Below, piece by piece: positions 1-38,106 of a stretch of DNA of 38,106 nucleotides; within the stretch, counting starts at the first letter, position 1; each line of letters begins with the position of its first letter. This stretch comes from Candidatus Kaiserbacteria bacterium. Its GTDB lineage: Bacteria > Patescibacteria > Paceibacteria > UBA9973 > UBA2100. Position numbers and translations under genes: made by a program. The DNA lies in NCBI GenBank assembly GCA_002401495.1, contig NVTG01000018.1, positions 1-38,106 on the forward strand, written 5' to 3'. Below the pieces are notes generated by a model, which saw only the letters and a program-made list of their open reading frames with translations, was not told the DNA's origin and ran no database searches.

Positions 1-507
1 TTCATTTAAATATAGTTCTAAAATTTCATCTTTTTCTAGGATACGCTCTATCTTTAAAGCCAAAATCCATTCCTTAACCTTTCTTGAGATCTTTTTGTCT
101 GTAGTTAGCAGTGTGTTTTTAATAACCTGCTGAGTAATTGTCGATGCTCCTTGTCCACCCAATAGATTCCCTTCTGTTAGGTTATCGAAAACCGCTTTTA
201 ATATTCTAGCTGGACGAATTCCATTGTGTTCGTAAAATTCAGCGTCTTCAATAGCAATACTTGCGTTTTTTAAGTGACGAGATATTTCTCCAAGAGGAAC
301 AACCGTTCGTCTAATGTCTTCGTGAAGATCGAAAAGAAGGACGTCTCCAGTTCGGTCGTAAATTTTAGTTGATTGAGTAACTGTACGACTATCAAAACCG
401 TCCAAGGTAGGAATTTCAAGAGTCGCTACCCATATAAAAGAGGCGCTTAGGACGAATAATCCTAGGGCCATACAAACAACGAAAATATTACGTATTTTAT
501 GCTTCAT
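1..507 (-). CDS. Class A penicillin-binding protein, N-terminal part (runs off window)
   Basis: Peptidoglycan glycosyltransferase that polymerises lipid II outside the membrane. The 169 visible residues run from the start at 507 to the window edge without a stop. They show a short cytoplasmic N-terminus, one membrane anchor (about residues 7-28), and the GT51 transglycosylase signature: EDAEFYEHNGI with the catalytic Glu, then GGQGASTITQQVIKN, then KDEILELYLNE. The transpeptidase domain would lie beyond position 1. An in-frame ATG at 525 could add six residues. It is divergent from tyrS. The family is clear; mrcA/ponA-type naming is not decided by this fragment. Confidence 0.9.
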   Translation of the reverse strand, partial: MKHKIRNIFVVCMALGLFVLSASFIWVATLEIPTLDGFDSRTVTQSTKIYDRTGDVLLFDLHEDIRRTVVPLGEISRHLKNASIAIEDAEFYEHNGIRPARILKAVFDNLTEGNLLGGQGASTITQQVIKNTLLTTDKKISRKVKEWILALKIERILEKDEILELYLNE

Positions 508-542
508 TAAATAAAACGGTACCATGAAAGATTAATTTGGTG

Positions 543-548
543 TAGTAT
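543..548 (+). promoter_or_regulatory. -10 element of tyrS, leaderless type
   Basis: TAGTAT ends six bases before the tyrS ATG at 555 and no Shine-Dalgarno is present. Transcription would start at or next to the A of the start codon. Confidence 0.6.
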
Positions 549-554
549 TTACGC

Positions 555-1754
555 ATGTTTTCGTTTAAACAAAAAATAGATACAGACGAGAGGAAAATTG
601 ACGAACTACTAACTAGAGGAGTAGATGAAGTAATTCATAAAGAGAGCCTAAAGAAGAAACTTCTCTCAGGGAAAAAATTAAGAATTAAGTTAGGAATTGA
701 TCCAACAAGTCCTAATCTCCACCTTGGACGCGCAGTCCCTCTTCTTAAATTAAGAGACTTTCAAAAATTAGGGCACCAAATAGTTTTAATCATTGGGGAT
801 GGCACCGGAGTTGTTGGAGACACTTCAGATAAAGACAGTGAACGTCCAATGCTTAGCAAGAGCGATGTTGAAAACAACATGAAGACATATTTTGAACAAG
901 CGGGTGCAGTTTTGGATATGGGGAAGGTTGAAAAGAGAAGAAATTCAGAATGGCTGCATAAATTAACCTATGTAGAAATTGGAGAACACGCAAATCAATT
1001 TTCAGTAGCCGACTTTACCGCCAGAGAGAATATTAAAAAAAGATTAGACGAAGGAAAGAGGGTTTCCCTTCGTGAAATGTTATACCCGCTTATGCAGGGA
1101 TACGACAGTGTTGCAATTGAAGCGGACGTTGAGCTTGGCGGTACTGACCAGAGGTTTAACCTCCTTGCAGGAAGAGAACTCCAAGAACATTTTAAACAAG
1201 AACGACAAGATATTGTAATGACACCATTAATTAATGGAACTGATGGTAGAAAAATGAGTTCAAGCTGGGGCAACACTGTTAATTTAACGGAAGAGCCTGG
1301 TGAAATGTACGGAAAAGTGATGAGTACAAATGACGATGTGATGCCGATGTACTTTACCAACCTTACAAGGATTCCAATTGAAGAGGTTGAGGAAATAATT
1401 AAAGGTATTAAAGAAGGAACAGTGAGTATGCGTGACACTAAGATGCGCCTTGCACACGAAATCGTTTCTATTTTCCATGATTCTGAAAAAGCAGACGTTG
1501 CTCAAAAGCAATTCGTTGATAAATTTCAAAGGAAAGAGACGCCTGATGACGTAAAGAAAGTTTCTGGCGGAGGATTGTTAGTCGATGTATTTTTGAAAGA
1601 AGGAACGGTTGAATCAAAAACAGATTTCAAAAGATTAGTTGGAGACGGTGCTATCACAAATCAAACTACAAACGAGAAAGTAAGTGATATAGAAGCTCCT
1701 GCCACTAAGGGAGTGTACAAGATAGGGAAGCATAGATTTATCGAAATAATTTAA
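555..1754 (+). CDS. tyrS: Tyrosyl-tRNA synthetase
   Basis: Charges tRNA-Tyr with tyrosine in the cytoplasm. The 399-residue length is normal for bacterial TyrRS. Class I signatures are visible: HLGR at about residues 56-59 (HIGH motif) and KMSSS at 233-237, with GYDSVAIEADVELGGTDQRFN between them for tyrosine and ATP binding. The C-terminal 65 residues look like an S4 RNA-binding domain (KTDFKRLVGDGAITNQTT). The start at 555 fits the family N-terminus and sits six bases after a TAGTAT -10 element, so the message is probably leaderless. A terminator follows the stop directly. Single-gene transcript. Confidence 0.96.
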   Translation: MFSFKQKIDTDERKIDELLTRGVDEVIHKESLKKKLLSGKKLRIKLGIDPTSPNLHLGRAVPLLKLRDFQKLGHQIVLIIGDGTGVVGDTSDKDSERPMLSKSDVENNMKTYFEQAGAVLDMGKVEKRRNSEWLHKLTYVEIGEHANQFSVADFTARENIKKRLDEGKRVSLREMLYPLMQGYDSVAIEADVELGGTDQRFNLLAGRELQEHFKQERQDIVMTPLINGTDGRKMSSSWGNTVNLTEEPGEMYGKVMSTNDDVMPMYFTNLTRIPIEEVEEIIKGIKEGTVSMRDTKMRLAHEIVSIFHDSEKADVAQKQFVDKFQRKETPDDVKKVSGGGLLVDVFLKEGTVESKTDFKRLVGDGAITNQTTNEKVSDIEAPATKGVYKIGKHRFIEII

Positions 1755-1758
1755 AAAG

Positions 1759-1780
1759 CCCAGGTAACCCTGGGTTTTTT
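1759..1780 (+). terminator. Intrinsic terminator of tyrS
   Basis: Stem CCCAGG/CCTGGG (1759-1764 with 1769-1774), a four-base loop and six T. It starts five bases after the tyrS stop. Confidence 0.85.
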
Positions 1781-1781
1781 A

Positions 1782-1934
1782 TTAGTCCTCCTCGTTATTA
1801 AACGGTTTTTCTGGGATATCATCTTTTTCCTCATCTCCCCAGGCTTCTTCTTCATTGTCTTCATCAATTTCTTTTTCTTCGCCGGAGAATGATTTATCAA
1901 AGGCATCTTCTAGGTTGTTTTCTTCTTCTTGCAT
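1782..1934 (-). CDS. Small acidic protein of unknown function (50 aa)
   Basis: Open frame of 50 residues from ATG at 1934 to TAA at 1782. It begins MQEEENNLEDAFDKSFSGEE and is about 45% Asp plus Glu, with one Trp (EEEAWGDEEKDD). No signal peptide or membrane segment is present, so it should be cytoplasmic and probably disordered. It lies about 90 bases downstream of ruvC on the same strand and tail-to-tail with tyrS, its stop directly against the tyrS terminator. No domain is recognised. Acidic mini-proteins of this kind are frequent in Parcubacteria, but a role cannot be read from the sequence. The frame could be spurious, though the strong charge pattern argues against chance. Confidence 0.6.
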   Translation of the reverse strand: MQEEENNLEDAFDKSFSGEEKEIDEDNEEEAWGDEEKDDIPEKPFNNEED

Positions 1935-2024
1935 ATATTTTGTTTATTTAAGTGCAATTTGTACCAAAATTACGACTACTTTTCAAGTGGTGATAAGTTG
2001 TGGACATCTATGTATAAGTTATAT

Positions 2025-2495
2025 CTATCTGTGTATAGCGCTGTGGGTAAGTGCCACCGCAATCGCATCATACTCATCATCTAAGCGAATCTCCTTGTGG
2101 ATATCTATTAAATGATGAAGCATGGTGGCAACTTCTTTTTTACTAGCCCTGCCGGAGCCACCAACGGCTGCTTTTATTTGAGGTGGTGTGTATTCAAAAA
2201 CTTCTAAGCCATTTTGTTTTGCAACAAAAATAATTACTCCTCTTACTGCTGCAACATCCATTGCGGTCTTTTGGTTTGTGTTAAAAAACACGTTCTCTAG
2301 CGCTACGTGCTCAGGCTTATGGGTTTTCATGACACTCCCAAGACGTTCTCCCAATAGATTTAGTCTTGCATGGAACGAAAGAGAAGATTCAGTTTGAAAA
2401 CATTCGCTATGGATTAATTTTTCCTTCTTATCTGTCTTTTCAATCACTGAGATTCCTAGTCGTTCGTATCCAGGATCTATTCCCATTATTCTCAT
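2025..2495 (-). CDS. ruvC: Crossover junction endodeoxyribonuclease RuvC
   Basis: Holliday-junction resolvase that nicks four-way junctions held by RuvAB. The 156 residues are slightly short against about 170 in E. coli. The four acidic catalytic positions can be seen: Asp7 in MGIDPGYERLG, Glu in HVALENVFFNTN, and the DD..D pair in LDDEYDAIAVALTH near the C-terminus. The start ATG overlaps the yebC stop by four bases (ATGA), so translation is coupled to yebC. An alternative start three codons in (MGIDPG) is possible. The ruvC-yebC pairing is common in bacteria, while ruvA and ruvB lie elsewhere in this window. Confidence 0.94.
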   Translation of the reverse strand: MRIMGIDPGYERLGISVIEKTDKKEKLIHSECFQTESSLSFHARLNLLGERLGSVMKTHKPEHVALENVFFNTNQKTAMDVAAVRGVIIFVAKQNGLEVFEYTPPQIKAAVGGSGRASKKEVATMLHHLIDIHKEIRLDDEYDAIAVALTHSAIHR

Positions 2496-3028
2496 GAAGC
2501 GTTGGTGTACACATTTTGTACATCGTCGTGATCATCTAATGTTTCGATAAGCTTTTCTAACTTTTCTCCGTCGTTTTCTGTAATTTCAACAGTACTGTTG
2601 GGCTCATACCCACCCCCAGGGGAGGCTGTGAAGGCCCAGGCAGCGCTTCCAGGTGTTGCTAGTTCATAGCTACCAAGTTTAGACAGCAGGTGACGCATTT
2701 CGGCTGCGGTGCGGTTCTTATTATCGCTAACAAGATCAATTAAAATGGCAGTTCCTCCTGGTCCGTACATTTCATACGTCATTGCCTCAAGGTTAGCGGT
2801 TTCTGAAGAAGTTCCTTTAGCAATTGCGCGATCAATATTGTCGTTAGGCATATTAACTCCTCTTGCTGAGTCTATTGCGGCGCGCAATCCGGCGGATGTT
2901 ACATCGCCGTTTGCCTTCTTGGATTCGATTGCGATAAGGCGAGCCATTTTTCCAAATACCTTACTTCTAGCAGAGTCCGTTGCTGCTTTTTTGTGTTTAA
3001 TTTTTGACCATTTATTGTGACCTGACAT
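2492..3028 (-). CDS. yebC: YebC/PmpR family protein, internally shortened
   Basis: YebC/TACO1 family, known as a DNA-binding regulator or as a ribosome-associated factor that relieves stalling at proline runs. The N-terminal three-helix domain (MSGHNKWSKIKHKKAATDSA) and the segment MYGPGGTAILIDLVSDNKNRTAAEMRHLLSKLG are well conserved. After GSAAWAF, however, only about 45 residues remain and they jump to the family C-terminus (KLIETLDDHDDVQNVYTN). About 60-70 residues of the usual 240-250 are missing internally. Both ends are conserved, so this looks like domain loss and not a truncation or frameshift. First gene of the yebC-ruvC pair. Confidence 0.92.
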   Translation of the reverse strand: MSGHNKWSKIKHKKAATDSARSKVFGKMARLIAIESKKANGDVTSAGLRAAIDSARGVNMPNDNIDRAIAKGTSSETANLEAMTYEMYGPGGTAILIDLVSDNKNRTAAEMRHLLSKLGSYELATPGSAAWAFTASPGGGYEPNSTVEITENDGEKLEKLIETLDDHDDVQNVYTNAS

Positions 3029-3127
3029 ATTGATTAGAGTTTACACAAAAAAGTCCAACGAGGAAAGACTTGATAATTACTCTTGCGTTTGATAACGTGC
3101 CGACAGACAACAAAAAGGGAAATAACT

Positions 3128-3613
3128 ATGCTTAAACAAAAATTCGATCGCAGGCAGCTGGCTGCTTTGGACGGAGCAAGCACATACGATGAACTTGCGA
3201 AGGTTGCCTTAGGGCAGATGAGAATGCTTATCGTAGCGTGGGGGCAAAAATTGGACATGGTGTGCGGGCCAATTTCTACCGGCGGCCTTGGAACTAAAGA
3301 ACTAAATATTCTTCGTTTCATTGAAACTATTGATACTTTGAGGTCGCATGACTATCCAATCTTCAGCCAAATTCCGTATGAAGAAGCAATTTGGAGGATT
3401 CAGCGCCAAATTCGCACAAGTTCTGGCGACAACTCTTACGACTACAGCCTTCTTGAGCAGTTTTATCGGCCAGTATTTTCATCAGGTTTGGTGAAAAGGA
3501 TGCATTTCATACCAGGATCGACAATGTCCGAGGGCTCTTCGTGGGAACACGGCGTGGCCATGGAACTGGGAATTGAAAGAAGCTATCTCGGAAACAACCG
3601 GCTCCCTCTTTAG
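3128..3613 (+). CDS. Nucleoside 2-deoxyribosyltransferase-like protein (DUF4406-type)
   Basis: 161 residues from ATG 3128, preceded by a purine-rich AAAAAGGGAAA at a Shine-Dalgarno-like distance. A start at 3083 would only add an unlikely leader. Motifs: MVCGPISTGGLGTKELN near residues 43-59 (nucleotide-binding loop), then FIPGSTMSEGSSWEHGVAMELGI near the C-terminus, whose Glu in WEHGVA matches the catalytic Glu region of N-deoxyribosyltransferases. Families of this shape recur in CPR genomes. The substrate is unknown; nucleotide salvage or hydrolysis is an inference. It is a single gene with its own terminator and looks unlike its neighbours in having a ribosome-binding site and more mixed codons. 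Confidence 0.7.
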   Translation: MLKQKFDRRQLAALDGASTYDELAKVALGQMRMLIVAWGQKLDMVCGPISTGGLGTKELNILRFIETIDTLRSHDYPIFSQIPYEEAIWRIQRQIRTSSGDNSYDYSLLEQFYRPVFSSGLVKRMHFIPGSTMSEGSSWEHGVAMELGIERSYLGNNRLPL

Positions 3614-3621
3614 AAAGATTT

Positions 3622-3659
3622 ATTAAGGCCCTGCAGTTTTGTAGGGCCTTAATCTTTTT
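3622..3659 (+). terminator. Intrinsic terminator
   Basis: An 11-bp perfect stem (3622-3632 with 3643-3653, ATTAAGGCCCT/AGGGCCTTAAT) followed by CTTTTT, directly after the deoxyribosyltransferase-like gene. Confidence 0.85.
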
Positions 3660-3688
3660 GTAACCTTTAAGTTAAGGAGTGGTATAAT
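3658..3688 (+). promoter_or_regulatory. Promoter for the two small genes at 3716 and 3934
   Basis: Consensus -10 TATAAT at 3683-3688 with a weak -35 (TTGTAA, 3658-3663, spacing 19). Transcription would start near 3695, giving a leader of about 20 bases. Confidence 0.55.
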
Positions 3689-3715
3689 TGAGCCATTAGA
3701 ATTTAAATAATTTAT

Positions 3716-3907
3716 ATGGAAAAAGGAGAAAAAATTACTATAACCGGTGGAGAGATGAACACCGAAGGAATCAATGAGCCGGAAAACTTAGGGGAGGCAT
3801 TGGACAATGCAATGGGACGGGAAAAACAAGTTATTCCTAACGTTGAGGTTGTTGAAGAAGTTAGAACTCCGTTAGATGATGTGCTTGATAACTTGATGCA
3901 GAGATAA
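3716..3907 (+). CDS. Small hypothetical protein (63 aa)
   Basis: 63-residue soluble, acidic protein beginning MEKGEKITITGGEMNTEGIN and ending PLDDVLDNLMQR. There is no signal peptide, membrane segment or known motif. The two halves look like disordered N-terminus plus a short amphipathic C-terminal helix. It follows a consensus TATAAT promoter and is 26 bases ahead of another small gene on the same strand, so the two probably share a transcript. Function not recognised. Support is the promoter, ORF position and charge pattern only. Confidence 0.55.
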   Translation: MEKGEKITITGGEMNTEGINEPENLGEALDNAMGREKQVIPNVEVVEEVRTPLDDVLDNLMQR

Positions 3908-3933
3908 CATCACTTCGAGCAAAGAGTATTAAT

Positions 3934-4194
3934 TTGAGCGATCTAAGATTGCAAGCCATTGTCCCATTGGTAAAAAAATTGGAGGAGAATAAAGATCTCG
4001 GCGGATTAGAAAAACTAAATCGTACAATTGAAGATACTTTTGGCGATACTTCAGGAGACTCCTATTTGGATGAAGACAAAAGGCGCACGCTTGCTCATGG
4101 TGTAGACGCCATACGCAATATTAAAGATGCTGACAAGCAAGAGGGCGAAGACACTTCCATACAGTCCCTACTCGATGGAATATCAAATCTCTAA
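3934..4194 (+). CDS. Small hypothetical protein (86 aa, TTG start)
   Basis: 86 residues, starting at TTG 3934 ([20 protein letters not shown]), mostly predicted helical and acidic, with a heptad-like stretch [25 protein letters not shown]. No membrane segment or signal. The stop overlaps the ruvB stop region tail-to-tail by four bases. It is probably co-transcribed with the 63-residue gene upstream. No family is recognised. The TTG start is the best available; no in-frame ATG lies upstream. Confidence 0.5.
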
Positions 4195-5192
4195 TCCTTC
4201 TGCAGCCTCCTAGGAACTTCTAAATTAAGATGTTCGTACGCACGCGCGGTCGCCATTCTTCCTCTTGGTGTTCTCTCAAGAAGTCCAAGTTGAATTAAAT
4301 ATGGTTCGTGTACGTCTTCTATTGTACTTTCCTCCTCAGAGGTTGCGGCGGAGAGTGTTTTTAAACCTACTGGTCCTCCTTTAAATTTATCTATAATTAC
4401 TCTAAGTATTTCTCTGTCGGAGTTGTTCAATCCAAGGTCATCAACATCTAACAATTTCAATGCTTTGTTTGCAGTTTCTTTATCTAGCTTATTTTTGTGA
4501 ACTTGGGCAAAATCTCGGCACCTCTTTAAAAGAAAGTTTGCAGTTCTCGGTGTAAAACGACTACGCTTTGCAATTTCCTGTAAGGCTTCCTCTTCAATTT
4601 CAACTCCAAGTATTTTAGCTGATCGTTGAATGATTTCACGTATTTCATCTTCCTTATAATATTCAAGACGGAAAGTTCCTCCAGAGAACCTGCTTCTAAG
4701 TGGGCTTGAGATGCCCGAGACTTGAGTAGTTGCTGCAATTAAAGTGAACGCCGGTAGTTCTAGTTGTATTGTTCTAGCTGAAGGTCCCTTCCCGATAATA
4801 ATATCAAGCACACCTGACTCCATGGCAGGGTAGAGGACTTCTTCAATGTTCTTGTTCAGTCGATGAATCTCGTCGATAAAGAGAATGTCTTTCTCTCCGA
4901 GGTTTGTAAGGATGGATGCAAGGTCTCCAACCTTGTCTATAGCAGGGCCCGAGGTAATACGAATTTGTGAGCCACTTTCATGTGCTATTAAGTGTGCAAG
5001 AGTAGTCTTTCCTAGTCCTGGAGGACCATAAAAGAGAATATGTTCGGGTGGTTGCTCTCTTTCACTAGCAGCACGAAGAAGAATAGAGAGGTTTTCCTTT
5101 ATTCTTTTTTGACCAATATACTCGTCCCATTTATCAGGACGTAGTGTCTTATCTAAGAAAATATCAGTATTATCGTCTTTTGGGGTTGACAT
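4191..5192 (-). CDS. ruvB: Holliday junction branch migration ATPase RuvB
   Basis: Hexameric AAA+ motor that drives branch migration with RuvA. With the start at ATG 5192 ([12 protein letters not shown]) it has 333 residues, the usual RuvB length. Visible: [12 protein letters not shown], Walker [10 protein letters not shown] at about 56-64, Walker [11 protein letters not shown], sensor I LIAATT, SPLRSRF with the arginine finger region, and a C-terminal winged helix ([14 protein letters not shown]). The frame stays open upstream to 5312, but those 40 residues match nothing in RuvB and lie over a structured RNA on the other strand, so they were excluded. The gene is not next to ruvA or ruvC here. 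Confidence 0.95.
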
Positions 5193-5213
5193 ATGAATGT
5201 GGCGTGTTAATAT
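5186..5213 (+). promoter_or_regulatory. Strong sigma-70-type promoter for the structured RNA
   Basis: Perfect -35 TTGACA (5186-5191), 16-base spacer, -10 TAATAT (5208-5213). It points away from ruvB's body on the opposite strand and predicts a start near 5220, exactly at the base of the RNA's closing helix. It overlaps the ruvB start codon region. Confidence 0.65.
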
Positions 5214-5219
5214 ATTCGC

Positions 5220-5452
5220 AAGTTCATTTTCGGAGGCAAAATTCTCTAAGCGATGAGACTCCTGGTCAATAAGAGACTTTTCGGGGACGAAATGGTCTTG
5301 AGCTTTAGGCATGCGTCACAACTGACGTCTTTCTAAAGCTCAAGGCGCTGATTCCATCCTCAGATAAGCACTCGGCTTTGCTTTTTTGCAAAGTATCACT
5401 TAGAGAATTTTATTTCTGAAATGAAGAGCACCAACACTTGTTGGTGTTTTTT
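5220..5452 (+). ncRNA. Candidate structured ncRNA with 6S-like architecture
   Basis: No protein frame explains this stretch on the plus strand, yet it has a promoter, a foldable body and a terminator. The ends pair in a long closing helix: 13 perfect base pairs (5238-5250 with 5399-5411), flanked by a 7-bp block (5223-5229 with 5419-5425) and an inner GAT/ATC (5252-5254 with 5395-5397). A central open region follows, with a small hairpin on the 3' side (CTTTGC/GCAAAG, 5376-5393). At the top is a 12-bp apical stem (5297-5308 with 5333-5344) extended by CGTCA/TGACG. Closing stem, large central bubble with a 3' hairpin, and apical stem in about 205 nt are the layout of 6S RNA. The 6S identity is inference; an unrelated structured RNA fits equally. 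Confidence 0.6.
5429..5452 (+). terminator. Intrinsic terminator of the structured RNA
   Basis: Seven-bp stem CACCAAC/GTTGGTG (5429-5435 with 5440-5446), loop ACTT, then six T. Oriented on the plus strand, where no protein gene lies upstream, which is what draws attention to the RNA. Confidence 0.8.
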
Positions 5453-5505
5453 CATTCTGTATTCACCATAGCAGTGGGAGAGCACTTTGGAAAGTTGACG
5501 ATATA

Positions 5506-7200
5506 TTAGAACTCTTTTGTAGCGACCAGGTCTTCGTCTTCTATGTCTACAACTCTTGCTAATTCATCAAGCGAAGTTGTTCCTTGAAGAACTTTCACAA
5601 CACCGTCTTCAGCTAGTCTACGTATTCCTTGAGACCTAGATGCCTTCCATATATCTAATTCTGTTGGATTAGAGCGGACTGCCTTTTCAACATCTGCATC
5701 CATTTGAACCGCTTCATAAATAGCAACACGCCCTTTGTATCCGGAGTTTGCACACTCTTTACATCCGACCGCTTCCCACATTATATCTTTATTCTTTGGA
5801 ACATCTTCAGGGCGTGGAATGTTATGTAGAAGTTTGTCTATTTTTTCCCTTGCAACACCACGAATTGGGACACTCTTTTTACAATGTTCACAAAGTTTTC
5901 TCGCAAGCCTTTGTGCCATCGCTAAGTTAATAGCACTTCCCAAGATTTCAGGTTTAACTTCTAAATCAATTAGTCTGGGGAAGGTACCTGCTGCGTTGTT
6001 TGTGTGTAGGGTAGAGAAAACTAAGTGCCCGGTTAGCGCGGCATGAACCGCAGTTTTTGCTACTTCCGGATCCCTGATCTCTCCAACCATGATTACATCT
6101 GGGTCTTGTCTTAGAATACTGCGTAGACCCGAGGCAAAGGTATAGTCTTTAGCAATTTGTGTTTGAACTATTCCGTCTAGATGATACTCAACAGGGTTTT
6201 CTAGGGTGATAATTTTAATTCCAGGCTTGTTTACGGCAGTTAAAAAGGCATAAAGAGTTGTTGTCTTACCGGAACCAGTTGGTCCAGTATTTAGAATCAT
6301 TCCGTTTGGTTTTTTAATTTCGTCTAAAAACATTTGAAGAAGGAAAGGATCCATGTCTAGAGATTCAAGGGAGAGTCCCGTGGAAGAAGGGTCAAGAAGA
6401 CGAAGCACAACAGTTTCTCCTTCGCTTCCAGGAATTATTGATGTACGTATCTCCACTTCGTTTTTTGCAACCTTTACACTGAATCTTCCGTCTTGTGCTG
6501 CTGTTTTAACATTTAGTTTTAATCCTGAAAGTAGCTTTATTCTCGAAAGAAGAAGTTTGTAAGTTGGATGATCAAACTCTAGTAGATCAACTAAAATACC
6601 GTCTAAACGAAAACGAACACGTACTTTAGTTTCGGCTGGTTCTATATGAATGTCGGAGGCATGAAGTGCTAATCCTCCTCCGATTAATACCTCGAGTACA
6701 TGAGACACGCGGCGCGCCTTCTTACTATCAATACTTTCGTCAACATTCTTCCTCACGTCCTCAATACTTTTAAGGTTTTCCTTCATCTTTTCTATTTCAT
6801 CTGAGGAAATACTAAGAACACCACCTTCGCTCGCTGCAGCGTGAGAGAGATCTTTATAGTGATCCCATGCGTGCGATAGAGACTCACTTGAAACCATAAA
6901 TAGCCTTGCCTTGTATCCAAGTTTTTCTATTTCTTGAATTGCCTGAAGGGAATCCGCTCTACCAGGTGCGCGCATTGCAACGAAAAGCTTTTTGCCTATT
7001 TTTCTAAAGGGAGCTATCTCCATTTCACGCGCTGCTTTCTCGTCGATTAATCGTAGTGCATCGGTATCAATAGATAGGCGAGTGAGGTCTACGTACTCAA
7101 CACCATATTTAGTAGAAAGGGCCTTAGCAAGAGCTTCCTCTTCCTGTTCGTAGAGCTTTGCCAGCCGCTCATCTTGGTCTTTTTCATCAAATTGCACCAT
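5506..7200 (-). CDS. pilB: Type IV pilus assembly ATPase PilB (GspE family)
   Basis: Cytoplasmic hexameric ATPase that powers pilin polymerisation. With the start at 7200 it has 564 residues. An N-terminal MshEN/T2SSE-N domain (about 20-120) precedes the ATPase: Walker A GPTGSGKTTT at 306-315, Asp box, Walker B DPDVIMVGEIRD at 366-377, His box HAALTGHLVFSTLHT, and the zinc tetracysteine CEHC (437-440) and CKEC (480-483) typical of PilB/GspE. The open frame continues upstream to 7302, but that extension is hydrophobic, unlike the family, and overlaps the tsaE promoter. pilM, pilN and pilO lie about 19 kb away in this window. Confidence 0.95.
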   Translation of the reverse strand: MVQFDEKDQDERLAKLYEQEEEALAKALSTKYGVEYVDLTRLSIDTDALRLIDEKAAREMEIAPFRKIGKKLFVAMRAPGRADSLQAIQEIEKLGYKARLFMVSSESLSHAWDHYKDLSHAAASEGGVLSISSDEIEKMKENLKSIEDVRKNVDESIDSKKARRVSHVLEVLIGGGLALHASDIHIEPAETKVRVRFRLDGILVDLLEFDHPTYKLLLSRIKLLSGLKLNVKTAAQDGRFSVKVAKNEVEIRTSIIPGSEGETVVLRLLDPSSTGLSLESLDMDPFLLQMFLDEIKKPNGMILNTGPTGSGKTTTLYAFLTAVNKPGIKIITLENPVEYHLDGIVQTQIAKDYTFASGLRSILRQDPDVIMVGEIRDPEVAKTAVHAALTGHLVFSTLHTNNAAGTFPRLIDLEVKPEILGSAINLAMAQRLARKLCEHCKKSVPIRGVAREKIDKLLHNIPRPEDVPKNKDIMWEAVGCKECANSGYKGRVAIYEAVQMDADVEKAVRSNPTELDIWKASRSQGIRRLAEDGVVKVLQGTTSLDELARVVDIEDEDLVATKEF

Positions 7201-7269
7201 TGTATAGCTGAATTTTAGCATGCCGGTCAAGAAAAGAAGGAAAGCTATACACTGGTGTGGTGCCTTTGC

Positions 7270-7275
7270 TATACT
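7270..7275 (+). promoter_or_regulatory. -10 element of the tsaE-polA-holA operon, leaderless type
   Basis: TATACT ends seven bases before the tsaE ATG at 7283. No Shine-Dalgarno is present. Confidence 0.6.
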
Positions 7276-7282
7276 TACTATT

Positions 7283-7717
7283 ATGAGCGCGCAAGAATAC
7301 ACACTTGAGGAATTTGAGAATGAAGCAAAGCTTTTTCTTTCCCAGTTAAAACCAAACTTATCTACAGCTACGGTGCTTGCTCTTCACGGAGATCTTGGTG
7401 CTGGAAAAACTACTTTTGCACAAATCTTAGCAAAAGAACTTGGGGTATCTGAAAATATTGTAAGTCCTACTTTTATAATACAGAAAAGATATCCTCTAAA
7501 GGATCAAATCTTTAAACAATTAATTCATATCGATGCATATCGTCTCGAAAATCTTGAACAACTTAAAGTATTGGATTGGGATGAATTAGTATCTGACAAA
7601 GACAATCTAATAGTGGTGGAATGGCCGAAAAATGTTGACGGGCTTTTTGATGATGCCACACACCTTTACTTCTCCTACATAAACGAGGATACTCGTAGCA
7701 TAAGTTATGGCGAATAA
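7283..7717 (+). CDS. tsaE: tRNA threonylcarbamoyladenosine biosynthesis ATPase TsaE
   Basis: P-loop protein that works with TsaB and TsaD to make t6A37 in ANN-decoding tRNAs. 144 residues from ATG 7283. Walker A HGDLGAGKTTFAQILAKELG, then the TsaE signature VSPTFIIQKRYP, HIDAYRLEN, and the late VVEWPKNVD. The start was chosen because it sits seven bases after a TATACT -10 element and matches the family N-terminus; the frame open back to 7220 runs through the promoter. The 3' end overlaps polA by 11 bases, so the two are co-transcribed. Confidence 0.93.
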   Translation: MSAQEYTLEEFENEAKLFLSQLKPNLSTATVLALHGDLGAGKTTFAQILAKELGVSENIVSPTFIIQKRYPLKDQIFKQLIHIDAYRLENLEQLKVLDWDELVSDKDNLIVVEWPKNVDGLFDDATHLYFSYINEDTRSISYGE

Positions 7718-8786
7718 GAAAAAATTAGTACTTCTAGATGCCCACGCGATCATTCATCGTGCGTATCACGCGCTACCTGACTTTTCTTCAAGTAAAGGGG
7801 AACCGACGGGAGCACTTTATGGACTCTCAGCGATGCTAATTAAAATAATTCAAGATTTAAAACCGGATTACGTTGCGGCTTGTTTTGATTTACCAAAGCC
7901 AACATTTAGACACGAAGTTTTTGCAGATTATAAAGGTGGAAGAAAGAAAACAGATCCAGAATTGGTAGTTCAATTGAAAAAAAGTAGAGAAGTCTTTGCT
8001 GCATTTAATATTCCAATTTATGAAGCAGAGGGTTTTGAAGCTGACGACGGACTTGGAACAATTGTAGAGCAGCTAAGGAAGGAACCAATCGATATAGTAA
8101 TAGCATCCGGCGACATGGACACTTTGCAGTTAGTTGAGGAGGGCAGAGTTTCTGTTTACACTCTTAAAAAAGGTATAACCGACACTATTATTTATGATGA
8201 AAAGGGAGTTGTGGAAAGATTTGGTTTTCATCCCGATTTACTGATCGACTACAAAGGACTAAGAGGAGATCCGTCTGACAATATTCCAGGTATACGAGGG
8301 ATTGGTGAAAAAACAGCAACGAGTTTAATAGATTCGTTCGGAAATTTAGAGAAAATATATGAGGCGAGTGAAGAGGCGCTTCTTAAAGAAGGATTTAAGC
8401 CGAGGATAATTAATTTGCTCACTGAAGGAAAGGATGAGGCCTTTTTCTCTAAGATGTTAGCGACAATCAGAAGAGACGCTCCTATAACATATGAAATTCC
8501 GAAAGATGTTTGGAGAGAGTCTATAAAAGCAGAAAGTATTCTCAATCTTTTTGCAGAACTTGAGTTTAGAACTCTTGGAGATAGAGTAAAAAAACTTCTT
8601 GGTGTTGAAGTTGAGTACGAAGAAGAAAAAGTGGAAGAGAAAATAGACGAAGAACAATTAAGGAAAGCAGAAATTGCTCTTTGGTTAATAAATTCAGATA
8701 TTACAAACCCTACTAGGGCTGATGTGATGTCTTTCGTTCAAGGAGGAACCTTTAAAGAGGTTAAGGAAGAGATACAAAACAAATAG
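7707..8786 (+). CDS. polA: DNA polymerase I, N-terminal 5'-3' exonuclease part (frame broken)
   Basis: 359 residues carrying the PolA flap-endonuclease domain: VLLDAHAIIHRAYHALP at the start, FEADDGLGTIVEQL, ASGDMDTLQLV with metal-binding acids, and the helix-hairpin-helix GLRGDPSDNIPGIRGIGEKTA. After about residue 290 comes a charged linker (EEEKVEEKIDEEQLRKAEIALWLINSD) that may be a vestige of the proofreading domain; no 3'-5' exonuclease motifs are visible. The frame stops at TAG 8784-8786 in an A-rich stretch. The missing continuation lies in the -1 frame as the polymerase part. Adding one base to the run at 8776-8779 joins the two halves without loss. Confidence 0.9.
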   Translation: MANKKKLVLLDAHAIIHRAYHALPDFSSSKGEPTGALYGLSAMLIKIIQDLKPDYVAACFDLPKPTFRHEVFADYKGGRKKTDPELVVQLKKSREVFAAFNIPIYEAEGFEADDGLGTIVEQLRKEPIDIVIASGDMDTLQLVEEGRVSVYTLKKGITDTIIYDEKGVVERFGFHPDLLIDYKGLRGDPSDNIPGIRGIGEKTATSLIDSFGNLEKIYEASEEALLKEGFKPRIINLLTEGKDEAFFSKMLATIRRDAPITYEIPKDVWRESIKAESILNLFAELEFRTLGDRVKKLLGVEVEYEEEKVEEKIDEEQLRKAEIALWLINSDITNPTRADVMSFVQGGTFKEVKEEIQNK

Positions 8787-8851
8787 AAGAAAGAGACTTA
8801 ACTTACGTCTTTAAAGAGATAGAGGAGCCTTTAATCGAGATTGTTAAAGGT

Positions 8852-10045
8852 ATGGATGACAACGGCATAGCATTGAATGTTAAATATTTGAATAAATTAT
8901 CAAAGGAATATCATACCGAGTTAGATAAAATCAGAAAACGTATTTACAAGCACGCGGAAGGTGAATTTAATATAAATTCTCCAAAACAATTAGGAGAAAT
9001 CCTGTTTGATAAATTAGAATTGACTCCAAAAAACCAAAAGAGAACCTCTACCGGACAGAGAAGTACTAAAGAATCAGAACTCGATAAGTTAAGAGGGGAA
9101 CATCCAATAATAGAAGATGTCTTTGCATATCGTGAACTACAAAAACTTCTTTCCACTTACATAGACACTCTACCAACACTAGTAGGTAAGGACGGAAGAC
9201 TTCACGCACAGTTTCTACAAGCAGGGACAACCACTGGAAGAATGGCGAGCCAAGAGCCAAACCTACAAAACATTCCTGTAAAAACAGAACACGGACGTAA
9301 GATACGAAACGCTTTTGTTGCTGAAAAAGGAAATGTATTAGTTGCACTTGATTACTCGCAAATTGAATTAAGAGTGGCTGCAATTCTTTCAAAAGACAAA
9401 AAGCTTCTAAGTGTTTTTCGAGAAGGAGGAGATATTCACGCAGCGGTTGCATCTCAGGTTTTCGATACAGAAGAAGTAACAAAGGACATGAGAAGACAGG
9501 CAAAAGTAATTAACTTCGGAATTCTCTACGGTATGGGAGTGAATGCACTTCGAGCAAACCTTGGAGGAGAAACTACTCAAAAAGAAGCTAGAGATTTTTA
9601 CGATACGTACTTTAAGAAATACGCTGAATTAGCAAAGTGGATTGATTTAACAAAAGCTGACGCATCAAGATTGGGTTACACAAAAACCATGTTCGGAAGA
9701 CGAAGATATTTTGAAGGAATGAAGTCTCATATGTCTCATATTAGAGCAGCAGCTGAGAGGATGGCCATTAATGCGCCAATTCAAGGAACTCAGGCTGACA
9801 TCGTGAAGATTGCAATGGTTAGAATTCATAAATATCTTAGCGATAACAAGCTTCTTAAAGAGGTAAGGCTTGTTCTTCAGGTTCATGATGAATTGGTTTA
9901 CGAAATTAGTGAGAAGAAAGCTGAAGAAGTTACTGTAGAGATAAAGAAAATTATGGAAAGTGTTCTTAGTAAGGAGCAAGCACTGGATGTTCCAATATTA
10001 GTTGATGTTATGAAGGGTAAGAACTGGGGTGAGATGAAAGAATAA
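8852..10045 (+). CDS. polA: DNA polymerase I, C-terminal polymerase part (frame broken)
   Basis: The family A polymerase domain in the -1 frame relative to the exonuclease part. The frame is open from 8765; the residues before the ATG at 8852 (ERDLTYVFKEIEEPLIEIVKG) are already PolA-like, so this ATG is internal to one original gene. Motif A DYSQIELR at about 167-174, O-helix RRQAKVINFGILYG at 214-227 (Phe at the ddNTP-discrimination position), and motif C QVHDELVYE near the end are all intact. The polymerase is therefore unlikely to be a decayed pseudogene. Ends one base before holA. Confidence 0.92.
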   Translation: MDDNGIALNVKYLNKLSKEYHTELDKIRKRIYKHAEGEFNINSPKQLGEILFDKLELTPKNQKRTSTGQRSTKESELDKLRGEHPIIEDVFAYRELQKLLSTYIDTLPTLVGKDGRLHAQFLQAGTTTGRMASQEPNLQNIPVKTEHGRKIRNAFVAEKGNVLVALDYSQIELRVAAILSKDKKLLSVFREGGDIHAAVASQVFDTEEVTKDMRRQAKVINFGILYGMGVNALRANLGGETTQKEARDFYDTYFKKYAELAKWIDLTKADASRLGYTKTMFGRRRYFEGMKSHMSHIRAAAERMAINAPIQGTQADIVKIAMVRIHKYLSDNKLLKEVRLVLQVHDELVYEISEKKAEEVTVEIKKIMESVLSKEQALDVPILVDVMKGKNWGEMKE

Positions 10046-10046
10046 T

Positions 10047-10757
10047 ATGTTGTACGTATATCACGGAGAAGATATTGATTCGGCTCGAGCAAAAGTTCGT
10101 GCAACCGTAACCAGTATGCTTTCAAAGAATCCTGACGCACTATATTTCCGCGTAACTTCGGATTCTTTAAGTGGGTATAACTTTGACGAACTAACCGGGT
10201 CCCAAGCATTATTTAAAAGTGAGTACATCGTAGTTTTAGATACTTTGTTTGGAAATAAAGAAGGGGAAGAGATAGTTTTAGATAATCTTGAGAAAATTAA
10301 GGAATCCAAACATCCATTTTTCCTACTGGAATCCAAACTAACTGCACCAATTAAGAAAAAGTTGGAAAAAAGTGCAGATAAAATATATGAATTTAAAGGA
10401 ACGGTAAAAAAGGAAGAAAGATTTAATCCATTTTCTTTAACGGATGCTCTAGGGGAGCGAAACAAGAAAAAACTCTGGACTCTATTTAGAGAGGCAAAAC
10501 AAAACGGCTCAAGTGATGAAGAAATTCACGGAATAATGTTTTGGATGTTAAAAAGTATTGCTTTAGCGAGAGGTTCTAAGAATGCAGAGGAGTCAGGAAT
10601 GAAAGCATATCCGTTTCAAAAGGCTCAAAAGTTTTTAAATAATTATGAAGATCTTGACGAGATCCTCACTAAGTTAGCGCTACTTGTACAAACCACAAGA
10701 ATTAAAGGTAGGTCTTTAGAGATAGAATTGGAGAAATTTATACTTAAAACACTCTAA
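10047..10757 (+). CDS. holA: DNA polymerase III delta subunit-like protein (HolA)
   Basis: Clamp-loader delta subunit that opens the sliding clamp. 236 residues against about 340 in E. coli. N-terminal MLYVYHGEDIDSARAKVRATV and LTGSQALFKSEYIVVLD resemble the HolA start (short ATPase-like fold without a functional P-loop). The C-terminal half is helical (NPFSLTDALGERNKKKLWTLFREA, then LTKLALLVQTTRIKGRSLEIELEKFI), matching the delta collar domain. It begins one base after polA, so it is part of the tsaE-polA-holA operon. The match is by pattern, and shortening is usual in CPR. Confidence 0.75.
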   Translation: MLYVYHGEDIDSARAKVRATVTSMLSKNPDALYFRVTSDSLSGYNFDELTGSQALFKSEYIVVLDTLFGNKEGEEIVLDNLEKIKESKHPFFLLESKLTAPIKKKLEKSADKIYEFKGTVKKEERFNPFSLTDALGERNKKKLWTLFREAKQNGSSDEEIHGIMFWMLKSIALARGSKNAEESGMKAYPFQKAQKFLNNYEDLDEILTKLALLVQTTRIKGRSLEIELEKFILKTL

Positions 10758-10775
10758 ATAACTGTGTACAAATGA

Positions 10776-10807
10776 AATTGTAAGTAGAGGCCTACTGGCT
10801 TACAATT
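10776..10807 (+). promoter_or_regulatory. Palindromic promoter/operator ahead of the exported-protein operon
   Basis: Inverted repeat AATTGTAAG (10776-10784) and CTTACAATT (10799-10807). The right arm supplies a -10 (TACAAT, 10802-10807) and the left arm a -35-like TTGTAA (10778-10783) at 18 bases. No T-run follows, so it is not a terminator of holA. It could be an operator or a leader hairpin. Confidence 0.4.
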
Positions 10808-10817
10808 AGGACACGAT

Positions 10818-11135
10818 ATGGAGTCTGTTCAAAAACAATTGAAAGTGTTAGTTCTATTACTTGTACTTATATTTGGTATAACAGTATTTGAGCATTCAGA
10901 ACCCGTTCTCTCATTTTTAGAAAGTAGAAATCTAACTGCTGCTGTATTTGATCCGCTAGCTTCTTTCTTGGGATTACAGAGTTCGGATGAGAAAGTAGTT
11001 GAATATAAATCTCTAAATCAAACTGCAGGAGAAGAAAACACTTTTAATATATTAGGAGGAACTCCAACAACAGAAAAACATCAACATCCATTACAGAAAA
11101 CGTTCCCATACTACTATGTCTACCTAGTGATGTAA
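10818..11135 (+). CDS. Membrane-anchored Ig-like domain protein, N-terminal fragment
   Basis: 105 residues with a membrane anchor or signal (about residues 9-27, LKVLVLLLVLIFGITVF) followed by a short extracytoplasmic linker. After residue 80 or so the reading (HQHPLQKTFPYYYVY) is nonsense, while the -1 frame carries a continuous Ig-like protein into the fragment at 11159. One added A in the run at 11084-11088 would give TEKTSTSITENVP and then a cysteine-containing Ig strand. First gene of the exported-protein operon at 10818-15768. Confidence 0.65.
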   Translation: MESVQKQLKVLVLLLVLIFGITVFEHSEPVLSFLESRNLTAAVFDPLASFLGLQSSDEKVVEYKSLNQTAGEENTFNILGGTPTTEKHQHPLQKTFPYYYVYLVM

Positions 11136-11158
11136 GAGAAGGGGAGGAGGCGATAATA

Positions 11159-11575
11159 ATGTGGTCTTGTAGGGATGGTGCCAATACTACAGAAGGAGGT
11201 GGATTTGATACAGAAGGTCAAACATCTGGAACTGTTCGAGTTTCTCCCGTAGTAGATACTCAATACAGAGTGGATTGTATTAATGACATACCAGGAATCA
11301 GTAATACGGCTGCAAGCTGTTTTATAAATGTATCAGAACCAACGATTGCATTGTTAGCTACTCCATCAAGTGTTATTTCAGGAGAAACTACATCAATTTC
11401 ATGGAGAGCGTTTGGAGTTAAGTCATGCATGCTTACTTCGGGCGGGTATTCAAGGAGCGGTACTCAAGGAGATGTGGTTTCTCCAACATTAACTCAAAAC
11501 ACTACTTTTAAATTAACTTGTGAGACTTCTCTAGGAGAAACAGAGGAGAGGGAATTAGAAATAACAATTATTTAG
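11159..11575 (+). CDS. Ig-like domain protein, C-terminal fragment of the same gene
   Basis: 138 residues as listed, but the frame is already protein-like before the ATG (LLCLPSDVREGEEAIIMWSC). It holds two tandem Ig-like repeats: the first ends with VSPVVDTQYRVDCIND; the second runs TIALLATPSSVISGETTSISWRAFGVKSC to TFKLTCETSLGETEERELEITI. The same repeat pattern (xxSGExxxIxWxxxxxxSC ... TxYxLxC) occurs three times in the 639-residue protein at 13849. The paired Cys suggest disulphides outside the membrane. Ends one base before the next gene. Confidence 0.65.
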   Translation: MWSCRDGANTTEGGGFDTEGQTSGTVRVSPVVDTQYRVDCINDIPGISNTAASCFINVSEPTIALLATPSSVISGETTSISWRAFGVKSCMLTSGGYSRSGTQGDVVSPTLTQNTTFKLTCETSLGETEERELEITII

Positions 11576-11576
11576 T

Positions 11577-12530
11577 ATGAAATTAATAAAACTATTGCCA
11601 CTGCTTCTATTCACGATAGTACTTACTACCTCTGTAGTAAGTGCAGATGAAGATCCCTATGGACTTAAAGAGGTTCCACTTACACCTGAGGTTTTAGCTA
11701 GTGTAGCAGCAAAAATTGCAGCAACTAGTTTAGTACAAGTAAGCAACTGTATGCCGCCAGGACCTCCTAATTTTTTTGGCACAGGAGGTAAAGACGGAAC
11801 TTTTTGTCAGGCTACAGCAGGACTTCCAGCAGGACAGTTCGTGTCAGGTTTTTGTCAGGGTGGGTATTGTAAAGCAGGAACCTTTACATCAGGAGGAGGT
11901 GCTTTACAAATGTTCACAAATTCTCTAATCCAAAGTGCAACACAAAGTATTACTCAGCAACTATTAGGAGGACTGTTTGGAGGAGGCTATGGTGGTGATT
12001 ACCCAACACCAGATGACTATGAATTTGAAGGCAATTTTCTAGATTTTGGAACAACAACACCGAGTGGTGATCTAGACTTTAACTTTGTTTTTGATGATAC
12101 TTCAACAGATTTAGATTACACCCCAAATACAGTTACTGAAACTTTTGTGTTTAATCCTAATGATTACGGACGACCCAATGTTGCAGTAGTTAATGTACCC
12201 AACTCAGTTCCTGGAGATAATCTAAATGGTTATGTAACTCCTATTACAGGGATGACACAGTTTGAAATAGATTTATCCTCGTCATCTTTTAATACAGACT
12301 CATATCCATCTACTCAAGGGGGTATTTCACTTGCGGATTTAGAAAGAGATGCGGCAGAAGCCAGGGCGCGTGAGGCTTTGCTAAATGAAAGAAATGGTAT
12401 TTCTAGTGATCTGCTAGATTATAGAAGTTCTAATGTGGGAGGATACAATCCTCTTTCTGGTGGTGAATATCAGGAGGATGAAGTTGAAAAAACTTGGTGG
12501 CAGAAAATCTTAGCTGCGTTTGGATTGTAA
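11577..12530 (+). CDS. Exported protein of unknown function, Gly- and Asp-rich
   Basis: 317 residues with a clear Sec signal peptide (MKLIKLLPLLLFTIVLTTSVVSA, cleavage near 23-24). The mature part has four cysteines (NCMPPGPP, GTFCQA, GFCQGGYCKAG), a Gly/Gln-rich stretch (ITQQLLGGLFGGGYGGDY), a low-complexity Asp/Thr/Phe region, and a C-terminal amphipathic tail ending WWQKILAAFGL. No known domain is recognised. Third position in the operon of exported proteins, with gaps of one and two bases to its neighbours. Probably surface-located or periplasm-like; a structural role is inference. Confidence 0.7.
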   Translation: MKLIKLLPLLLFTIVLTTSVVSADEDPYGLKEVPLTPEVLASVAAKIAATSLVQVSNCMPPGPPNFFGTGGKDGTFCQATAGLPAGQFVSGFCQGGYCKAGTFTSGGGALQMFTNSLIQSATQSITQQLLGGLFGGGYGGDYPTPDDYEFEGNFLDFGTTTPSGDLDFNFVFDDTSTDLDYTPNTVTETFVFNPNDYGRPNVAVVNVPNSVPGDNLNGYVTPITGMTQFEIDLSSSSFNTDSYPSTQGGISLADLERDAAEARAREALLNERNGISSDLLDYRSSNVGGYNPLSGGEYQEDEVEKTWWQKILAAFGL

Positions 12531-12532
12531 GT

Positions 12533-13852
12533 ATGAAGGTATTTCTTGGAATAATTTTGGTTGCATTGCTCTTACCTTCTTCGTTTAGTTATGCCGTTCA
12601 GATGCCTACAAACTTAACGGGAGTAAATAATTGCTCCTCAGTAGATTTAAACTGGAAAGACTATTATAAGGAAGGTACTAGGATACTTGGTGCCAAACAG
12701 AACGTGGTTAATGTTGTTAGTAATGCCTGTGCGGCAATAGGAGGAGGATGTACATTTAATAGTGGGTACAGATCACCAGAACATAACAAAAGGGTAGGGG
12801 GAGCGAAAAATAGCCAGCACCTACAGGCAAATGCTATAGACCTTAGTGTTCCAAAAGGAAAGCAGGCTGAGTACCTAACACTTGCAATTTGTGGCCTCAA
12901 AAAAGTAAATGGATGTAAGGGTGGGCTAGGACTCTATAGTGGAGGATCAATCCATGTAGATACAAGAGCAGCTACTGGTATTTGGTCAGATGATTTTGGC
13001 GAGGGAAGTGTTAAATATTTAAAAGATGGTGAATCAAAAAATGTTCTCTATGCGTTTAGGGATGATGCCGGGAAAGGGAATTGTGCAATTGTTGGAGACT
13101 ATGGAGAGACAGAGGCATACGGAGACGTTCAAAGATATGACCCGCCAAGTACTTTTGATTTCAAGAAGTTATTTGGCGGAGGAGGTAGTGGTCCACAGGT
13201 AATAGATGTTTATAACGATCCTGTCCCTGAATACCTAAGCTTCGTAGGCGGAGACTATGACTTCTTTGATTTTATATATGACGACGAACCACTTACTGAG
13301 TTAGTTTACGATACCGATCCTAGCGTAGAGCAAACCTTCGTTCTCGCAAGTGACGGAGTTGGTTTTGTTCCAACAAGTGTTGGGAGCGATAACGTCGCTG
13401 GTTGTTCGGGATTTTTCGGGATAAATTTGTTTAATACTTGCGGAGACAACGAAACAAACGTCGAAACAAAATCAACACAAAGTAGTTTTTGGAAGAATCC
13501 AATAACAAGTATAAGCAAGGGCCTTTCCTTTACTGAGAAAGAAGATTCAGGAACAATAATAGGCGGGTCTTCTACTAATGGAGTGTTTGATGTTCATAAC
13601 CCAACGGATTCAGCAAGAATCGTAGATGATTTTTATTTAAATAGAGGGAATTTTGCAGAGGGAACTGTCCCAATTAATACAAATGAAGAAGTAGACGTTG
13701 TTGATATTGCAGGGAAGAGTGTCCAACTAGGAACGTACTACGGAGTGAGAGATGCTATGTCTCCACTATTGTTTGGGGGAGCGTATCGCGCAGCATTTAG
13801 ATTTAAGACACTTAAAAGAATTTATAACCCCTTCTTATTAAAATCACTATGA
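12533..13852 (+). CDS. Exported M15-family peptidase (D,D/L,D-carboxypeptidase-like)
   Basis: 439 residues from ATG 12533, two bases after the previous stop, beginning with a Sec signal peptide. Residues 30-150 form an M15 peptidase-like domain: SGYRSPEHNKRVGG (about 77-90), SQHLQANAIDL with zinc ligands His96 and Asp103, and IHVDTR with His141. These enzymes trim peptidoglycan stem peptides. About 290 further residues are Asp-rich and have no recognised domain; they include CSGFFGINLFNTCG and end in a basic tail. Start 12494 was rejected because it lies in the previous gene. ATGA overlap with the next gene indicates translational coupling. Confidence 0.8.
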   Translation: MKVFLGIILVALLLPSSFSYAVQMPTNLTGVNNCSSVDLNWKDYYKEGTRILGAKQNVVNVVSNACAAIGGGCTFNSGYRSPEHNKRVGGAKNSQHLQANAIDLSVPKGKQAEYLTLAICGLKKVNGCKGGLGLYSGGSIHVDTRAATGIWSDDFGEGSVKYLKDGESKNVLYAFRDDAGKGNCAIVGDYGETEAYGDVQRYDPPSTFDFKKLFGGGGSGPQVIDVYNDPVPEYLSFVGGDYDFFDFIYDDEPLTELVYDTDPSVEQTFVLASDGVGFVPTSVGSDNVAGCSGFFGINLFNTCGDNETNVETKSTQSSFWKNPITSISKGLSFTEKEDSGTIIGGSSTNGVFDVHNPTDSARIVDDFYLNRGNFAEGTVPINTNEEVDVVDIAGKSVQLGTYYGVRDAMSPLLFGGAYRAAFRFKTLKRIYNPFLLKSL

Positions 13853-15768
13853 GACAGACACTATTAAAATTAGCTTTAGCGGTATTCGTAATCGTTACAT
13901 TAAGCGCGGTAGGTGGAGTTATCCGCGGAGGGAAGGTTGCTGTGGATTCAATGTCTCAAACTGCCACAAGTCTTTCTGAAGATGTTCTAAAAGCATTAGA
14001 AGATACTAGAACTACATCTGAAGATTCATACTGGGAAGCGGGAGACGGAATGATACCAGGTGTTTATAAGAAACCATCTAGTCATGCAGGGACGCAGTCC
14101 GTAGTATGGTTTGGTAATGGAGATCAACTTTCTTATTTTTCGGACTCAAATAAATACTTTGTTCTCAATGGAAGAACAGGTGAGTATATTCCAGCGGAAG
14201 GACAATATCTAGATAGTATAAAAAAGACTATCAACACTGAGTATTTGGAAGGTGGAATGAAACAAGCTTCTAAGTCTACTGTTGCAGAAGAAGTTCCATT
14301 GGTAGTTAGTAAAGAAAGTAACCGATGTTCAACAACATACGTAACTAACGGTGGCGAAGTTGATTGTTATAACAAAGGAGACGACGAAGCTAGTAGAGCA
14401 ATAAGAGCACTCGCTACATGTATTGCAGGTAATACCAAGGGGGTAGACCCAGCGTCTCTTAATGCAGTTACGTTATATGAAAAGATGGTACCTCAGCTTA
14501 ATAAAGGAATGTGTATGGGCGAAGAGGCAAAAATAGTTAAAACACCATCAGGGCAAAATGCGGTTTTAAGTACAAAACCTCTTGTTATATATCCAATAGT
14601 AACTCCTCCAATTCCATCTGCGTGTAAGAAGGAATACGATGTTGTTATCGGAATTATGGGCGGATTAAACGGATCTACAGAGGCAAGAAAGACAGCGAGC
14701 ACAGCTACTCTTGATGATATAAAAACCTGCGCATGGAAGGGTGCAGTGGTGTGTTTCTCATCAGTCGGATCAAAAACACTAACGTGTAAGAAAAAAGCAG
14801 ATATAGCTATTAAAAATATAACGTCCGCTGGTCCTGTTACTCCACCACCATCTACACAAACAGGGTGTTCTGGAAATGCAGCCAAAAAGATACAATGCTA
14901 TATCCAAGGAGTACTTAAAGATCCAAATAAGCGCAAATCTATAGCCAAAGGATTTTTAGATGGTCTTAAAAATGTATTCTCCAAGAAGAAAGGAGGTTCA
15001 TCAAATATACCTGAACCACAATGTTTAATTGAAGCAAGTAAGAGTGGAATAAAAGAGGGGGAGTCTGTAAGTATTAGATGGAAGACAGCTAATACTACAA
15101 GTGTATCTATTGAAGGAATAACTGGAGATGTTTCAAAAACTGGTCTTAAGGTAGTAAGTCCTACTCAAACCACTACATATAAGTTAATCGCTATTGGTGG
15201 AGGAGATAAAAGAAAGGAATGCCAAACGACAGTTGAGGTAACAAAAACTAACGAGGGTCCAGTAGGGGCATATCCACCAACACTTTCGTGTTTACCTAAA
15301 TTGATCAAGAAAGAAGAGCCTGCTGTTATTGAATGGGCGTGTCCGCCAGAGGCTGATGGCAGCGAAGGAGTTGGAATAGATACTAATAACGAACTTACAG
15401 GAAGTGTTAGTATTTCTCCCGAGAATAACAGTAACTATTCTGTTAAGTGTCTCCTAGAAGGAGAAGAAATAGGTAGAAACACATGTGCAGTAAGCGTTGG
15501 AAATCCACTTTACGATATTATTTCCTACCCGTCGTCAGTAAAAGAAGGGGAGAGAGTAAAAATAACCTGGGCAAGTTTGTTTATGACTTCATGTCGTGTA
15601 GAAGGACCAAGAGGGTTTGATTACACAAGCTCACACGGTGTTGTTATAACAGAACCGTTTGAAGTTGGAGCATCTGGCTCAATCTCTTCTGCAAATTACG
15701 ATCTCTCATGTAGAACTCAATTTGGAGATTTGGTTTCCAAAAAAGTAGAAGTTGGACTTGATAACTAG
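13849..15768 (+). CDS. Large exported protein with three C-terminal Ig-like domains
   Basis: 639 residues. An N-terminal signal or anchor (about 5-28) leads to a region with GVYKKPSSHAGTQSVVWFGNG and several cysteines, then a central Cys-containing region (about 155-330). From about 393 there are three Ig-like repeats: CLIEASKSGIKEGESVSIRWKT..., LSCLPKLIKKEEPAVIEWAC..., and ISYPSSVKEGERVKITWASL.... Each repeat carries a VSP/ISP..TT.Y.L.C-type final strand. The repeats resemble those at 10818-11575. It ends the operon, four bases before tRNA-Lys on the other strand. Surface adhesion or cell-envelope structure is the likely role; it is inference. Confidence 0.75.
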   Translation: MRQTLLKLALAVFVIVTLSAVGGVIRGGKVAVDSMSQTATSLSEDVLKALEDTRTTSEDSYWEAGDGMIPGVYKKPSSHAGTQSVVWFGNGDQLSYFSDSNKYFVLNGRTGEYIPAEGQYLDSIKKTINTEYLEGGMKQASKSTVAEEVPLVVSKESNRCSTTYVTNGGEVDCYNKGDDEASRAIRALATCIAGNTKGVDPASLNAVTLYEKMVPQLNKGMCMGEEAKIVKTPSGQNAVLSTKPLVIYPIVTPPIPSACKKEYDVVIGIMGGLNGSTEARKTASTATLDDIKTCAWKGAVVCFSSVGSKTLTCKKKADIAIKNITSAGPVTPPPSTQTGCSGNAAKKIQCYIQGVLKDPNKRKSIAKGFLDGLKNVFSKKKGGSSNIPEPQCLIEASKSGIKEGESVSIRWKTANTTSVSIEGITGDVSKTGLKVVSPTQTTTYKLIAIGGGDKRKECQTTVEVTKTNEGPVGAYPPTLSCLPKLIKKEEPAVIEWACPPEADGSEGVGIDTNNELTGSVSISPENNSNYSVKCLLEGEEIGRNTCAVSVGNPLYDIISYPSSVKEGERVKITWASLFMTSCRVEGPRGFDYTSSHGVVITEPFEVGASGSISSANYDLSCRTQFGDLVSKKVEVGLDN

Positions 15769-15772
15769 TCTG

Positions 15773-15845
15773 TCCGCCCAGTAGGACTTGAACCTACGAC
15801 CCACTGCTTAAAAGGCAGTTGCTCTACCAGCTGAGCTATAGGCGG
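15773..15845 (-). tRNA. tRNA-Lys (TTT)
   Basis: Cloverleaf on the minus strand: acceptor CCGCCTA/TGGGCGG, D stem GCTC, anticodon stem around TTT in the loop CTTTTAA, T stem GTAGG/CCTAC with loop TTCAAGT. CCA is not encoded. Confidence 0.95.
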
Positions 15846-15891
15846 AATTCCGAAAATATAACATAGACCTACGGTTTTATACAGTCTAGTG

Positions 15892-15897
15892 TATAGT
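15892..15897 (+). promoter_or_regulatory. -10 element of the SpoU methyltransferase gene, leaderless type
   Basis: TATAGT ends seven bases before ATG 15905, with no Shine-Dalgarno between. Confidence 0.55.
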
Positions 15898-15904
15898 ATT
15901 TCCG

Positions 15905-16369
15905 ATGAAAGAAACGGTGGTTATATTACATAATATCAGAAGTACACATAATGTAGGGTCTGCTTTTCGTACAGCTGACGCCGCAGGGGTTTCAAGGATG
16001 TACCTTACAGGCTACACGCCGTCCCCTGTGGATCGTTTTGGACGAGAACGTAAAGATATAGCAAAAACAGCATTAGGTGCCCAAAATCACGTTTCTTGGG
16101 AGAAAGCAGATTTAGCCAAAGTACTTAAAAAACTTAAAAAGGAATCATTTTCGATAGTAAGTGTAGAACAAGATGATAGGTCAGTGTCTGTTTATAAGTA
16201 CAAGGCTCCTAAAAAGTTAGCCTTAATCTTTGGTAACGAAGTAAGGGGTGTTTCCAAACAAATTAGAGATAAGAGTGACAGAATAATCGAGATACCCATG
16301 AAGGGAGTAAAAGAATCTTTAAACGTAAGTGTGAGCGTAGGTATAGTATTATTCCTACTTAATAGTTAA
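15905..16369 (+). CDS. SpoU/TrmH-family RNA 2'-O-methyltransferase
   Basis: SAM-dependent ribose methyltransferase with the SPOUT trefoil-knot fold, acting on tRNA or rRNA. 154 residues, the compact catalytic form without an extra RNA-binding domain. Motif 1 HNIRSTHNVGSAFRTADAAG (residues 9-28), motif 2 LALIFGNEVRGVS, and motif 3 IEIPMKGVKESLNVSVSVGI are all present. Which nucleotide is modified cannot be told; TrmL-like (wobble position) or TrmH-like are both possible. The 3' end overlaps the convergent membrane-protein gene by 11 bases. Confidence 0.9.
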   Translation: MKETVVILHNIRSTHNVGSAFRTADAAGVSRMYLTGYTPSPVDRFGRERKDIAKTALGAQNHVSWEKADLAKVLKKLKKESFSIVSVEQDDRSVSVYKYKAPKKLALIFGNEVRGVSKQIRDKSDRIIEIPMKGVKESLNVSVSVGIVLFLLNS

Positions 16370-17282
16370 TTACATCAACTGTTCTATGTTTTTCGTCCAT
16401 AAGGCGAATAACTTCGTAATTTTCTTTCCATAAAGTATTATTTTGATTTAAGAAGACCCTCCATTCTTTGGAGCTCTCTTCTTGTATACCGCTACAGTAG
16501 TTGTAAGTAAAGCGTGGTTGTATGTAGTCAATACATGCACGGGAGAGACCAGAGTAGCCAGGTGAGTTACTTGTTATATATGAACAAGTTTTAAAGTTTT
16601 CAGCAAATTTAACACAAGCGTCTCCGTAAGTTCTAATATTTTCAATTGTTGGAGGAAGAATTTCCGATGGATCAACACATGAGGTGTTTAGTGCGGGTGC
16701 AAATTCCTGAGAGTCTTCTAAGAAGCCGGAACACGAATTTACCTTAAAGGAAACGCCAACAGGAGATTGTCTAGTTGCGATGATTGCACTTTCTCCTGGT
16801 CGAAGGTATATATCTGCCAACTCGTTAACTTCTCCAACTCTATAATTTAACGCTCCAAGTGGTAGACCAATCCAATTACCACTTATCATACTTTGGAGTG
16901 ACCAGTTACTTATATTCACTGGCTGTGCGTTTCTTTTTCCTGCTCTTATTTCAATATATTCTTTTGATAGGTTGGTGTTTGATATTGAAGAAGTCTTGTG
17001 AACAATTTCAACTAATCCAACAGCAGGGGAGAATTCTCCTAACTCGTCTATATCAATTTGGGCAGGTGAAGTCTTATCTGTCTGTAGAGGACCAGTTAAA
17101 TGGTCAGTGATAGCTGAGATGAAGTCACGTTGAGCTATTTGTTTTCTGTGTTCTTCAGGAACCTTTTTTACCGATGCAACAAAGAACCACGCAAGTCCTA
17201 TCATTGCCACGGTTATGATTATTACAAGAGCAGTTTTTAACCACTTAGGAATTGCTCCTAGTATTTCTGCAAAATCTGGCAT
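16359..17282 (-). CDS. Membrane-anchored protein with lamin-tail-like domain
   Basis: 307 residues: a short cytoplasmic start, one transmembrane helix (about 15-37, TALVIIITVAMIGLAWFFVA), then an extracytoplasmic part. Residues about 90-175 resemble a lamin-tail domain: LVEIVHKTSSISNTNLSKEY, IEIRAGKRNAQPVNISNWSL, then LRPGESAIIATRQSP. These are beta-sandwich domains often found on exported bacterial proteins. The C-terminal part has six cysteines (SCSGF, TSCVD, DACVKF, KTCSY, RACIDY, YNYCSG), probably disulphide-bonded. It is the last gene of the minus-strand run ruvA, MurE-like, LTD protein. The function is not known. Confidence 0.65.
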   Translation of the reverse strand: MPDFAEILGAIPKWLKTALVIIITVAMIGLAWFFVASVKKVPEEHRKQIAQRDFISAITDHLTGPLQTDKTSPAQIDIDELGEFSPAVGLVEIVHKTSSISNTNLSKEYIEIRAGKRNAQPVNISNWSLQSMISGNWIGLPLGALNYRVGEVNELADIYLRPGESAIIATRQSPVGVSFKVNSCSGFLEDSQEFAPALNTSCVDPSEILPPTIENIRTYGDACVKFAENFKTCSYITSNSPGYSGLSRACIDYIQPRFTYNYCSGIQEESSKEWRVFLNQNNTLWKENYEVIRLMDEKHRTVDVINY

Positions 17283-17284
17283 GT

Positions 17285-18550
17285 TTATATAGTATCAGCT
17301 CCCTCAATAATATTCTTTAGCTCTTCTCTTGCCACTTTTGAGTCGCTCCAGGGAGTTTTTTTGTTGTTTGCTTCCATTATATATGGATCAGTTCCTTTTC
17401 CTGTTATTAAAACAACATGATCTTCTGTTGCGCTAGATATTGCCGCGTGTATTGCACTTCGTCTGTCCATTATTATTTTTGGTTTTTCGTTCATTCCTTC
17501 AGCCATTTCGTCGATGATTGCTTTTGGGTCTTCGTCGTAAGGGTCTTCATTAGTTAATATTACTTCTTCACAATATTTCTCGGCGACTTCCGCCATTTTA
17601 GGACGCTTCCATGTATCACGGCCTCCGCCAGTGTTTCCTAGTACACATATTTTTTTCTTGTTTGGAAATGCTTGATACAAACTCTCTAAAGATTCCACGG
17701 TGTGTGCGTAATCAACTATCAAATCAAAGTCTTGTCCTTCGTCTATTTTCTCAACACGTCCTGGTATTAGAGTTACGTTTTCAAGACCCACTTTTATATG
17801 ATCCATATCTATTTCAATCGCTTTTGCAAAAACTGCAGCAGCTAACATGTTATATATTGTGAAAGTCCCTGGAATAGTGGAGGTGATACTCACTCCCATA
17901 AATGTCATAACAGAGCCTTCTTCGTCTGTTGAATACGGCCGTGCGTAATCTAGTCCGTATGGATACGACTCTTCTACTTTTAATGATAGAAATTGAGTTC
18001 CGTATTCGTCGTCTTCGTTAGCTACAATTAAACGGGGACGTTTTTTTGATTTAACTAAAGAGTTTCCTATTTTAAACTTTGCCTCAACATATTTTTCAAA
18101 TGAGCCATGGGCTTCGATGTGTTCGCGTGCGATGTTTGTAAAAACTAGTGCGTCTATATGGATACCGATATGTCTGAATTGTTTTGTTCCTTCGGAAGTC
18201 ATTTCGATAATTACCCAGTCGCATTTAGAGTTAACTGCTTTTCTTAAAAAGCGGTGCATGAAAAACCTTCCAGGCATTGTCATCTTCAACTTGTTTGCAT
18301 TACTTTCGTCTCCAATTTTAAAACGTATGGTACTGGCAAGAGCCGTCTTTTGACCATCAGCCTCTAGTATTGAGTTTATAAACTCACATACACTGGACTT
18401 TCCTTTTGTTCCGGTAACTGCAACTATTTTAATTTTTTTAGAAGGTTGTCGATATACTAGTATTCCTAGCCACACGAGCATCCGGTGATAGGCGGGGGCA
18501 AGTGCGTTGAATATTCTCGTAGGAATAAATTTTTTAATAAACATCAACAT
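17285..18550 (-). CDS. Mur ligase family protein, MurE-like, without the N-terminal domain
   Basis: ATP-dependent amide ligase of cell-wall type. 421 residues; normal MurE has about 490. The ATP-binding signature VAVTGTKGKSSV comes at about residues 43-54, earlier than in MurE, so the UDP-substrate domain is replaced by a short hydrophobic N-terminus (IFNALAPAYHRMLVWLGILVY). The central and C-terminal domains are good: FTNIAREHIEAHGSFEKY, VDYAHTVESLESL, VLGNTGGGRDTWKRPKM, LTNEDPYDEDP at the amino-acid-specifying site (E. coli MurE has DNPR), and GKGTDPYIM. It starts directly after ruvA with a one-base gap. The amino acid added, or a non-MurE role, is open. Confidence 0.8.
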   Translation of the reverse strand: MLMFIKKFIPTRIFNALAPAYHRMLVWLGILVYRQPSKKIKIVAVTGTKGKSSVCEFINSILEADGQKTALASTIRFKIGDESNANKLKMTMPGRFFMHRFLRKAVNSKCDWVIIEMTSEGTKQFRHIGIHIDALVFTNIAREHIEAHGSFEKYVEAKFKIGNSLVKSKKRPRLIVANEDDEYGTQFLSLKVEESYPYGLDYARPYSTDEEGSVMTFMGVSITSTIPGTFTIYNMLAAAVFAKAIEIDMDHIKVGLENVTLIPGRVEKIDEGQDFDLIVDYAHTVESLESLYQAFPNKKKICVLGNTGGGRDTWKRPKMAEVAEKYCEEVILTNEDPYDEDPKAIIDEMAEGMNEKPKIIMDRRSAIHAAISSATEDHVVLITGKGTDPYIMEANNKKTPWSDSKVAREELKNIIEGADTI

Positions 18551-18551
18551 A

Positions 18552-19115
18552 CTAAGAAGAGAGAGTTTTTAGAGCTAGCTTTAGTCGCTCACCAGCGCCA
18601 GTTATATCTCTAGGAACTTCTCTAAGTGCGTTTCTAGACTCAGCTAGTGAATATCCCATAGTGGCGAGGGCCTCTATTGCATCCATGTCTTCTTTTAAGG
18701 ATGGGTCGTGAATACTTTTTCCAACCTTGTCGCCAAGGTCTAGAATTATTTTCTTTGCACTTTTTGCACCGATCCCTGATACCTTAGTTAAATATGAATC
18801 ATCGCTTTGTGCGATAGCACTCATTAGTGTTGATGTATCTGCAAGAGAGAGTATTGCCATCGCGGATTTTGGTCCAACTCCTGAAACTCCAATTAACATC
18901 TCAAAGAATTCAAGATCTTCTCTGTTTCTAAAGCCATATATATCAAGTGATTTTTCGCGTACGGCAAGATGCGTCCAAAGGGTATAATCTTCGTTTTCTG
19001 GTGAATTTGCCAATGTGTCGGGACTTACAAGTACTTTGTACCCAACACCTTGAACATTAAGCACCATGTATTCAGGGTCTTTTAGAGCCACTTTACCTGT
19101 TAATTGTATAAACAT
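18552..19115 (-). CDS. ruvA: Holliday junction DNA-binding protein RuvA
   Basis: Tetrameric junction-binding subunit that loads RuvB. 187 residues. N-terminal OB fold (MFIQLTGKVALKDPEYMVLNVQGVGYKV), two helix-hairpin-helix motifs (FFEMLIGVSGVGPKSAMAIL, LTKVSGIGAKSAKKIILDL), and a C-terminal helical domain with IEALATMGYSLAESRNAL that contacts RuvB. A TATACT -10 element ends seven bases ahead of its ATG (minus strand), so it is probably leaderless and is the first gene of a three-gene operon with the MurE-like and lamin-tail genes. Confidence 0.95.
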   Translation of the reverse strand: MFIQLTGKVALKDPEYMVLNVQGVGYKVLVSPDTLANSPENEDYTLWTHLAVREKSLDIYGFRNREDLEFFEMLIGVSGVGPKSAMAILSLADTSTLMSAIAQSDDSYLTKVSGIGAKSAKKIILDLGDKVGKSIHDPSLKEDMDAIEALATMGYSLAESRNALREVPRDITGAGERLKLALKTLSS

Positions 19116-19122
19116 TATCTAC

Positions 19123-19128
19123 AGTATA
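19123..19128 (-). promoter_or_regulatory. -10 element of ruvA, leaderless type
   Basis: TATACT on the minus strand, seven bases before the ruvA ATG at 19115. Confidence 0.6.
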
Positions 19129-19148
19129 AAGTATGCTGTATTGAGTAT

Positions 19149-19931
19149 CTAGTCTTTATATAATGCTGTTATTTTGCGTATAGATGAAAGGACCGTTTCT
19201 AAGACCTTCTTATTAAAAAGTACTTTGTGGTGACCACTTATAGGTACCTTTATATTTTCCAGTGCCTTATTAAGAAAACTACCTTGTTCTGCCCATATAT
19301 GATTGTCATATTCTGGAATGATAGAAATTATTTTACGATTTACTTCCTGACGATTTTCTAAGTCAGTAATTATCTTACTGTCAGTTCGTAATTCTGCAAA
19401 AGAATCGTGAGGAATTAGTTTTGCCATCGCAGAACCTGAGAAAGGTGTGGCAATTGATACCATTCCGAGTACTCTATTATCTTCATTGTTGTGTGTGAGC
19501 AGGTACTTGCCGATAAGGCCCCCTTTGCTATGGGCTACCAAGACAGCTCCAGATAGTCCGTGCTTGGTAATTATTTCTCGTATGGCATCAGACCCACGAG
19601 ATACTTTTGGTGGAATATGACCCTTTTTTGGAATTATATGTACGAGTAGAGATCGAAGTGTTTTTGCAGACGTTGGAATGTTATATATGTTGTATCCGAG
19701 CTTAGGAACAATATAGACAGGATGCCCCTGTTTTGAGATAGCGTCTCCCAGGTATTTCATAAATCCCCACTTACCCAAAATTCCTGGAATGAGAATTACT
19801 GGAGCTTTCCCTTTGCGTATAAAATCAAGATAGTGTTTTGGAGGGTTTTTATGGGCAACCATAGAAAAAGTGCCGCGAAACATAAAACCATAATCTACCA
19901 ACCAAGACTCAGACTTTTTGTATAGGTTCAT
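19149..19931 (-). CDS. Alpha/beta hydrolase, lipase-like
   Basis: 260 residues of the lipase/esterase class. After a short N-terminus come VILIPGILGKWGFMKYLGDAI (oxyanion region), the nucleophile elbow VAHSKGG with Ser135, then IIPEYDNHIW with Asp209 as probable acid and ISGHHKVLF with His234 or His235. The triad order and spacing fit the family. No clear signal peptide, so it is probably cytoplasmic or membrane-associated. TATACT ends eight bases before the ATG, again leaderless. Substrate unknown; lipid or ester hydrolysis is inferred. A second hydrolase lies 70 bases upstream. Confidence 0.8.
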   Translation of the reverse strand: MNLYKKSESWLVDYGFMFRGTFSMVAHKNPPKHYLDFIRKGKAPVILIPGILGKWGFMKYLGDAISKQGHPVYIVPKLGYNIYNIPTSAKTLRSLLVHIIPKKGHIPPKVSRGSDAIREIITKHGLSGAVLVAHSKGGLIGKYLLTHNNEDNRVLGMVSIATPFSGSAMAKLIPHDSFAELRTDSKIITDLENRQEVNRKIISIIPEYDNHIWAEQGSFLNKALENIKVPISGHHKVLFNKKVLETVLSSIRKITALYKD

Positions 19932-19939
19932 TAATCAGG

Positions 19940-19945
19940 AGTATA
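19940..19945 (-). promoter_or_regulatory. -10 element of the lipase-like gene, leaderless type
   Basis: TATACT on the minus strand, eight bases before the ATG at 19931. Confidence 0.55.
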
Positions 19946-19951
19946 TCATTG

Positions 19952-19988
19952 TAAAAGAAAAAGGGCCCTCCAGAAGAAGGCCCTTTTG
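19952..19988 (-). terminator. Intrinsic terminator of the second hydrolase gene
   Basis: Stem AAAAGGGCC/GGCCCTTTT (19959-19967 with 19979-19987). On the minus strand it is followed by a T-rich run (TTTTTCTTTT). It lies directly downstream of the gene at 20001-20525 and just before the promoter of the lipase gene. Confidence 0.8.
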
Positions 19989-20000
19989 TGCGGAAGTGTC

Positions 20001-20525
20001 TTACTTAGACACTTCGGCTATTTTTTCAGCTGGCTTGTCGCTAAACAATGGCCCAAGCAGGTGATCGCAAGAAATTGCTTCATGGTGTTCTGCGTAAGGG
20101 TGTCTTGCACCCCACCACACAACCCAGTCGAACCTTGCTCGGAAGGAAATAATAGATATTCCTTCGTCATCTTTAAGGTTTGAGCCCAGCATTTTTGAGA
20201 ACAGTCCCCACAAAAAGGTGTGAGGCGACATTAGCGTAATCACACGCACCTTAGCCTTTTTGAATCTGGGTGCGATTGCAGTTGCAATAACACCTCCCAT
20301 GCTGAAACCAAAAAGTATTACCTCTCGGCCTTCGTGATCATATTCTTTCAGAATCGCATCGGCAAACCGGAGCATTTTATTTTTTTGCCAAGGGAAGTAA
20401 AAACATTCCTCGACTACAAAGTCTGTCTCAGGAAAGTATTTAGCAAACGCTTTTCTGAAGCGATTAGAAATTTGTGAGGTAATTTCTAAAATACCGGGAA
20501 TGTAGACAATTACTTCACGAACCAC
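20001..20525 (-). CDS. Small alpha/beta hydrolase
   Basis: 174 residues from GTG 20525, which is placed by a strong Shine-Dalgarno (AGGAGGT) six bases upstream. This is rare in the window. YIPGILEITSQISNRF near the start, nucleophile elbow LFGFSMGGVIATAI with Ser75, a possible acid Asp in RARFDWVVWWG, and His in SCDHLLGPLFSD. Unlike the neighbouring lipase it has a ribosome-binding site and its own terminator, and codon use is more mixed (frequent GCC, GTC, CTG). This points to separate acquisition. Substrate unknown. Confidence 0.75.
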   Translation of the reverse strand: MVREVIVYIPGILEITSQISNRFRKAFAKYFPETDFVVEECFYFPWQKNKMLRFADAILKEYDHEGREVILFGFSMGGVIATAIAPRFKKAKVRVITLMSPHTFLWGLFSKMLGSNLKDDEGISIISFRARFDWVVWWGARHPYAEHHEAISCDHLLGPLFSDKPAEKIAEVSK

Positions 20526-20646
20526 GCAGCACCTCCTTGGTTAAAGTGAAAGACAAAGAACTTTAGTATTTACACACAACTACCCAACATAATCAAGTTT
20601 TTAATCACTTTTCACTACTAGGGCTTGTTTTTTGCCGTATTTTTTG

Positions 20647-20652
20647 TAATAT
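20647..20652 (+). promoter_or_regulatory. -10 element of rpsT
   Basis: TAATAT eight bases before ATG 20661, with TTGTTT (20625-20630) at 16 bases as a -35. Confidence 0.5.
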
Positions 20653-20660
20653 GTCCATCT

Positions 20661-20921
20661 ATGGCAACAAGTAAATCAGGAAAAAAATCAGCAAAGCAAT
20701 CAGAAGCTAAGCGCGTGTTTAATGTGCGTAGTCTTCGTGCTATGAAAGCATCCATCAAAAAGGCGGATGAGCTTGTTGGAAACAAAGATAAGAAGGGGGC
20801 AGAGGCTATTCTTCCAACTGTTTTTAAAACTATTGATAAGGCAGAGAAAAGAGGCATTCTTAAAAAGAATACTGCCAACAGAAAGAAATCACGAATTTCT
20901 AAATCTATTGCGAACGTTTAA
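20661..20921 (+). CDS. rpsT: 30S ribosomal protein S20
   Basis: Primary 16S rRNA-binding protein of the small subunit. 86 residues from ATG 20661 (MATSKSGKKSAKQSEAKRVF), the normal S20 length. Lys-rich helical pattern with RSLRAMKASIKKADEL and TIDKAEKRGILKKNTANRKKSRISKSI, the classic S20 C-terminal helix. The open frame reaches back to 20625 but those 12 hydrophobic residues cover the promoter and were excluded. Single gene with its own terminator. Confidence 0.95.
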   Translation: MATSKSGKKSAKQSEAKRVFNVRSLRAMKASIKKADELVGNKDKKGAEAILPTVFKTIDKAEKRGILKKNTANRKKSRISKSIANV

Positions 20922-20923
20922 AG

Positions 20924-20948
20924 AAATCACCCTAAGGGTGATTTTTTT
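20924..20948 (+). terminator. Intrinsic terminator of rpsT
   Basis: Nine-bp stem AAATCACCC/GGGTGATTT, three-base loop, T-run. Begins three bases after the stop codon. Confidence 0.85.
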
Positions 20949-21035
20949 GTTAGAGAAGGTGTATTGTACTGTACATTTATCATAATCTGTGTCATATTAA
21001 ATATTGGCATAAAACACAAGGAAAGGGTTGTTGAT

Positions 21036-21410
21036 ATGTTTACTATTGGTTTTCAATATCTTGTCGTTGCTTTAATTGGCCTAAAAGCGGGCCAACTGAT
21101 GTCTTACCGGTTGCAAGGGTATTTTGACAAAATTGCAGAGTGTCGGCGGATAGATGATATGCGTAAGATGCCAGGTATCTGGCCTCGTCCCAATAAAGGG
21201 GATCTGATATTCGTCTATTGTATTATTTTCTACTTCTTTTCAGCTTTCGCGATCATTGGGTATGCGGTAGTGTTTGAATTGGCTCAGTGGAGTAAATGGG
21301 AACTGATTACTCCGGACGCAGGGTTCCAGTTTTTACTGCTTGCAACAATATATCTTCTGGCAATTGTTGCAGCTCACCCGATTGCAATTAAGGTGGAAAA
21401 AATAACATAA
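21036..21410 (+). CDS. Integral membrane protein of unknown function (124 aa)
   Basis: 124 residues from ATG 21036, placed by a purine-rich AAGGAAAGGG about ten bases upstream. An earlier start at 20964 would lie in untranslated leader. Three probable transmembrane helices: residues 2-20, 59-80 (LIFVYCIIFYFFSAFAIIGYAVVF) and 98-117 (FQFLLLATIYLLAIVAAHPI). A basic cytoplasmic loop lies between the first two (RRIDDMRKMPGIWPRPNKGD). No family recognised. Like the gene at 20001 it is a single gene with a Shine-Dalgarno and a terminator. Confidence 0.65.
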   Translation: MFTIGFQYLVVALIGLKAGQLMSYRLQGYFDKIAECRRIDDMRKMPGIWPRPNKGDLIFVYCIIFYFFSAFAIIGYAVVFELAQWSKWELITPDAGFQFLLLATIYLLAIVAAHPIAIKVEKIT

Positions 21411-21444
21411 CCGTCTTCGGACGAGAATAGAGAGGTAGATTTTC

Positions 21445-21490
21445 ATAGGAAAACCGCCCTCGTTCTCACGAAGGCGGTTTTCCTATTTTC
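21445..21490 (+). terminator. Intrinsic terminator
   Basis: 14-bp perfect stem (21445-21458 with 21473-21486) containing AAAACCGCC/GGCGGTTTT, then TTTTC. Follows the membrane-protein gene. Confidence 0.8.
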
Positions 21491-21513
21491 ATTCATAAAC
21501 TCCAAAACCTTGG

Positions 21514-21585
21514 TGCTCTCGACAGGAATCGAACCTGTATCAATGGTTCCGCAAACCACCATTCTATCCGTTGAACTACGAGAGC
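21514..21585 (-). tRNA. tRNA-Arg (GCG)
   Basis: Minus strand: acceptor GCTCTCG/CGAGAGC, discriminator A, encoded CCA (to 21511), T stem ACAGG/CCTGT. The D-loop is Arg-like (TCAACGGATAGAA). The anticodon stem GTGGT/ACCAT closes loop TTGCGGA, giving anticodon GCG for CGC/CGU instead of the usual bacterial ACG. Confidence 0.88.
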
Positions 21586-21605
21586 AGTTCGACGCTACTA
21601 TACAA

Positions 21606-22067
21606 CTAAACACCAAGTCTTTCTAGTATTTTTTGACCCAAAGGCTCACTTAATTCTTCCTCTGGTAAATGTTCACTTAGATACGAATGAATCTGTTCTG
21701 CATCGGTATCTTCAAGAGTTACTATGATGTGTGGAACCATAAATCTCCTAGCATCTACTATTAATGTAGGACTTTCTGTTCCACGACCTTCAATCCAAAA
21801 AGAAATAAGCATCTTATATGGAAACAGGGACTCATCGATTAATATTCCTTGAGGTGTTAGAGAAAACTCTAGTTCCTTTGGTGGCTTTGCCGAGAGCATA
21901 GCTATAGTGAATGATCCTATTATTATAAGAAGAGCAAAGAAAAAGTTTTTAAATAGAATGGCAACAATTGCACTTGAAACAGCAATTATTCCCAGCGCCC
22001 AAAACCAATCGGCTCCTTTTTCTGTATGTGAGTGTTCGTATGCTTTCCAAGAGATGTCTTTTTGCAT
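21606..22067 (-). CDS. Membrane protein of unknown function (153 aa)
   Basis: 153 residues. The N-terminus (ISWKAYEHSHTEKGADWFWALG) is followed by two closely spaced transmembrane helices (about 22-60). A soluble C-terminal domain of about 90 residues follows (ELEFSLTPQGILIDESLFPYKMLISFWIEGRG...), beta-rich, ending with a helix and LGQKILERLGV. The WKAYEHSHTEKGADW-type start is a recurrent feature of an unnamed CPR membrane family as far as I recall. A TATACA hexamer sits eight bases before the ATG. Topology suggests a membrane sensor or assembly factor, but no function can be assigned. Confidence 0.65.
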   Translation of the reverse strand: MQKDISWKAYEHSHTEKGADWFWALGIIAVSSAIVAILFKNFFFALLIIIGSFTIAMLSAKPPKELEFSLTPQGILIDESLFPYKMLISFWIEGRGTESPTLIVDARRFMVPHIIVTLEDTDAEQIHSYLSEHLPEEELSEPLGQKILERLGV

Positions 22068-22116
22068 GTATATATTGTATAGATATAATTTAAAGTATTC
22101 AATCTCTCTCTTGTGC

Positions 22117-22122
22117 TAGTAT
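22117..22122 (+). promoter_or_regulatory. -10 element of yvcK, leaderless type
   Basis: TAGTAT six bases before ATG 22129, no Shine-Dalgarno. Confidence 0.55.
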
Positions 22123-22128
22123 TTTCAT

Positions 22129-23082
22129 ATGAAAAGAGTGGTAACAATAGGGGGCGGTACTGGTAGTTTTGTACTTCTTTCTGGACTTAAGAAATATCCA
22201 CTAGAAATTTCAGCGATTGTATCTATGGCTGACGACGGGGGCTCTACCGGTCTTTTAAGAGATGAGCTTGGAGTTTTGCCACCTGGTGATGTACGAAAGT
22301 GTCTCGCAGCACTCGCCCAAGCATCTCCCGAGGTTAGAGACTTATTTAACTACAGATTCACAAACGGGAAATTAGAAGGACATAATGCAGGGAACTTATT
22401 TATCTCTGCACTTGAAAAAGTTACTGGAAGTTTCACTAAAGCAGTTGAAGTAGCTGGAAAGATACTAAATATATACGGGAAAGTTATTCCTGTTACAGAA
22501 GAAGACATGAGGTTGGTTGTTGAACTTAACAACGGAGTTTCTCTTCAAGGTGAGAGTAAGTTAGATGACAACAAGGAAGTTAGAGAAAACGGAGTTAGGG
22601 GAGTGTCTCTTAATCATGAGGTAGAGGCAAATGAGGATGCACTAACTGCAATATCGGAGGCTGACCTAATTGTAATAGGTCCTGGAGATATTTACGGAAG
22701 TATAGTTCCTAATCTTTTAGTTAATGGAATATCGGAGTCTCTTAAGAAAACAAAAGCAAAGATAATTGTGGTTGCGAATATAACAAACAAGAAAGGGTTA
22801 ACAGATGGGTTCACGGTTCAAGATTTTGCTAAGTTCATAGAGGGCTATATGCTGGGTAGGACCGTAGATATGGTTATATACAACACACAAGTTCCAGAGG
22901 AGGATCTTGTTTTAAAATATGAAGAACAAGAAGGGCAAGATATGATAGTTGAATATGATACTAAAAGTGAGATTCCTGTAATGGGTGTGGATCTTTTAGT
23001 TGATGAGGAAAAACATTTTATCCGCCATGATAGTGACAAACTTGCTACTGCTGTTGTAGAGTATATGAAAGACAATGAATAA
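22129..23082 (+). CDS. yvcK: YvcK/CofD-family protein (gluconeogenesis factor type)
   Basis: Member of the CofD/YvcK family: in Bacillus YvcK (GlmR) regulates carbon flow into cell-wall precursors and binds UDP-sugars. 317 residues. The start VVTIGGGTGSFVLLSGLKKY is the nucleotide-binding glycine loop. SMADDGGSTGLLRDELGVLPPGDVRKCLAAL is the family hallmark, then GHNAGNLFISALEKVTG and LIVIGPGDIYGSIVPNLLV. No CofD cofactor pathway is expected in such a small genome, so the YvcK role is favoured. Its 3' end overlaps the next gene by eight bases. Confidence 0.9.
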   Translation: MKRVVTIGGGTGSFVLLSGLKKYPLEISAIVSMADDGGSTGLLRDELGVLPPGDVRKCLAALAQASPEVRDLFNYRFTNGKLEGHNAGNLFISALEKVTGSFTKAVEVAGKILNIYGKVIPVTEEDMRLVVELNNGVSLQGESKLDDNKEVRENGVRGVSLNHEVEANEDALTAISEADLIVIGPGDIYGSIVPNLLVNGISESLKKTKAKIIVVANITNKKGLTDGFTVQDFAKFIEGYMLGRTVDMVIYNTQVPEEDLVLKYEEQEGQDMIVEYDTKSEIPVMGVDLLVDEEKHFIRHDSDKLATAVVEYMKDNE

Positions 23083-23872
23083 ATTACTTTTAATATTATT
23101 ATTGCTACCAATTTTTGCATCAGCTAATAGCGCGGGGCTAGTAAGTGGTATTTGGTTTGAAACCACTCCCGTAACAGACTTTAAAGAAGTTTCAGTGTAT
23201 TCAGTAGTTCATAATCAAACGGATGAGCAGATTCAAGGCATCGCAACACTCTTTGTTGATGGAGATGCAGTGGTTGCCGAAGACGTTGTAGTAAAAAGAG
23301 GGGATATAACAAGAGTGGGCATTCCGTACAAATTCTCTGCAGGGCCGCATAAGGTAAATATGCACTTTACCGCAAACAATGAGTCAGAAGTAACGTCATT
23401 AGAGTTAACAGGCACGATAATAATTGTTGTTAAAGATAGTGATGGGGATGGAATTAAAGACAGTGATGAAGTTTTGGATATAGATGATTCGGACCCATTA
23501 GTTAATCAAGAAGAAGGCCTTACTAATATGAGTAAGCAGTTACTTCAGAAAATAACTAAAAACAAACTTGCTACGAGCACGATACTTACTTCGATAAATG
23601 ATGCAAGAGAAAGAGGGGCTACCGTTATGAGAGACTACGAAGAAGAATCAAGAGAATCACTCGAAGAGCTTCAGAATAAGGAAAATTTAACAAAGGCTGA
23701 AGAAGGGAAGAAGAGGGAGCATCAACTTGCGGCCGTGGGGGCTTCAGGAGTAGGTGCCGTTTTGGAAAGTGATTGGTTGTTTTACGTTCACGTCCTGGTT
23801 TTAGTTCTTAGTGTGGGGCATCTTGGCTGGAAGTTTTTTGCAAGCAGGTTTAGAACGGTGGAGGAGGAATAA
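23075..23872 (+). CDS. Exported, membrane-anchored protein with calcium-binding type repeat
   Basis: 265 residues: signal peptide (MNKLLLILLLLPIFASANSA), a beta-rich CARDB/Ig-like domain (about 25-115), then an Asp-rich DSDGDGIKDSDEVLDIDDSDPL segment like thrombospondin type-3 or EF-hand calcium loops (about 124-145). A charged coiled-coil-like helix follows (RDYEEESRESLEELQNKENLTKAEEGKKRE), then a C-terminal transmembrane helix (about 230-255) with a short cytoplasmic tail. Translationally coupled to yvcK, with which it ends the transcript. Role unknown; a calcium-stabilised surface protein is inferred. Confidence 0.7.
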   Translation: MNKLLLILLLLPIFASANSAGLVSGIWFETTPVTDFKEVSVYSVVHNQTDEQIQGIATLFVDGDAVVAEDVVVKRGDITRVGIPYKFSAGPHKVNMHFTANNESEVTSLELTGTIIIVVKDSDGDGIKDSDEVLDIDDSDPLVNQEEGLTNMSKQLLQKITKNKLATSTILTSINDARERGATVMRDYEEESRESLEELQNKENLTKAEEGKKREHQLAAVGASGVGAVLESDWLFYVHVLVLVLSVGHLGWKFFASRFRTVEEE

Positions 23873-23897
23873 AAATACCCGCGTTAGCGGGTATTTT
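23873..23897 (+). terminator. Intrinsic terminator of the yvcK operon
   Basis: Stem AAATACCCGC/GCGGGTATTT with loop GTTA, followed by T residues, immediately after the stop codon. Confidence 0.85.
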
Positions 23898-23907
23898 TAT
23901 TAATCTG

Positions 23908-23991
23908 CGGAGGGCAAGGGACTCGAACCCTCATGGGCGTAAACCCGCTTGTTTTCAAGACAAGTTCCTTACCAATTCGGAGCAACCCTCC
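23908..23991 (-). tRNA. tRNA-Ser (TGA)
   Basis: Minus strand, 84 nt with a long variable arm (GCGGGTTTACGCCC). Acceptor GGAGGGT/GCCCTCC, discriminator G as in serine tRNAs, anticodon loop CTTGAAA (anticodon TGA). CCA not encoded. Confidence 0.95.
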
Positions 23992-24013
23992 AGAGCAACA
24001 ATGTAACACTTTT

Positions 24014-24277
24014 TTAAAACCGCCACAAACTCCTGCCTAAATGGTGTGTTACATGACAATTTGGACAAAGTAGTTCTAAGTTTTCTAATTCTTCAGAACC
24101 CCCTTTGTGTTTTTCCTTTTTATGATGGATTTGTAAAATAGCGTAGTTGTTTTCTTTGCACCTCTCACAAATACCCCCTCTTGTTTTCGCTACTTTTTTC
24201 TTTAAAGCAGAACCTCTGTAGGCCATATTGAACTTATTTTCTTTTGTTGAGAAACACCATTGCACTGTAAAGAACAA
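24014..24277 (-). pseudogene. HNH endonuclease, C-terminal part (frame broken)
   Basis: Open frame with the HNH nuclease core: CERCKENNYAILQIHHKKEKHKGG, then ELENLELLCPNCHVTHH, i.e. two CxxC zinc pairs around the catalytic HH. The frame opens at TTG 24277, and an internal ATG lies at 24226 (MAYRGSALKKK). Neither looks like a real start, because a matching N-terminal half sits in the other frame at 24202-24363. Adding one A in the AAAA run on the minus strand near 24250 joins them (SQQKENKFNMAYRG). Small HNH proteins of this sort are common mobile-type nucleases in CPR. Confidence 0.7.
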
Positions 24278-24363
24278 TAAACGCTTCCAGATTGGATTTG
24301 TATAGGTCGTCTATATACTTCTTTTCCGCAAATTAAGCATTCACAATTTGGATTTCTCTTCAT
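24202..24363 (-). pseudogene. HNH endonuclease, N-terminal part with zinc knuckle (frame broken)
   Basis: 53 codons from ATG 24363. CECLICGKEVYRRPIQIQSG followed by YCSLQCNG is the zinc-finger start found ahead of many HNH nuclease domains. TATGAT ends six bases upstream of this ATG, the same spacing as other genes here, which supports it as the true start. The frame then degenerates (SSIWPTEVLL) while the -1 frame carries the HNH core at 24014-24277. Confidence 0.6.
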
Positions 24364-24369
24364 TTCATA

Positions 24370-24375
24370 ATCATA
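24370..24375 (-). promoter_or_regulatory. -10 element of the HNH gene, leaderless type
   Basis: TATGAT on the minus strand, six bases before the ATG at 24363. Confidence 0.5.
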
Positions 24376-24458
24376 TCACAAGACCAGTAGACCATTTTTA
24401 GTAACGTACGTTTTCTATAGTTAGGTCAGAATAAAATGGAAGACCTTATAAAGTAGGG

Positions 24459-24464
24459 TATACT
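24459..24464 (+). promoter_or_regulatory. -10 element of the DUF5652-ruvX operon, leaderless type
   Basis: TATACT six bases before ATG 24471, no Shine-Dalgarno. Confidence 0.6.
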
Positions 24465-24470
24465 AAAACC

Positions 24471-24671
24471 ATGCTAGAAACACTAGGACCGAACACATTA
24501 GCGTTTATTTTAATAGCTCTCTGGGCACTTCCATGGAAAGGTTGGGCACTATGGCTTGCTGCAAAAAGAGGCGAAAAATGGTGGTTTATTGCACTACTTG
24601 TTTTAAACACACTAGCAATTCTTGAGATTATTTATATTTTTGCAATTGCAAAAAGGAAGAGTTATAAATGA
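24471..24671 (+). CDS. DUF5652 family membrane protein
   Basis: 66 residues with two transmembrane helices (about 10-29 and 38-58) and the signature LPWKGWALWLAAKRGEKWWF followed by LNTLAILEIIYIFAIAK, which I recognise as DUF5652, a family frequent in CPR bacteria. The function of the family is unknown. It overlaps ruvX by four bases (ATGA), so the two are translated together. Confidence 0.8.
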   Translation: MLETLGPNTLAFILIALWALPWKGWALWLAAKRGEKWWFIALLVLNTLAILEIIYIFAIAKRKSYK

Positions 24672-25042
24672 AAAAATATTTAGGCGTAGATTACGGAACT
24701 AAGAAAATTGGACTCGCACTCTCAGACGATGCGGGTGTTTTAGCATTTCCCCATAGTGTTGTTATAAACAGCAAAGAGGCACACGAACAAATAAAGGAAA
24801 TTGCTAAAGTTAATTCAATAAAAGATGTGGTTATAGGCTACTCTAAGGATCTTGATGGTACAGAAAACCCTATAATGGAAAATATAAGAGAATTTCAAAA
24901 GGAATTAGAAGGGGAAGGGTTTACTATTTACTTAGAACCGGAATTTTGGTCAACTTTTCAAGCAAAGAGGATGAGTGACGACTCGGTAGCTGATGCATCC
25001 GCCGCTGCCATAATATTACAAAGCTATCTCGACAGGGTATAA
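24668..25042 (+). CDS. ruvX: RuvX/YqgF RNase H-like nuclease
   Basis: RNase H-fold protein, proposed as Holliday junction resolvase and as a nuclease for the 5' end of pre-16S rRNA. 124 residues, slightly short. MKKYLGVDYGTKKIGLALSDDAG carries the first catalytic Asp. DVVIGYSKDLDGTENP is close to the family VGLPLNMDGTE motif, and the late DDSVADASAAAIILQSYL gives the final Asp. Coupled to the DUF5652 gene upstream. Confidence 0.88.
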   Translation: MKKYLGVDYGTKKIGLALSDDAGVLAFPHSVVINSKEAHEQIKEIAKVNSIKDVVIGYSKDLDGTENPIMENIREFQKELEGEGFTIYLEPEFWSTFQAKRMSDDSVADASAAAIILQSYLDRV

Positions 25043-25043
25043 T
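25038..25043 (+). promoter_or_regulatory. -10 element of the tRNA-binding protein gene, leaderless type
   Basis: Consensus TATAAT six bases before ATG 25050; it overlaps the ruvX stop codon. Confidence 0.55.
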
Positions 25044-25049
25044 TTTTAT

Positions 25050-25382
25050 ATGAAAGATAAAATTACGATAGATGACTTTGCAAAGATTGAGATAAAAATG
25101 GGAACGATACTCGAGGCTGAACGTGTTCCTGAAACGGATAGATTAATTAAATGCACAGTGGATTTAGGGGAAGATGAGAATAGAACAATAGTTTCAGGCA
25201 TTGCTCACTTACGGAAGCCTGAAGATCTGGTAGGTAAACAACTTCCGTATATTACAAATTTAGAACCAAGAACCATTAAAGGAGTTGAGAGTAATGGAAT
25301 GCTTTTAGCAGTAGGAGGGGATGACTCTTTTGCCTTATTACATCCTGATGTTGAAGTAGAACCTGGAACTGCTGGTAAATAG
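25050..25382 (+). CDS. Stand-alone tRNA-binding domain protein (Trbp111/MetG C-terminal type)
   Basis: 110 residues comprising one EMAP-II-like OB fold: FAKIEIKMGTILEAERVPETDRLIKCTVDLG, then RTIVSGIAHLRKPEDLVGKQ, and the closing NLEPRTIKGVESNGMLLA. This matches Trbp111 and the C-terminal appendix of methionyl-tRNA synthetase, which bind the outer corner of tRNA as dimers. It probably serves as a tRNA chaperone or a trans-acting MetRS partner; the latter is inference. Two bases separate it from the next gene. Confidence 0.88.
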   Translation: MKDKITIDDFAKIEIKMGTILEAERVPETDRLIKCTVDLGEDENRTIVSGIAHLRKPEDLVGKQLPYITNLEPRTIKGVESNGMLLAVGGDDSFALLHPDVEVEPGTAGK

Positions 25383-25384
25383 TT

Positions 25385-25960
25385 ATGAAAGGAGCTAGAG
25401 ATTGGATACAACAAAAAGCCGATTCGGTACACGCCCGTATATGGCTTGTAATACTTTCGTTTACAGAGAGTAGTGTGTTTGTAATTCCACCTGATCCGTT
25501 GCTTGCGACGATGGTTTTCTTGAATAAGAAGAGGTGGATTCGCTACACAGTAATTACAGCAGGAGCGTCAGTTGCGGGAGCTGTATTTGGCTACGTAATT
25601 GGAGCGATACTTTACGATACGGTAGGAATTAAGCTCATAGAGCTGTATTCACTACAGGAACACATGATTAAGGCTACGGAATTAATTGAGAAAGGAGTTT
25701 TTGTTTTCACGTTAACGATGGCTTTCACACCAATACCATTTAAGGTCGCTGTTTTGTCCGCCGGATTTACGAAGGCAAATTTCATGGCATTTTTTATCGC
25801 AACCGTAGGAGGACGCTTCGCTAGATACTTTCTAGTTGCATATGTTGCCAAAGTATTTGGAGATAATGGCGAGAATATTATGAAAAAGATATGGTGGTTT
25901 GCAACTTTAGCCGGGATCTTCGTTATAACCGCTGTTACTTTGTACATATATCTATTTTAG
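25385..25960 (+). CDS. YqaA/VTT-domain membrane protein
   Basis: 191 residues, four to five membrane segments. FTESSVFVIPPDPLLATMVF (about 26-45) and FVFTLTMAFTPIPFKVAVLSAGFTK (about 115-140) are the paired re-entrant-loop motifs of the DedA/SNARE-associated (VTT) superfamily, YqaA branch. GGRFARYFLVAYVAKVFGDN is also typical. DedA-type proteins act in lipid flipping and membrane homeostasis; the precise substrate here is unknown. Co-directional with the tRNA-binding gene (two-base gap). Confidence 0.8.
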   Translation: MKGARDWIQQKADSVHARIWLVILSFTESSVFVIPPDPLLATMVFLNKKRWIRYTVITAGASVAGAVFGYVIGAILYDTVGIKLIELYSLQEHMIKATELIEKGVFVFTLTMAFTPIPFKVAVLSAGFTKANFMAFFIATVGGRFARYFLVAYVAKVFGDNGENIMKKIWWFATLAGIFVITAVTLYIYLF

Positions 25961-25979
25961 TTGCATCAATAGTTGATGC

Positions 25980-25985
25980 TATACT
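25980..25985 (+). promoter_or_regulatory. -10 element of the pilMNO operon, leaderless type
   Basis: TATACT six bases before ATG 25992, no Shine-Dalgarno. Confidence 0.6.
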
Positions 25986-25991
25986 TAGCAA

Positions 25992-27077
25992 ATGCAAGGT
26001 CTGCACATAAACACCGTTGCAGCGCTATTTCCGCCGCCAAAGTTCCTTTCTATGCCTGCCGCTGGTATAGATATTTCGGAAACCTCCATAAAATATCTTG
26101 ATGCCCAATATTCTTCCAAAGGACTAATCCCAGATGTCTTTGATTCAGTTAGATTACCTAAAGGAGTTATCGTAGAAGGAGTGGTTGAAGACATTCCAGG
26201 ACTAACAACTGCCTTAAAGGAATTAAAAAGTAGAAACAAGAGAAAGTTTGCCAATGTTTCATTACCTGAAGAGCTGGTATATCTATATACTCTCGAAGTA
26301 CCAACAGCTCATTCAAAAAAGGAGGTGATGCAAGTTATAGAATTCTCACTTAGTGATCATGCACCTATCCCGGTGGACAATGCAGTTTTCAATTACGGTG
26401 TTATACGAGAAAGGGGAGATATTACCGAGGTAAGTGTTACCGTCTTTCCCAAGAATGTTGTAGAAGGATACAAGCAGGCCTTTGAAAACAGTGGTTTTGA
26501 AGTGGTTGGGTTTGAATTAGAGGCGAGTTCAATAGCAAGAGCACTTATCCCTCACAAAACAAAACAGGTATCAATGATAATAGACTTTGGACGAGCACGA
26601 ACAGGAATAACTATTGTTTCAGGAAGAACTCCTATTTTTAGTACTACAGTGAAGATTGGTGGGAATGCTTTCACTGAGTCTGTTACAAAACACATGGGAG
26701 TTTCAGAAGAAGAGGCTAGTATAATAAAAAGAGAGCATGGGATCACAAATTGTGAAAACCAGGAGATGTGTAAAGAGTTTATAGACACAGCTACAGTTTT
26801 AATTAAAGAAATACAAAGACATTATCGATATTGGGACACCAGACGAGATGACGAAGGAAATAGGATTGCTGGAATTGAAAAGATCTTGCTATGTGGAGGT
26901 GGAGTGGGTCTACTTGGGCTACCAGAGCACATTGCAAGCGTGTTAAAAGTTCCTGTTAGAGTGGGAAATGTTTGGGAGAACATGTTTAGTTTGGATGAAC
27001 ACATACCTAAGGTTGAAAGGGTTGTATCTTGGGGGTATGCGACAGCGGTAGGACTTCTTTTAAGAGATCAAAATTAA
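25992..27077 (+). CDS. pilM: Type IV pilus assembly protein PilM
   Basis: Actin-like cytoplasmic ATPase-fold protein that links the pilus inner-membrane proteins to the cytoplasm. 361 residues. The N-terminus has FPPPKFLSMPAAGIDISETSIK: the first strand of the actin fold preceded by a leader I associate with CPR PilM. PEELVYLYTLEVP, IIDFGRARTGITIVSGRTPIF and ILLCGGGVGLLGLPEHIASVL are the phosphate-binding and adenosine motifs. The start at 25992 is favoured by the TATACT six bases ahead. It opens the pilM-pilN-pilO run with one-base gaps. Confidence 0.92.
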   Translation: MQGLHINTVAALFPPPKFLSMPAAGIDISETSIKYLDAQYSSKGLIPDVFDSVRLPKGVIVEGVVEDIPGLTTALKELKSRNKRKFANVSLPEELVYLYTLEVPTAHSKKEVMQVIEFSLSDHAPIPVDNAVFNYGVIRERGDITEVSVTVFPKNVVEGYKQAFENSGFEVVGFELEASSIARALIPHKTKQVSMIIDFGRARTGITIVSGRTPIFSTTVKIGGNAFTESVTKHMGVSEEEASIIKREHGITNCENQEMCKEFIDTATVLIKEIQRHYRYWDTRRDDEGNRIAGIEKILLCGGGVGLLGLPEHIASVLKVPVRVGNVWENMFSLDEHIPKVERVVSWGYATAVGLLLRDQN

Positions 27078-27078
27078 T

Positions 27079-27615
27079 ATGACAAACGTATTACCAATTG
27101 AAGACAGAAAGAAACTGCAAATAAACTATTGGCTTAGAGTGGGCGCTACCTTTTCTTTTATCGCCACCTTTTCCTTAATGATAGGTTTGGTTTCGCTTTT
27201 CCCTGCGTATCTTTTAGCTCAAGAAGATCTAAAAGAAGCGATTATTCAGCAAGAAATTCAAGAGAAAACTCGTGAAGCTGCAAAGCAGGACTCTGCTATA
27301 CAAACAGCTAGACTAGTAACAACACAAATTGAGGACCTTCTTAAAAATGATCGAGTAAATCCTACGGAAGCGATAGAAACAGTTATTGAAGACTGGAAAG
27401 GCCACGCCGACAAGATAATAATAAGTGGATTTGCATACTCAACTGCAAAAGAAAGACCTGAACTTAGAGTTTCGGGAGATGCACTAGATCGCACGTCGCT
27501 GAATTCATTCGTTAAAACACTGAGAAAGAATAAAGATTTTTATACCGTATCTTTTCCAGTTTCCGATTTGGCCGGGACCGACATTATTAACTTTTCTCTC
27601 GTAGTTAACTTCTAA
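27079..27615 (+). CDS. pilN: Type IV pilus assembly protein PilN-like
   Basis: 178 residues: a short cytoplasmic N-terminus (MTNVLPIEDRKKLQINYWLR) ending in a transmembrane helix (about 22-46), a coiled coil (AQEDLKEAIIQQEIQEKTREAA), and a periplasm-type ferredoxin-like domain (ISGFAYSTAKERPELRVSGDALDRTSL, then FYTVSFPVSDLAG). The initial NVLPIEDRKK resembles the PilN segment that binds PilM. Order after pilM and before a pilO-like gene supports the call. Confidence 0.8.
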   Translation: MTNVLPIEDRKKLQINYWLRVGATFSFIATFSLMIGLVSLFPAYLLAQEDLKEAIIQQEIQEKTREAAKQDSAIQTARLVTTQIEDLLKNDRVNPTEAIETVIEDWKGHADKIIISGFAYSTAKERPELRVSGDALDRTSLNSFVKTLRKNKDFYTVSFPVSDLAGTDIINFSLVVNF

Positions 27616-27616
27616 T

Positions 27617-28147
27617 ATGAGCAAAACTACTCCAATAATATTACTTATAATAGGAACACTTATATTAGGTGTTGTAGGTTCTGCTTATGCGTGGTCCTTT
27701 TTAAAAGTTAGATCTACCATAGAACAAGCTGCTGTTATATCAGCAAAGGCTGATCTCTGGGCATCTTCAAACGAAAACGCACAAGTAGTTAGAAGATCAG
27801 TTCGAGAAATTCAAGCACAGAGAGAGGTTTTAGATACATATTTCATAAAGGAAGATGGAATAGTTTCTTTTTTGGATGAAATTGAGGAAATAGGTGATCA
27901 CGCAGGACTACCAATTGAAGTTATCGCAGTTGAGGCTGGGAATCCGATAGATAAAGATGGCCTTATCAGACCACTCACCATATCTCTAAGAGTCTCAGGT
28001 AAATTGAAAGATATTTTTTACACCCTCGCTATGTTAGAGACTCTTCCAAAGGCTGTTTCAGTTGATGGAGTTGGCTTAACGCAGGATCCAGAGAATCTTA
28101 CATGGATCGGGGAGTTTAAGGTGGTAGTAACGCAAATAAGTGAATAA
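27617..28147 (+). CDS. pilO: PilO-like type IV pilus assembly protein
   Basis: 176 residues with an N-terminal transmembrane helix (about 5-27), a helical coiled-coil region (NAQVVRRSVREIQAQREVLDTYF), and a C-terminal alpha/beta domain. PLTISLRVSGKLKDIFYTLAMLETLPKAVSVDGVGLT is close to the PilO pattern of a ferredoxin-like fold. Sequence identity is low, as is usual for PilO. Position right after pilN (one-base gap) makes this the expected PilNO partner. Confidence 0.7.
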   Translation: MSKTTPIILLIIGTLILGVVGSAYAWSFLKVRSTIEQAAVISAKADLWASSNENAQVVRRSVREIQAQREVLDTYFIKEDGIVSFLDEIEEIGDHAGLPIEVIAVEAGNPIDKDGLIRPLTISLRVSGKLKDIFYTLAMLETLPKAVSVDGVGLTQDPENLTWIGEFKVVVTQISE

Positions 28148-28149
28148 GT

Positions 28150-28479
28150 ATGAAAACTATTACGCATAAAATAAGAAAATATTTAGGACAGTATAAATAT
28201 TTACAGAACTTCTTTGAGGTTCTTGAAAGAACACCTAGGTACGCCATTCATTGGTATGCAATGTTAGTTTTTGGGGTACTGATTACACTTTCTACCGTTG
28301 TGGTTGCATGGGTTGTATTTCCTAGGGTTGCTCTAAAGGTTAATGAAGAAATTGTAATCACAGTAGACACCGTTAAAGCATCTGAACTCCAGGAAGTTTT
28401 GGACTCATACGAGATAAGAGAGATTAAATTTAAGAGACTAAAATTGAATCCTACAGAAATTACCGATCCGGGAAGATAG
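28150..28479 (+). CDS. Single-pass membrane protein next to pilMNO (unknown)
   Basis: 109 residues: about 36 cytoplasmic residues (basic and aromatic: RKYLGQYKYLQNFFEVLERTP), a transmembrane helix (about 37-58, AMLVFGVLITLSTVVVAWVVF), and a short external domain with VKASELQEVLDSYEIREIKF. It sits between pilO and the zinc-protease gene, one to two bases from each, so it belongs to the operon. The place is that of PilP in proteobacteria, but no PilP signature or lipobox is seen. Function unknown. Confidence 0.6.
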   Translation: MKTITHKIRKYLGQYKYLQNFFEVLERTPRYAIHWYAMLVFGVLITLSTVVVAWVVFPRVALKVNEEIVITVDTVKASELQEVLDSYEIREIKFKRLKLNPTEITDPGR

Positions 28480-28480
28480 T

Positions 28481-29458
28481 ATGAAGAAACTTCTTTACAT
28501 ATTAATTCCCTTAGGGATACTCGGATATATTTTTTTCTTTACACCTAGTACGGATGAGGATTTGTATTTTTATGGTGAGGAGTCTGGGTATGTTTACGAA
28601 ACAGAAGTCTCAAGTATAGATGAGTGTACAGAACTTGAACAATACGATGAAGAAAATGGAATTTGCTTTTTTGAATGTGATACGGAGGAAGAATGTATTG
28701 CCATAGAGGAAGAGATAGATAAAGAGCTTGGTCTTTTAGGAGATGAGTACTTTAGTTTTTCTCAAGACTTCCAAGAGTTTGATGGAGATGTCCAAGAACT
28801 TGAAGAAAAGGTAGAGGTTTCATATTCAATAGAAAAAGGAGAAGTCTTTGTTTTAACTGAAGGTACTGAGAATGACTCTCATATTAAAATTAGAAAGTGG
28901 CTTGCAGGCATTTCTCCAAATAAGTTTTCCGATAACTATTTAAATCGACTTGTTATCTATAGTGAGGTTGATGGAGACACAGCAGCATACGTTGAAAAGA
29001 CGGATACTGATAAGTGGGACATGTTCGTAAACATAGATGTGTTAAATGAAAGTGAAAAGGAGATGGTGTTTACCTTAGTTCATGAATTTGCACACATACT
29101 AACTTTAAACTCATCCCAACTTAATGAGAGAGTAAGTGAAAGTGATTGTTCACAACATTATGTTGAAGAAGGGTGCTTGTATGAAAACTCATATTTTAAT
29201 TCCTTTTGGAACATGTTTTGGAAAGATGGTACAGGAGGTGGTTCTTTTGTAACAGAGTATGCTTCAACTGATACGGGGGAGGATATAGCGGAATCTTTCT
29301 CTTTCTTTATCTTTGAGAAGAAAAAAGATCCTATAACGGTTGCGGAGCAAAAAACTATGTTCTTTTATGAATATTCTGATCTGGTAGGTATACGAGAATC
29401 GATACGTTCCGTGCTTACGCCGTTTGTAAGGAAGAGATTGATTGACCCTGGGCTCTAA
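28481..29458 (+). CDS. Membrane-anchored zinc metalloprotease-like protein
   Basis: 325 residues: an N-terminal transmembrane helix (residues 3-20), an acidic Cys-containing segment (DECTELEQYDEENGICFFECDTEEEC, about 48-72), a coiled-coil-like acidic stretch, and a metalloprotease domain. LVHEFAHILTL with HExxH at residues 201-205 supplies two ligands. GEDIAESFSFFIFE (about 266-279) offers the downstream Glu, suggesting a gluzincin arrangement. Fifth gene of the pilMNO run, two bases after the previous stop. It could process or degrade surface proteins including pilus components; this is inference. Confidence 0.75.
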   Translation: MKKLLYILIPLGILGYIFFFTPSTDEDLYFYGEESGYVYETEVSSIDECTELEQYDEENGICFFECDTEEECIAIEEEIDKELGLLGDEYFSFSQDFQEFDGDVQELEEKVEVSYSIEKGEVFVLTEGTENDSHIKIRKWLAGISPNKFSDNYLNRLVIYSEVDGDTAAYVEKTDTDKWDMFVNIDVLNESEKEMVFTLVHEFAHILTLNSSQLNERVSESDCSQHYVEEGCLYENSYFNSFWNMFWKDGTGGGSFVTEYASTDTGEDIAESFSFFIFEKKKDPITVAEQKTMFFYEYSDLVGIRESIRSVLTPFVRKRLIDPGL

Positions 29459-29479
29459 GACCGTTACAGTGTCACCATT

Positions 29480-29551
29480 GTCCCTATAGTTTAATGGATA
29501 AAACAAGAGGTTTCTATCCTCTCGATCTGGGTTCGACTCCTAGTGGGGGCA
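29480..29551 (+). tRNA. tRNA-Arg (TCT)
   Basis: Acceptor GTCCCTA/TGGGGGC, D-loop TTTAATGGATAAAA, anticodon stem AGAGG/CCTCT with loop TTTCTAT (anticodon TCT, AGA codon), T stem CTGGG/CCTAG. CCA not encoded. Confidence 0.93.
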
Positions 29552-29573
29552 CAAATGATATAGTTTAAGTATT

Positions 29574-29726
29574 ATGGAGGATGCATTCAAGTACAGAGAA
29601 AAAGGATCTGCCTTCGATACTTCAATAGAAGAGGTGATGGAAGATATAAAATTTAAAATCACCCCCCTTTGGAAGATCTTAAAGAGGAAATTGCAAATGA
29701 AGAATTTGGCATGGTTCTTGGTGTAG
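29574..29726 (+). pseudogene. Phosphoribosyltransferase gene, N-terminal part (frame broken)
   Basis: 50-codon frame from ATG 29574 (MEDAFKYREKGSAFDTSIEE). Up to about residue 31 (IKFKITP) it reads like a protein. It then shifts at a run of six C (29662-29667), after which only the -1 frame continues as the PRTase at 29669. One more C would give ITPPLEDLKEEIANEEFG. Confidence 0.6.
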
Positions 29727-30325
29727 ATGGCAGCGGAAGGGTCCCTGCCTTAATCATCGAAAAAGTAATTAAGCACGTAAGTCCTGTAGAGGTGCGTTTT
29801 ATTGCAGGAAGTAGACCAGAAGAGGGGGTTAGTACACGAGAAGATGAGTTGGAAGAATATTTTTCTGGCGAAGTTTTTAAAGCTTTAAAAGCAGAAGGTA
29901 AAAGAGTTCTAATAGTTGAGGATACTTTAGTGACAGGGGAGTCTTTGGTTGACATTTGTCGCGCTCTACAAAACAAAGAAGTAGAATATGAGATCGTGTC
30001 TCTTTCGTACCTAGGAAGTAAAAAGATATCCTCAGGGGAGTTTTCTACAAGATTAGGGGCGAAAGTACATTTTTCTGGCAAGTGGACTCCATCGATATAT
30101 AGGAAAAAGAAAATGTCTGGAGTGTATAAAGAAAAAGGAGATGTCTTTGCAAAGCCGTTGGCTAAGTATGAAGATAAAAGTAACTCCTCTATTCCTGACG
30201 CTCGGTCTTACGGTGGAGGTGAAGATGATGATGAGATTTTTATGGACGATCCAGAAGTGCTTAGGCACACAAGAAAATTAGTAAAGGAAGTTTCCGACGA
30301 TATTATAAAAAAATTAGATTTGTAA
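29669..30325 (+). CDS. Phosphoribosyltransferase-like protein (main part)
   Basis: 218 residues reading from TTG 29669, which is probably not the real start (see the N-terminal fragment at 29574). A type I PRTase core: GMVLGVDGSGRVPALIIEKVI, then the PRPP-binding loop VLIVEDTLVTGESLVDICRAL with the ED pair, and FSTRLGAKVHFSGKW. A C-terminal extension of about 70 residues is acidic (EDDDEIFMDDPEVLRHTRKLVKEVSDD). Substrate base unknown; orotate- or ComF-like classes are possible. Upstream is tRNA-Arg. Confidence 0.72.
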   Translation: MEDLKEEIANEEFGMVLGVDGSGRVPALIIEKVIKHVSPVEVRFIAGSRPEEGVSTREDELEEYFSGEVFKALKAEGKRVLIVEDTLVTGESLVDICRALQNKEVEYEIVSLSYLGSKKISSGEFSTRLGAKVHFSGKWTPSIYRKKKMSGVYKEKGDVFAKPLAKYEDKSNSSIPDARSYGGGEDDDEIFMDDPEVLRHTRKLVKEVSDDIIKKLDL

Positions 30326-30352
30326 ACACAAAACACCTCCCATAAGGAAGTG
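30325..30352 (-). terminator. Minus-strand terminator-like hairpin
   Basis: On the minus strand CACTTCC pairs with GGAGGTG (one wobble) across a TTATG loop, followed by TTTTGTGTTT. Lies downstream of the small gene at 30399. Confidence 0.5.
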
Positions 30353-30363
30353 GTTGGGTAGTG

Positions 30364-30400
30364 AAAATCGCCAATGAAGGCGATCTTCATTGGCGATTTT
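30364..30400 (-). terminator. Strong bidirectional terminator hairpin
   Basis: 16-bp perfect stem (30364-30379 with 30385-30400, AAAATCGCCAATGAAG and its complement), five-base loop, TTTT on either strand. It closes the minus-strand gene at 30399 and can also end the PRTase transcript. Confidence 0.75.
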
Positions 30401-30710
30401 ATGCAGCTAGAGGCCACTCTTCGGCGATACTGTCTTCCTCCACAATTTCTTCGTATAAGCCAGGATCATCATCATCGGGGTAGCATGGTGGTTGATCGTG
30501 ATATCTGCGGACAAATCTACCTCTGGTTATTTTTCCGTTATCATCAATACTTCTGTATCCCCAAAACTCACGACGGTAAGTGTCTCCAGGGTCTATGTGC
30601 CAAGGAGCTTGGCACTCCGGTTCCTCGTTGTTGCAGTCGAACATAGAGTTTGGTCCCGCAGTATGAGTATTGGCGAAAATTAACCATTCTTTATAGGACG
30701 CTTTTTGCAT
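30399..30710 (-). CDS. Hypothetical soluble protein (103 aa)
   Basis: 103 residues from ATG 30710, with GGAGA about ten bases ahead as a possible Shine-Dalgarno. Contains FDCNNEEPECQAPWHIDPGD, REFWGYRSIDDNGKITRGRFVRRYHDQPP and an acidic C-terminus (DDDDPGLYEEIVEEDSIAEEWP). No signal, membrane segment or known domain. It overlaps its own terminator at the stop. Codon usage is more mixed than that of the surrounding genes. Could be a phage- or plasmid-derived cargo gene; unproven. Confidence 0.5.
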   Translation of the reverse strand: MQKASYKEWLIFANTHTAGPNSMFDCNNEEPECQAPWHIDPGDTYRREFWGYRSIDDNGKITRGRFVRRYHDQPPCYPDDDDPGLYEEIVEEDSIAEEWPLAA

Positions 30711-30781
30711 CGCTTGTCTCCAGTCATATTAGGTGCGTTTACTAAAAAAGAATATAGCATAGATATCTCTTTAAGGAACAC

Positions 30782-30809
30782 AAAACACCTACCGCAAGGT
30801 AGGTGTTTT
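30782..30809 (-). terminator. Terminator of tRNA-Val
   Basis: 12-bp stem AAAACACCTACC/GGTAGGTGTTTT, GCAA-type tetraloop, then TTTTGTGTT on the minus strand. Confidence 0.75.
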
Positions 30810-30816
30810 GAATCGG

Positions 30817-30890
30817 TGGGCGTTAAGGGACTCGAACCCCTGGCCTACTCGGTGTAAACGAGTTGCTCTAGCCAACTGAGCTAAACGCCC
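30817..30890 (-). tRNA. tRNA-Val (TAC)
   Basis: Minus strand: acceptor GGGCGTT/AACGCCC, D stem GCTC, anticodon stem ACTCG/CGAGT with loop TTTACAC (anticodon TAC), T stem AGGGG/CCCTT (one wobble). CCA not fully encoded. Confidence 0.95.
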
Positions 30891-30914
30891 GATGGTGGCA
30901 TTATATACAGACTT

Positions 30915-30920
30915 TAGTAT
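30915..30920 (+). promoter_or_regulatory. -10 element of the pseudouridine synthase gene, leaderless type
   Basis: TAGTAT six bases before ATG 30927. Confidence 0.55.
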
Positions 30921-30926
30921 ATTTCA

Positions 30927-31643
30927 ATGGGTATGGATAAGATAACAATAATATTTGAAGATGAAAACGTTCTGGTTTTAAACAAACCAGCTGGTTTAGT
31001 GGTCCACGGCGACGGAAGAACAGAAGAGGAAACACTCTCAGATTGGCTTATCGAGAACTATCCAGAGATAGAAAAGGTAGGTGAGCCTTGGAAAGAAATT
31101 CCTCGTCCTGGTATTGTTCACCGACTCGATCGCGATACTACGGGAGTGATGATTATTGCAAAAAACCAAGACACTTATGAATTTCTTAAAGATCAATTTA
31201 AAGAAAGAGAAGTAAAAAAGGAATATCTTGCTTTTGCATACGATCATTTTAAAGAAGAGGAGGGAGAAATTGATCGAGCTATAGGAAAAAGTAAGTCTGA
31301 TTTTAGGAGATGGTCCGCACAACCCGGAAGTCGCGGTGTTCAAAGAGAAGCCCTTACCCTATGGGAGGCTCTTAAAGAGGTCTCCTTCGGAAGTAAGGTG
31401 TATACATATATGCGTCTTACGCCCAAAACTGGACGTACACACCAACTACGGGTGCATTTGAAGGCAATACACCACCCAATAGTCTGTGATAGCCTCTATG
31501 CTCCTAAAAGGGAGTGTGCCCTAGGATTTAATAGATTAGCGCTTCATGCAAGTAAGTTAACTGTAGAATTACCCGGTGGAGAGGTAAAGGAGTTTGAAGC
31601 ACCACTACCGGAGGACTTTAAAAGCGCTTTAGAGATTGCCTAG
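30927..31643 (+). CDS. RluA-family pseudouridine synthase
   Basis: 238 residues. Modifies uridines in 23S rRNA or tRNA. Motifs: ENVLVLNKPAGLVVHGDG near residues 12-29, catalytic Asp in PGIVHRLDRDTTGVMIIAK, VKKEYLAFAYDHF, and TPKTGRTHQLRVHLKAIHHPIVCDSLY. No N-terminal S4 domain is present, so it is the short RluA type and not full RluD. rplS follows, starting 31 bases after its stop. Which uridine is modified is undecided. Confidence 0.9.
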   Translation: MGMDKITIIFEDENVLVLNKPAGLVVHGDGRTEEETLSDWLIENYPEIEKVGEPWKEIPRPGIVHRLDRDTTGVMIIAKNQDTYEFLKDQFKEREVKKEYLAFAYDHFKEEEGEIDRAIGKSKSDFRRWSAQPGSRGVQREALTLWEALKEVSFGSKVYTYMRLTPKTGRTHQLRVHLKAIHHPIVCDSLYAPKRECALGFNRLALHASKLTVELPGGEVKEFEAPLPEDFKSALEIA

Positions 31644-31674
31644 AACACTTCTACATGATACAGTTTCGCCCAAT

Positions 31675-32268
31675 ATGATAAACAAAGTAGATACAAGCCC
31701 AGTGAACATGGAAGAGAGAGCAAATCTTGGTATTAAAGCAGGAGATACTGTTCGCGTGTGGCTAAAAATTGAAGAAAAAGGAAAGACAAGACTTCAAGCA
31801 TTTGAAGGATTGACTCTAGCGCGTAAGCACGGAAACGAAGCTGGCGGTACATTTACAGTACGAAAAGTTTCAAGTGGAGTAGGAGTGGAGAAGATTTTCC
31901 CACTATACTCACCATCAATTGATAAGATAGAAATTGTGAAAAGAGCTAAGGTTCGTCACGCAAAGATCTACTTCATTAGAGATAAGGTTGCTCGAGAAGT
32001 TAAACGACTACTTCGTAGAACTAAAATGATGAACATTTCAACTAAAGGTTCAGCAGAACTTGAAGCAGAACGAAAAGTTGCTGAAAAAGAAGAAAATTCA
32101 CGACTAGAAGAGGAAGAGAAGCGAGCAGAAAAAGAAGAAAAAGCTCCAGAGGAAGAAGTTAAAGAAGAAGTAGCTGAGGAAACAAAAGAAGAAGAAGAGA
32201 AAGTAGAAGAGGTTGTTGAAGAAAAAGAAGAAGCACCAGTAGAGGAGGAAGAAAAGAAAGCAGAATAA
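31675..32268 (+). CDS. rplS: 50S ribosomal protein L19 with long acidic C-terminal tail
   Basis: L19 sits at the 30S-50S interface. The start is ATG 31675 (MINKVDTSPVNMEERANLGI); an open frame back to 31636 is not needed. Residues 1-112 are normal L19: GDTVRVWLKIEEKGKTRLQAFEG, VSSGVGVEKIFPLYSPSIDKIEI, RHAKIYFIRDKVAREVKRLLR. A tail of about 85 residues follows, made almost only of Glu, Lys, Ala and Val (EEEEKRAEKEEKAPEEEVKEEVAEE). Low-complexity tails on L19 are known in Parcubacteria. Upstream of its terminator. Confidence 0.93.
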   Translation: MINKVDTSPVNMEERANLGIKAGDTVRVWLKIEEKGKTRLQAFEGLTLARKHGNEAGGTFTVRKVSSGVGVEKIFPLYSPSIDKIEIVKRAKVRHAKIYFIRDKVAREVKRLLRRTKMMNISTKGSAELEAERKVAEKEENSRLEEEEKRAEKEEKAPEEEVKEEVAEETKEEEEKVEEVVEEKEEAPVEEEEKKAE

Positions 32269-32272
32269 CAAA

Positions 32273-32296
32273 GGGGCGCGAAAGCGCTTTTTTGTT
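32273..32296 (+). terminator. Intrinsic terminator of rplS
   Basis: GGCGC/GCGC stem with a GAAA tetraloop and TTTTTT, just after the rplS stop. Confidence 0.8.
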
Positions 32297-32325
32297 TGTC
32301 CAAAAAAAGTTAAACTACTCATTAA

Positions 32326-32409
32326 GCCCAGGTGGCGGAATTGGTAGACGCTGTACCTTGAGGGGGTATTGTCCTTACGGACGTGCTGGTTCAACTCCAG
32401 TTCTGGGCA
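32326..32409 (+). tRNA. tRNA-Leu (GAG)
   Basis: 84 nt with a long variable arm (GTCC..GGAC). Acceptor GCCCAGG/TCTGGGC, D-arm GCGGAATTGGTAGACGC as in leucine tRNAs, anticodon loop TTGAGGG (GAG), T stem CTGG/CCAG. Confidence 0.93.
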
Positions 32410-32428
32410 CAAATAGTATTTAAATTGA

Positions 32429-32434
32429 TATACT
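32429..32434 (+). promoter_or_regulatory. -10 element of the Cys-rich mini-protein gene, leaderless type
   Basis: TATACT six bases before ATG 32441. Confidence 0.55.
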
Positions 32435-32440
32435 CAAAGA

Positions 32441-32602
32441 ATGATTCATTATATTTGTACAGGAGGTTGTAAAGGGGAATCGTCCGAGGCAGGCGTTTGT
32501 GGTGCAGAAGAATGTCCAAAGCATGGATTACCCCTAACTGCTTGTGAGTGCCTAGACGGAAAACATGGAGAGCAAAAAGAATACCCTGCGCCAAAACAAT
32601 AG
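32441..32602 (+). CDS. Cysteine-rich mini-protein (53 aa), probable metal-binding
   Basis: 53 residues from ATG 32441: MIHYICTGGCKG, VCGAEECPKHG, LTACECLDGKHG. Six cysteines (positions 6, 10, 20, 25, 35, 37) and three histidines (3, 28, 42) form CxxxC, CxxxxC, CxC and CPKHG patterns that suggest a zinc or iron site. It is too short for the usual gene length cut-off. The leaderless TATACT six bases upstream and the regular motif support it as real. The CTGGCKG...CPKHG pattern resembles small conserved proteins I recall from CPR genomes; no function is known to me. Convergent with the cation transporter. Confidence 0.7.
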   Translation: MIHYICTGGCKGESSEAGVCGAEECPKHGLPLTACECLDGKHGEQKEYPAPKQ

Positions 32603-32617
32603 TGGCGCAGAGCGTTT

Positions 32618-33271
32618 TCAGTGATCGTGAATGGACGTTCGTGTTTCTGGATTCCTCGCGAGTTTCCAAATCTGTTTGATCAGATAGTAAACTACGTACG
32701 CTGACAAAGCCATGTCAATCCAATCCCATCCTGTTATCAAGATACCCACGCCTCCAGCTGCTATTGCAGCATTGTTAAGCATGTCTGCCTTGAAGTGCGC
32801 AGGAAGCGTACGCCTGATATCACGATGATGATCATGATGCACATGATGAAGAATTCTTATCTGCCAGAAATTCAGCAAACCGCCTATTGAGGCGATCAAG
32901 ATCATGCCTTCGCCAATGACTTGGCCATCGTCTAAAAATCTGCCGACAGCTTCATAGGTAATCCATACTGCAGATACTCCTAAAAGAGCAACACTAATCC
33001 AAAAACCAGTATCGCGAACTACAGTTTGATTACCGATCTTATACCTCACCGATAGGCCAACTAACAATGCAAGCATTATTGTCAGTCCATCTAGCGAAAC
33101 ATGAGCCGAATCAGCAAGCAGAGAAAAAGATCCCACGAAGTAAGCGCCTGGTAATTGAATAACAAGAATCAACCCCGTTATTGCAAGTACAGAAGATAGG
33201 CGCCTCACCTCACACCAGCATACTTCTGGTTGTGTGCACGTGGGATAGTGTTGTGCGTGTGAATGTGCCAT
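32618..33271 (-). CDS. Cation diffusion facilitator family transporter
   Basis: 217 residues with six predicted transmembrane helices and a His-rich N-terminus and loop (MAHSHAQHYPTC; HHVHHDHHRD). SLLADSAHVSLDGL is the TM2 metal site of CDF proteins, and FKADMLNNAAIAAGG the TM5 counterpart. The cytoplasmic C-terminal domain is missing, so it is shorter than the usual 290-320 residues. AGGGAG lies upstream of the ATG, an unusual ribosome-binding site here. Zn/Co/Mn export is the likely role. More mixed codon use suggests horizontal acquisition. Confidence 0.85.
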   Translation of the reverse strand: MAHSHAQHYPTCTQPEVCWCEVRRLSSVLAITGLILVIQLPGAYFVGSFSLLADSAHVSLDGLTIMLALLVGLSVRYKIGNQTVVRDTGFWISVALLGVSAVWITYEAVGRFLDDGQVIGEGMILIASIGGLLNFWQIRILHHVHHDHHRDIRRTLPAHFKADMLNNAAIAAGGVGILITGWDWIDMALSAYVVYYLIKQIWKLARNPETRTSIHDH

Positions 33272-33314
33272 CGGACACTCCCTTTAATAGTTTCTGGTAA
33301 CAGTTAGCCTTCTT

Positions 33315-33343
33315 TTTACTCTGGAGTCAAGAAAATGTATACT
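33315..33343 (+). promoter_or_regulatory. Promoter of the cobalamin adenosyltransferase gene, leaderless type
   Basis: TTTACT (33315-33320), 17-base spacer, TATACT (33338-33343), then six bases to ATG 33350. Confidence 0.6.
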
Positions 33344-33349
33344 CACATC

Positions 33350-33883
33350 ATGGCACTCTATACAGGAAAAGGAGACGGCGGAAAATCTGGATTATTCACT
33401 GGAGAAAGACTGTCTAAGGATGAGGGTATTTTTGAAGCATTAGGTACAGTAGATGAATTAAATACTTTTGTTGGTTGGTGCAAGGTGGCTTGTGGAATCG
33501 ACTGGCTTATAAACGAGCGAAGAACTAGTGATATTTTGTTAGACGTACAACACCATCTTTTTACAATTCAGGCGGAGTTAGCGGGTGCTGAAAAGGGAAT
33601 TCCAGAGGAGTCTATAAAAGATATGGAGTTTTTAATAGAAACAATTGAAGGAAAGCTTCCAAAGATAGTTAGCTTTTTAATTCCCGGAGGGAATGAACTT
33701 TCCTCCCGTCTTGATATTACTCGCACTGTTTCAAGAAGGGCAGAGAGAAGATTGATTTCAGATGGATCTGTTTCAAAAAACACTCTTACTTATGCAAACA
33801 GACTTTCTTCTTTGTTATACGCACTTGTACGGTTTGTGAACCACAACTCAAACGTAGAAGAGAAACCACCTGAGTATATATAA
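33350..33883 (+). CDS. ATP:cob(I)alamin adenosyltransferase (PduO/MMAB type)
   Basis: Attaches the adenosyl group to cobalamin. 177 residues from ATG 33350, placed by the -10 element six bases upstream; the earlier ATG at 33335 lies in the promoter. MALYTGKGDGGKSGLFTGERLSKD is the ATP-binding N-terminus, then GTVDELNTFVGW, IPGGNELSSRLDITRTVSRRAERRL and YANRLSSLLYALVRFVN. Members of CPR that lack B12 synthesis often use this enzyme for adenosylcobalamin-dependent ribonucleotide reductase; that link is inference. Confidence 0.92.
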   Translation: MALYTGKGDGGKSGLFTGERLSKDEGIFEALGTVDELNTFVGWCKVACGIDWLINERRTSDILLDVQHHLFTIQAELAGAEKGIPEESIKDMEFLIETIEGKLPKIVSFLIPGGNELSSRLDITRTVSRRAERRLISDGSVSKNTLTYANRLSSLLYALVRFVNHNSNVEEKPPEYI

Positions 33884-33939
33884 GTTCGCAAAGTAGGGTA
33901 AAATTTGGTATATATAGCGGGTGCGAAAGCACACAATAT

Positions 33940-34013
33940 GGCGGACGTAGCTCAGCTGGTAGAGCTCTCGATTGTGGTTCGAGCGGTCACGGGTTCAAGT
34001 CCCGTCGTTCGCC
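33940..34013 (+). tRNA. tRNA-His (GTG)
   Basis: Acceptor GCGGACG/CGTTCGC plus the His-specific extra G(-1) at 33940 paired with C73. Anticodon stem CTCGA/TCGAG, loop TTGTGGT (GTG). T stem ACGGG/CCCGT. Confidence 0.95.
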
Positions 34014-34092
34014 CAGAAAATAGTAATCCACACCAATACTTGATAAATGTAAATAAGTGTCTCCGTAGGAGGTACACTTATAATATTATTAA

Positions 34093-34098
34093 TAGTAT
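34093..34098 (+). promoter_or_regulatory. -10 element of the small membrane-protein gene, leaderless type
   Basis: TAGTAT seven bases before ATG 34106. The overlapping TATAAG is an alternative. Confidence 0.45.
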
Positions 34099-34105
34099 AA
34101 GTATT

Positions 34106-34498
34106 ATGGAATTTTCACTACTACTTGCACAAGTAATTGGTTTGTATCTTCTTCTAGAAGGTCTAGTTATTCTAACTCAGCGTAAATTCGTTATGAATGT
34201 TGTTGCTGACATGAGTAATCACAAGTCTATGCTATACGTCCTAGGGGCGATGCTAACCATTTTAGGTCTCCTAATTGTTCTTAACCACAACGTGTGGGAA
34301 TCAACATGGCGTGTCGTACCAACAATCGTTGGTTGGGCAATGCTAATCAAGGGAGTAATGCTTTTCTTCGTACCAAAGATGGTTATGAACAAAGCACGAC
34401 GATTTGCTAAGAACCGCAACATGGCAGTTTTGGCAGGAATGATCGCTGTAGTTGTTGGAGCATATCTTACGTATCAAGGCTTCGGTCTAGGTGCATAA
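34106..34498 (+). CDS. Integral membrane protein of unknown function (130 aa)
   Basis: 130 residues from ATG 34106, with four predicted transmembrane helices (about 4-24, 42-62, 70-92, 105-125) and short loops containing TQRKFVMNV and VPKMVMNKARRFAKNRN. The two halves look like tandem copies of a helix pair (LLEGLVILTQRKFVMN and LIKGVMLFFVPKMVMN). A longer frame from 33905 reads straight through tRNA-His and was rejected. No known function. Terminator follows. Confidence 0.65.
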   Translation: MEFSLLLAQVIGLYLLLEGLVILTQRKFVMNVVADMSNHKSMLYVLGAMLTILGLLIVLNHNVWESTWRVVPTIVGWAMLIKGVMLFFVPKMVMNKARRFAKNRNMAVLAGMIAVVVGAYLTYQGFGLGA

Positions 34499-34521
34499 TT
34501 TTGCATACATCACTTAAGTGG

Positions 34522-34553
34522 AAAAACGCACGTCTTATGACGTGTGTTTTTCT
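34522..34553 (+). terminator. Intrinsic terminator
   Basis: 13-bp stem (34522-34534 with 34539-34551) containing CGCACGTC/GACGTGTG, loop TTAT, T-run TTTTTCTTT. Confidence 0.8.
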
Positions 34554-34557
34554 TTGG

Positions 34558-34563
34558 TACTAT
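34558..34563 (+). promoter_or_regulatory. -10 element of the DUF3179-TlpA operon, leaderless type
   Basis: TACTAT seven bases before ATG 34571. Confidence 0.5.
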
Positions 34564-34570
34564 ATATATT

Positions 34571-35503
34571 ATGAAAAAAATATTTTACTTATCCATTGTA
34601 GTGGTAGTTGGAATTGCTGCCTACCTTTTAATACCCAATCTTCTTAAAACAGAAACAAACATACCTGCCTCAGGAATAGAAGGCGAGATACCTGATGATG
34701 AAATTCTTTCAGGTGGTCCAGGAAAAGACGGAATTCCATCAATTGATTATCCTAAATTTGTTAGTGCAAGAGATGCCGGGTTTCTATCAGACGACGAGAT
34801 TGGGCTAGGACTTAAGATTGGAAACGACATACGATTTTATCCATACCAGACTTTAGTGTGGCACGAGATTGTAAATGATGAAGTTAATAAGGTTCCAGTT
34901 GCTGTTACATATTGTCCTTTATGTAGAACAGGAGTTGTTTATGAAAGAACAGTAGATGGAGAGACAGTGGAGTTCGGTGTTTCTGGATTGTTATGGAAGT
35001 CTAATCTATTGATGTACAACCGAACTGATGATGAGTCTCTATGGTCTCAAGTTCTGGGACGCGCAGTAAAAGGACCGCACACTGGGCAAACTTTAGAGAT
35101 AGTTTCATCAGACACTGTTAAATTTGGAGATTGGAAGAGTAAGTATCCAAGAACGAAGGTGCTTTCAAGAGATACTGGGGTTTCAAGACTTTATGGAACC
35201 GATCCTTATGGAAGCTATTACACAAATGAAGACGTTTCTTTTGGGGCTACATTTGATGACGATAGATTGCATCCGAAGGAGTATGTTTTAGGAGTTGAAG
35301 TTAACGGTGTCTTTAAGGCATATGTTGCTGATGCAATTCCGGAAGGCACAAGTACAGATGACTTTAAAGGAAAGCTTATCTCCCTTACCAAAAGTTCAAT
35401 AGGGGAAGTGCGAATGAGTGTCGAAGGGGAATCGTTGAAATATATTGGAGGCTTTTGGTTCTCATGGTTAGCGGTGCACCCTGCAACAGAATTATATGAG
35501 TAA
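34571..35503 (+). CDS. DUF3179 domain-containing exported protein
   Basis: 310 residues from ATG 34571: a membrane anchor or signal (MKKIFYLSIVVVVGIAAYLLI) and one DUF3179 domain. Hallmarks: ISIDYPKF-like IPSIDYPKFVSARDAGFLSDDE, FYPYQTLVWHEIVND, and VAVTYCPLCRTGVVYERTVDG with the conserved CPLC. SGLLWKSNLLMYNRTDDESLWSQVLGRAVKGPHTG follows. The domain's biochemical function is unknown. The 3' end overlaps a TlpA-like gene by eight bases, so a thiol-redox partner is co-translated. Confidence 0.85.
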   Translation: MKKIFYLSIVVVVGIAAYLLIPNLLKTETNIPASGIEGEIPDDEILSGGPGKDGIPSIDYPKFVSARDAGFLSDDEIGLGLKIGNDIRFYPYQTLVWHEIVNDEVNKVPVAVTYCPLCRTGVVYERTVDGETVEFGVSGLLWKSNLLMYNRTDDESLWSQVLGRAVKGPHTGQTLEIVSSDTVKFGDWKSKYPRTKVLSRDTGVSRLYGTDPYGSYYTNEDVSFGATFDDDRLHPKEYVLGVEVNGVFKAYVADAIPEGTSTDDFKGKLISLTKSSIGEVRMSVEGESLKYIGGFWFSWLAVHPATELYE

Positions 35504-36080
35504 GAACGTAGTAATTTTAATAGTAGTACTTCTAGCTATTGTTGCTGGAGTATTTTATCTAGAAAAACCCAAAGAAGGAATTGTTTGTGCAGATGGAGAT
35601 ACAGGAGTATATTCTCTTTCGTTTTCTGACGACAAGGGAAGGTGTAGAGCACTCGGTGAGTTTAAGGCACCAGTTGTTGTTATAAACTCCTGGGCTTCTT
35701 GGTGTCCGTTCTGTGTTGAAGAACTACCAGACCTAGGAAGAATAGCGGAGGAGTTTCCTGAAGTTCCTGTTGTTATTATAAACAGAAGTGAATCCTCAAC
35801 GGATGCAAACACTTTTCTTAAAACATTAGATGTGAGTAAGAAGGTTGTTAGGTTATTTGATCCCGAAGACTCCTTTTATAAATTTATAGAAGGATTTGGT
35901 ATGCCGGAGACAATATTTATTGATGAAAGTGGGGCAACAATTTTTCATAAAAGAGGCGTGATGTCATATGAGGAAATGGAAAGTATTATTAAGCAATTAA
36001 CATCAAGAATTCAACCAAATTTAGAGACTTATAATAATTTAGCGTGTTTAGGCGATGGAGAGGCGTGTAGGGTGAATTAG
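35496..36080 (+). CDS. TlpA/DsbE-like thiol-disulfide oxidoreductase
   Basis: 194 residues with an N-terminal membrane anchor (MSKNVVILIVVLLAIVAGVFYL) and a thioredoxin fold facing outward. The active site WASWCPFCVEELPDL has the CPFC pair, with VVVINSWASW in front and MPETIFIDESG as the cis-Pro region. A C-terminal tail with two extra cysteines (LACLGDGEACRVN) is unusual. Translationally coupled to the DUF3179 gene; together they may form an extracytoplasmic redox pair acting on the DUF3179 CxxC (inference). Confidence 0.85.
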   Translation: MSKNVVILIVVLLAIVAGVFYLEKPKEGIVCADGDTGVYSLSFSDDKGRCRALGEFKAPVVVINSWASWCPFCVEELPDLGRIAEEFPEVPVVIINRSESSTDANTFLKTLDVSKKVVRLFDPEDSFYKFIEGFGMPETIFIDESGATIFHKRGVMSYEEMESIIKQLTSRIQPNLETYNNLACLGDGEACRVN

Positions 36081-36139
36081 TTTACTTATATATAGTTACG
36101 TGATTTACTCACGGCAGACAAACTGAAAAGGAGTACAGT

Positions 36140-36769
36140 ATGGACTACAATTTTATCGTACTCGAAGGAGGGGACGGTACTGGGAAATCAACTCAAGCAA
36201 GGCGTCTGAAAGCATACATTGAATCCGTTGGTAAAGAAGTCGTGCTTACCAGAGAACCAGGGGGCACTCCTGGAGCTGAAGAGATTCGCAGCCTTCTTTT
36301 GACTGGTGATAAAGACAAGCTTGTGCCGGAATCCGACCTGCTGCTTTTTTACGCAGCTAGAATGGATCATGTTAAACAACTTATCCTACCTTCTCTAAAG
36401 GAAGGCAAAGTTGTTATCACTGACAGGTTCGATCTTTCAACCTGGGCATTTCAGGCGGAGCCTAATCGAGACCTGCATGAGCTGTTTCAATATTTGCACA
36501 AACTTGTGACTAAGGAGCTTCGCTCTACGTGGAAGCGTAGAAGCAAAGGAATTTTGTTAGACGTCTCTCTCGAAGTTGCATCTGAGCGCATGGATGCACG
36601 ATTCGAAGAACTGGATCGTATGGAGAACGTCGTTGGTGGAGTCATAAAACAACGACGGAAAGCTTATCTACAAAAGGCTTCCGAACTTTTCCCATATTAC
36701 GAAATAATCGACGCCACTCCAGATGAAGATACTGTCTTCCAGTCGATACGGACAGCTCTTTCCAAATGA
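36140..36769 (+). CDS. tmk: Thymidylate kinase
   Basis: Phosphorylates dTMP to dTDP. 209 residues. P-loop FIVLEGGDGTGKSTQARRLK (residues 4-23), the DR-type motif TREPGGTPGAEEIRSLLL, ITDRFDLSTWAFQ for the base and phosphate binding, and ILLDVSLEVASERM. AAAAGGAGT stands six bases before the ATG, a canonical Shine-Dalgarno unlike most genes here. It is a single gene with its own terminator. Codons are more balanced, pointing to possible transfer. Substrate specificity is by family. Confidence 0.9.
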   Translation: MDYNFIVLEGGDGTGKSTQARRLKAYIESVGKEVVLTREPGGTPGAEEIRSLLLTGDKDKLVPESDLLLFYAARMDHVKQLILPSLKEGKVVITDRFDLSTWAFQAEPNRDLHELFQYLHKLVTKELRSTWKRRSKGILLDVSLEVASERMDARFEELDRMENVVGGVIKQRRKAYLQKASELFPYYEIIDATPDEDTVFQSIRTALSK

Positions 36770-36772
36770 AAC

Positions 36773-36801
36773 AACGGGTCGCCTTCTGGGCGGCCCGTTT
36801 C
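36773..36801 (+). terminator. Intrinsic terminator of tmk
   Basis: Extended GC-rich stem AACGGGTCGCC/GGCGGCCCGTT (one wobble) directly after the stop, followed by TTTCC. Confidence 0.75.
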
Positions 36802-36803
36802 CA

Positions 36804-36832
36804 TTGACTTACACTCCCTGAAGGCGTATATT
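36804..36832 (+). promoter_or_regulatory. Promoter of secE-nusG-rplK
   Basis: TTGACT (36804-36809), exactly 17 bases, TATATT (36827-36832). Predicted start near 36839 gives a leader of about 35 bases. Confidence 0.65.
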
Positions 36833-36842
36833 GTCTCTATAT

Positions 36843-36862
36843 CGCCCCCAGGGGCGTTTTAA
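36843..36862 (+). promoter_or_regulatory. Leader hairpin with T-run ahead of secE, possible attenuator
   Basis: CGCCC/GGGCG-type stem (36843-36847 with 36852-36856) followed by TTTTAATTT, inside the transcribed leader and 12 bases before the secE ATG. It could act as a weak terminator or an autoregulatory site. Confidence 0.45.
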
Positions 36863-36874
36863 TTTGAAAACATT

Positions 36875-37054
36875 ATGGGAAGACTTATACAATATGTTAG
36901 AGATACACGTGCTGAAATGAAGCATGTTTCTTGGCCAACTCAGCGACAAACAGGAATATTTACAGTGCTAGTTATACTAGTTTCAGCGGTTGTTGCGTCT
37001 TTCTTAGGAGTTTTTGACACTCTTTTCTCAGGTCTTCTTAATAAAATAATCTAG
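36875..37054 (+). CDS. secE: Preprotein translocase subunit SecE
   Basis: 59 residues from ATG 36875: amphipathic helix IQYVRDTRAEMKHVSWPTQRQ with the conserved VSWPT, then one transmembrane helix (about 24-45, FTVLVILVSAVVASFLGVF). This is the minimal SecE of SecYEG. It is below the usual gene length cut-off. Its stop is one base before nusG, the classical secE-nusG arrangement. Confidence 0.93.
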   Translation: MGRLIQYVRDTRAEMKHVSWPTQRQTGIFTVLVILVSAVVASFLGVFDTLFSGLLNKII

Positions 37055-37055
37055 T

Positions 37056-37601
37056 ATGGCAAAACAACACAGTGATTTAGGGCGACGTTGGTATGTAATT
37101 CATACATATTCTGGTTACGAAGAGGCAGTTGCACGCAACTTGCGTCAACGTATTGCTTCAATGGGAATGGAAGACCAGATTTTTAGCGTTGCAGTTCCAA
37201 CTGAGAAGAAAATTAAAATTAAGGGAGGAAAAAGGGTTGAAGAAGATGAAAAGATTTACCCAGGTTACGTTTTGGCTGAAATGATCGTAACTGATGAATC
37301 TTGGTCAGTAGTTCGTAACACTCCTCGTGTTACAGGATTTGTTGGCTCAGGAACTCAACCAGTACCTCTTGATCCGAAAGAAGCCGAAGATCTATTCAAA
37401 AGAATGGAAACAGGAACAGCAAAACACACAATTGAACTTTCAGTTGATGATGCTGTTATCATCGCAGATGGACCGTTTAAGGACCTTGAAGGGAAGGTTG
37501 GAGAAGTTGACGAAGAACGAGGAAAAGTTAAGGTTATGGTGCCTATGTTTGGTCGCGAGACACCAGTAGAGCTAGACTTCTTGCAAGTGAAGAGAATTTA
37601 G
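37056..37601 (+). CDS. nusG: Transcription antitermination factor NusG
   Basis: 181 residues. N-terminal NGN domain RWYVIHTYSGYEEAVARNLRQR, KIYPGYVLAEMIVTDESWSVVRNTPRVTGFVG, and the C-terminal KOW domain VDDAVIIADGPFKDLEGKVGEVDEERGKVKVMVPMFGRETPVEL. It binds RNA polymerase and couples transcription to translation. Between secE and rplK in one operon, with one and 18 base gaps. No ribosome-binding site. Confidence 0.97.
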   Translation: MAKQHSDLGRRWYVIHTYSGYEEAVARNLRQRIASMGMEDQIFSVAVPTEKKIKIKGGKRVEEDEKIYPGYVLAEMIVTDESWSVVRNTPRVTGFVGSGTQPVPLDPKEAEDLFKRMETGTAKHTIELSVDDAVIIADGPFKDLEGKVGEVDEERGKVKVMVPMFGRETPVELDFLQVKRI

Positions 37602-37619
37602 GTAATATATCTTTCAATT

Positions 37620-38042
37620 ATGGCAAAAAAAGTAGAAAAACAATTAAAGCTTCAGGTACCAGCAGGTAAGGCAACTCCTGCTCCACCTTTGGGTCCAGCG
37701 CTTGGACAAGCCGGTATTAATATTGGAGAGTTCGTAAATCAATTTAACGATCAAACTCGTGAAATGATGGGAGACATTATTCCTGTTGTTATAAGCGTAT
37801 ACGATGACAGAAGCTTCAGCTTCATTTTAAAAACACCACCAGCTTCAAGTTTGCTACTTAAAGCAATAGGAGAGAAGAGTGGTTCAGGAAAAAATACAAC
37901 AAAGAAAGTAGGAAAGGTTACTCAACAACAATTAGAAGATATAGCAGCTCAAAAGATGGAAGACCTGTCAGCAAACGATGTTAAGGCAGGAGCAAAGATT
38001 ATTGCAGGAACTGCAAGATCGATGGGAATTGAGACAGAATAA
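37620..38042 (+). CDS. rplK: 50S ribosomal protein L11
   Basis: 140 residues, normal length. [37 protein letters not shown] carries the conserved prolines of the N-terminal domain. [13 protein letters not shown] and the C-terminal 23S-binding segment ([24 protein letters not shown]) are intact. L11 is bound at the GTPase-associated centre. A strong terminator follows instead of rplA. Confidence 0.97.
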
Positions 38043-38061
38043 ATAGACTAGATACAAAAGG

Positions 38062-38098
38062 AAATAGGCGGCGGTTTCTAGAAACCGCCGCCTATTTT
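38062..38098 (+). terminator. Strong terminator after rplK
   Basis: Near-perfect palindrome around 38079/38080 (AAATAGGCGGCGGTTTC and complement) followed by T residues. Closes the secE-nusG-rplK transcript. Confidence 0.85.
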
Positions 38099-38106
38099 GT
38101 TTTATT

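Follow-up and report, generated by a model that had tools for sequence, protein, structure and literature searches.

The locus and its transcription signals

The window, that is, the whole analysed stretch of 38,106 nt from a Candidatus Kaiserbacteria bacterium, carries a gene of a previously uncatalogued structured RNA between pilB and ruvB, here called the ruvB-pilB RNA. The locus comprises the following features.

4191..5192, minus strand: ruvB, divergent from the RNA gene; likely start ATG at 5192-5190; Pfam RuvB_N, lid and RuvB_C
5186..5213, plus strand: sigma-70-type promoter TTGACA-16-TAATAT; -35 box 5186-5191, -10 box 5208-5213, TG before the -10 box
5219..5452, plus strand: RNA gene (approximate; 5′ end by promoter spacing, 3′ end by terminator)
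5426..5452, plus strand: intrinsic terminator hairpin and U run; hairpin itself 5426-5449
5506..7302, minus strand: ORF of a pilB-type ATPase, its end adjoining the RNA gene; Pfam T2SSE and MshEN; start as listed

An earlier note on this DNA had placed an unannotated structured RNA opposite the ruvB start, at 5186-5452 on the plus strand, and we found that promoter, terminator, relatives, covariation and wide distribution all support it. The plus-strand terminator described there, a hairpin at 5426-5449 with a U run, is present. Its view that no plausible protein is encoded also held: with a lower limit of 40 aa, a single plus-strand ORF overlaps the element, and it is 42 aa long. The RuvB frame stays open upstream (ORF 4191-5312, with a start at 5312 instead of 5192), but in four relatives (L001, L004, L005 and L006) it is open for only two codons above the start. 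The extension is thus not conserved in these four, and a conserved RuvB N-terminus does not take the place of the helices.

A search of the whole window with Rfam 15 at gathering level returned six tRNAs only and no family on the element. Even at E<=10, positions 5150-5510 gave just MicC, mir-2813 and UPD-PKib, all far below their cut-offs and regarded as chance matches. The element had no match in collections of phage and plasmid records, and no RuvB relatives were found on viral contigs. In open-licence PMC text, the ruvB-pilB RNA was absent from the titles and abstract starts among the matches listed, which does not prove its absence from print.

The promoter had been called perfect. This is true of the -35 box, TTGACA; the -10 box, TAATAT, fits TATAAT at only four of six positions. 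Read on the minus strand, the -35 box forms part of ATGTCAA, with which ruvB begins. For comparison, the 260 nt upstream of the match were scanned for their best promoter at 54 loci with the element, which are all forward matches at hand, with same-genome repeats, L029 and L034 left out. An exact TTGACA was found upstream in 51 of the 54 and a TG before the -10 box in 50. At 52 loci the promoter score was equalled by at most 4 of 100 mononucleotide shuffles, and at the other two (L039 and L116) by 7. RuvB could be aligned at 51 loci, and at 34 of these the -35 box overlapped its start codon. Between the -10 box and the matched core lay -7 to 177 nt, which makes the 5′ portion of the transcript variable. 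At 14 loci (L001, L008-L013, L018, L052, L084, L100, L107, L110 and L114) the RNA core begins 87-177 nt after the best promoter, so these loci may transcribe or process a longer 5′ leader.

Conserved structure and distribution

Positions 5215-5455 of the plus strand fold at -94.7 kcal/mol, compared with a mean of -57.2 +/- 4.2 for 200 dinucleotide shuffles, none of which was as good (z -8.97). In the predicted fold, 5223-5254 pairs with 5395-5425 in runs of 7, 6, 13 and 3 bp, so that the 13 perfect and flanking closing base pairs of the earlier note are recovered. The apical stem that it described is likewise predicted, at 5295-5309/5332-5346 and topped by 5313-5318/5323-5328. Its central open region with a 3′-side hairpin stood in part: the hairpin is found at 5375-5381/5388-5394, but the comparative structure given below pairs most of the centre, as P2 and a lower part of P3.

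Relatives were sought through RuvB. The first six loci, from Kaiserbacteria, Paceibacterota and Patescibacteria MAGs, encode RuvB proteins 80-88% identical to that of the window, and L035 one 86% identical. The element itself aligned at 73-82% over most of its length in 7 of 40 ruvB-upstream loci (L001-L006 and L035), and the remaining loci of these 40 gave short, chance-like matches only. Farther loci have the common ends TCTCTAAGC...GCTTAGAGA and the core GGACG...CUGG...CUGG...UAUCC. Three covariance models, R1, R2 and R3, were built in turn. The conserved structure, in window coordinates, is as follows.

5230..5255, plus strand: P1 closing helix, 5′ strand; 25 pairs, 22 changed on both sides, 95.1% of cells paired
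5394..5419, plus strand: P1 closing helix, 3′ strand; the same pairs
5257..5267, plus strand: P2 hairpin on the 5′ side; three of three modelled pairs changed on both sides, 84.4% of cells paired
5273..5373, plus strand: P3 arm; lower part 5273-5282/5363-5373, GGA/UCC, tandem U.G/G.U segment, apical stem
5375..5394, plus strand: P4 hairpin on the 3′ side; U-rich loop in the window

Covariation, on which the earlier note had made its claim depend, was strong. In the alignment A6 (47 sequences) the score was 0.528 against 0.190 after shuffling, with kinship ignored and phylogeny uncorrected, and none of 500 shuffles reached 0.528. When the partners were slid by one to three columns, the score was at most 0.197. 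Under the model's structure, 91.3% of A6 cells were paired (72.9% shuffled) and 38 of 47 pairs were changed on both sides, compared with 28.5 after shuffling. The alignments had been fitted to that structure, a bias in its favour. The smaller alignment A4 scored 0.403 against 0.167, and the first alignment (n = 14) had 23 of 36 predicted pairs with compensatory changes. The thresholds of A4 and A6 (5e-14 and 2e-14) exclude reverse-strand matches and also lose weaker true members, so these figures hold for the better-conserved members. A3, A5 and A8 mix in reverse-strand matches, and our counts therefore rest on A4 and A6. A4, the basis of R2, was aligned with R1, whose P3 pairs are one column out of register.

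RNAalifold alone, run on A6, returned P1, P2 and P4 (35 pairs, 33 with compensatory changes), and P3 was missing from its prediction. P3 is a modelled arm that rests on pair counts and single-sequence folds. Its long apical stem is typical of the clade of the window. The most conserved P3 pairs (columns 140/228, U-G in 39 of 47; 141/227, G-U in 40; 142/226, G-C in all 47) say little because they hardly vary. GGAC occurs in 44 of the 47 A6 rows and GGACG in 36. With P1, P3 and P4 held fixed and the flanking strands allowed to pair, lower P3 formed at least 4 bp in 43 of 47 members, with a mean of 7.7 bp; shuffled linkers had a mean of 4.2 bp and half of them reached 4. Some single sequences, such as L008, L015 and L035, did not exceed their own shuffles, and L001 and L032 had no lower P3. 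The 5′ linker paired with itself over at least 3 bp in 47 of 47 members, a figure that carries no shuffle control, and a median of 16 linker bases were left unpaired. It seems from this modelling that P1 leads into a folded junction of P2, P3 and P4 and not into an open bubble.

Two variations of the structure were also seen. UACCCAU occurs in the 3′ part of P4 in 13 of 47 A6 members (L014, L097, L099, L101-L105, L108, L109, L111, L116 and L121), several with a GGUACC palindrome, and is absent from the clade of the window. It could be a pairing site. L017 (4399-4686) has an insertion of about 100 nt inside P2, which makes a very long hairpin; the rest matches, with 105.9 bits for R3.

R2 matched the window at 5219-5430 with 145.3 bits, the window itself being among the model's source sequences. 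Over 55 sources, R2 gave 52 matches at E<=0.01. Apart from the window, 28 loci matched in the expected orientation; a further 22 matches are echoes on the reverse strand, caused by the palindromic P1, and one is a weak match at another place. Many of the matched sequences are part of R2 itself. The reverse strand of the window also scores 38.5 bits because P1 is nearly palindromic. Among 34 loci scored with a covariance model, most had no match at all. L034 was similar by eye; it received only 8.2 bits and was excluded from the counts. L029 (601 bases; 32.1 bits, with 27.5 for the reverse strand) and L039 (34.9 bits) are probable distant members.

R3 detected the RNA at E<=1e-4 in 171 genomes out of 197 sampled from the order to which G001, the genome of L004, belongs. 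R2 found it in 50 of 285 genomes of the class, and R3 in 18 of 379 genomes of the phylum, of which 16 also scored in the R2 class search and two (G124 and G300) did not. All three counts, taken over genomes of unstated completeness, are lower bounds, since stricter filters were used and few candidates were scored per genome when more than 40 genomes were searched. R1 recovered the RNA in 4 of 192 genomes.

The gene neighbourhood was surveyed at 29 loci found through the RNA models and not through ruvB, one of which (L096) repeats L014. We found pilB in 28 of them, ruvB in 27 (only partly in L099) and both in 26. In all 27 loci with ruvB, this gene lies opposite the RNA. The missing flanks belong to two short loci, L111 and L117, and to L107.

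Some genomes have two copies of the RNA. In G517 (L141, 1504-1902) they stand in tandem between pilB and ruvB, scoring 118.4 and 87.4 bits. The 98-nt block from P3 to P4 differs between them by one mismatch, and P1 and P2 have diverged, which looks like recent duplication or gene conversion. Second copies at L142 (G569; 1457-1651 on a 5.5-kb contig) and L146 (G498; 1494-1671 on a 114-kb contig) have neither ruvB nor pilB within their 3-kb loci, and no obvious consensus promoter was seen by eye in either. The P3 core of L142 is degenerate, and this copy could be contamination. In G598 each of the two copies has a contig of its own, where it lies between pilB and ruvB genes; this assembly may therefore be a mixture.

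Possible roles of the RNA

Judging from sequence, we lean, by somewhat more than an even chance, towards a new family of RNA, shared by the majority of the genomes sampled from one order of class Paceibacteria/Parcubacteria, that would be abundant, trans-acting and protein-bound. As the promoter is near-consensus, the RNA would be made in quantity. The tandem copy, the two off-locus copies and a conserved P3 sequence that a local element would not need all suggest action in trans as a folded RNA. The conservation of sequence inside helices suggests that the folded RNA would bind a protein, either as the scaffold of an RNP or as a sequestering RNA. P1 persists as a helix although much of its sequence has drifted, and the recognition surface would be formed by the nearly invariant elements of P3: GGAC, CUGG/CUGG with tandem U.G/G.U, and UCC. 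Against action in trans, the RNA is almost always found between ruvB and pilB (26 of 29 loci have both genes), which also suits a local role, and the off-locus copies number only two (L142 and L146). The trans reading is slightly weakened, and the case for a local role raised, because neither of these copies has a clear promoter and the contig of one is short.

Such a local element would insulate or regulate the pilB-ruvB junction as a terminator, an antisense RNA or a processing signal. We consider this unlikely, though it deserves some weight. In its favour, the RNA hardly varies in position and orientation, and all 27 loci with ruvB have that gene opposite the RNA; 34 of 51 loci have a -35 box overlapping the start of ruvB; and the reverse strand scores through the P1 palindrome. 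An insulator, however, needs neither a conserved P3 sequence nor a strong outward promoter. In addition, L142 and L146 have no ruvB or pilB nearby and L141 is a tandem, although these cases are few.

The ruvB-pilB RNA might also be a second regulator of RNA polymerase that is not 6S RNA, either resembling Ms1, which binds core polymerase in Actinobacteria, or a diverged second 6S RNA. From its sequence this seems rather improbable. Some bacteria do have two 6S RNAs, and the overall topology is compatible with this role. The consensus, however, has no open 5′ bubble, and the sequences of P1 and P3 seem to be kept beyond any obvious need of DNA mimicry. As far as the passages on Ms1 in PMC9130861 go, that RNA has a central bubble plus two extra hairpins, which also speaks for a polymerase regulator, and it shares with the ruvB-pilB RNA a structured fold, extra hairpins and conserved synteny. 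It differs in length, about 300 nt against about 120-230 nt, with no demonstrated homology.

Known housekeeping RNAs and the place of the new family

The earlier note had compared the layout of the element to 6S RNA. The general layout does resemble 6S and the visual analogy is fair; the identity is not supported, and it is very unlikely that the ruvB-pilB RNA is the 6S RNA (SsrS orthologue) of this lineage. Its likeness to SsrS (RF00013) lies in its size, its own promoter, the closing stem, the apical arm, the centre with a 3′-side hairpin and the fixed neighbours within a clade. A 3′-side hairpin opposite a 5′ bulge is described for known 6S RNAs in part of PMC8414754, and this counts in favour. 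On the other side stand the RF00013 searches, a separate 6S-like gene and the folded centre.

RF00013, which the earlier note had proposed to search, gave no match on the element at a threshold as lax as E<=10. At E<=1 it had no match on the element in six relatives, and in 22 genomes that carry the RNA it gave five matches in four genomes, all of them below the cut-off and away from the element. This is weak evidence because only 6 of 14 control genomes were matched, 4 of them over the cut-off. One of the six genomes first searched (G002) scored 29.9 bits away from the element, at a locus that has a promoter and a terminator and looks like a 6S gene.

The motif GGGAG-32..62-CACCCACCTRG, derived from RF00013 loci, occurs in 9 of the 22 carrier genomes, and its reversed control in none of the 22. 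These nine have a separate 6S-like gene with CACCCACCU, in eight cases with an ndk homologue within about 0.5 kb; the ndk query ORF is Pfam NDK. By eye, the nine loci fold like 6S RNA, and none lies inside the fetched ruvB loci. Five of them belong to G199, G006, G001, G200 and G201, the genomes of L003, L002, L004, L005 and L006, and thus to five of the seven closest relatives of the window; six of these seven genomes were searched, and the sixth, that of L001, has no match. The exact motif was unmatched in the other 13 carriers, which is no proof of absence. R2 gave at most 22.2 bits on the 6S-like loci, with its top matches on the hairpin after 6S, and the 6S body was not recognised. Conversely, neither CACCCACCU nor CACCCACCT occurs in any of the 47 aligned members of the ruvB-pilB family. 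The element is therefore not the only 6S candidate in the nine genomes with the motif.

In the parts of PMC8876501 and PMC8414754 that define it, 6S RNA is a rod with a large, relatively unstructured central bubble. The centre of the ruvB-pilB RNA, by contrast, is P2 and lower P3, and such a rod was rejected because the linker pairs in all 47 members and lower P3 has at least 4 bp in 43.

As a separate observation, diverged 6S-like genes were found at L122-L130 (nine genomes) and also at L087-L090, and none was over the RF00013 cut-off in the 22 genomes. The 6S RNAs of Paceibacteria are probably under-annotated.

Two other housekeeping structured RNAs have separate genes. The tmRNA (RF00023) was over its cut-off in all 22 carriers, and RNase P RNA (RF00010) was found in 20, in 16 of them over the cut-off. 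Neither family matched the element in the window, and both identities were discarded. A tmRNA-like wording of the P3 motif was likewise dropped as a lead, since tmRNA is over its cut-off in all 22 carriers.

Signal recognition particle (SRP) RNA, a housekeeping RNA expected in bacteria, was not found in these genomes. The small (RF00169) and large (RF01854) families matched none of the 22 carriers at E<=0.01, compared with 11 and 8 of 14 controls, and neither matched the element. We considered whether the ruvB-pilB RNA might be the missing SRP RNA (4.5S), for which the lack of both families speaks, and gave up this identity as exceedingly improbable. The RNA-binding (M) domain of Ffh (PF02978) was likewise found in none of the 22 carriers, against 14 of 14 controls, leaving such an RNA no partner. 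This agrees with the absence of both ffh and ffs from the Parcubacteria genomes examined in PMC4508563, as far as the relevant part of that paper goes. A chance fold or a coding region is next to impossible: ORF 4191-5312 is open above the likely ruvB start, but the z-score of -8.97, the covariation, the distribution and the lack of conservation of the RuvB N-terminal extension all argue against it.

The trans-acting, protein-bound RNA thus remains our preferred reading. We propose, tentatively and at somewhat less than even odds, that it is a new RNA of the housekeeping class, perhaps as widespread in the order as tmRNA or RNase P RNA, acting in trans as an RNP on a core process. What is new is the RNA family; its mode of action may prove to be of a known type. 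The covariance model allows existing metatranscriptomes to be checked immediately. A side result is the diverged 6S-like RNAs beside ndk, which fall under the 6S cut-off of Rfam.

The presence of the RNA in 171 of 197 genomes, its near-consensus promoter, the covariation and the lack of a catalogued relative together point to an important function in a sizeable group of CPR bacteria. Genomes sampled from this order measure only 400 to 1,200 kb (rounded), so what all of them keep is likely to count. If the proposal is true, these reduced bacteria would keep such an RNP, for transcription, translation or protein targeting, even though SRP was not found in them.
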